Positions 1-64,000 of a DNA stretch of 64,000 nucleotides are shown here, piece by piece. Positions within the stretch are counted from its first letter, which is position 1. Every line of letters starts with the position of its first letter. A program made the translations under genes and the position numbers. Origin of the DNA: Planctomycetia bacterium (lineage in GTDB: Bacteria; Planctomycetota; Planctomycetia; Pirellulales; JACPPG01); assembly GCA_016191115.1 (NCBI GenBank), contig JACPPG010000015.1, positions 83,802 to 147,801 on the forward strand, read 5' to 3'. The notes under the pieces were generated by a model that searched no databases, had not been told where the DNA came from, and was given only the letters and a program-made list of their open reading frames with translations.

Positions 1-257
1 TCGCCTACTATTCGCCGCTCGACGACCTGAAGGACCGCGTCAAGCGATTGCGGCTGTGGAGCGAAGCCGATCTGCCGGGTCATTTCGCGGTGCCGGGGGC
101 GCTGCGCACGAAAGTCGTGGGCAAAAGCGCCCTGGCCGCCGTGCCCAACGTGACGCAGGAGTTGGTCGACGATCTCCGCAAGCGATGGCACGCCGAGGTG
201 CGCGTCGAAGATCTGAACCTGGAGGAAATCTTCGTGGAGCTGAATACCCATGCGTGA
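1..257 (+). CDS. ABC transporter ATP-binding protein, C-terminal fragment (5' end outside window)
   Basis: Open frame from base 3 to the stop at 257 (AYYSPLDDLKDRVKRL...VEDLNLEEIFVELNTHA), typical ABC-2 ATPase C-terminus; overlaps the downstream permease ORF by a few bases. Confidence 0.75.
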   Translation, partial: AYYSPLDDLKDRVKRLRLWSEADLPGHFAVPGALRTKVVGKSALAAVPNVTQELVDDLRKRWHAEVRVEDLNLEEIFVELNTHA

Positions 258-2493
258 CGCCACACGGGCAAGCTCAGCGACACTCGGGATTCGGCCCGCG
301 CGGGCGGATGGGATGCCGGGCGCAGTCCGCCGCGCATGGTGGATCATCGTCAGCTACCTCACGCGGCCGATCATCTGGGCAGTCGTCGGGTTCGCCATCG
401 TCATGCTCGGCATCGATCTGTTTGCCGGCCGAGGCCGGTCGTCATTCATGTGGACGTATCCGCAGCCGCCCGGGCCGACGTTGCAGATCAACTCGCGAGG
501 GAAGCTCGAAAGCGTCCGGAAGGTCCGGCGCGAGGGCGAGGTCGACGCGATCATGCTTTCGGCCCTGTGGTTCGACATGCATCGCAACGGCGTGGAGCAA
601 CGGAAGGGAGCGCCTCCCGCCGCGCGTCCGGTGCAAGGGATACCTGCGCCGACGGAGGACTACTATCGCGTCCTCGACGAGTTTCCGAACTTGCGACAGG
701 TGGAGTACACGTGCTTCGGCGAACCGATCGGTTTCGACCGGGTGACGCAATTGGCGGGTGTCGAGTACCTGACCGTCGACGGCGTCTGCGCGCTGGATTT
801 CGCCAGGCTCAGCCCGCTCCGCCAACTCCGCGAGCTGATCGTGCAGACAAGCCAGCCGCCGGAGCACGTGGCGGCGCTGGCGAAGTTGCCGCGATTGGAG
901 ACCGTCGTCTTCCGCTCGCGCCTGGCGATCAACGACGACGTGCTGGCCGAGCTTGCCGAGCTTCCACACCTGAAGGTGCTGGTGCTCGATTTCGGCTATC
1001 AGCATCCATCCGAGCCGCGGCTGACGAAGGCCGGGTTCGACGCCCTGGCCAGCGCCCCGGCGCTGGAAACGCTCTATGTGGGAGGGCGCCCCGAGTGGAG
1101 CGACGACCAGATCGCGCTGGCCCGCGCGGCAATGGCCGACAGGAAGGTTGTCGTCGAGCCGGCGGTCGCGCTATCGGCGTTTTCGCCGCCTGAATTCTTG
1201 CATTTCCTGCCGTTCGCCATTTTCGCGGCGGTTGTTGGCGCGCAACTTTCCAGTCAATTCCGCAGCCCGGCGCGGCGGCTGGCCCCGGGTTTTACGGCGA
1301 GCCACGCTCTCGTGGGAATTGGCCTGTGCGTGACGATTGCCGCGTTGTGCGCGGCGCGGTTCGTCGCCACGGGCACCGTCTTGGCTTCGGCCATCGCCGT
1401 GTCGGCCGCTGGCATCGCCTCGGCGGTCGGGGGAACGGCGCTTACTTCGCTCGTCCCGTCGTACGAGGTCAAGGGGACCAAGTGGTGGTCGCTCTTGCCG
1501 AGCGCCGTAGGCTTAGGGCTCATGGCGATGCTCTTTCACCCAGCGCTTTCGGACCAGGTGCTGCGCCATCCCGACCGCCGCGTGTTGGCCGTGTTGTGGC
1601 TGGCGGCAATTGCCTGCGTAGCCGCCACGGCATGGGCGCTGCGCAATCTCGTCTTCTGGTCCACGAGCTTGCCGATCACGGCGCGAAACGCCGGCCAGCC
1701 ATCGGACATGTGGGCCGGCCGCTTTCGCGAGGGTTGGTGGTCCGCGGGCGGTGACCGGGAACAGCGAATCGAGGCATGGTCCGGCCGCTCCGCAAGCGAT
1801 TGGACGTGGTGGCAGCGCATCGCGCGCTGGCAAATCGGAAACCCTCCGCTGCGGATGGTGCGACTCTCGTTGTTCATGGTGGCCATGGTCCTGGCGGGCC
1901 AGTACGGAATCCTTTGGTTGGCGGGCATGAGCGACAAGGTGTCGTGGTCCACGGGGTTGTGCTTCGCCGCCTGGATGATCCTGGCACAAACGACGATGCA
2001 GATCGCCGGCATGTGGCGAATGCGCTTAGCTGTGTTGCCGCTGGAGATGACGCGCCCCGTCGCGCGCGGCGCGCTACAACGCGAGTGGATCGCGGCGTAC
2101 ATCGCCGACCTTGCGCCGAGCACCGCCGTGGCGGCGGCAAGCGGCGCGCTAGCCGTCAATATGGCCGCGCCCACCGCGATCGACTGGCCGTCGCTACCGC
2201 TCGACTTCCTGATCTTGTTTCCCGCGGCACTCACGTTGGCGATCGGGGTGGGCAGTTTGCTGATTGTCGTGCGACGATTCTGGTTGGCTTTGCTGGTGGT
2301 ATTCGGCGTCATATGGCTGACGGCTGTCGCGCTTGTGGGCATGACCGTAGTTCGGGGCGGCGGCCCAGGCTCCCTTACGGCCGCCGATTTCTCGCGACAG
2401 ATGATGGAAGGGCAATCGTGGATCCTCGCCGCGATCGGCGCCGTTCTCGCCGCCTTCGCCGCCCGCCGCTGGATGCGGATGGAATGCGCGTAA
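250..2493 (+). CDS. Multi-spanning membrane protein, probable ABC-2 type permease with an extracytoplasmic LRR-like domain after TM1
   Basis: 747-aa ORF overlapping the ABC ATPase; one N-terminal TM, then regular leucine-spaced repeats (LAGVEYLTVDGV, LSPLRQLRELIVQ, LAKLPRLETVVF, LAELPHLKVLVL), then many TM segments. Confidence 0.7.
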   Translation: MRDATRASSATLGIRPARADGMPGAVRRAWWIIVSYLTRPIIWAVVGFAIVMLGIDLFAGRGRSSFMWTYPQPPGPTLQINSRGKLESVRKVRREGEVDAIMLSALWFDMHRNGVEQRKGAPPAARPVQGIPAPTEDYYRVLDEFPNLRQVEYTCFGEPIGFDRVTQLAGVEYLTVDGVCALDFARLSPLRQLRELIVQTSQPPEHVAALAKLPRLETVVFRSRLAINDDVLAELAELPHLKVLVLDFGYQHPSEPRLTKAGFDALASAPALETLYVGGRPEWSDDQIALARAAMADRKVVVEPAVALSAFSPPEFLHFLPFAIFAAVVGAQLSSQFRSPARRLAPGFTASHALVGIGLCVTIAALCAARFVATGTVLASAIAVSAAGIASAVGGTALTSLVPSYEVKGTKWWSLLPSAVGLGLMAMLFHPALSDQVLRHPDRRVLAVLWLAAIACVAATAWALRNLVFWSTSLPITARNAGQPSDMWAGRFREGWWSAGGDREQRIEAWSGRSASDWTWWQRIARWQIGNPPLRMVRLSLFMVAMVLAGQYGILWLAGMSDKVSWSTGLCFAAWMILAQTTMQIAGMWRMRLAVLPLEMTRPVARGALQREWIAAYIADLAPSTAVAAASGALAVNMAAPTAIDWPSLPLDFLILFPAALTLAIGVGSLLIVVRRFWLALLVVFGVIWLTAVALVGMTVVRGGGPGSLTAADFSRQMMEGQSWILAAIGAVLAAFAARRWMRMECA

Positions 2494-2526
2494 GGGAGTG
2501 GTCCGTGCCGGGGAGAGTAGACGTGG

Positions 2527-2566
2527 GTGCCATGGCCACGGAGGTGCTCCGACGTGGCCATGCCAC
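2527..2566. repeat. Imperfect hairpin GTGCCATGGCCACG / CGTGGCCATGCCAC
   Basis: Arms 2527-2540 and 2553-2566, one mismatch in 14. Confidence 0.7.
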
Positions 2567-2580
2567 GCTTGCCGTTTGCC

Positions 2581-2658
2581 GGGGTCTGGCTCATTTTTCG
2601 GCACACGCGATCTTCAATCCTTCCGACGGACCTTCGGCCGAAAAATGTGCCCGACCCC
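2581..2658. repeat. REP-like hairpin, family 1 (GGGGTCTGGCTCATTTTTCGGC / GGCCGAAAAATGTGCCCGACCCC)
   Basis: Left arm 2581-2602, right arm 2636-2658; related copies at 44643-44720 and 55071-55285. Confidence 0.85.
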
Positions 2659-2695
2659 CTCTCCCAGGACTTTGCAGTTCGCCTGGGCATGGCGC

Positions 2696-2852
2696 CAGGG
2701 CCATTCTGTTTTTCAAAATGGCGAGGCGGGAAAATGGGACTGGCTCCGAGCATAAGCAGCGCAAGTCCTTTCAGACCAACGTTGCGTCTCGGTGCCTGTC
2801 CCACTTTCCCGCCGGTGCGCCGCCGGCAAGCTTGAATCTGTGAATGGCGCTG
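2696..2852. mobile_element. 157-bp palindromic MITE/REP-like element, family 2, copy 1
   Basis: Ends CAGGGCCATT ... AATGGCGCTG; internal 26-bp stem 2725-2750 / 2788-2813; a second 157-bp copy at 24747 and a window-truncated copy at 63864 (136/137 identical over the visible part). Confidence 0.8.
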
Positions 2853-2898
2853 CGGGCGTGGCACCCGACGACTTGCGACAACGCCAAACGGCGATTGC

Positions 2899-4107
2899 TC
2901 ACGCCGTCGTGGGCTTGAGCAATTCAAGCGGCGCGAAATGGCCGCCGAGAATCGGCTCACTCGGCACGTTCAGCCAGCGCTCGAGCACCGCCGCGTATAC
3001 CTGGCGAAAGTCGATGGCCATCCTCACGTCGCCATCCTGCAAGTCCGCGAGATTGGGCGTAGGGCCAAAAATGCCGGCCGCCAACTTTGGCCCGGCCACG
3101 AACACGGGGCTTGCCGCGCCATGGTCCGTGCCGGCCGAGTCGTTTTCCGCCGCCCGGCGGCCGAACTCGCTGAACGCCAGCACCAGCACGCGATCCGAAA
3201 GGCCGCTCGCGGCCAGGTCGTCGAGAAACGCCGCCAGCGCGCCGGCAAACACCCGCAGCAATTGATAGTGCTCGTTCGCCTGAGCGGCGTGCGTGTCGTA
3301 GCCCGATTGCGCGGTGTAGAGCACGCTGGCCGGGGTGCCGGACTTGATCATGGCGGAAATCAATCGCAACTGCTGGGCGAGCGCCGAATCGGAATACGCG
3401 CCGTCCCGCGACCGATCGCCGGGCTGGACGAACGTGGCCAGCCGCTGGGCCGTCGTGAAGGCCTCGTCCGCACTGCGCCGCGCGAGCTGCGCGAGTTCGC
3501 CATCGACGCCGACGGCCGACGCGGCCCGCAGCGCGTCCGCCGAAGCGGCCAGCGACAGTTCGTCGGCACTCTGCATCGAGGCGACCGTGCTACGCCGCCC
3601 CCACAAGGTCACGGGCACCGCGCCCGAGCCGACGAACACGGCGTCAGGCCCGCCATCGCCCGCGCGGCTCTGGTCCAGCGCGCGGCCCAGCCACCCGTAC
3701 TGGCCGTGCTCGGCATTGTCGAGCCGCGCCGACTGCCAGATGGCCATGCTGCGAAAGTGCGACCGGTCGGGATTCGGATAGCCGACCCCCTGCACCACGG
3801 CGAACCGCCCGTCGTCGAAGAGCGACCCGGCGGCTTTCATCGCCGGGTGAAGGCCGATCTCGTCGCCCATCTTAATCACGTTGTCCGGCTTGATGGCCAG
3901 TTTCGGCCGCAACCGCGCGTAGTTTTCGTCCCGATACGGAATGACCGTGTTCAGGCCGTCGTTGCCGCCGTCGAGCTGGATCACCACCAGCACGCGGCCG
4001 TCGCTCTTCTGCCCGGCGGCGAGCGCCGTTCGCGCCAAGAACGTGGGCACGACCGGCGCGAGCGACAACAGCACCGACTCTTTGAGCATTTCGCGTCGCG
4101 ACAGCAT
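2899..4107 (-). CDS. DUF1501 domain-containing protein (sulfatase-like fold)
   Basis: 402 aa; MLSRREMLKESVLLSLAPVVP...VLVVIQLDGGNDGLNTVIPY, Tat-like N-terminus, GTDHGAASPVFVAG motif. Confidence 0.95.
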   Translation of the reverse strand: MLSRREMLKESVLLSLAPVVPTFLARTALAAGQKSDGRVLVVIQLDGGNDGLNTVIPYRDENYARLRPKLAIKPDNVIKMGDEIGLHPAMKAAGSLFDDGRFAVVQGVGYPNPDRSHFRSMAIWQSARLDNAEHGQYGWLGRALDQSRAGDGGPDAVFVGSGAVPVTLWGRRSTVASMQSADELSLAASADALRAASAVGVDGELAQLARRSADEAFTTAQRLATFVQPGDRSRDGAYSDSALAQQLRLISAMIKSGTPASVLYTAQSGYDTHAAQANEHYQLLRVFAGALAAFLDDLAASGLSDRVLVLAFSEFGRRAAENDSAGTDHGAASPVFVAGPKLAAGIFGPTPNLADLQDGDVRMAIDFRQVYAAVLERWLNVPSEPILGGHFAPLELLKPTTA

Positions 4108-4184
4108 GTTGGTTTCTCCTTGCTATTGAACACCGGTGGATACCGCGCGAACGGGCGTCTGTTAGCAGGTTCAGGCTGGCGTTT

Positions 4185-4250
4185 CCATTCGGACATTCGT
4201 CATTCGAGCTTCGAGCTTCTTTAGGCATTTGACTTTAGACATTCGACATT
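4185..4250. repeat. ATTCGTC/ACATTCG-rich dispersed repeat
   Basis: cattcggacattcgtcattcgagcttcgagcttctttaggcatttgactttagacattcgacatt; similar sequence at 61021-61076. Confidence 0.6.
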
Positions 4251-4278
4251 GTGAGAGTGCCATTTTCCCACCTCCCGG

Positions 4279-5649
4279 TTACGCCACGCACGCCTCGGGC
4301 CTCGACAGCAATAAGAGCGCGGCCGTTTCGAGCGGGCCGCGCGCACCCGGCGCGCTGGTGGCCGCTTGCTCGACGGCCTGCCGGGCCTCTTTCGACAGGC
4401 CGCCAAAAAACAGTTCACCGAACCATTCGACGGCCCGCGACAGGTTCGCGTCGCCCACGTGCCGGCTCACCAGCGCCGCCAGATCGGGCGGCGCCGCGTC
4501 CTGCGCCAGACGCCCGTCCACCAGCGCCGCCGCGAAATTCGCCTGCGACACGAGCGCCGCCGACGTCAGCCAGGTCCGCCCCTCGTTCCAGCCGCCGACG
4601 TTCGGCGGATAGAACAATTCCTGCCCCATGCGGGCCATCCACTCGGCCAATAAGAGCGTGCTGGGGGGCGGCGAGAAATACTCGAGCGCCCGCGCCGTGC
4701 CGACAACGTGCTCGGCCGGCGCGACCACTCGCGAGCCCATGTTCCCGTCCGAAAAGAACCGCTCCGAGCGAAGCACCGTCTCGATGGCCCAGCCGACGTC
4801 GAGCTCGTGGTCGCGCAAGCCGTCGGCGAGCGCGTCGAGCGCCGCCGCGTCGGCCGCGCGCTCGCTCAGCAGCGTGCGGCCGATCCGCCACGCCAGGCGT
4901 TTTGCCGTCGCCGGCTCCGCCGCCAGAAGCGCGAGCACGTCGCCGCCAGCGAACCGGCCGGCACGGCCCAGGATCGTCTTCTCGCCGTCGTCGTGGGCCG
5001 CCGGGTCGAAGCGGAACGCGTCTCCCACCACCCGCCAGCCGGTGAGCGCGCGGGCGACCTCCTGCACGTCGCGCTCGCTGTAGTGGCCGATCGAGAGCGT
5101 GAAGAGCTCCATCAGCTCGCGGGCCAAGTTCTCGTTTGCGTGGCCGGCGCGGTTCTTGTCAGCGTCGAGCCACACGAGCATCGCCGGACCCTTGACCACC
5201 CGCGCAAGCGTCTCGTTGAACGGGGCCTTCGCCGACTGGCGGAAGGTCTCGTTCTGCTCGCGCATCGACGCGACGCTGTTGACCTTCACGTTGCTCGTGG
5301 CGAAATGGTTGTGCCACATGAGCGCCAGCCGCTCGGCCAATGGGTCGGGCGAGAAAACCATCCGGTACACCCACCAGGCCTTCAGCCGCTGCGGGTTGCT
5401 CGACGAGACAGCCGCGTCGCCCAAGACACGCGAGACGGCCTCAAAATCCTCCGGCACGCCGCTTGTATGCGCGTGTCCGGCCAGGAATCGGTCGATCGCC
5501 TCCTGCGGGCCGTCGCTCAGGTCGCGTTGTAATTCGCTCCACGTGCCGGCAAACCCGGCCCGGCGGCGCAAGTGCACCACGCGGCGCAGATTCCACGGCG
5601 CGGCGGGGCCGGGCTCGTAGGGTTTCCAGGATGTGGAGGCGTCAGTCAC
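4279..5649 (-). CDS. DUF1800 domain-containing protein
   Basis: 456 aa; LRRAGFAGTWSELQ, MWHNHFATSNVKV, NENLARELMELFTLSIGHYSERDVQEVARALTGW are DUF1800 hallmarks; GTG start overlaps the upstream stop (GTGA). Confidence 0.95.
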   Translation of the reverse strand: MTDASTSWKPYEPGPAAPWNLRRVVHLRRRAGFAGTWSELQRDLSDGPQEAIDRFLAGHAHTSGVPEDFEAVSRVLGDAAVSSSNPQRLKAWWVYRMVFSPDPLAERLALMWHNHFATSNVKVNSVASMREQNETFRQSAKAPFNETLARVVKGPAMLVWLDADKNRAGHANENLARELMELFTLSIGHYSERDVQEVARALTGWRVVGDAFRFDPAAHDDGEKTILGRAGRFAGGDVLALLAAEPATAKRLAWRIGRTLLSERAADAAALDALADGLRDHELDVGWAIETVLRSERFFSDGNMGSRVVAPAEHVVGTARALEYFSPPPSTLLLAEWMARMGQELFYPPNVGGWNEGRTWLTSAALVSQANFAAALVDGRLAQDAAPPDLAALVSRHVGDANLSRAVEWFGELFFGGLSKEARQAVEQAATSAPGARGPLETAALLLLSRPEACVA

Positions 5650-8600
5650 GGCTGAGGGGCCTTTCCCGTTGATCCGTTCTGCGCGTTCGAACTATCCCGA
5701 GCGCCCTGGTGGCCGACCGCTCCCGGCAACGTCCGGCGCGGCTCGGGGCGGGCTTCGGATGTCACGTCGATTTCGCCCAGGTCGACGGTCTCGCCGGGCG
5801 CAACGGAGATTGTCTTGGCCAGGACGGCCGAGCCCGCCTCGCTTTGGCAATAGATCGAATACTCGCATCCGGACGGGACCAGGCTGTTTGTGAAGCGCCC
5901 GGTTTCGTCGGTCGTCTCGGAATAAAGGTGCAAGCCAAAATCGCCGTCGAGCACGTCGAAGCGAACGTGAGCGCCGCGGACCGGCTCGCCGTCGCCGTCC
6001 AACAACCGCGCGGTGATCGTCCCGCACGGCGCGAGCTTCTCAGTCACCGGGCCGGGGCCATCAGCGGCGCTCACGCGCACGGCCTTGCCCAGCTTTCGCT
6101 CTTTGTGATGTATAAGGACCAGCCGCTTTTCGTCCGGTGCTAGCGCGATCGCCTCGATCGTCGGGCCGACGCCGTTCTCCTCGTGGTGCTGGCCCTTCGG
6201 CCACAGCCCACGGGCCGTCACGCCCGATAGGGGCTTGCCGTCCGGGTCCACCACGGCCAGCGGCAACCGCGCGCCGGGATCGAGTGCGATATCGACGGCG
6301 ATTTCCTGCTCGCCGTCAGCCGCGCGAATCTCCCGCACCGCCGTCGACGTGGACCATGAGCCAAATGAGATGGCGAACTTGAAGGTTTCTCGATTGGGCA
6401 GATCGGCAACGTCGCGGATGCCCTGGCCGGTCGGGTACGGCTGGCTGGGAGAGCAGCGGGCTTCGATGAGCCCGTGCCCCGGCAGCCCGACTACGCGATA
6501 CCTTCCTTCGGCGTCGGTCCGATACCGGCTGAAGAGCGCAGGCACCGTGCTGCCGTTAAACTCGCGGAGGTCCTTGGTCAGCGGGTTGTCGGGCCAGGGG
6601 TTGTAATACATGCTGGCTGCGACCGGCTTGCCCGACTGTTTGTCGAAGACGCGACCGGTAATCCAGACGCCGCGCTCAAGGTCCAGGTCGAGCTTCACCG
6701 GCTCTAAGCCCGGCGGGGCGGGCACATCGAACGCGCGGACGAAATACGGCTGATCGTCCGCTGGAATCGCCAGGATGCGGTTTCCCTCGCCCTTGGGCAG
6801 ACTGTCGAGCCGGTAGCGGCCCGCCGCATCCGCAATCGTTTCGACCGTGTGCATGCCGGAGACGTTGGTGCCGGCCAGCCTGTCGCTCACGACGCGGACG
6901 TTTGGAATCGCCTCGCCCGTCTTCGCGTCGCGAATCAGGCCTTCGACCGGTTGCGAGGGCGCGGCGACGTACTGGAAGCGGTTGCCGAAATAAGTCTCAT
7001 TGAACTTGAAGGAGCCGGCGCCCATGTCGAGAACGATCGGCTCCATTTGCTGCGTGGCGGCGTAGAACTGCGCCACCGCGACGCCCCCGCCCGACACCCG
7101 CAGCCGCGCGACCCGGCCGCGCCCCACGCCGCTCAGGCGGAACCGGCCGTCGGCATCGGTCTTCGCCGTGTTGGCAAGGGCGTCGATGCCGGCGGGCAGT
7201 TGGCGCACGACGGCCTTCGGCTTGCCGCTGGCGGGCGTCTGGGGCTCGCCGCTGCGAAGCGCCTCGAGCCATTGGCTCACGTCATCTTTCGCGTTGGTGA
7301 GTAGCGCGACGACTTGCAAGGTCGCGCCATGGATCGGGCGGCCCTCCAAATCCACGACCCGCCCCTCCAGCGGATCGTCGGCGGCCAGGCGCAAGGTCGG
7401 CTCCTGGCCGGGTTCGATCTCCTCGAAGGGAGCCCACGCCGGCGCGAAGCCCGGCGCGCTCGCCACGATGTTCACATAGCGCCAGGCCTGCGGCATCGGC
7501 GAGTCCTGCGCCTTGGGGTACTCGATCTGAAAACGCCCGGCTGCATCGCTCTTCGTCGCGGCTAACGGCCCGCTTTTGCCCAACGTGTTCCCGACCATGC
7601 TCACCGCGAACACGTCGCCGCCGGCCACGGGCTGACCTTGCGGGTCGACGACCAAACCCTTGACGACGATCGTGTCCCCTTCCGGCTCGCGCGGCGACGG
7701 CGACTCGCCGACGGCAACGTATGACCAATTCAAGCGGTTCTTCGACTTTCGCTTGGCGTCCGCCTTGGCCATCGCGCGAGCGCCGGCCTTCGCGTTGGCC
7801 GTAAAGGTGCCGGCGGGAAGCGGTTTCGCCGGATTGTCATTCTTGGGCGGCGCTGCGGTTGCCGCCGGCGTGTCACCCGGCGATGCGGAGGCCATCTTCT
7901 CCTCCGGCGGCAAGAGCTTGACGTCGCCTACGTCGGTCGTCTGGCCGGCTTCGACGGTCGCCCCATCGACGACCCGGCCGTACGTGTTGTTGCCCGCGCC
8001 AAACACAGTGTGCTGGCGGCCGGGCACCAGCCCGCGGATGAGGAATCGTCCGTCGTCGTCGGTGGCCAGCCGCATGTCATAGTTGCGGATCTTGGCGCTC
8101 GGCAGGCCGGCGCCGCTCAGGCGAACGCGCCGCAGGGGCTCGCCGTTGTCGTCGACCAGACGGCCGCGAAGGCTGCCGGCGGGCACGAGCTTGATCGCCA
8201 ACTCCAGCGGCGGGTCGGCCTCGAGGCGGAAGTACCCCGCCAGGTCGCGCTCGGGGTGGTAGACGAAAAGGTCGCGCGCGTCCTCCCCCTCATACACCAC
8301 GACGCGGAACGAATCGCCAAAGATCGGATCCCATGCGCCGGCGAGAACGGATCCGCTGGCCATGCCGCCCGACAGCGGCTGCCCATCCGGATCGAGCATG
8401 CGGGCCACAATGTCGACGCCCGAGGTGAGGGCGAGCGTGATCTCGATTGGTTCGTCGCCGGGAGCTGGATCGAGCTGGCGCAGGAGATTCTCGTTCTCCC
8501 TCACAAGGCTGTAGGGAACGGTGCGGAACATCTTCGAGGGGCCGCCGTTGTCGTACGTGGGGACGGTGATCGATTCGGCTCCCGCGCCGCGGCGGAAATT

Positions 8601-11600
8601 GCGGGAGTCGTCGGCCATGAACGCCAGGATGCCCTGGCCGGGCGGAACGGCGATCTCGAAATGGCCCTCCTTGTTGGCGCGGCGCTCGTGCGCGATGTCG
8701 ATGCGGGACAGGCCGGGGTAATCGGCCAGGTGCGGATTGCCCTGGAACGCGAAGTATTGCACCGCGCCTGAGACCGGCTTGCCGGTCCGCTCGTCGACAG
8801 TGCGGCCACGGACCCATACGCCGCGGCGAAGCTTGAAGTCGTGCATCACCGGGGCGCCACCGAGTTGCGTCGTGATCTCAACGCCAGCCGGCAGATATGC
8901 CGTCGACGCCGGCGGGAGCGCATAGACCCCCTCTTCCGTGCTGATCGTAAGCCCGTCGAGCCGGTAGCGCCCGTCGGCGTCGGTCACCGTGGCGATGTGG
9001 GTCTTGCCGGACCCGAGGAACGACCCCTGCCGCCCGGCGCTAATCGCGATTCCGGCCAGCGGCTCGCCGGTTTCCGCGTCGGTCACGCGCCCTTCGACCG
9101 GCACACTCGGTCCGGCTACGTGCGTGAACTGGTTGGCGAAGTAGGTGTCCACGCGCGTGTCGCCCGGCCGGCCCCACTCGTTCGGCACGACGATTTTCTC
9201 GCCGGGCCGTGTCCGGACTTTCACGAGACTCGTCTCAATCGCCGGCCCGGTGACCATCAATTCCACGATCCGCTCGCGGCCGACGCCGTGGAGCGCGAAC
9301 CGGCCCTCCTTGTCGGTCGTCACGTCCGGGATGATCGACGCCCATTGCGCGCCGCCCATTTGGTCCGGCGTGTGATTCCGCAGCGAGTAATAGTCGGCCT
9401 TGGGCTCCTTGGTCGCCTCCTCCCAGGAATCGAGGTTGCCGGAACTGTTCAAATAGAGCGTGTGAACGCCAATCCGCGCCCCGGCGACCGGCCTTCCCTC
9501 GATCGACATGACCTGGCCCACGAGGGGCACGTCGTCGCGCACCAGCCGCAGCACGCCCTGGCGATCGCGCTTCTCGTTGTCGTGGTATTCCTTCCGTTCG
9601 GCGGGCAGTCGTTTTGCGGCTTCCCCAGTCGTCTCGAAGTCGATCGACCGCCCCTTGGCGAACCCATACCCATCGGCCGTGGCGACGAGGTTGAACGAGA
9701 GCCACGTGGTGTCGGCGTCCGGCTCGAAATCGGAGCGCCTGGTGCTGAAATCGAACCAGCCATCGGCATCGGTGGTGGCCCGTGGGCGGAGCGAGTCGTC
9801 GGCGCGTCCGCCGCGGACCCAGTAGGCAAAATGCAGCTTGGCGCCGGCGACCGGCTTGCCGTCCGCATCGACCACGCGGCCACGGTAGTGCAGCGTCACG
9901 GCGTCGTCGGCGACATCGGCGGCGGCTGCGCCGTCGGGTGCCGGCTTCGCGGCATTGTCAGGCGGCATTGCCGTTGCAATCGCCTCGCGTGGCTCGGTTC
10001 CCGCGCCGACGGATTGTGCCGTTTTGCCGTTCTTCTGGTGCCGCTCGCGCCACCTCTTGGCCGCGTCCTGCAACATCGATTCGTCGCGAACTACGCGGTC
10101 GGGCAGTTCCAATTGCTCGCCGGCGGCGACGCGAATCTCGCGATGCATCGCCAGGTGCCCCTCGTCGTCCCCGCCCAGCAGCCGGTAGGTGACGCCGGGT
10201 ATCAGCGTGGGCACGGTGACGCGGCCATCCTCTCCGGCCATCAGGTCCCAGGTGTTCTGGCGATCGAAATTGTTGATCAGCTCTTCGTCGGCGAAAATCT
10301 GCTGCCAGTCGGAATCCGCCTTGATCGCGACCATGGACGCGCCCGGCGTAAAGACGACGTCGATTGAGGGCGACAAGCCCGGCACCGGTTGCCCCTTGCC
10401 GTCGACGAAGCGCTCGGTCACCGATCCGCATGGATCGAGCTGAATGCGCAGCGGCCGCGCGGCGTCGGCGGCGCGGACGTTGACGATCTTGGCCTCCTTG
10501 GCGTCGGGGTCGAGTAGGAAGACCGGCAGCTCGCCTTCGCTGGGTACGCCCGACAGCTCGAACCGCCCGTCATGGATCGTGCGCGGAAAACAGCGGAAAT
10601 AATCGGAATACGGCGCGGCGATCCCGCGGTGCACGAGCAGCACGCGCTTCGGCGTGCGGCCATTGACGCCGACGACCTGGCCGCGGACGGTTGCGCCACG
10701 TTCGACCGTGAGATTCACGACGTGCTCGGCCGCATCGGGCGCCACGTCGAATGAAGCGTAGGCGTTCAGGTACAATCGTCGGCCACCCGGCGTCGCGCTT
10801 CGCAAGGTGTTTTGCGCGACCTCACGCAGGACGTAGTCCGAACCGGCCGAGAGCACTTCAACGTAACCGGCGCCGGCCGGGATGCCCATCGCGAAGTGCC
10901 CGTCTTCGTCCGACAGCACGGCCGCTTGCCAACCCGTGAGGATCCCCTTTCCGTTGGGATTGTCGTCGCGCGGATGGTATTGCACGCTTGCGCGTGCGAT
11001 CGGTTGGCCAGTTTTTTCATCCTTGATCGACCCGCGCAGCAGCACACCGCGCGGCAGCTCGATCCGCACCGCATGCTCGGTCGCGGTCTGAGGCCAATCG
11101 AACTTGACTGGCGACGCCAGGTACGGCGTGCCCGCCGGCGCAAACGCCGTCACTTCATACGACCGCGCGGGAAAGGGATTCAATCGAAATCGCCCGGCGT
11201 CGTCCGCTTCGCCGAATACGCCGGTCATGCCGTGCCCGTCGTGCGTGAACGCCTGCAAACGGCCCCGCGCCAGGGGCTCGCCCGTGTCGGCGGCCTCGAC
11301 GGTGCCGGTCAGGAGCTGCGCCGGCGGAAGCGGCGTCAAGTGCGTCGCTTGATCGTCGCGCTTCCACAGCCACCAGTGCGGCGCAAAGGGCGGCTGATCG
11401 ACGAACAGGCTCAATTGGGCGTCGGCCGGGACACCGCGGACGGTGAACCAGCCCTCGGCATCGGTCGTCACGTCGCTAGGCCAGACCTCCGCGGGCAAGC
11501 CGCCGCGATCGGAATCGACGCCGTGAAATTCGCCGAGGTCAAACTGGCCGATCTTGTCGACCACCAGGCGCAGCCCGGCGGCGGGCTTGCCTTCAAGCGA

Positions 11601-13325
11601 GAGCAGCCGGCCGCGGCAGTCGCTCGCCGCGGGCAGGTCGATCGTCGCCAGGTCGATTGCACGGCCATCGCCGGGATTCAAGTCGCGCCAGGCGAGCCCG
11701 GCGTCAGCAGACCGCACGAGCAGTTGGACCCACATGAAACGCGATGGCGAGAGATCGGCGGCCGACAGCTCGAAATGGCCCCGGTCGTCGCACATGCCGC
11801 GGGCGATGACGCTCGGCCACGCACCGTACTCCGCGGCACCGAATCCACGGCGCTCCCGGCCGACCACGACGACCGCCGCGCCTGCCGCGGCCCGGCCGTC
11901 GGGCAAACGGACCGTGCCGGTGATCCGTGTGCTCGCGTCGTCCTCGTCGGTTGCCGCTTCGCCCGCAACGCCGGCCGCGGCGGCATCATCGGCACGGATA
12001 TTCGCCTCATCGGCGTCGATCGTCGTCTCGGCCGACGCTTCCGCGGACGCCACTTCGCGGCCGCCTGCGCCCAACAGGCCCGCTGCCACCGTGGCGGCCA
12101 CGCCGATGGCCAGCACCAAGCACAGCGCCGTGACGCTCACCGAGAGCGACAGCGCCCGCGTGCGGTCCAGGATGCGGCGTACCCGCTGGCCCAACAGCGA
12201 CCGTAACGTCACGAGTGGCACGACGGCGCTCGGCAATGGCGCGCAGGCGCGTTCGGCCAGGCGCACGAGCATGTCGGCGTAGGTCCGCCGATCGGCGCCG
12301 AACTGGACCGCGTAGTCGTCGCACACTTCCTCGGCCGTCGTCTCCAAGCGCGTCGAAAGACGCCACATGAGCGGCTGAAAGAAGAGGGCGGCGGTGCCCG
12401 CCTGCCGCAACAAATTCCACAGGCAATCGCCCCGCGCCAGGTGCGCAAGCTCGTGTACCAGCACCGTCGACAGCGTCGCCGAAGGCAGTTCCTCAGGCAG
12501 CAGGATCACCGGCCACACGATGCCGGCCAGGCAGGGGCTGGTGGCGAACGGCGTCCGCATGAGCTCGGGCGAGCGCACGCCCAGCCGAGCGGCCAGTTCG
12601 GCGCACAAGCGGCGCTCTTCGTCGCCGGCCGCGAGCGCGCTTGCGCGCAATTGCCGCAACCGGCGATGCGCCAGCACGAGCCGCGCCAGGAGCCATCCTG
12701 TGCCCAGCAGCCAAACGGCCGACGTGGCGAGGGCCATCGCGATCGCCGCAGGACGCGCCATCCACACAGGCGGCGCCGGTTCGGTCTCAAGCGGCGGCGC
12801 AGTAAAGGTCAGAATACCGACGCTTGAGCCGCCGGCCGCCTCTTTTTGCGACGCGAGCGGCGTACCGCGAGGCAAGTCCGCCGCGTACGACCCGCGTTCG
12901 GCAAATTCCGCGGCGCGGGCGTCGATCGTGGCGGCCTGATCCAGGCGCGGCCCTTGATCGGCGGCGATTGGCGCGGGCCCGGCGTTTTCCGGCGGCAATG
13001 CGGCGGCGGGCTGAGCCGGCGCAGGCTCAATCGTGTCCGCCGCGCGCAACTCGGCGACCACGATCCGCGCCGAGGGAAGCCCCAGCAAGGCGACGGACAG
13101 CCCTGCCAATCCGAGCGCCCAGGCCACCAGAGGACAGGCGATCGCAGCCACCAGCGTCGTGCGATAGACGACCGATTGCAGCGCCGGACCGCGGCGGCGC
13201 AACAGCCATCCTGCCACCAGGCCCGCCGCGATCACGAGCGTCGATTGCACAAACCACTGCGCCGCCAGCTCGGTCAGGCGGACCGGCACTTCCAAAAGCG
13301 CTACCCACAACGGCGTTGTCGACAT
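5646..13325 (-). CDS. Giant M56 (BlaR1/MecR1-like) membrane metallopeptidase with three repeated blocks of carboxypeptidase-regulatory-like domains
   Basis: 2559 aa; N-terminal TM segments, LVHELAHLARGD (HExxH) and EEVCDDYAVQFG; long C-terminal region with repeated VxGxVxDxxGxPVxGA and TDADGRFxLxGV motifs; preceded by a BlaI-like gene. Confidence 0.93.
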   Translation of the reverse strand: MSTTPLWVALLEVPVRLTELAAQWFVQSTLVIAAGLVAGWLLRRRGPALQSVVYRTTLVAAIACPLVAWALGLAGLSVALLGLPSARIVVAELRAADTIEPAPAQPAAALPPENAGPAPIAADQGPRLDQAATIDARAAEFAERGSYAADLPRGTPLASQKEAAGGSSVGILTFTAPPLETEPAPPVWMARPAAIAMALATSAVWLLGTGWLLARLVLAHRRLRQLRASALAAGDEERRLCAELAARLGVRSPELMRTPFATSPCLAGIVWPVILLPEELPSATLSTVLVHELAHLARGDCLWNLLRQAGTAALFFQPLMWRLSTRLETTAEEVCDDYAVQFGADRRTYADMLVRLAERACAPLPSAVVPLVTLRSLLGQRVRRILDRTRALSLSVSVTALCLVLAIGVAATVAAGLLGAGGREVASAEASAETTIDADEANIRADDAAAAGVAGEAATDEDDASTRITGTVRLPDGRAAAGAAVVVVGRERRGFGAAEYGAWPSVIARGMCDDRGHFELSAADLSPSRFMWVQLLVRSADAGLAWRDLNPGDGRAIDLATIDLPAASDCRGRLLSLEGKPAAGLRLVVDKIGQFDLGEFHGVDSDRGGLPAEVWPSDVTTDAEGWFTVRGVPADAQLSLFVDQPPFAPHWWLWKRDDQATHLTPLPPAQLLTGTVEAADTGEPLARGRLQAFTHDGHGMTGVFGEADDAGRFRLNPFPARSYEVTAFAPAGTPYLASPVKFDWPQTATEHAVRIELPRGVLLRGSIKDEKTGQPIARASVQYHPRDDNPNGKGILTGWQAAVLSDEDGHFAMGIPAGAGYVEVLSAGSDYVLREVAQNTLRSATPGGRRLYLNAYASFDVAPDAAEHVVNLTVERGATVRGQVVGVNGRTPKRVLLVHRGIAAPYSDYFRCFPRTIHDGRFELSGVPSEGELPVFLLDPDAKEAKIVNVRAADAARPLRIQLDPCGSVTERFVDGKGQPVPGLSPSIDVVFTPGASMVAIKADSDWQQIFADEELINNFDRQNTWDLMAGEDGRVTVPTLIPGVTYRLLGGDDEGHLAMHREIRVAAGEQLELPDRVVRDESMLQDAAKRWRERHQKNGKTAQSVGAGTEPREAIATAMPPDNAAKPAPDGAAAADVADDAVTLHYRGRVVDADGKPVAGAKLHFAYWVRGGRADDSLRPRATTDADGWFDFSTRRSDFEPDADTTWLSFNLVATADGYGFAKGRSIDFETTGEAAKRLPAERKEYHDNEKRDRQGVLRLVRDDVPLVGQVMSIEGRPVAGARIGVHTLYLNSSGNLDSWEEATKEPKADYYSLRNHTPDQMGGAQWASIIPDVTTDKEGRFALHGVGRERIVELMVTGPAIETSLVKVRTRPGEKIVVPNEWGRPGDTRVDTYFANQFTHVAGPSVPVEGRVTDAETGEPLAGIAISAGRQGSFLGSGKTHIATVTDADGRYRLDGLTISTEEGVYALPPASTAYLPAGVEITTQLGGAPVMHDFKLRRGVWVRGRTVDERTGKPVSGAVQYFAFQGNPHLADYPGLSRIDIAHERRANKEGHFEIAVPPGQGILAFMADDSRNFRRGAGAESITVPTYDNGGPSKMFRTVPYSLVRENENLLRQLDPAPGDEPIEITLALTSGVDIVARMLDPDGQPLSGGMASGSVLAGAWDPIFGDSFRVVVYEGEDARDLFVYHPERDLAGYFRLEADPPLELAIKLVPAGSLRGRLVDDNGEPLRRVRLSGAGLPSAKIRNYDMRLATDDDGRFLIRGLVPGRQHTVFGAGNNTYGRVVDGATVEAGQTTDVGDVKLLPPEEKMASASPGDTPAATAAPPKNDNPAKPLPAGTFTANAKAGARAMAKADAKRKSKNRLNWSYVAVGESPSPREPEGDTIVVKGLVVDPQGQPVAGGDVFAVSMVGNTLGKSGPLAATKSDAAGRFQIEYPKAQDSPMPQAWRYVNIVASAPGFAPAWAPFEEIEPGQEPTLRLAADDPLEGRVVDLEGRPIHGATLQVVALLTNAKDDVSQWLEALRSGEPQTPASGKPKAVVRQLPAGIDALANTAKTDADGRFRLSGVGRGRVARLRVSGGGVAVAQFYAATQQMEPIVLDMGAGSFKFNETYFGNRFQYVAAPSQPVEGLIRDAKTGEAIPNVRVVSDRLAGTNVSGMHTVETIADAAGRYRLDSLPKGEGNRILAIPADDQPYFVRAFDVPAPPGLEPVKLDLDLERGVWITGRVFDKQSGKPVAASMYYNPWPDNPLTKDLREFNGSTVPALFSRYRTDAEGRYRVVGLPGHGLIEARCSPSQPYPTGQGIRDVADLPNRETFKFAISFGSWSTSTAVREIRAADGEQEIAVDIALDPGARLPLAVVDPDGKPLSGVTARGLWPKGQHHEENGVGPTIEAIALAPDEKRLVLIHHKERKLGKAVRVSAADGPGPVTEKLAPCGTITARLLDGDGEPVRGAHVRFDVLDGDFGLHLYSETTDETGRFTNSLVPSGCEYSIYCQSEAGSAVLAKTISVAPGETVDLGEIDVTSEARPEPRRTLPGAVGHQGARDSSNAQNGSTGKAPQP

Positions 13326-13335
13326 CGAAGCGTCC

Positions 13336-13713
13336 TTAAGACGATTTTCTCGGTTGGTCGTTGATCAAACGGCGGATTTCGGCCAGCTCGTCGGCCGAGA
13401 TCTTCTCATGATTCAGCAGGTACGAGACGAGGTTCGTCACGCTGCCGTCGAACACGCGATCCAAAAGATCGCGGGTGGCGCTGCGGGTGACGCGCTCCTC
13501 GCGGACCAGCGGATAGAAGACGAACGTCCGCCCTTCGACGCGGTGCCCGACCGCCTCCTTCAGCTCCAGGCCGCGCAACAAGGTCTGCACCGTGCTGTGG
13601 GCGATCGCCTCTTGCTCGTTGAGGGCGTCGGTAATCTCGCGGGCCGTGGCCTGGCGCCGTTCCCACAGCGCCTGCATGATCCGCAGTTGAACGCGCCCCA
13701 GGCGAATGGTCAT
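13336..13713 (-). CDS. BlaI/MecI/CopY family transcriptional regulator
   Basis: 125 aa; LGRVQLRIMQALWERRQATAREITDALNEQEAIAHSTVQTLLRGLELKEAVGHRVEGRTFVFYPLV. Confidence 0.95.
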   Translation of the reverse strand: MTIRLGRVQLRIMQALWERRQATAREITDALNEQEAIAHSTVQTLLRGLELKEAVGHRVEGRTFVFYPLVREERVTRSATRDLLDRVFDGSVTNLVSYLLNHEKISADELAEIRRLINDQPRKSS

Positions 13714-13766
13714 GCCGCAACCTCCTCGTGAACGCAGGCCTGCCCGTCCTTGGTTGCCCTTGTATC

Positions 13767-13782
13767 ATCTACCGCACTAGAT
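13767..13782. promoter_or_regulatory. Candidate BlaI operator (ATCTA-N6-TAGAT inverted repeat)
   Basis: ATCTACCGCACTAGAT, 54-69 bp upstream of the BlaI start codon. Confidence 0.4.
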
Positions 13783-13785
13783 TTA

Positions 13786-14001
13786 TCAGACACGACGATG
13801 CGTGTCAACAAAATTCTTTTCGGGAAGATCGCCGCAGGGGAATCCTTCTTGCCATCCGATGGTCGCGAGATCATCGGCAAACTCACGCATAACGTCGCGC
13901 AGCAAGAAGAGATTGGCGATTGAACTGCCTTCCTTCGCACTCGATTCAATCGCGTTCCGAAGGGACTGCGCGATTTCCGTGCGGATTGGCGCGCAACGAG
14001 T
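13786..14001 (-). pseudogene. Headless ORF in frame after the SMI1 stop codon (possible immunity-gene remnant or nonsense-interrupted extension)
   Basis: Read by hand: TRCAPIRTEIAQSLRNAIESSAKEGSSIANLFLLRDVMREFADDLATIGWQEGFPCGDLPEKNFVDTHRRV*; no ATG near its 5' end and separated from SMI1 only by TAG. Confidence 0.45.
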
Positions 14002-14472
14002 CTAATGGGTCTGTCGGCCAGGCTGATCCCGCAGGAGCGCGAAGAATTCCTCGATTCCGTCCGCGAGGTAGTAGAAACCGCCAAACGCTTGCTTCAAGAA
14101 GATCTCGCCCCGACCCTCGGCCTCGGTGGTCAGAATAATCAGTCCACCTGTGGGAGTGGCCCCTATGGGCAGAATCTTGGGAGGATCGTTGTCCTCAAAC
14201 AACACGAGGTCGCTGGATCTCGCGAGCTCGGCCTCCCGATGCGATGCGCCAATGCCATGCAGAAGAGTCAGAAGAGCGGGCGGGCAATCCTCGCTGACCG
14301 GGGCGATTTCCGGTTCGCCGAAGTAGCCTCCGTTGAACTCAAGAACGAACTGCCGATAGTCTGGTGAGAACGTTACGCCGATTCGCCGTTCCAGCGCCAC
14401 GATCTCACGTTCAGTGGGCAATGGAAAACGCTCCGTGCAGAATCGGTCGTAAGCATATTCAATGGTCGTCAT
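14002..14472 (-). CDS. SMI1/KNR4 family protein (probable immunity protein)
   Basis: MTTIEYAYDRFCTERFPLPTEREIVALERRIGVTFSPDYRQFVLEFNGGYF...DGIEEFFALL is characteristic of SMI1/KNR4. Confidence 0.85.
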   Translation of the reverse strand: MTTIEYAYDRFCTERFPLPTEREIVALERRIGVTFSPDYRQFVLEFNGGYFGEPEIAPVSEDCPPALLTLLHGIGASHREAELARSSDLVLFEDNDPPKILPIGATPTGGLIILTTEAEGRGEIFLKQAFGGFYYLADGIEEFFALLRDQPGRQTH

Positions 14473-15673
14473 GCCACACCCCGCATCGGAATATCGTAGT
14501 AATGAACACCTTCTTCGTCGATCCATCCCGCTTCTCGCCGAATGCCGCGGTCATCGATAAACACTGGCAACGACGTTCTCTGTTTTCCCGGAATGAAGCG
14601 CGGGGATTTCAATAGTGAGCCAGGGATATATCTGCCCCATTGCTCCTCCGCTTGCTTGCGGTATTCGTCCACTTGCGTGTTCGAAATCTTCTCAGTTTGC
14701 CCCTTGCGAGGACCCGCAATGAAGTCGCGTCTTGCCCGCGAAAACAATCCGGCCGGGTACAGGATAAATACAGAGCCGTCCCTGGCGGCAAAATGATAAG
14801 TCTCTTCCTGATCGACTTTGTAGCCCGGATGGAGAACACCCCCAGCGCGGAGCGCGTCACGAGCCACAAGGTATACCGTCAAGGCTGCCATGGCCCGGGC
14901 CGTGGCTCCCCCGCCGCCCGCCCCTCGTCGCAATGCGCGTGGTTCCGCCCCTGGGCCTTTGTGAGCTATGGCTCCATGAATGCCCTCTTCCACTAACTCC
15001 ATCACCTTAGACCCGGGCGGCCCAGCGTGATTCCACCGATAACCCTTCGGTCGCTGCCACTTCGGATTGCCCAATTTCTCTCGCATCGCGGCGTCAGCGG
15101 CATTTGCGTCGGCGTCGAACCCCGTGACCGTCTCGATTTCGACGCCAGCCTGGCTTGCGCTACCACGGTAGTATGATTCCGGCGGAAAGCCGCCGACCGC
15201 AATGTGCTGGCGGCTGAATCGTACTTCCTTGCCCACGACGCCCGCCTGCTGATTGACTGCCGAATCATTGTACCGGAAGACGCCATCTCCCTTCGCGCCT
15301 TTGATCCACGTTCCGCGGTGGTCGGCGGGCAGGTGTGTCTTGTTAGCTGCGGCTGTGGGGATGGCGTCGCGTCGCCTGGCCCGTCCGCGGGCGCCGCCTG
15401 CTTCGCCCCTGTCGGCGAGAACCAGCCTCGATTCTGCGGGAAGGCACCTCGCGGGTGCTTCGTGGGATCCCAACCGTCTTCGAACAGCGTCGTGACATCA
15501 GCAAGCCATTCGAACAGCTCTTGCTCCGCCGCCTGATCCGTCGCCGACCCGGACGACTCAGGGACTGATCGGCCGAGCAAGGCCTGCGCGAACTGCCACG
15601 CCTCGCGCGAGCTCGAGGACACATTCTTGTCGTCAGGCGGCCAATCGGGCGCAGCGCCCCTTCTCGGTTCCAT
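14469..15673 (-). pseudogene. Polymorphic-toxin-like protein with a WHH/HNH-type C-terminal region; coding frame broken near 15350-15370
   Basis: Frame A (15002..15700 ORF) gives ELFEWLADVTTLFEDGWDPTKHPRGAFPQNRGWFSPTG; frame B (14469..15473 ORF) continues NKTHLPADHRGTWIKGAKGDGVFRYND...GYRWNHAGPPGSKVMELVEEGIHGAIAHKGPGAEPRA. Confidence 0.6.
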
Positions 15674-15716
15674 CAAGAACGTTCCCACAGGGCAGCACAA
15701 CGAAACCCGCGACGGC

Positions 15717-15769
15717 GCAAAAAAGAGCCCGTCGACCGAAATGCGTTTGACGCATTCGGCAACGGGCTC
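15717..15769 (-). terminator. Strong hairpin plus T-tract (minus-strand intrinsic-terminator-like)
   Basis: GAGCCCGT...CCGAAATGCGT-TTG-ACGCATTCGG..ACGGGCTC (15725-15769), followed on the minus strand by TTTTTT. Confidence 0.55.
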
Positions 15770-16078
15770 TTCGGATACTCGATTTCGCGCTTCGAGCTCT
15801 TCTCGATACCGCCGATCACCAAGGTGACCGCGCTTGGCGCATCACGGCCGAGCGGCCGCCAATGTAGCAAATGCAAGGCGGCGCGTCAGCGCCCGGAATT
15901 GGCCACCGCTCCAACCGCCAAGCGACGGGCTCGGATGCTGCCGCAAGCGAGCTCCCCGATTCACTCCTCCACGTGAATCACGTTGCGACAACGAGCGAAC
16001 AGAGTGCGCGTGCTATTAGTGAATGCGTCGGTATACTTCACATGCTGCCCTGCCGCCAAATGACAATCGTTCCCAACC

Positions 16079-17416
16079 ATGGCCAAACGTGCAAACGCAG
16101 TTGATTCAGGAACCGCGATTGGCGTTGCGGCGGCGGGCGACGCGCCGGCCGGCCAAGAGGCAGCGCGGCTGCGCGACTTGTCGAGACATCAGTGGAACTC
16201 CGGGATCGCGGCGTGGCTGGGCTGGCTGTTCGACGGCCTGGACATGCACCTCTATACCTTGGTCGCGATCACGTTCGTCGGCGAGCTACTCCACACCGAC
16301 AAGACCAATCCGCAGGTCGCCTACTACAGCTCGTGGATTCAAGCGTCCTTTCTGATCGGTTGGGCCCTGGGCGGAGGCCTCTTCGGCGTGATTGGCGACC
16401 GCATCGGCCGCTCGCGGGCGCTCATGCTGACGATCCTGACGTACGCCCTCTTCACCGGCCTGTCATACTTCGCGCAGGCCTGGTGGCACCTGCTTGTGTT
16501 CCGGTTCGTCGCTGCCTTGGGGATCGGCGGGGAGTGGGCCGTCGGGGCGTCGCTATTGTCCGAGACGTGGCCGCGCCGTTGGCGCCCCTGGATGGCCGCC
16601 GTGCTGCAGACGGCCGTGAACCTGGGCACGCTGCTGGCCAGCCTCGCGCTATTCCTCATGGCGGACCAGCCGCCGCGCAATGTGTTTCTGGTCGGCGTCG
16701 TTCCGGCGCTCGTCGTGCTATGGATCCGCCGGGCGGTGCCCGAGACGGAGCAATGGCGTGAGGCCCGCGCGGCAAATCGCCACGAGGTGCCGCGGATCGT
16801 CGATCTGTTTGGCCCGCACCTGCTATGGATCACCGTGCGAACGCTGGCCGTGTGCGGCTTGGCGTTGACGGCCCATTGGGCGTTCATGTTCTGGTGCTCG
16901 CAGCAGTTGCGGAACCTGCCGGACCTGGCCGGATGGACCGAGGGCCAGCGAAGCGAGTTGGTGAGCGGGGCCATGACGATCGTCATGGTTTCCTCAATCG
17001 CGGGAAACTTCCTGGCGGCCCTCGTCGCGCGCGGGCTGGGCTACCGCTTCGCGATCGCGCTATTCTGCCTGGGCTATTTCGCCGCCATGCTGGGAGCCTA
17101 TAGCATTCCCCGCGACTACAGCGATCTACGTCCGTGGCTGGTGGCCATCGGCATCTGCCAGGGCGTCTTCGCGCTATTCACCATGTACCTGCCGCCATTG
17201 TTTCCGACGCTATTGCGAACAACCGGCGCCGGCTTTTGCTACAACTTCGGCCGACTGGCCGCGGCATTCGGCACGGTATTCTTCGGCTTGATGAGCAAAG
17301 TCGGCGACCATCGCATGGCGCTACTCTACGCCGGGTTTCTTTTCCTGCCGGCGGCGGCGATCGCCTGCGTATTGCCCGAACCGCTCGATGGCCGGCTGCC
17401 CGAGCCCGTGACATAA
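16079..17416 (+). CDS. MFS transporter
   Basis: 445 aa, 12 TM pattern; GWLFDGLDMHLYTLV, GGLFGVIGDRIGRSRAL, GIGGEWAVGASLLSETWPRRWR. Confidence 0.93.
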   Translation: MAKRANAVDSGTAIGVAAAGDAPAGQEAARLRDLSRHQWNSGIAAWLGWLFDGLDMHLYTLVAITFVGELLHTDKTNPQVAYYSSWIQASFLIGWALGGGLFGVIGDRIGRSRALMLTILTYALFTGLSYFAQAWWHLLVFRFVAALGIGGEWAVGASLLSETWPRRWRPWMAAVLQTAVNLGTLLASLALFLMADQPPRNVFLVGVVPALVVLWIRRAVPETEQWREARAANRHEVPRIVDLFGPHLLWITVRTLAVCGLALTAHWAFMFWCSQQLRNLPDLAGWTEGQRSELVSGAMTIVMVSSIAGNFLAALVARGLGYRFAIALFCLGYFAAMLGAYSIPRDYSDLRPWLVAIGICQGVFALFTMYLPPLFPTLLRTTGAGFCYNFGRLAAAFGTVFFGLMSKVGDHRMALLYAGFLFLPAAAIACVLPEPLDGRLPEPVT

Positions 17417-17665
17417 GCCCACATAGATGGCACTTCGCACGTTCTTGCTTGAATTAGGAATCTCCCCTTCGCGGAAACGCGCCGCGTTTTCTGGCGCAAG
17501 GGGGACGAACGTCCGAAGCCAGCGGGGACGAGGGCCACTCACAGCAACAGACTGAAAAAGGCGGACGATTTGACAGCGGCTGAATTGTCATCGAATCTTC
17601 ACACTTTGGCTCGGCGAGAGAATGGTAGATTTGCAGCCCGTGGAACAATCGAGGGCGAGGCAGAG

Positions 17666-18544
17666 ATGCAAGGTGAGCGTTACTCGGAATCAGACAACTA
17701 TTTCAACTACGCCGTTTGTCGGACGCCCGGCGCCAACTTCGCCGACGGCATCACGTCCAAAGACGGTGGCGAACCCATCGACTACGGGAAAGCACTAGAA
17801 CAGCACGCCCGCTATGTCGATACGCTTAGAGACCTGGGGATCAGCGTCACAGTGCTGCAACCTGATGCGCGTTTTCCCGATGGGTGTTTTGTCGAAGACA
17901 CTGCCGTCGTCCTGGAGAAAGGCGCGATGATTACGAACCCGGGTGACGTGCGAAGGCGCGGCGAGGCCGAAGTAATATACGCGGAAATAGATTCGATCAA
18001 GCCGACTGCACGCATGACGTTGCCCGGTACGCTCGATGGCGGCGACGTACTGAGAATTAGGGATCATTTCTACATCGGTGTGTCGAACCGGAGCAAAGCC
18101 AACGGAAAACTGCCGCCACGGACGAACGAAAAAGGTGTGCGGCAGCTTGTCGACTTCCTAAGGTCGCACGGCTTCGAGGCGTCGTTCGTCGAGGTCGATT
18201 CGGTCCTGCACCTGAAAACCGGGATAACGTACGTCGGCAAAAATACGGTGGTGGGCCTGGACGAATTCGTCAACCATGCTGCGTTCAGCCAGTACAAGAA
18301 AATCGTCGTGCCGCCCGAGGAACCGAACGCCGCCAATGTGCTCTTTGTGAACGACGCACTGATCATGCATGCCGGCAATCCGAAGACCGAGGCCAAGCTG
18401 CGGGCGTATGGGTTTGACGTGCGAGCAATTCCGATGAGCGAATTCGAGAAAATGGATGGCGGAGTCACCTGCCTTTCCATCCCGATGCAGACGCAAGAGA
18501 GGCTAGAGAGCAAGCCCGCACAACGCGCCGATAGGACTCTGTAA
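17666..18544 (+). CDS. Dimethylarginine dimethylaminohydrolase (DDAH)/arginine deiminase superfamily hydrolase
   Basis: CRTPGANFADGITS...YGKALEQHARYVDTLRDLGISVTVLQPDARFPDGCFVEDTAVV, PGTLDGGDVLRI, HLKTGITYVG, DGGVTCLSIPM (candidate catalytic Cys). Confidence 0.85.
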   Translation: MQGERYSESDNYFNYAVCRTPGANFADGITSKDGGEPIDYGKALEQHARYVDTLRDLGISVTVLQPDARFPDGCFVEDTAVVLEKGAMITNPGDVRRRGEAEVIYAEIDSIKPTARMTLPGTLDGGDVLRIRDHFYIGVSNRSKANGKLPPRTNEKGVRQLVDFLRSHGFEASFVEVDSVLHLKTGITYVGKNTVVGLDEFVNHAAFSQYKKIVVPPEEPNAANVLFVNDALIMHAGNPKTEAKLRAYGFDVRAIPMSEFEKMDGGVTCLSIPMQTQERLESKPAQRADRTL

Positions 18545-18662
18545 CCTGTGAATGGCCGAGCCCCCACGCAGAAGAGGGCGGAAGCGGCAATTGCCTCGGC
18601 AGGACCGAAGCGAACGCGGAGCCCGATAGCACGCGCCCGCCGTGGGCGAGGGCACGCGCGCG

Positions 18663-18704
18663 CAAAAACCTTGGCCCGGGCAACGAAAGGTCACCCGAGC
18701 CAAG
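18663..18704 (-). terminator. Candidate intrinsic terminator of amt
   Basis: Hairpin CTTGGCCCGGG / CCCGAGCCAAG (18670-18704) followed on the minus strand by GTTTTTG; lies downstream of the amt stop. Confidence 0.5.
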
Positions 18705-18807
18705 GCCATCCTTCTGGCTTGGCGAAAGCCAGAGCGCGCTTTGGGAGCGTCGAGGAAAGCCCGCGTCGGCGACGGTCGCGTCCGCAGCTCTCTCCCCGCT
18801 CGCCCCT

Positions 18808-20244
18808 TTAGACGAAGATGTATCCCTCTTCGTTATGCTGCGTGAGGTCCAAGCCTTGCCGCTCCTCGTCTTGCGAGACGCGCAGGCCCATCGTCGCGTT
18901 AAGGACCACAAGGATCACAAGCGTAGCGACGATGGCCAGCGCCCACGTGCCGAACGCGGCGACGAGCTGCGCCGGGAGGATCGGTCCACCTTCCAATGCC
19001 CCGAGCAGTTTGTGAGTGCCGCCAACATCTTGAACGGCACGAGTAGCAAACACGCCCGTCAGGATGGCGCCCAGGGTGCCACCGACGCCGTGAACGCCGA
19101 AGACGTCAAGCGAATCGTCATAGCCGAACTTCGGCTTGAGGACTGAACATGCCAGGCTGCACACAACGCCGGCTGCCGCCCCCATGATCAAGGAGGCCAT
19201 CGGCGTTACGTAGCCAGAAGCCGGTGTGATGCACACCAGCCCGGCGACCGCGCCCGAGGCGGCGCCCAATAGCGTCGGTTTGCCTGTGCGCAGCCAATCC
19301 ATGCACGCCCAAGCCAGCGCCGCCGCCGCGGCCGAGAAGTGCGTGTTGCAGAAGGCGCTGGCGGCGATGCCGTCGGCCGCCAGCGCGCTGCCGGCGTTGA
19401 AACCGAACCACCCCACCCACAATAGCGCCGCGCCAATCAACGTGTAGGTCAAATTGTGCGGCGGCATCGGCTCGGTCGGATAACCGACGCGCTTGCCCAT
19501 GAACAGCGCGCACACCAGAGCGGAAATGCCTGAGCTGATGTGCACGACAGTTCCCCCGGCGAAATCAAGAGCACCGCCGGCGATGCCGTTGTCGGTGTTG
19601 TAGGCAAAGATCCCACCCGCCCACACCCAATGGCACAGTGGGCAATAAACGAAGAAGTCCCACAGGATCATGAATACGACCATCGTGCTGAACTTCATCC
19701 GCTCGGCGAACGAGCCGACGATCAGCGCCGGCGTGATGATGAAGAACATGCCCTGGAAGAGCATGTGAGTCAGGTAAGGGATCGTTAGCATGGGGAACTG
19801 TGGGGTGACGACTGCTTTTGCGGATTCGTCCCACGTGCTTTGTACCCCTTGCATGAAGAACATCTTGGTATCGCCGATATAGGGGCTGCTGCCGCTGAAG
19901 CAAAGCGAATAGCAAAACAGCCCCCATAGCACGGTGTTCAAGCCCATCAAGAAGAAGCACTGCATGAACACGTTGACGACGTTCTTTTTCCGCACCAGCC
20001 CGCCGTAGAACATGGCCAGTCCGGGCGCCGTCATCATCAGCACAAGGGCCGACGACGTGAGGACCCAGGCGTTGTCGCCTTTGTCGAGCGGCGGTTGCGG
20101 CGGCGTCTCGCCCTTGGCGGCTGCCTCGGCCGATTCCTCCTTGGCGGTTTCGGCAGGCTCCTGAGCGTGAACGACCGATGCCAAGTAGCCCATCAAGGTC
20201 AAAAGGACCAACGCGGGACAGTAGACGCGAAGTAGTTTGTTCAT
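18808..20244 (-). CDS. amt: Ammonium transporter (Amt/MEP/Rh family)
   Basis: DNAWVLTSSALVLMMTAPGLAMFYGGLVRKKNVVNVFMQ...VFGVHGVGGTLGAILTGVF; signal peptide at MNKLLRVYCPALVLLTLMGYLASVVHA. Confidence 0.96.
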   Translation of the reverse strand: MNKLLRVYCPALVLLTLMGYLASVVHAQEPAETAKEESAEAAAKGETPPQPPLDKGDNAWVLTSSALVLMMTAPGLAMFYGGLVRKKNVVNVFMQCFFLMGLNTVLWGLFCYSLCFSGSSPYIGDTKMFFMQGVQSTWDESAKAVVTPQFPMLTIPYLTHMLFQGMFFIITPALIVGSFAERMKFSTMVVFMILWDFFVYCPLCHWVWAGGIFAYNTDNGIAGGALDFAGGTVVHISSGISALVCALFMGKRVGYPTEPMPPHNLTYTLIGAALLWVGWFGFNAGSALAADGIAASAFCNTHFSAAAAALAWACMDWLRTGKPTLLGAASGAVAGLVCITPASGYVTPMASLIMGAAAGVVCSLACSVLKPKFGYDDSLDVFGVHGVGGTLGAILTGVFATRAVQDVGGTHKLLGALEGGPILPAQLVAAFGTWALAIVATLVILVVLNATMGLRVSQDEERQGLDLTQHNEEGYIFV

Positions 20245-20468
20245 TTCCCGGCCTCGCTTTCGAAGGATGTGCTTGGAAGGGTGAAGTCGAGTGGCACGGC
20301 GTCCAAACGGCACCGCGCGACCATCTAACAACAAGGGAAAAAGGCACGATGCGAGTCGGTCTGCGCCCATTCCGCGCACATTAGGACGCATACCTGGCGG
20401 GGGGACTCACCGCACGAACTGAATGCCTGGGGACAGCCCTCCTCCGCCGAAAGGGCGTCCCAACACAA

Positions 20469-20798
20469 TCAAACCTGCAGCTTGACGCGCAGCGTGCTCA
20501 AGGTGAGCGGGCGCGACGATCCACTCGGTCCCCATGAGATCGCGAGCAACGCGGCGTCGCAGCCGGCATCGCGGGACGCCTCCGACAGCGCTTGCCAGCG
20601 GCCCTCGGCCAGCAGCACGCGGCCCAGGTCGCGCGCGTGACGGACCAGGGCTGTGCGACACGGCAAGGAACAGTGGCAGGCAATCTTCGGCGACGACTTC
20701 AGGGCGGTGGATTTCGCGGTCCAAAGCGCATCGACTCTTGCCATGCCGGAAACGGCAAACAGCAACAGCACCGTCGCGATGAGCCGTTTCCGGTCCAT
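20469..20798 (-). CDS. Small secreted hypothetical protein
   Basis: MDRKRLIATVLLLFAVSGMARVDA signal-like N-terminus; no family recognised. Confidence 0.45.
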   Translation of the reverse strand: MDRKRLIATVLLLFAVSGMARVDALWTAKSTALKSSPKIACHCSLPCRTALVRHARDLGRVLLAEGRWQALSEASRDAGCDAALLAISWGPSGSSRPLTLSTLRVKLQV

Positions 20799-21073
20799 GA
20801 GTCGAACCACCGTCACACACGGGCAACAAGACGTTCCCGATTCCAGAGCCGCCTAAGCTTGGCCCGGTAAGCAGCTCTTGTGCCGAAGTGAGATCTTCCG
20901 CCGCCCGCCGGTGCGAGAAGTCCTTTTAGGGCAGGGCCTTATGACTGGCGCGGCGCCCACGCGTCGCCCGCTTCGGCAGGAGGCGAGCGAGCGTCGTGCA
21001 TTCACCGACGGCATTGCCTGCGCAAGGCGCGGGCACGAAGCCCGCTTTGGTGAGCCTTCGGCGCCGGCCGCAT

Positions 21074-23416
21074 CTACTCAGGCGCAGGCATGTCAGGCTT
21101 CACGCCATGCGTGAAGAATCGCCCCATCGGCCCGGCGATGATGGCGGGCATGAGGACAAGGTCGGCAAAGAGGCTCCCGGCCAATAGCGTTACCATGAGG
21201 AGGCCGAACATCCGTGTCGGCACAAAGGAGCTGAGACCGAAAACCGAGAGGCCCAGGCCCACGACGATCGTGCTTTGGGCCATGGCGGCGGCCGCATTGC
21301 GATAGGCGTAGATCGCCGCGGTCCGTCGATCGTAGCCTTTGGCCACTCCGAATCGGAACCAGGTGATGTAGTGCGCGGCGTCATCGACCGCGACACCCAT
21401 CGCAACGCTGGCCGTCATCATGGTGCCGATGTCGATGACCATGCCGAAATAGCCCATTAGGCCGAATGCCACCGCCATCGGCCAGACGTTGGGAAACATC
21501 ACCAATAAGCCAGCGGGCACGCTGCGGTAGGTAATCCCCATAACGGCCGCCATCGTCAGGAACGCCCAGAAAAAGCCGCTTTGGAGCCCTTCGAGCAAAG
21601 TCCGCTCGGCCTTGTAGACGACAGGCGTCACGCCGGTGTAGATGGCTGAGATGCCTTCGATGCCCTTGTCCCGCTCTTGCTGCAAGAAGGGCTCGACCTC
21701 ACGGCGGATTTCCTCGACGAACAGACCGTAGTCGATATCGGCCATACCCAAGAGCCGCGTGCTGATCCGCCACTCTTCTTCGTCGGTGTCGGCGGTTCTC
21801 TCGTGGCTCAAGTAGTCTCCAAACTCGAATTCATCGCGGTGCTCTTCCAGGGTTTTGTTGAACACGTCGCGGCGAACGTAGTCTGGATTGCGAACGACCA
21901 ACCGCTGGAAGGCTCCGCCAAGACGGCGCGGCTTGGGAGTCGATTCGGCGGGCAAGGGGGGCGTGAACGTGGCAGCCGACATGCCGCTACTGACTTCGGG
22001 CAGCTTGACCAGGTGCCGCGCGATCCGTTCGACCAGTTCCAGGCGCTGGAGGAACGTCATGTGATTGGTGCGGTTGTCGAATCGCAACACCACTTCCATC
22101 GGCACCAGTCCGCCCAAGTGCTCTTCCAGCCAGGTGTACTCCTGCACGACGCGCGCCTCAGGCGAGAAGAGATCCGCGATGGCAACCGACGTCTTCACCC
22201 TCAACACGCCCATGCCGCATGCAACCATGACAACGGCAAAAACCAGACAAATCCACGGACTCTTGCCCACGACAAGCCATGCGCATCGCAATCCCAGCCG
22301 GTGGCCAAATGTGGGTGTCGCTTCGGCTAGCGGATCGAGCGGAGGCGGCGCGGTGAGCTTTGGCGGCCAAAGCTGCAAGGCCGCCGGCACGCACAAATAT
22401 AAAAGTCCCAGCGTCGCCATGACGCCCACTCCGGAATACAAGCCGAAAGACCGGATCGGCACCAGCTCGCTCAGGCACAGCGAAAAGAGTCCGATGGCAC
22501 TGGTTCCGGCGGACAAGAAGCACGGAAGCCAGGCCCGCTTAAGGGCACGTCCCGGCGCACCTTGCAGGCCCGTCTCATGAACCGTGTTCCGATAGTAGTT
22601 GATGATGTGAATCGCGCCGGAAAGTGACGCGGTGTACACCACCGGGGGCATCGAGTAGAGGATGGCGTCCATCGTATTGCCGGTGAAATGCACTAGCGCC
22701 AGTGCGATCGCCGCGCTGTAGATGGCACAGGCAAAGACCAGAATCGTCAGATACCACTGCCGCATGCACCAATAGGCAAGCCCTAGTCCCAAGAGCGCCG
22801 ACAACGTGGCCAGGTAGCGGAGTGTCTTCTTGCCCTCATTATCGATCGCAACGTTGTCCACGGGCGGCCCGCCCATGTAAATCTCTTCGGGCGACAGGCC
22901 CGTCGCCAGCTCGGCAGCGCGGGTCAGCTCCTCGATCGAGCGATGCGGGTCTTCCTGACCCTTGGGCGTTAGCGCCACCACCGCGCTTGTCTGCTCGTCT
23001 TTACCGACTAGCAATCCAGACAGCCGTTCGACCGCCTCGGCCCGTGTTAGATTGACCGGCGGCTCGACCAGCCGCTTCACGACTTCCGGCCCGGTCAGCA
23101 CGCTCGAGAATAACGACGTGTCGATTGGACTCTCGGCATCCCTTGATTCAGGCACGAGCAGACGAGCGAACTTTTCGACGCGCGGATCATCCAGCTTGGC
23201 GCCAGTCCAACTAACAAGGACCTGAGTCTCGTTCTCGAAATGCGACTGGAACCAGCGATACTCGGCGGTTTCCTGGAATGTCGCCGGCAGCCAATCCTTG
23301 ACGTCGTTGCGGTTGCTCTGCGACGCCATCTTGGCCCCATACAAGAAGACGGGGACCAACAGAACGGCGATTCCAAGAATCAATCGGCTGTAGCGCTCGT
23401 AGAAGGAGGTCTTCAT
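21074..23416 (-). CDS. MMPL/RND superfamily exporter
   Basis: 780 aa; two TM bundles, DIGTMMTASVAMGVAVDDAAHYITWFRFG and related RND motifs. Confidence 0.92.
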   Translation of the reverse strand: MKTSFYERYSRLILGIAVLLVPVFLYGAKMASQSNRNDVKDWLPATFQETAEYRWFQSHFENETQVLVSWTGAKLDDPRVEKFARLLVPESRDAESPIDTSLFSSVLTGPEVVKRLVEPPVNLTRAEAVERLSGLLVGKDEQTSAVVALTPKGQEDPHRSIEELTRAAELATGLSPEEIYMGGPPVDNVAIDNEGKKTLRYLATLSALLGLGLAYWCMRQWYLTILVFACAIYSAAIALALVHFTGNTMDAILYSMPPVVYTASLSGAIHIINYYRNTVHETGLQGAPGRALKRAWLPCFLSAGTSAIGLFSLCLSELVPIRSFGLYSGVGVMATLGLLYLCVPAALQLWPPKLTAPPPLDPLAEATPTFGHRLGLRCAWLVVGKSPWICLVFAVVMVACGMGVLRVKTSVAIADLFSPEARVVQEYTWLEEHLGGLVPMEVVLRFDNRTNHMTFLQRLELVERIARHLVKLPEVSSGMSAATFTPPLPAESTPKPRRLGGAFQRLVVRNPDYVRRDVFNKTLEEHRDEFEFGDYLSHERTADTDEEEWRISTRLLGMADIDYGLFVEEIRREVEPFLQQERDKGIEGISAIYTGVTPVVYKAERTLLEGLQSGFFWAFLTMAAVMGITYRSVPAGLLVMFPNVWPMAVAFGLMGYFGMVIDIGTMMTASVAMGVAVDDAAHYITWFRFGVAKGYDRRTAAIYAYRNAAAAMAQSTIVVGLGLSVFGLSSFVPTRMFGLLMVTLLAGSLFADLVLMPAIIAGPMGRFFTHGVKPDMPAPE

Positions 23417-23479
23417 TTGCTCTCACCGCTATCCGGGAACATGTCGCGATCGACCGGCGCCAGCCTGGAGAGTCCGCTG

Positions 23480-24151
23480 CTAATCCCAATTGATAGCCAC
23501 GTCAGCTATCGCGCGCCGCAATCGCGCCACACCCAGGGGCGTTACCTTTGTTCCGCTAAGGGTCAGGCTTTCCAGCTTTTTCAGGGTTCCGAGGCTGCCC
23601 AGACCGTCATCCGTTACCGCCGTGTTGCTGAGGTTCAGAGTTTTGAGTTCCGTCAAACGGCTGAGATGAACAAGCCCCTTGTCCGACACCTTGGTGAATC
23701 CCAGATCCAAGACTTCGAGCTTCTTGAGCGGTTTCAGGTGCTCGACGCTTTCGTCATTCACGGCCGTGTCCCAGAAACGCAGCTCGCGCAGCTCAGGTAA
23801 GCTTTCCAAGTGGGCGAGACCGGAGCCGTCGAATTCCACGTAACTGAGATCGATGCTGCGCAGCGACTTCCAGTCGGACAAATGACGCAGCCCTTTGTCG
23901 GTCACCTTGGCATCCTTCAAGGACAGGGTGCGAATCCCCGCCAGGCCTTTCATGCCAGCCAGCCCGTCGTCTCCCAGCGAACAGCGGCTGAAGTCCACGC
24001 CGATAACGGGCTTTGACTGCTGCTTCTCGTCGACGACAACGGTTCCGCCAAGATGGCGCACGCGATCGACGGCTTCTTGGACGGCGCGAGACGGCTCCCC
24101 GGCAGCCGCCCCGATTACGACAACGAATGCTACTATTCCACGAATCGCCAT
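23480..24151 (-). CDS. Leucine-rich-repeat secreted protein
   Basis: 223 aa; repeated LKSLRSIDLSYVEFDGSGLAHL / LKKLEVLDLGFTKVSDKGLVHL units. Confidence 0.9.
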   Translation of the reverse strand: MAIRGIVAFVVVIGAAAGEPSRAVQEAVDRVRHLGGTVVVDEKQQSKPVIGVDFSRCSLGDDGLAGMKGLAGIRTLSLKDAKVTDKGLRHLSDWKSLRSIDLSYVEFDGSGLAHLESLPELRELRFWDTAVNDESVEHLKPLKKLEVLDLGFTKVSDKGLVHLSRLTELKTLNLSNTAVTDDGLGSLGTLKKLESLTLSGTKVTPLGVARLRRAIADVAINWD

Positions 24152-24191
24152 GGCTTTTCCCCGTTAGGTTTGCGGGCCGTGATTGGCACGC

Positions 24192-24305
24192 TTAAAAGCC
24201 AAGAAGACGTTGCAAAGCGTACACGACCCCGAACGCAAGCGCGATCGAACCCACGAGCACCAAAATCAACTTCAGGAAGCCGGAGCCTCCTTGTGATTGG
24301 TCCAT
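24192..24305 (-). CDS. 37-aa small membrane protein
   Basis: Not in the ORF track; hand translation MDQSQGGSGFLKLILVLVGSIALAFGVVYALQRLLGF*; AGGGAG Shine-Dalgarno-like sequence 8 nt upstream of ATG; one TM helix. Confidence 0.6.
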   Translation of the reverse strand: MDQSQGGSGFLKLILVLVGSIALAFGVVYALQRLLGF

Positions 24306-24371
24306 TGCAGAATCTCCCTGGGAGCGCGCGGTGTCCGCGCGGAACAAGACGCAAGGGAGGCCGAAGAAGGG

Positions 24372-24692
24372 CTAAATCTGCAGGCGAACGTACTGCGCTT
24401 GGAGCGTCGTCGGTGTTGCCGGCTTGTCGGTCAGAGAACCAGAGGTGGGGACCAGCCTGACGGTGAGAGACGACGATGCGGCGAAGGTGCTTCCTATGGC
24501 CAATCGCGAGCGACCCAGTTCCGGCCCGCGAGACAACTGCCGACTGGTAATGGAGACGGGGATTGCAGCCAAGTCCGGCTGCAATTCGCTGTGAAACTGC
24601 GAGCCGCGTTGCCGGGGCGAAGCAAGCGAAAGTTGGCCCAAACCATCAATCGCGAGCGGACAGACGGCAAGCACGATGACCAAGGATCGCAT
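24372..24692 (-). CDS. Small secreted hypothetical protein (106 aa)
   Basis: In-frame internal start MRSLVIVLAVCPLAIDGLGQLSLASPRQRG gives a signal-peptide-like N-terminus. Confidence 0.4.
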   Translation of the reverse strand: MRSLVIVLAVCPLAIDGLGQLSLASPRQRGSQFHSELQPDLAAIPVSITSRQLSRGPELGRSRLAIGSTFAASSSLTVRLVPTSGSLTDKPATPTTLQAQYVRLQI

Positions 24693-24746
24693 GGCGGCTA
24701 TTATGACGAGAGCCTCCCTGGCAGTCCAGTTTGATCGTGCAGCGAG

Positions 24747-24903
24747 CAGGGCCATTTTGTTTTTCAAGATGGCGAGGCGGGAAAATGGGACTGGCTCCGA
24801 GCCCACAGCGTGCAAGCCCCTTCCAACGAAGGTTGCGTCTCGGTGCCTGTCCCACTTTCCCGCCGGCGCGCTGCCGCTCAGTGTGAATATGTGAAAGGCC
24901 CTG
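24747..24903. mobile_element. 157-bp palindromic MITE/REP-like element, family 2, copy 2
   Basis: Ends CAGGGCCATT ... AAAGGCCCTG; stem 24776-24801 / 24839-24864. Confidence 0.8.
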
Positions 24904-24914
24904 GTGGAACGAGC

Positions 24915-25952
24915 ATGACTTCCATTTCCTCGGACCATAACGTGCGGCGGGCCAGCGTTGGATCGGGCGCATGGTCGTTCGAGGCGTTGCCCGACTGGGC
25001 GCAGCGCCCCAGCGGCGTCGCGTGGCGCGAGGTTGCCGCGGTGGCCACGGACCGGCAAAACCGCGTCTACGTCTTCAATCGCGGCGATCATCCGCTCTTG
25101 ATCTTTAATCCCGACGGCTCGTTCGCCCAACCGTGGGGCGAAGGGCGGTTCGTGCGGCCGCACGGCATCACGATCGGCCCCGACGACGCCGTGTACTGTG
25201 CCGACGACTTCAACCATACCGTGCGCAAGTTCACGCCCGACGGCCGGCTACTCATGACGCTGGGCACAAGCGGCCATCCCTCCGACACCGGCGCGACCAG
25301 CATCGACTTCCGCACGATTCGCCGCGCCGCGGGACCATTCCACTATCCCACCAACGTGGCGCTTGGGCCTGAGGGCGAGATCTACGTCACGGACGGGTAC
25401 GGCAACGCCCGTGTCCACAAGTTCGCGGCCGACGGGAGACTGCTTTTTTCTTGGGGTGAGCCCGGCGCCGCGCCGGGGCAATTCCGCGTGCCGCACGGCA
25501 TCGCCGTGGATGGCGGCGGACGGGTGTTCGTGGCCGATCGCGAGAATAGCCGTATCCAGATCTTTTCGCCGGATGGAAAGTTTCTGGATCAGTGGATCGA
25601 CGTGGCGCGGCCCTGCCAAGTTGTATTCGACGCGGAGGGCAATCTGCTCGTGGCCGAGCTCGGTTTTCGCGCCGGCATGTGGCCGGGCACGGCAGCGCCC
25701 TCGCCGGACGCGACCGGCGGGCGGGTGAGCGTCTTCGACGCCGTGGGCAAGCTGGTGGCCCGTTGGGGCGGCGGCGACGCTCCGACCGAGGCCGGCGACT
25801 TTTTCGCGCCGCACGACATCTGCCTCGACTCGCGCGGCGACATCTACGTCGCCGAGGTGGTCGCGTCGGCCGCCGGCGACCCGAGCATGGCGCCGCGGTA
25901 TCACACGTTGCAGAAGTTCGTGCGGCGGGGATCCGCGAGTATCGCGCCATGA
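24915..25952 (+). CDS. NHL-repeat beta-propeller protein
   Basis: Start MTSISSDHNVRR; repeated PHGITIGPDDAVYCADDFNHTVRKFTPDGRLL / VPHGIAVDGGGRVFVADRENSRIQIFSPDGKFL. Confidence 0.9.
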   Translation: MTSISSDHNVRRASVGSGAWSFEALPDWAQRPSGVAWREVAAVATDRQNRVYVFNRGDHPLLIFNPDGSFAQPWGEGRFVRPHGITIGPDDAVYCADDFNHTVRKFTPDGRLLMTLGTSGHPSDTGATSIDFRTIRRAAGPFHYPTNVALGPEGEIYVTDGYGNARVHKFAADGRLLFSWGEPGAAPGQFRVPHGIAVDGGGRVFVADRENSRIQIFSPDGKFLDQWIDVARPCQVVFDAEGNLLVAELGFRAGMWPGTAAPSPDATGGRVSVFDAVGKLVARWGGGDAPTEAGDFFAPHDICLDSRGDIYVAEVVASAAGDPSMAPRYHTLQKFVRRGSASIAP

Positions 25953-27040
25953 GAGCCTGGCGATTTTACGCCTTCGGCGACATGCGGCTGGACGACGTTC
26001 CGCCGCCGGAATTGCGCGCCGGCCACGTGCTGGTCGCGCCGCTGTGCGTGCAGCCCAGCGTCACCGAGGCGCAGCTCGCGCTGGGAATCCCCACGCTGGC
26101 CTACGAGCGCGTCAAGCGGCGGCTGGCGAGCGACGCACCGCTGCAACTTTTTGGGCACGAATTCTGCGCGCGGATCGTGGAGACCGGCCCCGGCGTCACG
26201 CGCTTTGCGGTCGGCGACCGCGTGGCGGCGCGGGCCAAGCTGCCGTGCGGAACCTGCTCGCTTTGCACGTCGGGCCGCAGCGAGCTGTGCCGCGCTGGCC
26301 CGGTGATCGGCTTCGACCTGCCGGGGTGTTTTTGCGAAATCGCGACGCTGCCGGAGATCGCGCTCGTGAAAGTCGACGATCGCATCTCGGATAGCGAAGC
26401 CGCTTGCCTGCAATCGCTCTCCGACAGTGTGGCCGCCGTCGAGACCGCCCAGATCAAAATTGGCGATTCGGTAGCGATCTTCGGCCAGGGGAGCATGGGC
26501 CTCGAGTGCCTGCAGGTCGCCCGCCTCAGCGGGGCCGGCCAGGCGATCACGGTCGACGTGCGCGAGGAATCGTGCCGCATCTCGCGCGAGCTGGGAGCCG
26601 ACCACGCCCTGAACGCGCGGACGTGCGACGTCGTCTCAGCCATTCGCGATCTTACCGAGGGCAATGGCGCCGACGTCGTCTTCGAGTGCGCCGGCGGCAG
26701 CCCCAAGCAGGGGCTCGCCGGATCGCAGACCCTCGGCCAGGCTATCGACGCGGTCCGCGCCGGCGGCAAGCTGATGGGCGTGTCGTTTTTTGGCGGGCCG
26801 GTAGAATTGAACGTCGATCTGCTGCGCGAGCGGAGCCTGCGCTATCTCTTCCCTGATGTCAGCACGCTCGGGCACCTGGAGCACACGGTTCGCCTGGTCG
26901 CCACCGGCCGCGTCCGCGTGAAGCCCACGATCACGCACGTGCTTGAGGGAATCGAAGCGGTGCCGAGGGCCTTCGAGATCACGGCCAACAAGGGCCAGCA
27001 CCAGGCGATCAACCCGGCGCAGGTGATGATGCGGAAGTGA
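25949..27040 (+). CDS. Zinc-dependent medium-chain alcohol dehydrogenase family protein
   Basis: ATGA overlap with the upstream gene; FGHEFCARIVETGPGV, CGTCSLCTSGRSELC, GADVVFECAGG. Confidence 0.92.
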   Translation: MRAWRFYAFGDMRLDDVPPPELRAGHVLVAPLCVQPSVTEAQLALGIPTLAYERVKRRLASDAPLQLFGHEFCARIVETGPGVTRFAVGDRVAARAKLPCGTCSLCTSGRSELCRAGPVIGFDLPGCFCEIATLPEIALVKVDDRISDSEAACLQSLSDSVAAVETAQIKIGDSVAIFGQGSMGLECLQVARLSGAGQAITVDVREESCRISRELGADHALNARTCDVVSAIRDLTEGNGADVVFECAGGSPKQGLAGSQTLGQAIDAVRAGGKLMGVSFFGGPVELNVDLLRERSLRYLFPDVSTLGHLEHTVRLVATGRVRVKPTITHVLEGIEAVPRAFEITANKGQHQAINPAQVMMRK

Positions 27041-27077
27041 GGCGGGCCGGCCAGTCGGCGAGACGCTGCATACATCC

Positions 27078-28445
27078 TTAGGCGCGGCCGCGCGGCCGCG
27101 GCAGCGCGAGATCCAGCCGTCGCGCGCGGGCGTAGAACGTCGTGCGGCTGACGCCCAGCGCTTCGGCGGCCCGCGACACGTTGCCGGAGCAATCGGCCAG
27201 CGCCTGTTCCAAGAGCCGCCGATCGAAGCCGTCTCGCGACGCGCGGTACAACTGCCGCGACGGTCCGGTCGCGGCCGTGGCAGCCAGCGGCGGCTCCCCG
27301 AGCGATCCCGTCAGCGCCAGCACGTCGATGTCGAACGTGTCGCCGTCGGTGAGAGCCACGGCGCGCTGACAGAGGTTCTCCAGCTCGCGGACATTGCCGG
27401 GCCAGGGATGGCTATTGAGCCACCGCCACACGGCCGGCGACACCTTCAAAGGCGCGCGCCCCTCGCGCCGGCAGTAAAGGTCGAGGAAGTGCCGCACCAA
27501 TACCGGCACATCCTCCAGATGGTCGCGCAGGGGCGGCAGAAAGATCGGCACCACGTTCAGCCGATAGAACAAATCCTCGCGGAACCGGCGCTGCCGCACC
27601 AATTCCGGCAGGTCGGCGTTGGTGGCCGTGACAAACCGCACGTCCAGGCGGACCACGCGGCGCGCGCCCAGCGGCAGAATCTCCCCCTCCTGAACCACGC
27701 GGAGGATCTTCCCTTGCAGCGTCGGATCAAGGTCCTGCACCTCGTCGAAAAAGCACGTCCCGCCGTCGGCCTGGGCCAGCAGTCCATCGCGGTCGCTGTC
27801 GGCGCCGGTGAAGGCGCCCTTGCGATAGCCGAACAGCTCGCTCTCCAGCAAGGACGGCGGGATCGCGCTGCAGTTGATGTTCACGAGCGCCTTGTCGCGC
27901 CGCGGGCTCTGCTCGTGCAGTAACCGCGCGACGAGTTCCTTGCCCGTGCCCGTCTCGCCCAACAAGAGCACCGGCGCGCGGGTTACGGCGGCCTTGGCCA
28001 CCAGCCGGCGGAGGTTCTCAATCGGCTCGGCCGACCCCACCAGCCGCGACGACGAGGCCACGAGCGCCAATTGATCCTGCAATCGACGCCGCTGGTCGAG
28101 CAGCTCCTGCTCGCGCGCCATCAGGATGCACGTCCGCTCGACCTCGGTGAAATCCAAGGGGCTAAGCAAGTAGTCGAAGGCCCCCCGCTTCATCGCCTCG
28201 ACCGCCATCCGCGTGTTCCGGTCCGACGTGATGATCGTGACGCAACAATCGGGGTTGCGCTCCCGCAGCGTGCGGATCAATTCGAGGCCGTGCGGGTGCA
28301 GGCCGACAAAAGCGGCGTCAAAGGGCTCGCGCGCGGCAACGGCGAAGGGGTCCGCATCAGCCGGCAGGATGACGTTCGCGTGGCTCCGCTCGGCGAGGTA
28401 GCGGTGGAGGTCCTTCTCCTCGTCGTTGAAGTGAAAGATACGCAT
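27078..28445 (-). CDS. Sigma-54-dependent (NtrC-type) response regulator with degenerate receiver domain
   Basis: AAA+ GETGTGKELVARLLHEQS, ESELFGYRKGAFTGA, Fis-type C-terminal HTH; receiver lacks canonical Asp and Lys. Confidence 0.93.
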   Translation of the reverse strand: MRIFHFNDEEKDLHRYLAERSHANVILPADADPFAVAAREPFDAAFVGLHPHGLELIRTLRERNPDCCVTIITSDRNTRMAVEAMKRGAFDYLLSPLDFTEVERTCILMAREQELLDQRRRLQDQLALVASSSRLVGSAEPIENLRRLVAKAAVTRAPVLLLGETGTGKELVARLLHEQSPRRDKALVNINCSAIPPSLLESELFGYRKGAFTGADSDRDGLLAQADGGTCFFDEVQDLDPTLQGKILRVVQEGEILPLGARRVVRLDVRFVTATNADLPELVRQRRFREDLFYRLNVVPIFLPPLRDHLEDVPVLVRHFLDLYCRREGRAPLKVSPAVWRWLNSHPWPGNVRELENLCQRAVALTDGDTFDIDVLALTGSLGEPPLAATAATGPSRQLYRASRDGFDRRLLEQALADCSGNVSRAAEALGVSRTTFYARARRLDLALPRPRGRA

Positions 28446-28695
28446 GCAGTGTTGTGCGGAATCTGGACACTGAACACTAAACTGTCAGTATATCTGAACA
28501 CATTGGGCTTTGCACGGGGCTGTGGGTTAGGCCGCAAGCGCGCGACTTTGCCGCGCGGAAACCCTTTGTAATCCATTGCAGAGATTGATATTAAGATGTC
28601 GCGCTCCAAAGTGCGCGGGCACCGCCGGAATGGGCTTTGCTCCCATGCGCGGCCGCGCTCGGCTCAGTGATCTCAGTCAACGTGCGTTTCCGACC

Positions 28696-29937
28696 ATGCC
28701 CCTGCGGCTCCTGAAGTTTGCCCTCAGCCGCCAGTATCGCGAGCCGCGGATGTTCCGCGCGCACGACCGGCTGCGCGACCGGTACGACGCCGTGATCATC
28801 GGGGCCGGCGGGCACGGCCTGGCGGCGGCCTACTATCTGGCGCGCGACTATGGCATGACCGACGTCGCCGTGCTCGACAAAGGGTACATCGGCGGGGGCA
28901 ATACCGGCCGCAACACGGCCATCGTCCGCTCGAACTACCTGACGGTCGAGGGCGTGCGGTTCTACGACGAGAGCGTGCGGCTCTTTTCGCGCCTTTCGCA
29001 AGACCTCGACCTGAACATCTTCTACTCCGAGCGCGGCCACTTCACGCTCGCCCACACCGAGAGCACTCTCCGCACCATGCGGTGGCGGGCCGAAGTGAAC
29101 AAGCACCTGGGCGTCAACAGCTTCGTGATCGCGCCGCGGGAGATCAAGCGCATCTGCCCCTCGATCGATCTCGACTGCGGCGGCCACATGCCGATCACCG
29201 GCGCGCTTTACCATCCGCCCGGCGCCATCGTCCGGCACGACGCGGTCGCTTGGGGCTACGGCCGCGAGGCCGATCGGCGGGGCGTCGAGATTCACCAGCA
29301 GACCGCCGTCACTGCGATTGACGTCAAGAATGACCAGGTCGTCGGCGTCGAGACAAGCCGCGGATACATCAGGACTAGCCGCGTGCTGTCGGCCGTCGCC
29401 GGCTACACGCCGCGGATCACCAAGATGGTCGGCCTGCGCACGCCGATCACCGTGCAACCCTTGCAGGCCTGCGTCACCGAGCCGTTGAAGCCGTGGTTGG
29501 ACAGCATCATCGTGTCGGCGAACTTGCACCTGTACGTCAGCCAATCGTCGCGCGGCGAGCTAGTGATGGGGGCCTCGCTCGATCCGTACGAGCTGCACTC
29601 CGAGCGATCGACGCTCGATTTCGTCGAGGGTCTGGCCGACCACTTGCTCCAGTTATTCCCCTTCTTGAGCGACGTGAAGGTGAACCGGCAGTGGGCCGGC
29701 ATGTCCGACATGACGCCCGACTTCTCGCCGATCATGGGCACGACGCCCATCCGCGGCTTTTATCTGGACGCCGGCTGGGGCACGTGGGGCTTCAAGGCCA
29801 CGCCCGTCTGCGGCACGACGATGGCCTACACCGTGGCCAACGACTGTAACCACGAGCTGATCGCCGCCTTCAATCTGTCGCGCTTCGAGGAGTACGAGCT
29901 GGTGGGCGAGAAGGGGGCTGCCTCGGTCGGGCATTAG
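28696..29937 (+). CDS. mgdA: N-methylglutamate dehydrogenase subunit A / sarcosine oxidase beta-like FAD oxidoreductase
   Basis: YDAVIIGAGGHGLAAAYYLARDYG, YIGGGNTGRNTAIVRSNYLT, GFYLDAGWGTWGFKATP; first gene of a SoxBDAG-like set followed by gmaS and mgsABC. Confidence 0.85.
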   Translation: MPLRLLKFALSRQYREPRMFRAHDRLRDRYDAVIIGAGGHGLAAAYYLARDYGMTDVAVLDKGYIGGGNTGRNTAIVRSNYLTVEGVRFYDESVRLFSRLSQDLDLNIFYSERGHFTLAHTESTLRTMRWRAEVNKHLGVNSFVIAPREIKRICPSIDLDCGGHMPITGALYHPPGAIVRHDAVAWGYGREADRRGVEIHQQTAVTAIDVKNDQVVGVETSRGYIRTSRVLSAVAGYTPRITKMVGLRTPITVQPLQACVTEPLKPWLDSIIVSANLHLYVSQSSRGELVMGASLDPYELHSERSTLDFVEGLADHLLQLFPFLSDVKVNRQWAGMSDMTPDFSPIMGTTPIRGFYLDAGWGTWGFKATPVCGTTMAYTVANDCNHELIAAFNLSRFEEYELVGEKGAASVGH

Positions 29938-29942
29938 ACGCG

Positions 29943-30209
29943 ATGAAATTGCTTCGCTGTCCCATCAACGGCCTTCGCCCGCTGCAGGAATTCCTGTTTG
30001 GCGGCGAGCTGCGCGACATGCCCGACCCGGCGGTAGCCACCGACCGCCAGTGGGCCGACTACGTCTTCAACCGGCAGGGCGAGCCGGGCATCCGTAAGGA
30101 ATGGTGGTACCACCTCGCCAGCGGCACCTGGTTCATCGCCGAGCGCGACAACGCGAAGGACGTTATTCTCCGCACTTACTTGTACGGCGCCGGAGGGCAA
30201 GACGCATGA
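29943..30209 (+). CDS. mgdB: N-methylglutamate dehydrogenase subunit B / sarcosine oxidase delta-like
   Basis: MKLLRCPINGLRPLQEFLFGGELRDMPDP...RKEWWYHLASGTWFIAERDNAKDVIL. Confidence 0.85.
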   Translation: MKLLRCPINGLRPLQEFLFGGELRDMPDPAVATDRQWADYVFNRQGEPGIRKEWWYHLASGTWFIAERDNAKDVILRTYLYGAGGQDA

Positions 30210-33133
30210 GCCTGCGCCGATTGCCCGAGCAGCCGCGCGAGTGGATCGACCGCGGCCAGTCGCTGCGATTCGATTTCGAGGGACGGTCGTACGACGGCTT
30301 CGCCGGCGACACGCTCACGAGCGCGCTGGCCGCCCACGGCGTACACGTGCTGGGCCGCAGCTTCAAATATCATCGCCCCCGCGGCATTTGCAGCCTGGCG
30401 AACCACGACGTCAACGCGCTTGTGCAAAACGGCAGCAACACGAACGTGCGGGCCGACGTGCTGGAGCTCGCCGCCGGCGCGAGTTATCGCGCGGTCAACA
30501 CGTTCGGCGGGCTGGCGCGCGATCGGGCACGGCTCCTCGACCGTTTTGGCGCGTTTCTGCCCGTCGGCTTTTACTACAAGACGTTCCACCGCCCACGCCG
30601 CTGGTTCCCGTTCTTCGAGCGGCGGATGCGCGCGCTGGCCGGCCTGGGCGCGATCCGCCCGGATGCGCCGCGCCGGCGCACGCCCAAACGCTACGATTTC
30701 TGCGACGTGCTGGTGATCGGCGCCGGGCCGTCGGGGCTGGCGGCGGCCACGGCGGCGGCCGACTGCGGCGCGAAAGCCGTGGTCGTGGACGAGCAACGAC
30801 GACCGGGCGGAAGCCTCAACTATCAATGTGTCGCCGGCCCGGGCTCGGAGAACGACGCCGCCGATCTCCTGCGGCAAGCGGCGTCGCGGTCGAATGTCGA
30901 CATCCGCCCCGACACAGTCGCCGCCGGCTGCTACGCCGATTGCTTTGTCGCATTGGTCGACGCAAAACGGCTCACGAAGATGCGTGCCCGGAGCATTGTC
31001 ATGGCCACCGGTGCCTTCGAGCAGCCGGCGGTGTTCGGCAATAACGACCTGCCGGGCGTCATTCTGGCCACGGCCGCGCAGCGGTTGATTCATCTTTTCG
31101 CTGTGCGCCCGTTCGACCGTTGTGTGGTACTGGCCGCCAACAGCGATGGCTATCGGGCGGCCCTCGATCTGGCCGGCGCCGGCGTGCGCGTGGCGGCGAT
31201 CGTCGACCTGCGTCCAGACGGCGAGACAGGCGCCCTGGCCGACGAAGTCTCGCGGGCGAAAATTCGCACCTGCGTAAGCCACGCAGTTTATCAGGCGATT
31301 CCGGCCGCGGGGCTGCGAGGCATTCGCGCCGCGGTGGTCTGCCCGCTAGCCGCCGACGGCACGCCGGAACCCCAGCAGGCCTTCGACATCGCCTGCGACG
31401 GCATCGCCATGAGCGTCGGTTGGGCGCCGGCCGATGGGCCGTTCTGCCAGGCGGGCGGCCGTATGCAATGGTCCGACGCGCTCCAGCAGTTTGTTCCGCG
31501 GTCGGCGCCGGAGGGCATCTTCGTCGCCGGGCGGCTCAACGGGATTTACGCGCTCGACGACAGAATTCTTGATGGCCGGCGGGCGGGCCTGGCGGCGGCC
31601 GCGTTTCTCGGCCTGCACTCTGCTCCGCTTCCGCCGGAAGTCGCACGGCCTGCCGCGTCGCCGAACCACCCTTACCCCATCGTGCCGCACCCACACGCCA
31701 AGAGCTTCGTCGACCTGGACGAGGACGTGCAGTACAAGGACCTCGTCCACTCGGTGCAGGAAGGGTTCGACCAGGTCGAGCTGGCCAAGCGGTATTCCAC
31801 GTTCGGCATGGGCCCCAGCCAGGGGAAGCTGGCCAACACAAACGCCATGCGGATCATCGCGCGGGCCAACGGAAAGACCGTCGCCGAGACGGGCGTGCCG
31901 CGTTCGCGGCCGTTCTTCCATCCCGTGCCGCTTGCACACCTGGCCGGCCGTGGGTTCCACCCGCAAAGACGCACCCCGCTACATGAACGGCACGTCCAGG
32001 CCGGCGCCGTCTTCATGCCGGCCGGCGACTGGCTGCGGCCCGCCTACTATGCGCCCGAGGGAGAGCGCCGCGCACAAGCGATTCGTGCCGAGGCGCTCGC
32101 CGTCCGAAGCGCCGTCGGCCTGATCGATATCGGCACGCTCGGCAAGCTGGAAATCATCGGCCCCGACGCCGCCGCCTTCCTCGAACGAGTCTACACCGGC
32201 AAGTTCGCGAACCTGCCCGTCGGCGCGATGCGGTACGCGCTTGCGTGCGACGAATCGGGCGTCATCATCGACGACGGAACGGTCGCGCGCTTGGCCGACG
32301 ATCGGTTCTACGTGACCACGACCACCACCGCCTCGGCGAGCGTGTATCGCGAGATGCAGCGGTGGGCCATCATCTGGAAACTCAACGTCACTATCGCGAA
32401 CGTCACAGGCAGTTTCGCCGGCGTGAACGTGGCTGGCCCGCTCTCGCGACGGATTCTGCAAACGCTCACCGACGCGGACTGCTCGGCCGGGGCGATTCCC
32501 TATCAGGCCGTGCGATCGGCCACCGTGGCCGGCGTGACCGCGCGATTGATGCGGGTCGGCTTCGTCGGCGAGCTGGGCTACGAGATTCACGTGCCGGCCT
32601 ACGGCGCGCGGCGGGTGTGGGACGCGCTCGTCGACGCCGGGCGCCCGCACGGCATCCGCCCCTTCGGCGTCGAGGCGCAGCGCCTGCTGCGGCTGGAGAA
32701 GGGGCACGTGATCGTCAGCCAGGACACCGACGGCTTGACCAATCCGTTCGAGGCGCAGCTTGCGTGGGCCGTCAAGAGCGACAAGCCGTTCTTCGTCGGC
32801 GGGCGGAGCCTGGAGATTCTCAAGCGCAAGCCGCTATCGCGGAAGCTGGTCGGCTTTACGCTAGCGACCGAGGACCTGCGAGAGCGCGAAGCGGTGCAGG
32901 AGTGCCATTTGATCATCGCCGGCGGCCATATTGCCGGCCGCGTCACGTCGATCGGCTGTAGCGCTGTGCTCGGCCAGACGATCGGCCTGGCGTACGTTCG
33001 GCCGGAGATGGCGGCCGTCGGCTCGCCGCTTTCGATCCGCGTGGACGACGGCCGCATGGTCCCGGCGACCGTCGCGAGGACCCCGTTTTACGATCCAAAG
33101 AACGAACGACAGACGCTTGCGTATTGCTGCTAA
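30206..33133 (+). CDS. mgdC: N-methylglutamate dehydrogenase subunit C / sarcosine oxidase alpha-like (FAD/NAD plus GcvT-like domains)
   Basis: Start MSLRRLPEQPREWIDRGQSLRFDFEGRSYDGFAGDTLTSAL; LVIGAGPSGLAAATAAADCGA; C-terminal aminomethyltransferase-like RVGFVGELGYEIHVPA. Confidence 0.88.
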   Translation: MSLRRLPEQPREWIDRGQSLRFDFEGRSYDGFAGDTLTSALAAHGVHVLGRSFKYHRPRGICSLANHDVNALVQNGSNTNVRADVLELAAGASYRAVNTFGGLARDRARLLDRFGAFLPVGFYYKTFHRPRRWFPFFERRMRALAGLGAIRPDAPRRRTPKRYDFCDVLVIGAGPSGLAAATAAADCGAKAVVVDEQRRPGGSLNYQCVAGPGSENDAADLLRQAASRSNVDIRPDTVAAGCYADCFVALVDAKRLTKMRARSIVMATGAFEQPAVFGNNDLPGVILATAAQRLIHLFAVRPFDRCVVLAANSDGYRAALDLAGAGVRVAAIVDLRPDGETGALADEVSRAKIRTCVSHAVYQAIPAAGLRGIRAAVVCPLAADGTPEPQQAFDIACDGIAMSVGWAPADGPFCQAGGRMQWSDALQQFVPRSAPEGIFVAGRLNGIYALDDRILDGRRAGLAAAAFLGLHSAPLPPEVARPAASPNHPYPIVPHPHAKSFVDLDEDVQYKDLVHSVQEGFDQVELAKRYSTFGMGPSQGKLANTNAMRIIARANGKTVAETGVPRSRPFFHPVPLAHLAGRGFHPQRRTPLHERHVQAGAVFMPAGDWLRPAYYAPEGERRAQAIRAEALAVRSAVGLIDIGTLGKLEIIGPDAAAFLERVYTGKFANLPVGAMRYALACDESGVIIDDGTVARLADDRFYVTTTTTASASVYREMQRWAIIWKLNVTIANVTGSFAGVNVAGPLSRRILQTLTDADCSAGAIPYQAVRSATVAGVTARLMRVGFVGELGYEIHVPAYGARRVWDALVDAGRPHGIRPFGVEAQRLLRLEKGHVIVSQDTDGLTNPFEAQLAWAVKSDKPFFVGGRSLEILKRKPLSRKLVGFTLATEDLREREAVQECHLIIAGGHIAGRVTSIGCSAVLGQTIGLAYVRPEMAAVGSPLSIRVDDGRMVPATVARTPFYDPKNERQTLAYCC

Positions 33134-33134
33134 C

Positions 33135-33800
33135 ATGCTCGACACGCCGCTACGACTGAGTCCGTTGCACGAGGCAATCGAAGGTCTTCGTCCGACGTGG
33201 GGCGAGCTCCATCACATGCCGGTGGCGTCGCGATTTGCGGATGCCACAAACGAGCGAGCCCAGGCCGAGAAGCTCGCCTTGTGCGACGCGAGTGCCTTAC
33301 CGCGGACGACGCTCAAGGGGCCGGGCGCGGCGGACGTTCTGCGCGGCGTCGACGTCCCGGCCGCGATCTTCGGGGTCACGGTTTTCGACCACGGCGGCCT
33401 GGTCGCGCGCACCGGTGCGGCGGAGCTCTTCGTGGAAGATGGCCCCGGCGGCGGCACGGTTGCCAGCCTCACATCGGCTCTCGACCACGGCCCGGCCGGC
33501 GTCTACGAGGTCCCGCGACAAGATGCCTCACTGCTACTGAGCGGAACGCAGGCCGCGGAGGTGTTGCTCGAAACGTGCGGCTATGATTTCCGGCAGCCGG
33601 CCGGGCAACTAGTGATGACCCGCGTTGCCGGCGTCTCCTGTGCGGTGCTGGCCCGCCGGCTTAACGGCATCCGGGCGTTCCAGCTCTGGCTCGATGGCAC
33701 GTACGGCGTTTATCTTTGGGAGACGTTACTGGAAATCGTCCGCGAGGCGCGCGGCGATGTCGTTGGATTGGCCGTGTTCTATCCCGAGCTCGCCAATTAG
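33135..33800 (+). CDS. mgdD: N-methylglutamate dehydrogenase subunit D / sarcosine oxidase gamma-like
   Basis: 221 aa; [29 protein letters not shown]; SoxG-like position and length. Confidence 0.78.
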
Positions 33801-33829
33801 CGCATGAATCCTGCCAAGAGGGTCGACAC

Positions 33830-35164
33830 ATGACGGCACAAGAAGCGGTCGCGTTTCTGAAAGAAAAGAACGTCACGCTCGTGCTCGCGCAGTTCGTCGA
33901 CATCCACGGCGTGGCCAAGGCCAAGGCCGTGCCGGTCGACCACTTCCGCGACATCCTCGAAGACGGCGCCGGCTTCGCGGGCTTTGCCGTGTGGGGTCTC
34001 GGGCAGGAGCCGCACGATCCCGACTATATGGCCGTCGGCGATCTGGCGACCTTGTCGCTCGTGCCGTGGCAGCCGGGCTACGCGCGGATCGTCTGCAACG
34101 GCCGCGTGCGCGGGAAGCCGTGGCCCTTCGACACGCGCTACATCTTGCAGCAGCAGGCGGCCCGCCTGGCCGAGCGCGGCTGGACGATGAACACGGGCCT
34201 CGAGCCCGAGTTCATGCTGCTCGCGCGGCGGGCGGACGGCACGTGCGGCCCCGCCGACGCCACGGACGCCCTGGAAAAGCCGTGCTACGACTACAAAGGG
34301 CTGTCGCGCAGCCGGGCCTTTCTGGAAAAGCTGGTTCAGGCGCTATTGGGCGTCGGCATCGACGTCTATCAGATCGACCACGAGGACGCCAACGGGCAGT
34401 TCGAGATCAACTTCACGTTCGCGGACGCCGTGACCTCGGCAGACCGGATGATCTTTTTCCGCATGGCCGCCGGCGAGATCGCCCGCGAGTGCGGCGCGAT
34501 CTGCACGTTCATGCCCAAGCCGCTCTCGACGCGGACCGGCAGCGGCATGCACATGCACATCTCGCTATCGGACGCGGGCGGCAAGAACCTGTTTTTGGAC
34601 CCGACGGACCGCCGCTCGCTCGGGCTGTCGACGCTGGCTTACCAGTTTCTGGGCGGGCTGTTGGCCCATGCGCCGGCGCTTGCGGCGCTGGTCGCACCGA
34701 GCGTCAATTCGTACAAGCGGCTCGTGGTCGGGCGGTCGCTGTCGGGGGCCACCTGGGCGCCGGCCTTCATTTCCTACGGCGACAACAATCGCACCTCGAT
34801 GGTCCGCGTTCCCTTCGGCCGGATCGAGCTGCGGCTGGCCGATTCGAGCGCGAATCCGTACCTGGCCACCGCTGCCACGATCGCGGCGGGCTTGGACGGC
34901 ATCGCCCGCTCGCTCGATCCGGGCGAGCCGCACAACTTCAACCACTACACGGCCTCGCCCTCGGAGCTGGCCGAGAAGGGGATCAAGGTGCTGCCGCAGT
35001 CGCTTGTCGAGGCGCTCGACGCCCTGCAGGCCGACACGCTCTTCAGCACGACCCTGGGCGAGGCGTTCATCGAGGAATTCATCCGGCTGAAGCGGATGGA
35101 GTGGGTCGAGTACCAGCGGCACGTGTCGGACTGGGAAGTGCAGAGATACCTGGAGTTCTTCTGA
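33830..35164 (+). CDS. gmaS: Glutamine synthetase-family protein, probable gamma-glutamylmethylamide synthetase (GMAS/GlnT type)
   Basis: [105 protein letters not shown]; placed between mgd and mgs genes. Confidence 0.85.
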
Positions 35165-35165
35165 C

Positions 35166-35256
35166 GTTGAAAAAAGGGGGACTGGCTCCGAGCTATGGCA
35201 ATCGTCCGGCAGCACTTCCCCTCGTCACGGCGAGGTGCCTGTCCCCCTTTTTCAAC
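35166..35256. repeat. Hairpin GTTGAAAAAAGGGGGACTGGCTCC / GGTGCCTGTCCCCCTTTTTCAAC immediately after the gmaS stop
   Basis: Left arm 35166-~35189, right arm ~35234-35256; shares the CTGGCTC...GTGCCTG core with families 1 and 2. Confidence 0.85.
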
Positions 35257-35290
35257 TTTCAACCGAGCGAAATCGACGGAGTAGGATTCG

Positions 35291-36187
35291 ATGTGTGGAA
35301 TCATCGGTCTGTTGGTAAAAGACGCCGGCTCTCGCGATAGCCTGGGCACATTGATGGCGCCCATGTTCGACTGCATGGCGGAGCGTGGACCTGATTCCGC
35401 GGGGCTGGCGGTGTTCGGCGCGCCGGTCGATGGCTCGCTGCGGCGATACAGCTTGTTCGTGGGCGATCGAGGCTACGACTGGCCGGCATTTCACGACGCA
35501 TTCAAGGAGCAGACCGGCTTCGACGGCGACCTGCGCCCGACTGAGAACCACGCCGTGCTCGTTTCCGCGATCGAGCCGCCGCGCTTCCGCCAATGGCTGG
35601 CCGAATGCGATCCGGCGCCGCACTTGCTCTCGGTAGGGCGGGCGATCGACGTCTACAAGGACGAAGGCTTTCCCACGGAAGTCGCGCGGCGATACCACTT
35701 CGCCGAAATGCAGGGGAGCCATTGCGTCGGTCATACGCGGATGGCGACCGAGTCGGCCGTGTCGCCGGCCCACGCCCATCCGTTCACGGCCGGCGAGGAT
35801 TTTTGCCTGGTCCACAATGGATCGCTATCGAACCCCTATATGCTGAGGCGAAAGCTCGAAGCGGAGGGCCTCTGCTTCGAGACCGACAACGACAGCGAGG
35901 CGGCGTGCCGGTACCTCGAATGGAAAATGCGGCAAGGCGAATCGCTCGACGAGGCGATTGAGACCGGCTTTGCCGAGTTGGATGGGTTCTACACGCTGTT
36001 GATCGCCACGGCCGACCAGTTGACGCTGGTGCGGGACGCCTTCGCCTGCAAACCGGCGGTCGTGGCCGAGACCGACGCCTACGTGGCGATCTCCAGCGAG
36101 TTTCGCTCGCTCGCGCACCTGCCGGGCGTGGCGGACGCCAACATCTTCGAGCCGCTGCCGGAGGAGATCTACTCATGGCGGTTGTGA
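35291..36187 (+). CDS. mgsA: Class II glutamine amidotransferase, N-methylglutamate synthase subunit A
   Basis: MCGIIGLLVKD (N-terminal Cys nucleophile), ERGPDSAGLAVFG, GHTRMATES, FCLVHNGSLSNP. Confidence 0.88.
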   Translation: MCGIIGLLVKDAGSRDSLGTLMAPMFDCMAERGPDSAGLAVFGAPVDGSLRRYSLFVGDRGYDWPAFHDAFKEQTGFDGDLRPTENHAVLVSAIEPPRFRQWLAECDPAPHLLSVGRAIDVYKDEGFPTEVARRYHFAEMQGSHCVGHTRMATESAVSPAHAHPFTAGEDFCLVHNGSLSNPYMLRRKLEAEGLCFETDNDSEAACRYLEWKMRQGESLDEAIETGFAELDGFYTLLIATADQLTLVRDAFACKPAVVAETDAYVAISSEFRSLAHLPGVADANIFEPLPEEIYSWRL

Positions 36188-36876
36188 ATAGCGCCGTGCA
36201 ACTCGATCTGGCGAAGAAGAGCGTCCGCGAGCTGAATCAGTTTTTGCACGGAGACCTTGCCGGCCGCGGCATCCAGCGCGTCGAAGTGCTCAATCCGGGC
36301 GGCGTGCACAACCTGGCCGTCGGGCTCGACGCCGACGTGGACGTCGACATTCGCGGCCATGCCGGGTACTTCATCGCCGGCATGAACAAGCAGGCCCGCG
36401 TCACAGTGCACGGCAACGTCGGCTGGAGCGTGGCTGAGAACATCATGTCCGGCGTGGTGCGGGTCCGCGGCAACGCCTCCGAGTGCGCCGCCGCCTCGGG
36501 GCACGGCGGGTTGGTCGTGATCGCGGGAGACGCCTCGAGCCGCTGCGGCATCTCGATGAAGGGATGCGACATCGTCGTCGGCGGCAGCGTCGGACACGTC
36601 TCGGCCTTCATGGCGCAGGCCGGGCGGCTGGTCGTGTGCGGCGACGCCGGCACCGGACTGGGCGATTCGCTCTATGAAGCCGTGATCTACGTCCGCGGCA
36701 AGATCCGCTCATTGGGCGCCGACGCCCGCGAGGAGCCGATGACCGACGCAGACCGCGCGGTCGTCTCCCGGCTGCTCGACCAGGCGGGCATCAACCACGC
36801 CGCGAGCGAGTTCAAACGTGTCGCCTCGGCCCGCGCGCTCTATCACTGGAATTCCGATGCCCATCAAGCGTATTGA
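36175..36876 (+). CDS. mgsB: GlxC-like / GltS alpha C-terminal (GXGXG) domain protein, N-methylglutamate synthase subunit B
   Basis: Beta-helix GXGXG-type repeats: VRVRGNASECAAASGHGGLVVIAGDASSRCGISMKGCDIVVGGSVGHVSAFMAQAGRLVVCGDAGTGLGDSLYEAVIYVRG. Confidence 0.88.
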   Translation: MAVVNSAVQLDLAKKSVRELNQFLHGDLAGRGIQRVEVLNPGGVHNLAVGLDADVDVDIRGHAGYFIAGMNKQARVTVHGNVGWSVAENIMSGVVRVRGNASECAAASGHGGLVVIAGDASSRCGISMKGCDIVVGGSVGHVSAFMAQAGRLVVCGDAGTGLGDSLYEAVIYVRGKIRSLGADAREEPMTDADRAVVSRLLDQAGINHAASEFKRVASARALYHWNSDAHQAY

Positions 36877-36910
36877 GAACAAGTCGTCAAATTCCGTTCG
36901 GCGGCGGGAT

Positions 36911-37001
36911 CGGGAGGGCGAGGCTCCCGCCGAGCCGCTGCGTGCTGGGAGGACGCGTCGGCGTGGCGGACCTCCGGCTCGGCGGGAGCCTCGCCCTCCC
37001 G
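36911..37001. repeat. Perfect 26-bp hairpin, family 3 (CGGGAGGGCGAGGCTCCCGCCGAGCC)
   Basis: Arms 36911-36936 and 36976-37001; related copies at 39372, 56570 and 62382. Confidence 0.92.
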
Positions 37002-37017
37002 GTCGCATGCACACTGC

Positions 37018-37106
37018 CTGTAGGAGGCGACTCCCGTCGCCGACCAGGGTTGTCAAATGGCCGAGCTATTTCGCAGCACATCGGCGACGGGAGTCGCCTC
37101 CTACAG
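37018..37106. repeat. Perfect 26-bp hairpin, family 4 (CTGTAGGAGGCGACTCCCGTCGCCGA)
   Basis: Arms 37018-37043 and 37081-37106 are exact reverse complements. Confidence 0.92.
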
Positions 37107-37125
37107 CCGTCGCCAGGAGTGACCC

Positions 37126-38454
37126 ATGACCACCACAGAAGAAAGTTACTCCTTCAACCGGCACGTGCTGGCGTACATTCACCAGGCCGCCGAGCTTGGG
37201 CTGTACGACATTCGCGGGCTGGGGGCAAAGCGCGTCCTGCCCACCTTCGACGATCTCGTGTTTCTCACGGCCAGCCTGTCGCGCTACCCGCTCGAGGGCT
37301 ACCGCGAGCGCTGCCGCACGCAGACGGTGCTGGGCACGCGGTTCGCCAAGAAGCCGATTCATCTGGCGATCCCGATCACCGTGGCCGGCATGAGCTTTGG
37401 CGCCCTTTCGGCCACGGCCAAGGAAGCGATCGGCCGCGCGGCGACCGAACTGGGCACGTCGACCACCACCGGCGACGGCGGCATGACGCCCGAAGAACGC
37501 CGCGCCTCGAAGACGCTCGTGTATCAGTGCCTTCCGTCGCGGTACGGCTTCAACCCGGATGATCTGCGCAAGGCCGACGCTATCGAGGTCGTGGTCGGTC
37601 AAGGCGCCAAGCCGGGCGGCGGCGGCATGCTCCTGGGCCAGAAGATCAGCGCCCGCGTGGCCGAGATGCGGACGCTCCCGGCCGGCATCGATCAGCGGTC
37701 GGCCTGCCGCCACCCGGACTGGACCGGGCCGGACGACCTGGCGATCAAGATCGGCGAGCTGCGCGAGATCACCGACTGGCAGGTGCCGATCTACGTGAAG
37801 ATCGGCGCCTCGCGGGTCACCAACGACGTGAAGCTGGCGATCAAGTCCGGCGCCGACGTGATCGTGCTCGACGGCATGCAGGGGGGCACGGCCGCCTCGC
37901 AGCAAGTGTTCATCGAGCACACCGGCATCCCCACGCTCGCCGCGCTCCGTCAGGCCATTGAAGCGCTTGAGGAAATGAAAATGGTCGGCCAGGTGCAATT
38001 GGTCATCTCCGGCGGCATCCGCACGGGGGCCGACGTCGCCAAGGCCCTGGCCCTGGGGGCCGACGCCGTGGCGATCGGCCAGGGCGTGCTAATGGCGCTG
38101 GGCTGCAATAGCCGCTGGTATGGCACGCCAGATCATCGCACCGACGCGGCCGCCGATTACGAGCGGCTCGGCACGGTACCGGGCTCTTGCCACCACTGCC
38201 ACACCGGCCTTTGCCCCGTGGGAATCACGACGCAGGAGGCGGACCTCGAAGCGCGGCTTGGCGTCGACGACGGCGCGCGGTGGCTGCGCAATTATTTCAA
38301 CGTGCTCACGATGGAGCTGACGACGCTTGCCCGCGCCTGCGGCAAGTCGGACGTTCACCACCTGGAGCGCGAGGACCTGGTGGCGCTGACGGTCGAGGCG
38401 GCGGCGATGGCCAAAGTGCCGCTGGCGGGCACGAACTGGATACCAGGTTTGTAG
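37126..38454 (+). CDS. mgsC: FMN-binding glutamate synthase-family protein, N-methylglutamate synthase subunit C
   Basis: KPIHLAIPITVAGMSFGALSATAKEAIGRAATELGTSTTTGDGGMTPEE, KPGGGGMLLGQKIS, CHHCHTGLCPVGITTQ. Confidence 0.92.
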   Translation: MTTTEESYSFNRHVLAYIHQAAELGLYDIRGLGAKRVLPTFDDLVFLTASLSRYPLEGYRERCRTQTVLGTRFAKKPIHLAIPITVAGMSFGALSATAKEAIGRAATELGTSTTTGDGGMTPEERRASKTLVYQCLPSRYGFNPDDLRKADAIEVVVGQGAKPGGGGMLLGQKISARVAEMRTLPAGIDQRSACRHPDWTGPDDLAIKIGELREITDWQVPIYVKIGASRVTNDVKLAIKSGADVIVLDGMQGGTAASQQVFIEHTGIPTLAALRQAIEALEEMKMVGQVQLVISGGIRTGADVAKALALGADAVAIGQGVLMALGCNSRWYGTPDHRTDAAADYERLGTVPGSCHHCHTGLCPVGITTQEADLEARLGVDDGARWLRNYFNVLTMELTTLARACGKSDVHHLEREDLVALTVEAAAMAKVPLAGTNWIPGL

Positions 38455-38680
38455 CCGTCGGCGTCGCAAGAAACGAAGACCCACGCCGAAGTGCGATGGG
38501 CGGTCAGCGTTAGGGCCTTTTGTCTTTGTGTTCTTCGGGCCTTTGTGGTGAGAAATCCAGACTAATCGCGGGGCCGGACAATCTTCTTGCGGGGCGGCGT
38601 GGCGGCTCGATATGATAGCTCCACGCGACGGTGGGCAACTCTGTCGTCGCGGCCATCGGTTCGCGCGAAAAGGAGCCGTC

Positions 38681-39370
38681 ATGCGTTGGAAGCTTTACCA
38701 GTGCGCCGCCGGTGTGGCGCTTCTGATCGCCACCACGTTAACGGCCTCCGCCGCCGATGAGCCTGGCTGGCGCGCGCTCTTCGATGGCAAGACGCTGGAC
38801 GGATGGAAGCAGCGGGGCGGAGCGGCGAAGTATCGCGCCGAGAACGGCGAGGTTGTCGGACAGAGCATTCCCAAGACCGGCAACTCGTTCCTGTGCACCG
38901 AGAAGGACTACGGCGACTTCGTGCTGGAATTCGAATTCAAGGTCGACCCGCGGCTCAATTCCGGCGTCCAGATTCGCAGCCAGTGTTTCGACGAGCCGCG
39001 CTCGATCGAGCACGACGGCAAGACGATACGGATCCCGGCCGGCCGCGTCCACGGATACCAGGTCGAGATCGACCCTTCGGAGCGGGCCTGGACGTGCGGC
39101 ATCTACGACGAGGGCCGCCGCGGCTGGCTCAACGACCTTTCGGCGAACGAGCCGGCCCGCAAGGCCTTCCGGCAAGGCGAGTGGAACAAAGTGCGCGTCG
39201 AGTGCCGGGGCGACGCGATCAAGACGTGGCTCAACGACGTGCCGGCCGCCGACTTGAAAGACGGGATGACGCCGCGGGGCTTCATCGCGCTGCAGGTCCA
39301 CGGCGTCGGAGACAAGACCGAGCCGATGGAAGTCCGCTGGCGGAATATCCGTATTCGGGAGCTGCCATAG
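38681..39370 (+). CDS. DUF1080 (3-keto-disaccharide hydrolase-like) secreted protein
   Basis: Signal peptide; WRALFDGKTLDGWKQRGGAAKYRAENGEVVGQS, FVLEFEFKVDPRLNSGVQIRS. Confidence 0.93.
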   Translation: MRWKLYQCAAGVALLIATTLTASAADEPGWRALFDGKTLDGWKQRGGAAKYRAENGEVVGQSIPKTGNSFLCTEKDYGDFVLEFEFKVDPRLNSGVQIRSQCFDEPRSIEHDGKTIRIPAGRVHGYQVEIDPSERAWTCGIYDEGRRGWLNDLSANEPARKAFRQGEWNKVRVECRGDAIKTWLNDVPAADLKDGMTPRGFIALQVHGVGDKTEPMEVRWRNIRIRELP

Positions 39371-39371
39371 T

Positions 39372-39442
39372 CGGGAGGGCGAGGCTCCGGCCGAGCCGCC
39401 TTATCGGTGTGAACATGGCTCGGCGGGAGCCTCGCCATCCCG
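39372..39442. repeat. Family 3 hairpin copy
   Basis: CGGGAGGGCGAGGCTCCGGCCGAGCC (39372-39397) / GGCTCGGCGGGAGCCTCGCCATCCCG (39417-39442). Confidence 0.88.
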
Positions 39443-39466
39443 ATGCTTACAAGAAAGGACCCGCAC

Positions 39467-40504
39467 ATGATTCGCCCGATCGAGCGGCTTGCGTTTGTCG
39501 CGTTGGTGGCTGCGCTAGGGAGTGTTGCCACGGGCGCGCCCCCGGCGGTGCGGCACGTTAGCCTGGTGTACACGGTCGAGATTGCCAAGCTGCCGGCGGA
39601 CGCCAAGACGGTCGAATTGTGGATTCCCGTCGCATCGAGCAACGAGCGGCAGACCGTGCGGCTGTTGAACGAGAGCGAGCTGGGCGCGGGGCGGTTCACG
39701 GCCGACAAGAAGTTCGGCAACCGCCTCTACTACCGGCGGTTCGAGCAACCACTGGCCGCGGCCGGTGGCGGCGACGGCGCGGCAGCCGGCGAGCCGGCGA
39801 TCAAAGTCGAGCTCGTCTACGACGTCGAAGTCCACGAAGCGACCGTGCCGGAGGCCAAGAAGCTCGTCGCGACGAATCAGGTCGCGCCGGGCCCGGAGAT
39901 GGCCCCGTATCTTTGCGACACGAGGATGATCCCCATCAAGGGGCGTATCACCGAAGTAGCCCGCGGGATCAAACTGCCGGAAGGAGAGCCGCTGCGCGCC
40001 GGCCGCAAGATCTACGACTACCTCGTCGACACCATGGTCTACAACTACAAGGCGCCCGGCGCCGGCGTGGGCGACGCCGTGTGGGCGTGCGACAGCAAGA
40101 CGGGCGACTGCAGCGACTACAATTCGGTGTTCATTGGCGTCTGCCGGTGGCGGGGCATTCCAGCCGATCACATGTTCGGCATGCCGATCCCGCCCGACAA
40201 GCCGGAGGGGGACATCAAGTATTGCCACTGCTGGGCGCGGTTCTGGGTGGCGGAGGTGGGCTGGATCCCGATCGACCCGTCGCGGGCCGACAAGTTTCCC
40301 GAGGACCGGGACTACTACTTCGGCACGCTCGGCAGCACGTGGATCACGCTGACTCACGGCCGCGACGTGGTGCTAGAGCCGCCGCAGCACGGCGAGCCCT
40401 TGAACATCTTCCACGCTCCCGTAGCGGAAGTCGACGGAAAGCCCTTCGACGGCGTTCGCTGGCTGGGGCACTACAAGGACAAGCAAGTAGCGATTAGCAA
40501 CTAG
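39467..40504 (+). CDS. Transglutaminase-like domain protein, secreted
   Basis: GDCSDYNSVFIGVCRWRGIPADHMFGMPIPPDKPEGDIKYCHCWARFWVAEVGWIPIDPSRA. Confidence 0.9.
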   Translation: MIRPIERLAFVALVAALGSVATGAPPAVRHVSLVYTVEIAKLPADAKTVELWIPVASSNERQTVRLLNESELGAGRFTADKKFGNRLYYRRFEQPLAAAGGGDGAAAGEPAIKVELVYDVEVHEATVPEAKKLVATNQVAPGPEMAPYLCDTRMIPIKGRITEVARGIKLPEGEPLRAGRKIYDYLVDTMVYNYKAPGAGVGDAVWACDSKTGDCSDYNSVFIGVCRWRGIPADHMFGMPIPPDKPEGDIKYCHCWARFWVAEVGWIPIDPSRADKFPEDRDYYFGTLGSTWITLTHGRDVVLEPPQHGEPLNIFHAPVAEVDGKPFDGVRWLGHYKDKQVAISN

Positions 40505-40642
40505 CCATTAGCCGGAGCTGGCGCCCGCTCTCTGATCCCGTTCTCCGCCGAGAGTCCAGGACGCCTGGCGCCGGCGAACGCAACAGCGCCAGCAACGGGC
40601 GCCGGACAAGTAGGCGACCTCTCCGGCTAGTTGCCAATCGCT
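40489..40642. repeat. Inverted repeat between convergent genes
   Basis: AGCGATTAGCAACTAGCcattAGCCGGAG (40489-40517) versus CTCCGGCTAGTTGCCAATCGCT (40621-40642). Confidence 0.55.
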
Positions 40643-40647
40643 TGTTG

Positions 40648-43506
40648 CTAGTTGCTTCCCTCGCCTTCCTTCTCCTTGCCGCCTGAGAGCACGCTCTGCA
40701 AGGCCGCGCGCAATTGCTCGTCGAAGCGGGCGCTGCCGCCGACGAATAGCCGGGCGACCTTGCCATCGCGGCCGACGATGACCGTCTGCGGGATCGACGT
40801 CGCGCCGTACTTTTCAGCGACGCGCCCGTCGCGGTCCAGGGCCACGGTCATGTCGAGTTGCAGGCGTTCGAGCGCCGCCTTCACTTTGTCAGGCGTCTCC
40901 TCCAGGTTGATCGCCACCAGTTTCACGCCCTGGTCGGCGAACTCGCGGGCCACCCGATCGACTTGCGGCATGACCTGCAGGCACGGTCCGCACCAGGAGG
41001 CCCAGAAATCGAGCACCACGACCGAATCCTTATGGTCGGACAGACGGAATCGCTTCTTTTCGTCGAGCAGGTTCAAATCGAAGTCGGGGGCCGGCTTGTT
41101 CACCAGCGCCGATTCAAGACCTTCGCTTCCTTCGCCGCCGCCATCGCCGCCATCGTTGGCCACGAGCGGCTCGGCGGCCGGCTTCAGCTTCCACTGGTGA
41201 AAGGCGAGCGTCGCCGCCGATTTCTCGATGGCGGTGCCGATCAATAGTTCGTCGATCTGCCCGACGTCCACCCGGCACGCGCCCAACAGTTCGCTCCGGC
41301 CCGACAGCGTCGCGCCCGCGAATTCCTGGGCGACAAACGTCAACCGCTTGCCGTCTCCCTGCAAGGCTTGCACGCGGGTGGCGGCCGAGTCCTTCGACGC
41401 CGCGCGGGCCGCGTCACCCGCCAACTCGTCGGGATGCAGCCAGATGATCCGGGCGATGCTCTCGCGCGGCACGGTTTTCGTTTCCAGCCGCACCTCGACT
41501 TGCAATTCCTTGTCGTTCATTTCGATCAGCCTGCCGCGCAAATAGTCGCCGTCCACCGAGCGGATGAGCTGCAGGGGCGGGTTGTCGCGCTGCATGCGGG
41601 GCAACGTCAAAAGCCGTTCCTTTTTGTTCTTGGCGATCTTCGCCGGCTGCGCCTCGGGCATCAGCTCGAGCACCTTGAGGTCTTCGTGCCGAATGAACGT
41701 GGCGTCCGTAATCGCTGTCACAAATGTGACGCCCTTCTCGTCGATGCCGGTCGCCGTGCACGGAACCGTGTCGCCCGACCGCAAGTGCAGGACGGCCTGC
41801 TCCTTCCGTTTGGGCGGCTGGGGCGCCGCGGCAGCGGGGGCGCCGCCGACCAGCCTCTGAATCTGAGCGAAAACGCCGGCGGCAGGTGGGGCAACCGGCG
41901 CGGCAGCGGGAGCCACCACGACGCGCCCGACCACGCCACGCCGCTGTTGCGCTTGCGTTGCCGCCGCCGCGGGCGGAGGAGGTGGATCGCGATAGACAAT
42001 CCGTCCCGACACGCCGCGCGATAAGGCGCTGGCCGCAGCGCTCGACTGCGGTTGCCAGACAAGGCACGTCGCGTCGCCTTCGTGCCCTTCGACGAGACAG
42101 CCGCGCAGCCTTACGCCGTCGATCTCCAGCCGCCCCTCACGTCCGGCCAGCTTGGGCGTGCTCGTGGCGCGCTCCATCACCGCCAGCGAATGAAGCGTCT
42201 GGATCGGCGAGGCGAGCGGCTCGCGAATGCCGGGACACTTGATCCACACCTTGCCGCCCTCGACCTTGATCAGTTGTCCGCTGATCCGGCGGCCGTCGAG
42301 GTGCACGGCGCGCAACGAGCGGGGAACGGCCGCTGCCTCCTGCGACACGAAGACGTCCCGCACGCTTGTCGCATCGACGCGGCGTTGCTCGGCGCCCTCT
42401 TCAATCACAAATTCGCGCGTGGCGGGATCGTACGAGGCCAGCCGGCCGTAGGTGATCGTGCCGTCGGTGCCGTGGATGCGGGCTTTGTTCAGATCGACCG
42501 ACAGCGGCGCCTCGCCATTCCAGCGGCCGATGCGCAAACGCTCGAGGCCGACGTCCCCGTACTTGTTGGTGATCGAGAACCCGCCGGCAGGTTGCGGCTT
42601 GGCGGTCGCCACTTGCAAATCGGCGAGCTGCTCGCCGCCGGCGGAAAAGACCAGCATCCGCCCCTTCTCCTGGTCGAGAAACGCCTGCAGGTGAACGCGG
42701 CCCGCCTTCGAGTCGTCGACCTGCATGAGCGCGGCGACGTCGGCCTCGCGCTCCGTCTCGCGCCACACGACGAGCTTCTTTTCCCAGACCTCGATGTGGA
42801 AGGCGCGCAAGATCGATTTCGGCTCGGCCCCGATCCCGAAAGCCATGTCGAAGTCCGGCTTGTTTTGCCACGAAAGCTCGATGTCGAGCCGCGCCAGCGG
42901 TGGAATTCCCAAGTCCCGGCGCAAGACCATGCCATGCCCTTCGGTGACCAGGTGCCCCCCTTCCTCGCGCCAACGAAACGCCCCCGATGGTTGCCAACCG
43001 GTCAAACCGCTCGGGCCTGAGTAAACCAGGTCGTCCGCCTTCCAACGGTGCATCCGGCAGATCGTCGCCCGCTCGACGTGCAATGTGCCCAGGCCGGCAA
43101 CTTCGAGGACCGCTTCATCCCCCGCCAGGGCCACGAGCGATCCGAACAGCACGTCGCCGCCAGCCAGCTCGAAGCAATACTCCCCTTCCGGCAAAGGCAG
43201 CGGTTCGGGAACGGGAAAGTGGACGGCACTCACGCTCGGTAGCGCGAAGCGGAATGGCGCGGTGAACCCTTTGGCTTGCCAGGCGATGGCGTCCGGTTGC
43301 CGCGAATCCACGAGCTCGCCCGCGGAAAAATCTCCATTCGCCAGGTGCAGCGTCACCCCGGACGGCTGCGCTGCTGGCGCAGCCTGCGCCGCCTGATCGG
43401 CGGCACGCGCTACGCCCGCGGCCAGACAAACCGCGATCAGACACGCAAACGCGCGGCAATGCCTCACGGCCGCGTCGAGCCAGGTAGTCGAGCGCATCTT
43501 CGTCAT
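40648..43506 (-). CDS. Large secreted protein with C-terminal TlpA/thioredoxin domain
   Basis: Start MTKMRSTTWLDAAVRHC; C-terminal VVLDFWASWCGPCLQVMPQVDRVAREF...GATSIPQTVIVGRDGKV; ATGA overlap with upstream gene. Confidence 0.88.
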   Translation of the reverse strand: MTKMRSTTWLDAAVRHCRAFACLIAVCLAAGVARAADQAAQAAPAAQPSGVTLHLANGDFSAGELVDSRQPDAIAWQAKGFTAPFRFALPSVSAVHFPVPEPLPLPEGEYCFELAGGDVLFGSLVALAGDEAVLEVAGLGTLHVERATICRMHRWKADDLVYSGPSGLTGWQPSGAFRWREEGGHLVTEGHGMVLRRDLGIPPLARLDIELSWQNKPDFDMAFGIGAEPKSILRAFHIEVWEKKLVVWRETEREADVAALMQVDDSKAGRVHLQAFLDQEKGRMLVFSAGGEQLADLQVATAKPQPAGGFSITNKYGDVGLERLRIGRWNGEAPLSVDLNKARIHGTDGTITYGRLASYDPATREFVIEEGAEQRRVDATSVRDVFVSQEAAAVPRSLRAVHLDGRRISGQLIKVEGGKVWIKCPGIREPLASPIQTLHSLAVMERATSTPKLAGREGRLEIDGVRLRGCLVEGHEGDATCLVWQPQSSAAASALSRGVSGRIVYRDPPPPPAAAATQAQQRRGVVGRVVVAPAAAPVAPPAAGVFAQIQRLVGGAPAAAAPQPPKRKEQAVLHLRSGDTVPCTATGIDEKGVTFVTAITDATFIRHEDLKVLELMPEAQPAKIAKNKKERLLTLPRMQRDNPPLQLIRSVDGDYLRGRLIEMNDKELQVEVRLETKTVPRESIARIIWLHPDELAGDAARAASKDSAATRVQALQGDGKRLTFVAQEFAGATLSGRSELLGACRVDVGQIDELLIGTAIEKSAATLAFHQWKLKPAAEPLVANDGGDGGGEGSEGLESALVNKPAPDFDLNLLDEKKRFRLSDHKDSVVVLDFWASWCGPCLQVMPQVDRVAREFADQGVKLVAINLEETPDKVKAALERLQLDMTVALDRDGRVAEKYGATSIPQTVIVGRDGKVARLFVGGSARFDEQLRAALQSVLSGGKEKEGEGSN

Positions 43507-44573
43507 CGTTCGTAAATGGGGAGGAAGCGATAGTTCAACGCGAGCGCCAAAAGCGAAAACGACGTACCGACCGTCGTGCCGAATTGCGACTGAAAGCTGC
43601 CGTTGGCAAGCTGCGACGTTTTGAGCTGCCGCACCAAAAGCTTGTTCCACTTCTCCCAAGCCTCGACGTCTCCCTGAAACAACGCCTGCGCCTGGTAGTA
43701 GCGGGTGTACTCGGCATAGGCCTGCTGCGGGCTGTTCTCGAGGCGTTGGGTCAGGTAGCCGAGCGTCGCCTTGAACTGCGGCAGGTCCTTGCGCCGCGCG
43801 ACGGCGTACACAAGCGTGGCGATCGAGATCCGCGCGAACGACTCATCGAAGCCGCCGAACCCGCCAGCGTAGGCCACCTGGCCCGCGTCGGACGTCATCT
43901 TCGTGTAGTAGGTGATCGCCTTGTCGATCGCCTCGTCGGGGATCTCGATGCCGGCGTTCCGCGCTGCCAATAGCCCCACCAGCACCGCGCCGCTTACGGA
44001 GGTGTCGGCGTCGTGGCTGTCGGGCGAGTAGCGCCAACCGCCGAACTGATTCTTCTTTTGCGACGTGATCGCGGCGCGAACGGCCAGCTCCAAGGCAACG
44101 CCGATCGAGCGGCGCTTGGGCTCGGAGCCCGTCCACAGCGCGCGGTCATCCACCGTGCCGTACGCCTCGGCCAAGGCCAGCATGGCGAAACCGTGGTGGT
44201 ACATGCTGTGACCGAGGATGCCGGTCTCGGCATTTTGTTCGCCGATCAGGCTGCGCAGCGCGCGGCGGACGTTGTTGCTGTACAGGCCGAAATTCGGGTC
44301 CTCGCCCGAGGCCAACAGCACCATGAGCGCCATGCCGGTGATGCCGGGCCCTTGCTCGCCGGTGTTCTTCCAGTTGCCGCTTTCGTCTTGCGTGCTGACG
44401 AGGAACTGTAAGCCGCGATCGTAGATTTCCCGCACGTCGCGGGGGACCGACTCGCTCGCGCGAAGCGAGGGGGCCTGGGCCCGCGCCGGGCACGCGGCCG
44501 CCGCGATCGAGAGCGCCGCGATGGCGACTACCCAGCCGGTAGGGCGGAAGTGCGACGTTGCCGCTTTGTTCAT
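43503..44573 (-). CDS. Prenyltransferase/squalene oxidase-repeat (terpenoid cyclase-fold) secreted protein
   Basis: GLQFLVSTQDESGNWKNTGEQGPGITGMALMVLL, HSMYHHGFAMLALAEAYG. Confidence 0.88.
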   Translation of the reverse strand: MNKAATSHFRPTGWVVAIAALSIAAAACPARAQAPSLRASESVPRDVREIYDRGLQFLVSTQDESGNWKNTGEQGPGITGMALMVLLASGEDPNFGLYSNNVRRALRSLIGEQNAETGILGHSMYHHGFAMLALAEAYGTVDDRALWTGSEPKRRSIGVALELAVRAAITSQKKNQFGGWRYSPDSHDADTSVSGAVLVGLLAARNAGIEIPDEAIDKAITYYTKMTSDAGQVAYAGGFGGFDESFARISIATLVYAVARRKDLPQFKATLGYLTQRLENSPQQAYAEYTRYYQAQALFQGDVEAWEKWNKLLVRQLKTSQLANGSFQSQFGTTVGTSFSLLALALNYRFLPIYER

Positions 44574-44642
44574 GGCTCGTTTTTCCGCGTGGCTTTCCTG
44601 CGGCCCACGGCGGCCGGCGATTGCCGGAGAACTGCGAAGTCC

Positions 44643-44720
44643 GGGGTCTGGCTCATTTTTCGGCACACGCGGCCTTCAATCTTTTGAAAGGACCTTCGGC
44701 CGAAAAATGTGCCAGACCCC
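44643..44720. repeat. REP-like hairpin, family 1 copy, flanked by 12-bp direct repeats
   Basis: Left arm 44643-44664, right arm 44699-44720 (21/22 complementary); GGCGATTGCCGG at 44616-44627 and 44748-44759. Confidence 0.85.
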
Positions 44721-44762
44721 CTCTCCCCGGACTTTGCAGTTCTCCTGGGCGATTGCCGGGCA

Positions 44763-45593
44763 CTATGGTCGATCGAAGTCCTCGGGGAGGATACCGTTTT
44801 GCACAAAGAATTGCTTCATCTGCTTGTACTGATTGAGTTGCTGCTGTATCGATTGCCATTGGCGATCGTCGAAGATCGGCTTCACCTTGTCCTGGGGCAC
44901 CTTGGCAAGCTGATACATGATGACGTAGTAATCGTACTGGCCGAAGACGTGCGGCGGACTGGTGTTCGCGAGCACGACGTCGAAGAGCGCCTTGCGCTGG
45001 TCGCTGCGCAGGGCGACGGCGTTGTCCAACGTGGTCAGCGCCGCTTCGATGCTCGCGCGATAGCGGAAGCGCCGGCGTTCCTCTTGGACGCCCTGATACT
45101 TGGCGTCCTGCTCGGAATTGAGCGTTTTGCGCAGCGTCTTACCGAAAAACGACGTCTCGCCGAACAGCCCCTTGGCCTGCTTCATCTGCAGGGGCTGAAT
45201 CTCTTGCCAGATATTGTTGAAGGCCATCCGGTCGTTCTTGGCCACCATGAACTTCTGACGCGTTTGCTCGACTTCCTCGAAGAAGCGCTTGATGTCGCCG
45301 TTCGCGGCCAGCGACAACTTCTGCTTTTGATCGTCCGTGAGGCCGCAGACCCGATCCAGCTCGTCGATCTGCAGCTTGAGCCGGGCCTTGATCCGGTCCT
45401 GGGCGGTCTGCGCGTTGCCAGCGCCTTGGAAAAGCCATTGATCGAAGTTCGAATCGTCGATGGCAAAACCGATGTCGACGGCGGCGGCGTCGGGCGGCGG
45501 CTCCTCGTCGTCGGGCGCGGCCGCGGCGATCGCCGGCCCCAAGAGCAGGACCACAAGCGCTGCGGCGCGGAGCTGGCACATCACGATGTTCAT
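44763..45593 (-). CDS. Hypothetical secreted protein
   Basis: 276 aa, signal peptide, helical; adjacent to and co-oriented with the next gene. Confidence 0.75.
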   Translation of the reverse strand: MNIVMCQLRAAALVVLLLGPAIAAAAPDDEEPPPDAAAVDIGFAIDDSNFDQWLFQGAGNAQTAQDRIKARLKLQIDELDRVCGLTDDQKQKLSLAANGDIKRFFEEVEQTRQKFMVAKNDRMAFNNIWQEIQPLQMKQAKGLFGETSFFGKTLRKTLNSEQDAKYQGVQEERRRFRYRASIEAALTTLDNAVALRSDQRKALFDVVLANTSPPHVFGQYDYYVIMYQLAKVPQDKVKPIFDDRQWQSIQQQLNQYKQMKQFFVQNGILPEDFDRP

Positions 45594-46592
45594 CTAGTTG
45601 GCTCGAAGGATCACGCCGCCGTTGAAAATGACGCCGTTTACCGCCGCTGCCTTGGCCTGCTCGGGCTCATCGCCCCACCACCCGTCGTTCTCTTCGGCGA
45701 CGGCCCAGCCACCCCCGCTGTAGCCGAAGGCGACCTTTTGCAAGCCGTTCCAAACCGACTTCTGCTCTCCGGTCAGATGGGGAACCACGGCCTTGTCGGG
45801 AATCATGGGAAAGTACTGGTCGCCGTAGCCGGCCATCAGCCATTGCTCCCAGGCGTCCTGCCAGTTGGCCGCGATCGAGGCCGTGATCTCCTCGCGTTGC
45901 TCGGCGGTCAGAAACAGCGTCCCGTCCAGTCGCGAGACGAACGCCAGCACCGCGGCATGCTTGCGGTTCTCGGCGCGTTTGGTCGTCTCGTCGATGTAAC
46001 GAGTGAACTCCTCCGGCGGAAGCGCCTCCTTGAGCGCCGGCAAAAGCGCGTCGTGAATGATCTTGGGTGGATACGGCTGTGCGGCGCTCGCGGCGTTGGC
46101 CGCGCGGCGCCGGCCCTGCTGCATGTCGACAAATTGCTTGGCCGCCTCTTTCAACCCCGCCTCGCCGGCGGCCTTGACCTGGGGACGTTTCTCCTTGGGC
46201 ACCTCGCACAAGTGGCGAATGAAGGCCAACTCCGCGGACAGCGCAGGCCGGAATTGGGCCTGGAACTGCTGCAGCAGCGCATCGTTCTGGGCAGCCGCGT
46301 TGAGTGGAACGGCCGCGGCGGCCGGCGCCGCGACGGCCTGCTTCTTCGCCGCCTTCGCCTTCTTAGCCTTCTCTTCGGCGGCTTTGGCCGCGGCCTGTTT
46401 CTTCTTGGCGTCCTGCTGTTGTTTGTCGTCCTTGTCTTTAGTCGCCGCCACTGGCCGTGGCGCCGCAAGCGCCTGGAATGCGTTGGCGTCGTTTGCCTTC
46501 TTGGCATTATCGTCGGCCCGCGCGACGCCGGCGCAGAGACAAACACTGGCAAGCGCGATCGCCATCGTTCGGCTATGGTGCAGCTTCTTCAT
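45594..46592 (-). CDS. Hypothetical secreted protein with Lys/Ala-rich linker
   Basis: 332 aa; MKKLHHSRTMAIALASVCLCAGVARADD signal peptide; KKKQAAAKAAEEKAKKAKAAKKQ. Confidence 0.75.
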   Translation of the reverse strand: MKKLHHSRTMAIALASVCLCAGVARADDNAKKANDANAFQALAAPRPVAATKDKDDKQQQDAKKKQAAAKAAEEKAKKAKAAKKQAVAAPAAAAVPLNAAAQNDALLQQFQAQFRPALSAELAFIRHLCEVPKEKRPQVKAAGEAGLKEAAKQFVDMQQGRRRAANAASAAQPYPPKIIHDALLPALKEALPPEEFTRYIDETTKRAENRKHAAVLAFVSRLDGTLFLTAEQREEITASIAANWQDAWEQWLMAGYGDQYFPMIPDKAVVPHLTGEQKSVWNGLQKVAFGYSGGGWAVAEENDGWWGDEPEQAKAAAVNGVIFNGGVILRAN

Positions 46593-46609
46593 CGTGCGTT
46601 CCAGTTAGA

Positions 46610-49600
46610 TCAGTTGGTACCGCGTTCCAGCCGGCTGAAATACTCGTCCAGGCCGGCGCGGAATTCCTCGGGCAATGTGCTACCGGTTTCGCCGGTGGTC
46701 TGCGACACGCCGCGATCCTCGCGGACTTCCTTATCGTTGAGGCCCGATCCGACGAGCGCGAGCGCCGCGTCGCTGGTGGTGCCGCTGCCGCCGCCACCGG
46801 GCGAGGAGCCGCCGCCACCGCCGCCGCGCGGATTGATGCGCTTCGACTGCAGCAATAGCTCGATCGCTTCGGTCTCGGCCGCGATCGCTTGCGAGCCCGT
46901 GTCCGGCCGGCCCAGGATGTCGGCCGCCTCATCCATCACCATCTCCACGCGCCCCAAAAGCGCGATCTCCTTGGCGAAGTCCTCTTCGCCGTCGGGCAGC
47001 TCGCGGATGCGGACCGTGAGCTTGTCGACGCGCTCGGACAATCCCTCTTGCGTCTCGCGCAATCCGCCGGCGCGCTCGCCGTACTCTTCGGTGGGCAAAG
47101 CCGCGCGGGCCTGCTCGGCCACGCGCGTCTCCTCGCGCAAGTTGACTTCCGCTTCCAGAATCTTCATCGCCTCGAGCACAATCGACGGCGGCAAGCTCCC
47201 CTTCGATTTGCACCCCGGACATTTGCCCTGGCAAGCCGGATCCACCAGGTCGTCCGCCCAGCGGTCGAACGTGTCGGACCAAAACTCGCACTGGGCGATC
47301 GACATGCCGGTCTCGACGCGGACGTCATCGGACAGTTGCCGCAAGCTGCCCACCGCGTCCTGCTCGCGCATTTCATCCAGCACGGTCTTGAAGCGCTGGA
47401 AGCGCCGCCGCTCGAAATACGATTGCATGTCGTCCATGATCGTGGAGACGTTCAGGCTGCTTTTGGCCTCGACGCCGGCCAGCTCCGTCAGCGCCTCGGC
47501 CTGTGGAGCAGACACTTTGCCGTGCTGGCCGAACGCGCTATTGACCTGATCGATGATCTTTCCGGCGACGACGTACTGCTGGCGGGCCGCCGCCTTGAGC
47601 CGTTTCACGAGCGTGCTGCCTTCCAGGTTGGCCAGCACCTTGTTGAGCTCGTCGGCAATCTTCTCGAACTCAGCGAGCAAATCCTGCTGGGCTTTCACGG
47701 CTTCGTCGAGCTTCTCAGCGGCCGGCGTAGGCGATTGCTTTTTATTGGGGCCCGAGCTGGCGATCGTCGTCACCGGCAAGCGGAGTTTCGGTTGCGAGGC
47801 GTTCTTATTCGCCTCCTGCGGCTCGCCGTCCTCCTTCTTCGGCTGCTGCGACGATTCGGCATCAACGACCCGCGGCACGGCGGGCTTCGGCTTGCTATCG
47901 CCCGGCTTGGCCGGCGTCCCGCCCGCATCGCGGACCTGGCCCGCCATCGGCGTGGGTTTCGTCGGTGCGTTGGCCGCGATGCCGGGCGCCTGCGACGACT
48001 CCTTCAGCAGGTCGGCCACGGTGGGCATACGATTGGCCGAGATATCTTTGAGGATCTGCAGCATTTCGGCCCACTTCTCCAGATGGCCGACGCCGAATTC
48101 GGGATTCCGCATGGCCTGCCGCACCAGCTCCTCGCCGCCGCTCACCAGACCGGTCAGGCGGCGCCCGTTGGCCCGCTCGGCGGTCGATTGCGCCTCGATC
48201 TGCCGCCGCGTCTCCGGCCGATCGAGCTCCTCGGGCGAGAGCATCCGCAGTTGCTGATTCGTGTGGTGCAGTTGCATCTCGCGGTCGCGCACTTCGAGCG
48301 ACTGCCGATGCCATTTGCTCAATTGCTCGGTGATCCAGATGTAATGCTGTTCGGCCGTGAGCACGTACAAGAGGTACGTCGGCGAATAGACGCGGGCCCG
48401 GCCCGGCAAATAGTCCTCGGCGAAGATGCGGACGTTCAACGGTTGGGCTTCGATCCCCAGGGTCTGCGCGCAAAATGTGCCGGCCAGCTCCAGCGTTTCC
48501 TTGTCGGCGGCGCCGGCCGAAAGCACGCGCTCTCCCTGGGCGGGCTTGGCGACCGCCCCCGCGTCGATGCCGCGCCATTCGACCCCCACCACCTTGACGC
48601 CAAAATCGTCCTGGGCGCGGACCTTGAAGGCCAGCGTCTCCGAATCGAGCACGACCCGCTGCCGCGGCAGGTCTTCGATCGCCAGCGACGGCGCCTCGTC
48701 CTCGCGGGCGGTGATGGAAATCACGAACGGCTCCTGCCCCGCCAGGCCGAATTCGTCCTTCCACTCGAAGGCCAGCTTGCGCGAGGCGTCGATCTTGGCG
48801 GGCGCACTCGACACGAGCGCGCCAGCAGGCGTCGCGGGCTGGCCGTCCACCGCCGCGCTCGACAACTCCCGGTTGGCCGTGGCCGTGAACGCCGCCACGC
48901 TGCCTGAGACCAGCGAAATCGTGCCGCCACGCACGTCCTTGTGAAGGGGCCGCGGGCGCTTTAGATATTCCGGCAACTGAACGTCGGCCGCCACGCCGGA
49001 CAATTCGGGGCGGAGCATCGGCTCGACGTGTACGCGCTGCCGCGCGTCGCCGATGCGAAGCCGCAGCCATGCGGCGTCGATCTGCGGCGGCAGGGCATAG
49101 TCGTAGTGTCCGTCCTGAAGCGCCGCGGTCACGGGCACCTGACTGCCGAGTTGCCCGCTGCCGGTCGCCGGCTGCCAGCGCGATTCGTCGAGCAGGTGGA
49201 CCGTAATCGCGACCGGCTCTCCGTGGGCCACGACCAACCGGTCGGGAAGCTGCTCGACGGCCGTAAACGTGTACCGCGGAATTGGCCTCCAGGGGGCGAT
49301 GAAGCGCTGCCAGGCGTTGGTCGCCGCGGAGGGAAATAGCGCCGCGAGCGTCACCGCCACGGCCGCCGGCGCGGCCAGCATCCACGCCCAGAATCGATGA
49401 CGTGGGTTGGGGACGGCATCGCGGAAGTCACGCCGGCTGGCTTCGTCGGCCACCTGGTGAATCGCCGCTTCGCACAACGCGCGGCTGCGGGCCTGCTCCG
49501 ATTCGCTCCGCACCAGCTCGATAATCCCGAGCATCTGGTCGCCGATGCTTGGATGCGCGCGGCTCAACAGCCGCGCAAGCTGCTCCATCCGCCGATGTCC

Positions 49601-49861
49601 CCACACCCACCGGTGCAGATAGACCGGCACCACCGCGCAGCAGCTTACGGCCACCAGAAAGATGGCCAGGCGGGCCCAGCCCGGCGTGTCCGTCACGCGA
49701 TCGAGCGCGAACACGGCGAGAAATGACAGGATGACGCCCGCGAGCGCGCCGCAGGCGGCTTCGGCCGACTTGATCGCCCACACGCGGCGGCGAAAGTCGT
49801 GCAGTTGCGTCTCCAGCGACGAAGGCAATCGCAATCCGGCATTGGGCTGCAGAACGCTCAT
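46610..49861 (-). CDS. DUF4175-like large membrane protein
   Basis: 1083 aa; N-terminal TM pair, long extracytoplasmic region with coiled-coil segments; position next to VWA genes. Confidence 0.75.
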   Translation of the reverse strand: MSVLQPNAGLRLPSSLETQLHDFRRRVWAIKSAEAACGALAGVILSFLAVFALDRVTDTPGWARLAIFLVAVSCCAVVPVYLHRWVWGHRRMEQLARLLSRAHPSIGDQMLGIIELVRSESEQARSRALCEAAIHQVADEASRRDFRDAVPNPRHRFWAWMLAAPAAVAVTLAALFPSAATNAWQRFIAPWRPIPRYTFTAVEQLPDRLVVAHGEPVAITVHLLDESRWQPATGSGQLGSQVPVTAALQDGHYDYALPPQIDAAWLRLRIGDARQRVHVEPMLRPELSGVAADVQLPEYLKRPRPLHKDVRGGTISLVSGSVAAFTATANRELSSAAVDGQPATPAGALVSSAPAKIDASRKLAFEWKDEFGLAGQEPFVISITAREDEAPSLAIEDLPRQRVVLDSETLAFKVRAQDDFGVKVVGVEWRGIDAGAVAKPAQGERVLSAGAADKETLELAGTFCAQTLGIEAQPLNVRIFAEDYLPGRARVYSPTYLLYVLTAEQHYIWITEQLSKWHRQSLEVRDREMQLHHTNQQLRMLSPEELDRPETRRQIEAQSTAERANGRRLTGLVSGGEELVRQAMRNPEFGVGHLEKWAEMLQILKDISANRMPTVADLLKESSQAPGIAANAPTKPTPMAGQVRDAGGTPAKPGDSKPKPAVPRVVDAESSQQPKKEDGEPQEANKNASQPKLRLPVTTIASSGPNKKQSPTPAAEKLDEAVKAQQDLLAEFEKIADELNKVLANLEGSTLVKRLKAAARQQYVVAGKIIDQVNSAFGQHGKVSAPQAEALTELAGVEAKSSLNVSTIMDDMQSYFERRRFQRFKTVLDEMREQDAVGSLRQLSDDVRVETGMSIAQCEFWSDTFDRWADDLVDPACQGKCPGCKSKGSLPPSIVLEAMKILEAEVNLREETRVAEQARAALPTEEYGERAGGLRETQEGLSERVDKLTVRIRELPDGEEDFAKEIALLGRVEMVMDEAADILGRPDTGSQAIAAETEAIELLLQSKRINPRGGGGGGSSPGGGGSGTTSDAALALVGSGLNDKEVREDRGVSQTTGETGSTLPEEFRAGLDEYFSRLERGTN

Positions 49862-49966
49862 CGGGTGTCCCTTTCAATCCTGCGGGAACCGTATTTCGTT
49901 AAAACGCGACGTCGACGCTTCCCCCTCACCCCGGCCCTCTCCCGCCAGGGGAGAGGGCGTTTCTTG

Positions 49967-52168
49967 TTAGATCAAGCCAATGACCTTTCGTCCTACCCAA
50001 AACACACCCAGCAACGCCACAAGCGCCCCCATCACCGCCGGGTGACACCAAAGCTGCACGCGCCGCACCGACGGAGGCGCCTCAGGCAAGGCGGCCAGCG
50101 ACTGCAGCACTTGTTCCAGCCGATTCGTCGCGATCACCTGGCCGCGCGTCACCCGCGCGATCTCCTCGAGCACTTCCGGGCGGGCCGCCCGGCCGATCCG
50201 TTCGACATCGCCCCCCTGTACGAAAAACGACGTCTCCAGGGTCGCACCGGTCTGCTTGCACGACAGGGTGACTTCGTGCCGGCCGGGCTCTTCGGCCGTG
50301 AAGCGGCCGGCGAACGCGCCCCATTCATCACCCGAAGAGGTGAACCGCACCGTCTCGGCCTTGCCGGAGGGGGCGACAACGCGCGCGGTGACGTCGCCAG
50401 CCGGTAGCGGCTCGCCGCTACGTTCCATGACGTTGGCCGACAGGGCGACCGTCTGCCTGACCTGCGGCTGCTCGGGAGAGTAGTACATCCGCATGGTCTC
50501 GCCCTTCGCCATGTTCCGCTGATACGCCATCCAGCGTACCACCTGGCCCCAAAAACGATAGTGATATTTGTCCTCGACCCCCTTCCGCCACCGCCACGCC
50601 CCGTCGGTCCCCATGAACAAGACCTTGCCGGCCCCGAACGTTCGCGTCGCCAAAAGCGGTAAACGGCCGAATTCATTTGACACGTCCTTGTGGACGCACA
50701 GCACCTCCGCCCCGGCTTTGGCTCGCAACGCCGCCGCATACCACTGGAATCCGGGCAGCCCTTCCCAGACCTCGATATTGTCTTCCTGCGTGTCCGCCAG
50801 CTTCGTCAGCAAGCTGCGGCGGCCGAGCTCCGTCAGCTCGAAATGGCTGGGCGTCCGCGAACCCCAGCCGCTGGCTTGTGCCGGGTCGAGCATCACCGGG
50901 CACAGGTCGCCCAGTTCCGTATCCAGTAGCGACAGTTGCCGTCCCTGCCAGCCCGGCATGAACACCAGTCCGCTGGCCTGATGCTCGATCAGTCCCTTGA
51001 GTAGGCGGCAATCCTCGGGCGAAAGTTGGCCATCTTCGACGCCGACGTCCCCCAGGAAGACCACGTCGAATTTCGACAGCTCATCGAGCCCCTTGGGGAA
51101 CTGTTTGATGTAGTCCTTGTTGCCGCCGCCCCCCTTGGCCAGGCCCGGATGAAACAGCAGGCACGACAGATCTACTCCGGGATCGCGCGACAAGGCGTTG
51201 CGCAGGTAGCGGTATTCCCACCGCGGCACGGACTCGACCACCAGCACGCGCAGCTTCTCTTCGCGAATGGCGATCGGCGTCGACAGCCGGTTGTTGTCCG
51301 CAAGCAGCTCCTCGGGGTGTTTGGGGACGTCGAGCGTGAGCGTGTAGTCGCCGGTTGCTTTCGGCTTCCACACGATCCATTCGGTCGTGCGGCCCATGGG
51401 CGCGATGCGGACATCCTTACTGATCGGGTCGCCGTCGGACGTGGTCAGCGTCACTGTAGTGACGTACTCACGCGGTAGAGTGCTCTCGATCGTGAACGGC
51501 ACGCGGACCGATTTGCCCGTGATGCCGAACGTCGGCGAATCGAGACTCAATAGTTCCACGTCCGGCAAGCGCGACGAACTCCCGGCCGGCACCACGAACA
51601 CGGGAATCTCCTTCAATCGCAAGGCCGAGGCGGCCTGGACAGGCGGATCGCCTTCGTTCCAGTCGCCGTCCGAAGCCAGCACGATGCCGCGCAGGTTCTT
51701 GAACCGCTGCGGCGCCTCGGCCAGCGGCTGGTGCAGGTTGGTTCCATGCCCCGCCTCGGCCGGCGAAAAGGGCTGAATCTGCACGGCCAGTCGCTCGTCG
51801 AGCGACCTCCAGAACGTGCTCTCGGTCAAAGGCGCGATCGCTTCCCGCCGCGAGGCGAGGGCTGCCGCCGAGGACGCTTCGCCTGCCGCCACGTCGCGCG
51901 TGTCCATGCTCGGCGAGCTGTCGCACAGCACGGCGATCGACGGCTTCTCTTGCGGCCGGTACTCCTCGACCCACTCGGGCTGATTCAACAGTAGCGCCGC
52001 GAGCGCGACGGCGGCCAGCCGCACCAGTTCCAGCACGCCGTAGTCCCGCCGATAGCCGCTGCGCCGCCACGCGACGAAGCACAGGCCGGCCGTGCCGATC
52101 ACGACCACAAGCGACGCCGTGACCGACCACGGCACCCACAGGAACGTCAGTGAGTGGGCCGTGCTCAT
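49967..52168 (-). CDS. Membrane-anchored VWA/glutamine-amidotransferase-like protein
   Basis: 733 aa from MSTAHSLTFLWVPWSVTASL; PSIAVLCDSSPSMDTRD; C-terminal TM; overlaps next gene. Confidence 0.85.
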   Translation of the reverse strand: MSTAHSLTFLWVPWSVTASLVVVIGTAGLCFVAWRRSGYRRDYGVLELVRLAAVALAALLLNQPEWVEEYRPQEKPSIAVLCDSSPSMDTRDVAAGEASSAAALASRREAIAPLTESTFWRSLDERLAVQIQPFSPAEAGHGTNLHQPLAEAPQRFKNLRGIVLASDGDWNEGDPPVQAASALRLKEIPVFVVPAGSSSRLPDVELLSLDSPTFGITGKSVRVPFTIESTLPREYVTTVTLTTSDGDPISKDVRIAPMGRTTEWIVWKPKATGDYTLTLDVPKHPEELLADNNRLSTPIAIREEKLRVLVVESVPRWEYRYLRNALSRDPGVDLSCLLFHPGLAKGGGGNKDYIKQFPKGLDELSKFDVVFLGDVGVEDGQLSPEDCRLLKGLIEHQASGLVFMPGWQGRQLSLLDTELGDLCPVMLDPAQASGWGSRTPSHFELTELGRRSLLTKLADTQEDNIEVWEGLPGFQWYAAALRAKAGAEVLCVHKDVSNEFGRLPLLATRTFGAGKVLFMGTDGAWRWRKGVEDKYHYRFWGQVVRWMAYQRNMAKGETMRMYYSPEQPQVRQTVALSANVMERSGEPLPAGDVTARVVAPSGKAETVRFTSSGDEWGAFAGRFTAEEPGRHEVTLSCKQTGATLETSFFVQGGDVERIGRAARPEVLEEIARVTRGQVIATNRLEQVLQSLAALPEAPPSVRRVQLWCHPAVMGALVALLGVFWVGRKVIGLI

Positions 52169-54147
52169 GAGGTCGCTCCCGCGGCGCGGGCCGCCTTGGG
52201 CAGACACAGCACGGCTTCCAGCACAAGCGCGATCAACATCGTCGCCAGGAATATCCGCCAGATTTCCTGGATCAACGACCGCAGGTTGCCCGCCGCATCG
52301 TCGACGCGGGCAAAGTTGAGATCGTGAAATAGCTCGGCGACGCGGGCGTCGGCCACGACGCTGGCGCCGTCTTCGGCGGCCGGTCGATTGACGGCCAGCA
52401 GGCGATCGCCAGCCGTGTACACGCCGCGATGAAACGAGGCCTCGGTCGACAATCCCTGGTCCCCCTCGGTGACCGCGTTCCACGGCGTGGGGATGTCGCC
52501 GTCCGGTTCGCCGGCATCCAACTGGCGCGCCTTGCCCAGCACGGCCGAGCCCGCGGCCAACGCCCGCTGCACGAAGGCGTACAGCACGACGCCGCTCGTG
52601 GCCAGGGTCGAATCGGCCGGCGCCGGCGTGGTCGCCCAAAAATAGACCCCGCCGCGCTTGGTGGGGACGCGGGCCAATAGCGGCCCGCCCCCGCGCAACG
52701 TCGCCAACGGCGTGAATTCGCCTTTCATGCCGCAGTGCCCGCCGATTTCCAGTTGGCCTACGGGAAGTGCCGCGCCGCTGAGCGTCCGAGAGAGCATATC
52801 TTCGTCGCTGCGCCACGTCTCGACCGCGACGTGCTCGTTGCCGGTGACCCACGTCTGCCACTGCACACCGAACAATTCTTCATCGCCCGGGTTTCGCGGC
52901 GGGAAGAACGCTACGACGCCGCCACGGTCCACGAACGACTGGACCAATTCCGCGTCGGCGCCCGTCGGCAACGGCGCCTGCCACAGCAGGAGCGCGATCT
53001 GGTCCCATTCGACCGACGATAGTTGGTCCTCCGTGACGACCTCGGCCGAGCACTGAAACGCCGGATCGGGAGCCACGTCGGCGGCAAGTTGCAACGGGCG
53101 CTGCGCCTGCGCGTCTTCCGCGACGACGATCGTGCGGCGCGGCGGCGGATTGTCGAACACAAAGTAGAAGTCGTCGTCGGCCGGGTTCGCGTCCGCCGGG
53201 ATCGACACGCGTCCCCACCCGCGCTCGCGGGAGCGCTCGATCGGGATCTGGTGATTCTTGAGCTCCGTTTTCGATCCGACGAGCTCGACGTTCACGACGG
53301 AACGGGCCCCCTCGATGTCGAATTGCACCGGCAGGCTGATCTTCTCCTCGCTGTCGCCTTCGCGCGACAGGCTGAGCGAGACCAATAGCTCGGCGCCGTC
53401 GCTGGTGGCCTGCCGGCGAACGTCGGTGACGCGGACCGCGATGTTCGAGGTCGCGGCCTGCGGGTAGGCCAGCAGGTGAATGCGCGCCCCTTGCGGCAAT
53501 TCGAGAAACGCTTCGCGCAACGTGGCCCACCGGCCGCTCTCCGCATCCCAATCGTTGGCGCGCAGGTCCGAGCAGATCCATATCTCGGTCCGGCCAGGCC
53601 GGTTGCGGCGGATATAGTCGTGCGCCGCGCGGAGCATGGCCGGCAAATCGGCCGCGGCGCTGGCCGGGCCGGCCGCCGGCAGGTTCAAAAGCGCGGCCGC
53701 CGAGTCCAGCTCGTACGGCTCGTTCATCGCGCTTTCAACGAGCACCCACCGGTCCGAGCCGATCGTCTGCAAGGTCTGCGCGAGCTGCTTGCGGCCGGTC
53801 TCGAGCTTTGATTCGCCCGTGCCGGAACCGCGCTCTTGCATGCTGGGCGAGCGATCCAAGAGGATGATCGTCGTGTCAGCGCGGCCGCCGGCGGCCAGCC
53901 CGAGCCAACCCGAGGCCAGCGGCCGGCTCACCGCGAACACCAGGCCGGCGATCGCCAAAGTGCGGAACAGCATGATCAGCCATTGCCGCAGGCGCGAGTA
54001 GCCGCGCGCCATCCGCCGGGCCGCCAAGAGAAACATCATCGCGGCCCACTGAATCGTCTGGAAACGCCGCTGATTCACCAGGTGGATAATGATCGGTAGC
54101 GCCACAAGCGGCAGACCGGCCAATAACCACGGCTGGAGAAAGCTCAT
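52165..54147 (-). CDS. BatA-N-terminal/VWA domain membrane protein
   Basis: MSFLQPWLLAGLPLVALPIIIHLVNQRRFQTIQWAAMMFLL, TTIILLDRSPSMQERGSG. Confidence 0.92.
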   Translation of the reverse strand: MSFLQPWLLAGLPLVALPIIIHLVNQRRFQTIQWAAMMFLLAARRMARGYSRLRQWLIMLFRTLAIAGLVFAVSRPLASGWLGLAAGGRADTTIILLDRSPSMQERGSGTGESKLETGRKQLAQTLQTIGSDRWVLVESAMNEPYELDSAAALLNLPAAGPASAAADLPAMLRAAHDYIRRNRPGRTEIWICSDLRANDWDAESGRWATLREAFLELPQGARIHLLAYPQAATSNIAVRVTDVRRQATSDGAELLVSLSLSREGDSEEKISLPVQFDIEGARSVVNVELVGSKTELKNHQIPIERSRERGWGRVSIPADANPADDDFYFVFDNPPPRRTIVVAEDAQAQRPLQLAADVAPDPAFQCSAEVVTEDQLSSVEWDQIALLLWQAPLPTGADAELVQSFVDRGGVVAFFPPRNPGDEELFGVQWQTWVTGNEHVAVETWRSDEDMLSRTLSGAALPVGQLEIGGHCGMKGEFTPLATLRGGGPLLARVPTKRGGVYFWATTPAPADSTLATSGVVLYAFVQRALAAGSAVLGKARQLDAGEPDGDIPTPWNAVTEGDQGLSTEASFHRGVYTAGDRLLAVNRPAAEDGASVVADARVAELFHDLNFARVDDAAGNLRSLIQEIWRIFLATMLIALVLEAVLCLPKAARAAGATS

Positions 54148-55055
54148 CGCAACCCCTTCGATTGTGCGCGGCTCACGAGGAAGCGGATCAGCACCTGCTC
54201 GTAGCTCTGGTCGAGGCTGATCCGCTGGTAGTCGATGGCCGACTCGAGGACGAACCCGCGCAACTGATCCAGGTATTGGTGCAATGCCTTGGTGTAGCGG
54301 TCGCCGATGTCGTTGGGCTCGGCGAAGATCGACGGCCCCCCTTCCATGTCCAGAAACCGCATCGGGCGGCGAAAGTTGAAATCGAGCTCCAGCGGATCGA
54401 GCAGGTGAAACACGGCCACGTCGTGCCGGCGGAACCGCAAGTGCTGGAAGCACTCGTTCAATAGCGCCGGCTCGATAAACAAGTCCGAGAGAATAATCAC
54501 GAGCGCCCGTTGGCGAATCGTCTCGGCCAGCTCGTGCAAGGCCGGCGCAAGCTGCGTTTCCCCCTTCGGCTCGATTTCCTCAAGCAGGTCGAGGACCAGC
54601 CGCAAGTGCGGGGCGTTCCGCCGCGGCGGCAGATTGCGGAGGATGCCGCCGGCGACGCAAGCCAGGCCCACCGCGTCACCTTGCTGGCTGGCAAGATAGC
54701 CCAGCGTGCCCGCGATCCGCCGGGCGTAATCGATCTTGGTGACGCCTTGCGACCCAAAGCCCATCGAGCCGCTGGTGTCGACGACCAGGCAGCAGCGGAG
54801 ATTCGTGTCGGCCTCGAATTCCTTGACGTAGAAGCGGTCGCTCCGGCCGTAGGCCCGCCAGTCAAGCCGTCGCAGGTCGTCGCCCGGGACGTATTTGCGA
54901 TACTCGGCGAATTCGACGCTGGCGCCGCGATGAGGGCTGGCGTGTCGGCCCGACACGCTTCCCTGCATCGGCCGCCGGGCAAAAAGGGGCATCCCCACCA
55001 GGCGCGACAGAACCTGCGCGTCGAGAAACCGGCGAGGGTGGCGGTCCGAAAACAT
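54144..55055 (-). CDS. DUF58 domain-containing protein
   Basis: GSVSGRHASPHRGASVEFAEYRKYVPGDDLRRLDWRAYGRSDRFYVKEFEADTNLRCCLVVDTSGSM. Confidence 0.95.
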   Translation of the reverse strand: MFSDRHPRRFLDAQVLSRLVGMPLFARRPMQGSVSGRHASPHRGASVEFAEYRKYVPGDDLRRLDWRAYGRSDRFYVKEFEADTNLRCCLVVDTSGSMGFGSQGVTKIDYARRIAGTLGYLASQQGDAVGLACVAGGILRNLPPRRNAPHLRLVLDLLEEIEPKGETQLAPALHELAETIRQRALVIILSDLFIEPALLNECFQHLRFRRHDVAVFHLLDPLELDFNFRRPMRFLDMEGGPSIFAEPNDIGDRYTKALHQYLDQLRGFVLESAIDYQRISLDQSYEQVLIRFLVSRAQSKGLR

Positions 55056-55070
55056 AGCCCAGCGCCTCGA

Positions 55071-55285
55071 GGTCTAGCTCATTTTTCGGTCGGGGGTCTG
55101 GCTCATTTTTCGGCCCGGGGTCTGGCTCATTTTTCGGCCGCCAGAAGTCGTTTCTCACTTCCAGCCTGCCGGCCGAAAAATGTGCCTGACCCCCTCTGCA
55201 CAACGCAGGGCCCGGCTCATTCTTTCGGCCGCAAGAGAACCGTCTCTTGCTTCCAGCGCTAGCGGCCGAAAAATCTGCCTGCCCC
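55071..55285. repeat. Family 1 hairpin cluster with three tandem left arms and a second diverged hairpin
   Basis: GGTCT(a/g)GCTCATTTTTCGG at 55071, 55095 and 55119 (24-bp period); right arm 55171-55194; second pair 55208-55230 / 55264-55285. Confidence 0.88.
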
Positions 55286-55300
55286 CTCTCCAAAACGCTG

Positions 55301-56329
55301 CTACTGCTCCTCGATCATCTCCGCAACCAGCCGCTTGACGATTTGCTTCGCGTCGAGCCCCTCGGCCTGCGCTGCGAACGTGGTGATCACGCGGTGCGTC
55401 AGCACAGGCAGGGCGACTTCGTGAACGTCCTCCAGCCGCACCATGTAGCTTCCGTGCAAGGCGGCGCGCGTTTTGGCGCCCAGGATCAGGTACTGCACCG
55501 CGCGGGGCCCGGCCCCCCACGCCACGAGCGGCTTGATCCACGCCGGCGCGGCGGCGCTGCGCGGCCGCGTCTTGCGAACCAGCCGGGCCGCGTACTGATA
55601 GATATGGTCCGGAACCGGAACGCGCCGCACAAGGTGCTGATGCTCGATGATCTCGCCGGCCGTCAGCACGTGGTCTAGCTCTGGCAGGGCGTCGCCCGTC
55701 GTCGTCCGGGCGATCGACACCTCTTCCTCCTCGGAAGGGTAGTCCAGCTCGATCAGGAACATGAAGCGGTCGAGCTGCGCCTCGGGCAGCGGATACGTCC
55801 CTTCCTGCTCGACCGGGTTCTGCGTCGCCAATACAAAAAACGGCGGCTCGAGCTGGAACGTCTTGCCGACGATCGTCACCTTTTGCTCCTGCATCGCTTC
55901 GAGCATCGCCGCCTGCGTCTTCGGCGGGGCACGGTTGACCTCGTCCGCCAGGACGATGTTGGCGAACACCGGACCGTGCACGAAATGAAACTCGCGCCGG
56001 CCGTCCGCGCCGTCTTGCAAAATGTCCGTGCCCGTGATGTCCATCGGCATCAAGTCGGGCGTGAACTGGATGCGGCGGAACTTCAGCGACATGGTCTCGG
56101 CGACCTTGCTCACGAGCAAGGTCTTCGCCAGGCCCGGCACGCCCATCAGCAAGCCATGGCCGCGGGCGAACAGGCAAATCGAGACGCGCTCGATGGTGTC
56201 GTGCTGCCCGATGATGACGCGGCCGAGCTGCTTCCGCAGGGCGCCGTAGAGTTCGCGCAGCCGGTCGATGGCCTGCACGTCGTTGTCGCTCAGGCTGCCC
56301 GCGACCGCGGGACTGGTGGTGGTTGCCAT
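55301..56329 (-). CDS. MoxR family AAA+ ATPase
   Basis: LFARGHGLLMGVPGLAKTLLVSKVAE, GPVFANIVLADEVNRAPPKTQAAMLEAMQE, FFVLATQNPVEQEGTYPLPEAQLDRF. Confidence 0.96.
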   Translation of the reverse strand: MATTTSPAVAGSLSDNDVQAIDRLRELYGALRKQLGRVIIGQHDTIERVSICLFARGHGLLMGVPGLAKTLLVSKVAETMSLKFRRIQFTPDLMPMDITGTDILQDGADGRREFHFVHGPVFANIVLADEVNRAPPKTQAAMLEAMQEQKVTIVGKTFQLEPPFFVLATQNPVEQEGTYPLPEAQLDRFMFLIELDYPSEEEEVSIARTTTGDALPELDHVLTAGEIIEHQHLVRRVPVPDHIYQYAARLVRKTRPRSAAAPAWIKPLVAWGAGPRAVQYLILGAKTRAALHGSYMVRLEDVHEVALPVLTHRVITTFAAQAEGLDAKQIVKRLVAEMIEEQ

Positions 56330-56569
56330 GGAGGGACTCCGCAAGGGGCCGCGTGGATGTCTGCCTCAAATGCCTCTTGCCGCGTTCCGAGCCCGTTGCG
56401 GCATGGATCGAAGGACCGTGCCAAACTTGGGAGTTTGGGTTGACCTTACGATACCACACGGCCGGCGCAGGGGGAAACTACTCAAGGACACTCCTTTATA
56501 TGACGCGCAGGGGCGCGCAAAAGTTCTTACGCACGCCGCCGGGAATTGTTTTGGCGGTTTCGGGCTTGC

Positions 56570-56656
56570 CGGGAGGGCGAAGCTCCTGCTGAGCCGGTCG
56601 GTCTGCGACTATTGCGTCTTGTTGGTTCGTGGCTCGGCAGGAGCCTCGCCCTCCCG
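56570..56656. repeat. Family 3 hairpin copy
   Basis: CGGGAGGGCGAAGCTCCTGCTGAGCC (56570-56595) / GGCTCGGCAGGAGCCTCGCCCTCCCG (56631-56656). Confidence 0.88.
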
Positions 56657-56735
56657 ACGCCGCTGTATCCACTTGTTTGACCCTGCCCTGACGCGGCGAT
56701 ATAGTGCGGAGCACCTTGGGGCGGAAGGCGCGCTC

Positions 56736-57521
56736 GTGGCAACCCATCTTGTTTCACAAGTTGGTTCCGCGAAGCTCGGCGCTAGCCAGCGCGACGATGC
56801 CTGGTGGCTCGGCCCGCTGGCCACGGCGCTCGGGCTCGGCGCGTTCGTTGTGTATGCCACGTTTCGGGCGCTCTACAACGCCGGGTACGAGCTGGGCGTC
56901 GGCACCGCGGTCCTGCCCGACCACGCCTATCTGCTATCGCCCTTCTACTCGCCGCTCTTGGCGGCGCCGTGGCTGCCCGCCTGGTTGTCCCCCGCGGTGT
57001 TGATCCTGTGGGCGCCCGGCGGGTTCCGCGTGACGTGCTACTACTACCGCAAGGCTTACTATCGGGCCTATTTCCTCGATCCGCCGGCGTGCGCGGTGGG
57101 CGAGGCGCGGCACGGCTACCGCGGCGAAACGCGGTTGCTGCTCTTTCAGAACGCGCACCGCTATTTTCTCTACCTGGCGCTCGTGTTCCTGGTGATCCTG
57201 TCGACCGACGTGGTCTACTCCTGCCGTTGGCCCGACGGTTTCGGCGTGAGCGTCGGCACGCTCGCGTTGGCGCTCAACGTGGCGCTACTGACGATGTACA
57301 CGTTCTCTTGCCATTCGTTGCGGCATCTTGTCGGGGGCAATGTCGATTGCTTTTCCTGCGTCGCGTTCGGGCGGACGCGACACGCCTTGTGGACCGGCGT
57401 CTCGCGGCTCAACCGTCGCCACATGCTGTGGGCATGGACCAGCCTGTTCATGGTGATGGCGGCCGATTGGTACGTCTGGATGGTGGCCTCCGGCCGCTTG
57501 ACCGATCCGCGGATACTCTGA
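56736..57521 (+). CDS. sdhC: Succinate dehydrogenase/fumarate reductase membrane (cytochrome b-type) subunit
   Basis: GTG start; five TM-like segments; directly upstream of flavoprotein and Fe-S subunits. Confidence 0.8.
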   Translation: MATHLVSQVGSAKLGASQRDDAWWLGPLATALGLGAFVVYATFRALYNAGYELGVGTAVLPDHAYLLSPFYSPLLAAPWLPAWLSPAVLILWAPGGFRVTCYYYRKAYYRAYFLDPPACAVGEARHGYRGETRLLLFQNAHRYFLYLALVFLVILSTDVVYSCRWPDGFGVSVGTLALALNVALLTMYTFSCHSLRHLVGGNVDCFSCVAFGRTRHALWTGVSRLNRRHMLWAWTSLFMVMAADWYVWMVASGRLTDPRIL

Positions 57522-57525
57522 CGCT

Positions 57526-59334
57526 ATGGATAAATACGAGACGCATGCGTACGACGTGGTCGTCGTCGGCGCGGGCGGCGCCGGTCTGCGTGCCGCGATC
57601 GAATCGTCCGCGCGCGGCGCCAAGACCGCGCTGGTGTGCAAGTCGCTCTTGGGAAAAGCCCACACGGTGATGGCCGAGGGGGGCATCGCCGCGGCACTCG
57701 CGAACAACGAGCCCCGCGACAATTGGCAAGTTCACTTCCGCGACACGATGAAGGGGGGCAAGTTCCTCAACCAGTGGCGGATGGCCGAACTGCACGCCAA
57801 GGAAGCGCCCGAACGCGTCCGCGAGCTGGAATCCTGGGGCGCCGTCTTCGATCGCACAAAAGACGGCGCCATCCTGCAGCGCAACTTCGGCGGTCATACC
57901 TATCCGCGGCTTGCGCACGTGGGCGACCGCACGGGCTTGGAGATGATCCGCACGCTGCAAGACCGCGGCGTGCACCAGGGGATCGACGTCTATATGGAGT
58001 GCACGGTACGCCGCGTGTTCGTGGCGGATGGGCGGGCCGCCGGCTGCTTTGCCTATTGGCGAGAAAGCGGCCGCTTCATCGTCTTCCGGGCCAAGGCGGT
58101 GGTGCTGGCCACCGGCGGCATCGGCCGCTGCTGGGAGATCAGCTCCAACTCCTGGGAGTACACCGGCGACGGGCACGCCCTGGCGTACTGGGCCGGCGCC
58201 GACCTGATCGACATGGAGTTCGTGCAGTTCCATCCGACCGGCATGGTCTGGCCGCCGAGTGTCCGCGGCACGCTGATCACCGAGGGCGTCCGCGGCGAGG
58301 GAGGCGTGCTGAAAAACAGCCAGGGACAGCGGTTCATGTTCGACTGCGTTCCGGAACTTTACGCCGGCGAATTCGCCGAGACCGAAGAGGAATCGAACCG
58401 CTGGGTGCAGGATGTCATCGCCGGCCGGCGGCCCGAAGCACGGCGCCCGCCCGAGCTTCTGACCCGCGACGTCGTGGCCCGCGCCATCCGCCGCGAGGTG
58501 CGCGAAGGGCGCGGCTCGCCGCACGGCGGCGTGCTGTTGGATATCGCCTCGTACCGCACGCCCGAGGCGATCAAGAAGAAACTGCCCGGCATGTATCACC
58601 AGTTCAAGGAGCTGGCCGACGTCGACATCACCGCTGAGCCGATGGAGGTCGGCCCCACCTGCCATTACATGATGGGCGGCGTTCGCGTCGATGCGGAGAC
58701 GCAGGAATCGACGCTGCCCGGGCTGTACGCCGCCGGCGAAGTGGCCGGCGGCATGCACGGCGCGAATCGCCTGGGCGGGAATTCGCTCTCGGACCTGCTG
58801 GTGTTCGGCAAACGGGCGGGCGAGTTCGCCGCGCACGAGGCCCGCGGCCGGCCGTCGCTCCCGGCGATCAACGAGGACGAGGTCGCCGCCGCCGCGCGGC
58901 AGGCGCTTGCCCCCTTCGAGCGGACCGACGGCGAGAACCCGTACGCGCTGCACGAGGACCTCCGCCGGATGATGCACAAATACGTGGGCATCGTCCGCAA
59001 CGAGGAGGACCTGAAGATCGCGCTCGACGAATTGGGCAACCTTCGCGAGCGGGCCCGGCACGTCAAGGTCGGCGGCACGATCCAGTACAACCCCGGATGG
59101 CACCTGGCGCTCGACCTGGCGAACATGCTGGACACCAGCGAGGCCGTGACCCGCGCGGCGCTCGTGCGGCAGGAGAGCCGCGGCGCGCACACGCGCGACG
59201 ATTTTCCCGACTCCGACGCGACGTGGGGAAAGCAGAACGTGATCGTCCGCAAAAAGGGAGAGCCGATGAGCGTCGCGACCGAACCGCTTTCCGAAATGCC
59301 CGCGGAGCTGAAGCAACTCCTCAAAGGGGGGTGA
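57526..59334 (+). CDS. sdhA: Succinate dehydrogenase/fumarate reductase flavoprotein subunit
   Basis: YDVVVVGAGGAGLRAAIESSARG, HTVMAEGGIAAALAN, LHAKEAPERVRELESWGAVFDRTKDG, GANRLGGNSLSDLLVFGKRAG. Confidence 0.97.
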   Translation: MDKYETHAYDVVVVGAGGAGLRAAIESSARGAKTALVCKSLLGKAHTVMAEGGIAAALANNEPRDNWQVHFRDTMKGGKFLNQWRMAELHAKEAPERVRELESWGAVFDRTKDGAILQRNFGGHTYPRLAHVGDRTGLEMIRTLQDRGVHQGIDVYMECTVRRVFVADGRAAGCFAYWRESGRFIVFRAKAVVLATGGIGRCWEISSNSWEYTGDGHALAYWAGADLIDMEFVQFHPTGMVWPPSVRGTLITEGVRGEGGVLKNSQGQRFMFDCVPELYAGEFAETEEESNRWVQDVIAGRRPEARRPPELLTRDVVARAIRREVREGRGSPHGGVLLDIASYRTPEAIKKKLPGMYHQFKELADVDITAEPMEVGPTCHYMMGGVRVDAETQESTLPGLYAAGEVAGGMHGANRLGGNSLSDLLVFGKRAGEFAAHEARGRPSLPAINEDEVAAAARQALAPFERTDGENPYALHEDLRRMMHKYVGIVRNEEDLKIALDELGNLRERARHVKVGGTIQYNPGWHLALDLANMLDTSEAVTRAALVRQESRGAHTRDDFPDSDATWGKQNVIVRKKGEPMSVATEPLSEMPAELKQLLKGG

Positions 59335-59336
59335 GC

Positions 59337-60071
59337 ATGGCCGACGACGTGGTCCTGAAACTGTACCGCGGCGACGCCGCCGGGGGCGAGCTGGTCGACT
59401 ACGAGGTGCCCCGCGCGCCGGGCATGGTCGTCCTGGACGCCGTGCATTCGGTGCAGGCGATGCACGCCCCGGACCTGGCCGTCCGCTGGAATTGCAAGGC
59501 GGGGCGCTGCGGATCGTGCGGGGCCGAGGTCAACGGCCGGCCGCGGCTGATGTGCATGGATCGCCTGGACAAGTACCCGCCGGACGAGCCCATCAGCGTC
59601 CGGCCGATGCGGACGTTCCCCGTGGTGAAGGACCTGGTGTGCGACGTGTCGTGGAATTTCGAGGTCAACAAGCGAATTCCGCCCTTCCAGATGCGGGAAG
59701 GCGTCGAGCCGCGTTTCTCGCAGGCCGAGGCCGACCGCGTGCAGGAATTCCGCAAGTGCATCGAGTGCTTCCTGTGCCAGAACGTGTGCCACGTGCTGCG
59801 CGAGCATCACGAGCAAGAGCAGTTCTGCGGCCCGCGGTTCCTGGTCCGCCTGGCGGGGCTCGAAATGCACCCGCTGGACACGGCGGACCGGCTGCCGCTG
59901 ATCCACAAACAGTTCGGCATCGGCCTGTGCAATATTACGAAGTGCTGCACGGAGGTGTGCCCGGAAAGTATCGCCATCACCGACAACGCCATCATTCCGC
60001 TCAAGGAGCGGGTGGTGGATCGATTCTACGACCCGGTCAAAAAGCTATTTCGGGTCCTCCGAGGGAGGTAG
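59337..60071 (+). CDS. sdhB: Succinate dehydrogenase/fumarate reductase iron-sulfur subunit
   Basis: CKAGRCGSCGAEVNGRPRLMC, CIECFLCQNVCHV, CNITKCCTEVCPESI. Confidence 0.96.
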   Translation: MADDVVLKLYRGDAAGGELVDYEVPRAPGMVVLDAVHSVQAMHAPDLAVRWNCKAGRCGSCGAEVNGRPRLMCMDRLDKYPPDEPISVRPMRTFPVVKDLVCDVSWNFEVNKRIPPFQMREGVEPRFSQAEADRVQEFRKCIECFLCQNVCHVLREHHEQEQFCGPRFLVRLAGLEMHPLDTADRLPLIHKQFGIGLCNITKCCTEVCPESIAITDNAIIPLKERVVDRFYDPVKKLFRVLRGR

Positions 60072-60074
60072 TCC

Positions 60075-60596
60075 ATGTTCGAGCTCAGGCGCATTTCATC
60101 GAAGGCCATTCCCAGGGCGCTACGGAAGGCGGAGCGGTACCGGCTGTTGAACGAGCCGCGCGAGGCCGAGAGCATCTGCCTCGATGTGCTGCTGGTCGAC
60201 GCCGAGAACCAGGAAGCGATTGTCACGCTGCTGTTGGCGATGACGGACCAGTTCATCGACTCGCCCGGCGGGGAAATGGCCCGCGCCAAGGAGCTCCTGG
60301 CCCACCTGCACGGCACGTACGAGCAACACTACTACGCCGGGATCGTCTACGAGCGGTGGGCGCAGGCGCTACTGCGCAAGGCCGCGCCGGTGCACGTGGC
60401 CCTGGGGTGGATTCGCGAGGCCATGCGCGCCTACGAGCAAGCGATCGCGGAAAGTGCCCCCGGCAACGACGACGCCATCCTGCGGTGGAACGCGTGCGTT
60501 CGCATCTTCCGCCGAGAAGAAGGACGCGAAAGCGAGCACGCCGCCGTGTGCCTGACCTCCGAGCGCGACATGGGGGACGAGATGCCGATGCGGTAG
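60075..60596 (+). CDS. TPR-like hypothetical protein downstream of sdhB
   Basis: 173 aa; ALRKAERYRLLNEPREAESICLDVLLVDAENQEAIVTLLLAM; 3 bp from sdhB stop. Confidence 0.75.
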   Translation: MFELRRISSKAIPRALRKAERYRLLNEPREAESICLDVLLVDAENQEAIVTLLLAMTDQFIDSPGGEMARAKELLAHLHGTYEQHYYAGIVYERWAQALLRKAAPVHVALGWIREAMRAYEQAIAESAPGNDDAILRWNACVRIFRREEGRESEHAAVCLTSERDMGDEMPMR

Positions 60597-60648
60597 CGTT
60601 AGTTAGCCGCGTGTTTCCAGCCCAGCGGGCGTGCGAAATAGCCCCGTA

Positions 60649-60733
60649 GCCCCGACAGGGGCGGCAGTGTGTAGCCGTGGGCGGCAGCCCACGGGCCGCG
60701 GCGCCCAACGATTCCCGCAAGCCCCAACGGGGC
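60649..60733. repeat. Cluster of short GC hairpins
   Basis: GCCCCgacaGGGGC (60649-60662), CCGTGGGCggcaGCCCACGG (60675-60694), GCCCCaacGGGGC (60721-60733). Confidence 0.65.
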
Positions 60734-60769
60734 GACAGAGCGCGCCGCGCGGGCGCTGACAAGAAGCTA

Positions 60770-60906
60770 GCCACCGAGGGCGCCGAGCACACCGAGGGGA
60801 GATGATTCGTGCACTGGGCACAATCGGTGTGGTGCCCAAACCGTGAGGATCTGAAATCGCAAATCACAGATCCGCAAATCTCTGTGGCCTCGGAGCCCTC
60901 GGTGGC
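60770..60906. repeat. Inverted repeat GCCACCGAGGGCGCCGAG / CTCGGAGCCCTCGGTGGC
   Basis: Arms 60770-60787 and 60889-60906, 17/18 complementary. Confidence 0.7.
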
Positions 60907-60949
60907 CGCGTCCTTGGCTCGATCGGCATCGCGGCAAGACGCGAAAAGA

Positions 60950-60970
60950 CCTCCGGGCTAAACCCGGAGG
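60950..60970. repeat. Perfect short hairpin CCTCCGGG-ctaaa-CCCGGAGG
   Basis: Direct inspection; no T-tract on either side. Confidence 0.6.
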
Positions 60971-61020
60971 CTCGCTGTATTGCGTGGCCAATGGCCTAGG
61001 CAGAGACAGCAACTTTGATC

Positions 61021-61076
61021 CTTCGAGCTTCAGGCTTCGGATTTCTTTAGACATTTGACTTTCGACATTCGTCATT
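61021..61076. repeat. ATTCGTC-type dispersed repeat
   Basis: cttcgagcttcaggcttcggatttctttagacatttgactttcgacattcgtcatt; resembles 4185-4250. Confidence 0.6.
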
Positions 61077-61234
61077 CTCCGGTGCAGGAGCCGACTCGGC
61101 CACCCAAAGTGGGCAGCCCCGCCCGCGCCGATTGTGGACTCGCCCACGCCGCCGGGGTACATTCCTTCTATTCGGGCCGGTTCGGGCCGAGTGCATGCCC
61201 GCAAAAGGATTCCCTTCGCATTAGGAGCATCGCC

Positions 61235-62314
61235 ATGTCGACGCGAATCGCATTGCTCGCCGCCTTGCTTGCCGCCGCCTTGTTTAACTCCAGCCACGCC
61301 GCGAGCCTGACCGCGGGCATGCAAAAAGGAACGCCCGATCTGAAGTCCGCCGGACCGATCACCTTCGCCCCCCAAGGCATCTTGCTGTTGGGCGACACGC
61401 AGGGGGCCACGATCTACGCCATCGCCACCGGCGACACGTCGAGCGGCAGCCCCAGCCAGCCCATCAACATGGAGAATATCGACCAGAAGATCGCCGGCAT
61501 GCTGGGCACCACGCCGGCCGACATCCTGGTGAACGACATGGCCGTCAACCCGGAGACCGGGAGCACGTTCCTGACCGTGTCGCGGGGCCGGGGGCCGGAC
61601 GGCAAGCCGGTGGTCATGCGAATCGACTCGGCCGGCAAGCTGGGCGAGTTCTCGCTCAAGGACGTGATGTACTCGAAGGCGGCTATTCCCGACGCGCCGC
61701 AGGACAAGAAGCGGCAAGACGTGACGACCGACCTGCAGTTCGCCGGCGGCCAGGTCATCGTGGCCGGCCTGTCGAATGAGGAATTTTCGTCCAACTTGCG
61801 CGTGATTCCCTTCCCATTCGCCGCCGTCGACAAGGGCGCGAGCATCGAAATCTATCACGGCTCGCACGGCCAGTTTGAAACCAAGTCGCCGGTCCGCACC
61901 TTCGCCGTGTTCGACATCGCCGGCCAGGCGAACGTGCTGGCGGCCTACACCTGCACGCCGCTCGTGAAGTTCCCCGTCTCGGAGCTTAAGCCGGGCGCCA
62001 AGGTGAAGGGCACCACCGTGGCCGAACTGGGCAATCGCAACCGCCCGCTGGACATGGTCGTCTACCAGAAGAACGGCCACGACTACCTGCTCATGTCCAA
62101 TAGCGCGCGGGGGCTGATGAAGGTCGACATCCGCGAGATCGACACAGCCGCCGGCATCACCGATCGTATCAAGGACAAGGCCGGGCTCCCCTACGAAACG
62201 ATCGCCGGGTTCGAGAAGGTCGACCAACTGGATCGGTTGGATAAGGACAATGCCCTGCTCCTGGTCCGATCCGATTCCGGCTCGCTGACATTGAAATCGG
62301 TCCCGCTGCCGTAG
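61235..62314 (+). CDS. Secreted hypothetical protein, probable beta-propeller-like
   Basis: MSTRIALLAALLAAALFNSSHAASL signal peptide; KGTPDLKSAGPITFAPQGILLLGDTQGATIYAIATGD. Confidence 0.8.
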   Translation: MSTRIALLAALLAAALFNSSHAASLTAGMQKGTPDLKSAGPITFAPQGILLLGDTQGATIYAIATGDTSSGSPSQPINMENIDQKIAGMLGTTPADILVNDMAVNPETGSTFLTVSRGRGPDGKPVVMRIDSAGKLGEFSLKDVMYSKAAIPDAPQDKKRQDVTTDLQFAGGQVIVAGLSNEEFSSNLRVIPFPFAAVDKGASIEIYHGSHGQFETKSPVRTFAVFDIAGQANVLAAYTCTPLVKFPVSELKPGAKVKGTTVAELGNRNRPLDMVVYQKNGHDYLLMSNSARGLMKVDIREIDTAAGITDRIKDKAGLPYETIAGFEKVDQLDRLDKDNALLLVRSDSGSLTLKSVPLP

Positions 62315-62381
62315 CGCCACATCCTGCGGCGCGCGCCTTGGCGCTTTGTGCGCCTTGGCGCGCGCCGCCGTGCTTCCAATT

Positions 62382-62463
62382 CGGGGGGGTGAAGCTCCCG
62401 CCGAGCCGGCAGCGGCGCGATGCGTCTCGTGGGCCGCGGCTCGGCAGGAGCCTCGCCCTCCCG
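62382..62463. repeat. Family 3 hairpin copy
   Basis: CGGGGGGGTGAAGCTCCCGCCGAGCC (62382-62407) / GGCTCGGCAGGAGCCTCGCCCTCCCG (62438-62463). Confidence 0.85.
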
Positions 62464-62513
62464 ACGTGTGCGCCCCGTTGATATGCCGCGACGTACGATC
62501 GGAGTGAGATGCC

Positions 62514-63731
62514 ATGGGCGCGCGGCTGAGCCTCACACACTGCTTCGTGGCAGCGCTTTTGGTTGCGTCCGCCGCTGGGTGCGCTGGCTCGGCGGGCGAT
62601 CCCTCTTCGACCCCTGCCGAGGTGGCTGCTGCCCAACAAGCACCGCGCCTCGAACTAGCCCTCGATACGAGCGGCGCGGCGACAAGCGTTGATGTCCTCG
62701 GGCTGGCACCGGAAGACCTCGCCGCTTTCCAGAAGCTCAACCAAGAGCAGCGGTCCGCGGCAGTGCGCGTCGTTGTGGCCGGCAGCGGTGCGGCGGACGT
62801 CCCGGCGGTCCTCGGTGACGTAGCAGTCGTCGGTGACGCGCTGCGTTTCACGCCGCGGTACCCGTTGGGCCGCGGCTTGCGCTATGGTCTCGTCGTGGCG
62901 CGCGATCAGCCCGCACCGGACACAGTAGCCACGTCCGGCGGCGTGTCGCTTGAGTTCACCACGCCCGCGCAGCCGCAAACTGCGGTAACGAACGTCGAGC
63001 ACGTCTACCCGAGCGCCGCGCGACTACCGGAGAACCAGCTCAAGTTCTACATCCACTTCTCAGGCCCGATGGCCCGCGGTGACGCCTATCGTCATGTGCA
63101 CCTGCTCGGCGCGGACGGCCGCGAGCTCGAGGCTGTGTTTCTCGAACTGGGTCAGGAGCTATGGGACCCGAGCATGCGCCGCTTCACGCTGCTTCTGGAT
63201 CCCGGCCGCATCAAGCGCGGGCTGGTCCCGCGCGAAGAGCTCGGACCCGTATTAGAGGCGGGAAAGGACTATACGCTGGTGGTCGACCGCGATTGGCCGG
63301 ATGCCGCTGGGCAGAAGCTTGCCGGCGACGTCCGCAAGGCGTTCCACGTCCTGCCGGTGGACGAGGCGCCGATCGATCCGGCAGCGTGGGCCATCGAGGC
63401 GCCCATGGCCGGCGGCCGCGGCCCGCTAGTCGTGCGGTTCCCGGAGCCGCTCGATCATTCTCTTCTGGAACGGGTTGTTTGGGTTGCCGACGGCGACGGC
63501 GAGCGGATCGCCGGCGCGATCGCGATCGGCGACGATGAAACGCGCTGGCAGTTCACGCCCGGCGAACCGTGGCTCGCCGGCGACTATCGACTGGTGGCCG
63601 AGGCGGCCCTCGAGGACCTGGCCGGCAACGCGATCGGCCGGGCGTTCGACGTCGACACGTTCGGCCCTGTCTCCAAGCACATCGAGACCGACACGGTTTC
63701 GATTCCGTTTTCGGTCACGCCGGCCGAATGA
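62514..63731 (+). CDS. Lipoprotein with SbsA/Ig-like domains
   Basis: Lipobox-like LLVASAAGCAGS; NQLKFYIHFSGPMARGDAYRHVHLLG, LVVRFPEPLDHSLLERVVWV. Confidence 0.75.
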   Translation: MGARLSLTHCFVAALLVASAAGCAGSAGDPSSTPAEVAAAQQAPRLELALDTSGAATSVDVLGLAPEDLAAFQKLNQEQRSAAVRVVVAGSGAADVPAVLGDVAVVGDALRFTPRYPLGRGLRYGLVVARDQPAPDTVATSGGVSLEFTTPAQPQTAVTNVEHVYPSAARLPENQLKFYIHFSGPMARGDAYRHVHLLGADGRELEAVFLELGQELWDPSMRRFTLLLDPGRIKRGLVPREELGPVLEAGKDYTLVVDRDWPDAAGQKLAGDVRKAFHVLPVDEAPIDPAAWAIEAPMAGGRGPLVVRFPEPLDHSLLERVVWVADGDGERIAGAIAIGDDETRWQFTPGEPWLAGDYRLVAEAALEDLAGNAIGRAFDVDTFGPVSKHIETDTVSIPFSVTPAE

Positions 63732-63760
63732 TACGGCCGCGGCGCGGCCCCCTTCACTAG

Positions 63761-63809
63761 CGAAGCGCCAGCGAGGGAACGCTCCGGCCGGTCCCTCGCT
63801 GGCGCTTCG
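63761..63809. repeat. Hairpin CGAAGCGCCAGCGAGGGA / TCCCTCGCTGGCGCTTCG plus an extra half-arm
   Basis: 18-bp perfect arms 63761-63778 and 63792-63809; additional TCCCTCGCTGGCGCC near 63826-63840. Confidence 0.8.
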
Positions 63810-63863
63810 GGCTGGTGTGGGTTTTTCCCTCGCTGGCGCCTAAGAAACGCGCCACGGCCGGCC

Positions 63864-64000
63864 CAGGGCCATTCTGTTTTTCAAAATGGCGAGGCGGGAA
63901 AATGGGACTGGCTCCGAGCATAAACAGCGCAAGTCCTTTCAGACCAACGTTGCGTCTCGGTGCCTGTCCCACTTTCCCGCCGGTGCGCCGCCGGCAAGCT
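63864..64000. mobile_element. 157-bp palindromic element, family 2, copy 3 (truncated by window end)
   Basis: 137 bp visible; 136/137 identical to 2696-2832; stem 63893-63918 / 63956-63981. Confidence 0.8.

Follow-up and report, generated by a model that had tools for sequence, protein, structure and literature searches.

A 157-bp MITE family with ISAs1-like ends and a REP-like palindromic interior in a planctomycete genome

The window analysed here, a 64-kb stretch of DNA, contains a palindromic 157-bp sequence in three places, which raises the question of what kind of element it is and how it came to be repeated. We conclude that this sequence is a true MITE and represents a new family with a modular, hairpin-carrying interior. 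In the explanation that we favour, to which we give a probability of about three in four, it is a non-autonomous DNA transposon most likely mobilised by ISAs1, its ends took up resident palindromes, and the version with the type A palindrome was amplified in this genome.

Window copies, element anatomy and genome-wide spread

BLASTN within the window, with copy 1 as the query, recovered all three copies that had been picked out from the letters alone. Copy 1 (2696-2852, plus strand; 157 bp) is full length, sits between the convergent ORFs 250-2493 (plus) and 2899-4107 (minus), and has a private change in its right end, GGCGCTG for GGCCCTG. Copy 2 (24747-24903, plus strand), also full length and 85% identical to copy 1, is an older copy and lies immediately upstream of an ATG at 24914. 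Copy 3 (63864-64000, plus strand) comprises element positions 1-137 and is 99% identical over these 137 bp; it is incomplete because its contig (C65) stops at base 147801 of 147801. Three further contigs (C2, C3 and C11) likewise end inside copies, so the assembly breaks at the 157-bp repeat.

The element is bounded exactly by CAGGGCC...GGCCCTG, its consensus runs CAGGGCCATTCTGTTTTTCAAAATGG ... CTTGAATCTGTGAACGGCCCTG, and its two ends pair as CAGGGCCATTCTGTTTTTCAAAATGG / CAGGGCCRTTCACAGATTCAAGC. Read inward, both ends follow CAGGGCC(A/G)TTC..TTCAA(A/G), with CAA at positions 19-21, and form imperfect terminal inverted repeats of ~22 bp. In copy 1, the left end (2696-2716, plus strand), which is conserved among copies, is CAGGGCCATT with the TTCAA box at element positions 17-21, and the right end (2832-2852, minus strand), which reads inward as CAGGGCCRTTCACAGATTCAA on that strand, has the form CAGCGCCATTCACAGATTCAA. 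Between the ends is an imperfect REP-like palindrome, here called type A, GGCGGGAAAATGGGACTGGCTCCGAG..CTCGGTGCCTGTCCCACTTTCCCGCC (2725-2813 in copy 1), with two T-T mismatches that recur in free-standing copies. At 157 bp the non-coding element is too short for a transposase, and no transposase-gene remnant can be recognised in its interior. The whole element is predicted to fold as RNA at -79.3 kcal/mol (z -5.4 versus shuffles), and no Rfam family matched at the MITE copies.

The arm motif GGGACNGGCNCCGAG has 439 matches on the plus strand and 428 on the minus strand of the 6.03-Mb genome, and the reversed pattern, used as a control, has none. A BLASTN count, which the sequence-only reading had proposed as a check, gave 130 copies in 1.43 Mb of sampled sequence (91 per Mb). 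This density extrapolates to ~550 copies, an estimate that leans high as the sample was largely placed around known matches; the first 0.63 Mb sampled gives ~530. We therefore place the copy number at ~430-550, or ~1.1-1.4% of the genome. At least 40 copies genome-wide are 97-100% identical, and full-length copies match the consensus at 97.5% of positions on average, with a pairwise divergence of 4.6%. A few older copies, window copy 2 among them, are at 78-88% identity. The element may well be active at present.

Four other genomes of the genus (G001-G004) contain 0, 0, 0 and 1 arm motifs, the single one being a chance match outside any hairpin, and neither the element nor its end has a counterpart in any of them. 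These congeners are thus essentially without the family, and the burst is lineage-specific. The window copies are members of this genome-wide family, so there is no evidence for the single recent duplication over 61 kb that had been proposed; what took place was a genome-wide burst that the four congeners do not share. With several hundred copies in one species and none in its congeners, the family makes a clean system for finding the transposase and for studying the choice of targets.

Target-site duplications, empty sites and target preference

The flanks of the copies are unrelated to one another, and similarity stops sharply at CAGGG/CCCTG. The abrupt divergence first seen at one end thus holds at both, and homology never runs past 157 bp. 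Among 81 full-length copies, 33 are flanked by an exact 10-bp direct repeat. The number rises to 49 if one mismatch is allowed, where flanks paired across different copies predict 0.04, and to 52 if two are allowed, which leaves about a third without a recognisable target-site duplication (TSD); 9- and 11-bp repeats are rare. The earlier statement that there was no clear TSD is correct for copy 1 and wrong for the family, most copies of which have one of 10 bp. For copy 2, the repeat is GTGCAGCGAG on the left (24737-24746, plus strand) and a decayed GTGGAACGAG on the right (24904-24913, plus strand), identical at 8 of 10 positions.

Empty sites were found in the same genome rather than in relatives. 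At L120:8975 and L062:10183 the element is nested within a second repeat family, uninterrupted members of which, at L130, L134 and L137, carry the target once. This second family is itself MITE-like, with long inverted ends AGGATCGACCGAAAAATAACTTC (L134:7715-7825, L137:3955-4067 and L130:17808-17924). Neither of the two outcomes that the sequence-only reading had named as fatal to its proposal, homology extending beyond 157 bp or a lack of empty sites, was observed.

Insertion points avoid long reading frames, the median stop-free stretch spanning them being 951 nt versus 1564 nt at random positions. The trinucleotide CAA occurs at position -21 of the target in 14 of 48 distinct sites (~1 expected), and 12 of them have TTG at the mirrored place beyond the TSD; the two are seldom found together. 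A single target CAA box is 18 nt from the far junction, which is the spacing within the element's own ends.

The initial description of the sequence as MITE-like is supported: it is short and non-coding, ends in imperfect terminal inverted repeats, is present in many copies that lie preferentially between genes, and is flanked in most of them by 10-bp TSDs. The bacterial MITEs RUP, NEMIS/Correia, Nezha and MITEAba12 are similarly short, non-coding, bounded by terminal inverted repeats, multi-copy and intergenic. In contrast to these, the 157-bp family has a 10-bp TSD, several hundred copies in one species and a REP-like interior that differs from genome to genome within conserved ends.

The very stable fold and the intergenic location would also suit a hairpin under selection, such as a small RNA, terminator or regulatory element, that was spread by recombination and not by transposition. 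Such an origin is barely plausible, as the copies have 10-bp TSDs, unrelated neighbouring sequences and no Rfam family, are near-identical to one another and are absent from congeners. As the means of spread it is refuted by the TSDs and empty sites, and secondary regulatory effects of the inserted hairpins are possible.

A shared end module around different palindromes

Of the 397 genomes of the order, only 5 contain the left end at up to three mismatches: the source genome has 354 matches, G015 has 16, G202 has 5, and G204 and G301 have a single match each. In G015 and G202, such ends bound elements of 134-150 bp that have 10- or 11-bp TSDs and other interiors, namely a type C (GTAAGCGAGG..CCTCGCTTAC) or type B (GCGCCAGCAAGGG) palindrome in G015 and a type D palindrome (CATGGCCACGG/CATGCCCACG) in G202. 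Related ends surround a type C palindrome in G204. All four types also exist free of these ends: type A in G020, G024, G036 and G364 and once in the window (35166-35256, GTTGAAAAAAGGGGGACTGGCTCCGAG..GAGGTGCCTGTCCCCCTTTTTCAAC), types B and D outside these MITEs in the source genome, and type C in G202. The simplest reading is that one end module has been combined with different resident palindromes. As the same module surrounds other palindromes in related families of elements, carried by distant relatives from other families within the order, it seems that the ends gained resident palindromes on more than one occasion, the direction of acquisition probably being capture of palindromes by the ends.

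Other palindromic repeats lie close to the window copies. A type D palindrome, CATGGCCACGGAGGTGCTCCGACGTGGCCATG, is located beside copy 1 at 2527-2562 and has 76 half-sites in 1.43 Mb. Just before copy 3, at 63767-63837, is a type B palindrome, GCGCCAGCGAGGG..CCCTCGCTGGCGC, a variant of which forms the MITE interior in G015 (L174). A further repeat, GGCCGAAAAATGTG..CTTTGCAGTTCTCCTG, occurs at 2602-2690, 44664-44750 and 55114-55190, with 59 half-sites in the 1.43-Mb sample and none for the control.

An exact 27-bp end had no matches among IMG/VR viral contigs. Among the three matches listed for a degenerate end pattern in GTDB contigs, two were without a convincing paired end and the third was too near the edge of its locus. 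Searches of open-licence papers brought up no description of this element, either as a MITE with a REP interior or as a planctomycete MITE.

Like REPs and REPINs, the interior consists of two inverted half-sites that form an imperfect palindrome and keep their mismatches, and palindromes of types A-D are free-standing in some genomes, as is expected of REP/REPIN sequences. One reading of this resemblance is that the element is itself a REP/REPIN mobilised by a REP-associated tyrosine transposase (RAYT) through HUH chemistry, its outermost 27 bp at either end being incidental, and three Y1_Tnp (PF01797) genes are indeed present in the source genome. We consider this highly improbable. The 10-bp TSDs adjoin CAGGG and not the palindrome. 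The 1.43-Mb sample has 248 type A half-sites, of which 246 belong to MITE copies and the remaining two form one free-standing copy. None of the three Y1_Tnp genes has such a palindrome within ~1.5 kb, and inspection at the base of type A hairpins revealed neither GTAG nor CGTC, the tag of REPs and REPINs (PMC3733652). A Y1_Tnp/RAYT protein was accordingly rejected as the mobiliser, and the palindromes are termed only REP-like because the tag and RAYT features are lacking. Unlike REPs and REPINs, the MITE spreads by a mechanism based on terminal inverted repeats and TSDs, and has no adjoining RAYT gene.

The family thereby links two classes of small repeats that are usually treated apart, MITEs bounded by terminal inverted repeats and REP-like palindromes. 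If the ends do capture resident palindromes, part of the genomic hairpin load may stem from captured hairpins that were transposed.

Candidate transposase and one-end-truncated copies

Inverted repeats of the ISAs1 family begin with CAGGG and its direct repeats are 10 bp (PMC11946415), and ISArsp11, an ISAs1 example, has the same signature including the 10-bp direct repeats (PMC6305408). Both features are present in the MITE. Elsewhere in the order, five full ISAs1 elements begin and end with CAGGGC and are flanked by exact 10-bp TSDs, and the right end of another at L084 (PF13808 plus PF01609, no TSD), CAGGGCAATCGCACGTTCAAG, contains a TTCAAG box at positions 16-21. The MITE differs from these insertion sequences in having no transposase gene and in ends that agree with theirs in the first ~6-10 bp only; no exact partner was found.

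The search for a transposase with matching terminal inverted repeats, suggested along with the initial description, found none in the source genome or among the ISAs1 matches of its relatives. In particular, no transposase with PF13808 and PF01609 was located between matching ends, and the element is therefore filed as a MITE with ISAs1-like ends and not as an ISAs1 member. G015 and G301 have no PF13808 match, G202 has PF13808 with different ends, and G204 has it in interrupted frames. The source genome has no DDE_Tnp_1 domain and only one ISAs1 fragment, the N-terminal part of a transposase (PF13808) that runs off its contig at L034:1-290 (edge of C55), and its 5' end, CAGGGCGATTGCGCC, matches the MITE end in the first bases alone. 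Its truncation by the end of the contig hints that the assembly may have collapsed or lost ISAs1 elements. With 93 contigs and 94% completeness, the draft could lack a multicopy transposon.

The lack of a cognate ISAs1 element and the confinement of end similarity to the first bases leave room for a DDE transposase of some other family. We think this rather unlikely, given that the combination of CAGGG ends and 10-bp direct repeats is published as characteristic of ISAs1 and is displayed by ISAs1 elements of the same order. An ISAs1-type partner is the more probable one.

In the transposition mechanism that we propose, the enzyme would be a DDE transposase, with ISAs1 as its most likely family. 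It would recognise bipartite ends, made of the terminal CAGGGCC and a TTCAA(G) box that starts 17 bp from the tip, and its insertions would have a 10-bp stagger and fall mostly between genes. The end module would have acquired resident palindromes more than once, and the type A version would then have amplified to its present copy number in the source lineage.

Simple cut-and-paste leaves one feature of the family unexplained, namely that in about one copy in five a single end is missing, with the break at the internal TTCAA box. Of the 130 copies, 15 have left breakpoints at positions 16-20 and 12 have right breakpoints at positions 136-143, with few breakpoints elsewhere. Two of the 15 in the left set have full ends with small internal deletions, and the other 25 one-end-truncated copies have no TSD that we could see. 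Comparison of their flanks with G001-G004 was informative for L128 only, and in part for L122. At L128:1128 the adjoining threonine aldolase gene lacks its first ~47 codons, which are kept in the congeners, so at least this copy carries a flank deletion; the truncated copies at L122 and L141 seem to have little or no flank loss. A simple deletion between the target CAA box and the element CAA box was rejected as a general cause, as it does not fit the reading frames at L122 and L141.

The truncations may be ordinary later deletions near the TTCAA box, favoured by local structure or microhomology, with no second mode of insertion. The missing TSDs and the codons lost from the threonine aldolase gene agree with this, whereas random deletions would scatter and not cluster as these breakpoints do; we rate it as a real possibility, just short of even. 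A broader and unlikely proposal is that the end cassette repeatedly takes up REP-like palindromes because the hairpin is functionally required (for example, to bring the two ends together or to shield the element), that the transposase uses TTCAA in the ends together with CAA/TTG in the target, 18 nt from the far junction, and that copies lacking one end as far as this box arise by a second insertion mode.

Among the truncated copies is the second member of a tandem pair at L111:14850-15156, in which two elements are exactly 10 bp apart (one TSD) and the second is truncated at the right TTCAA box. Genes that we take to be of the DUF1559 type are present at L141, L010 and L138 and, together with an Acido-Lenti-1 RNA in the window, support a planctomycete origin. 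This RNA (RF01687) is on the minus strand at 60648-60694 and scores above the gathering score.
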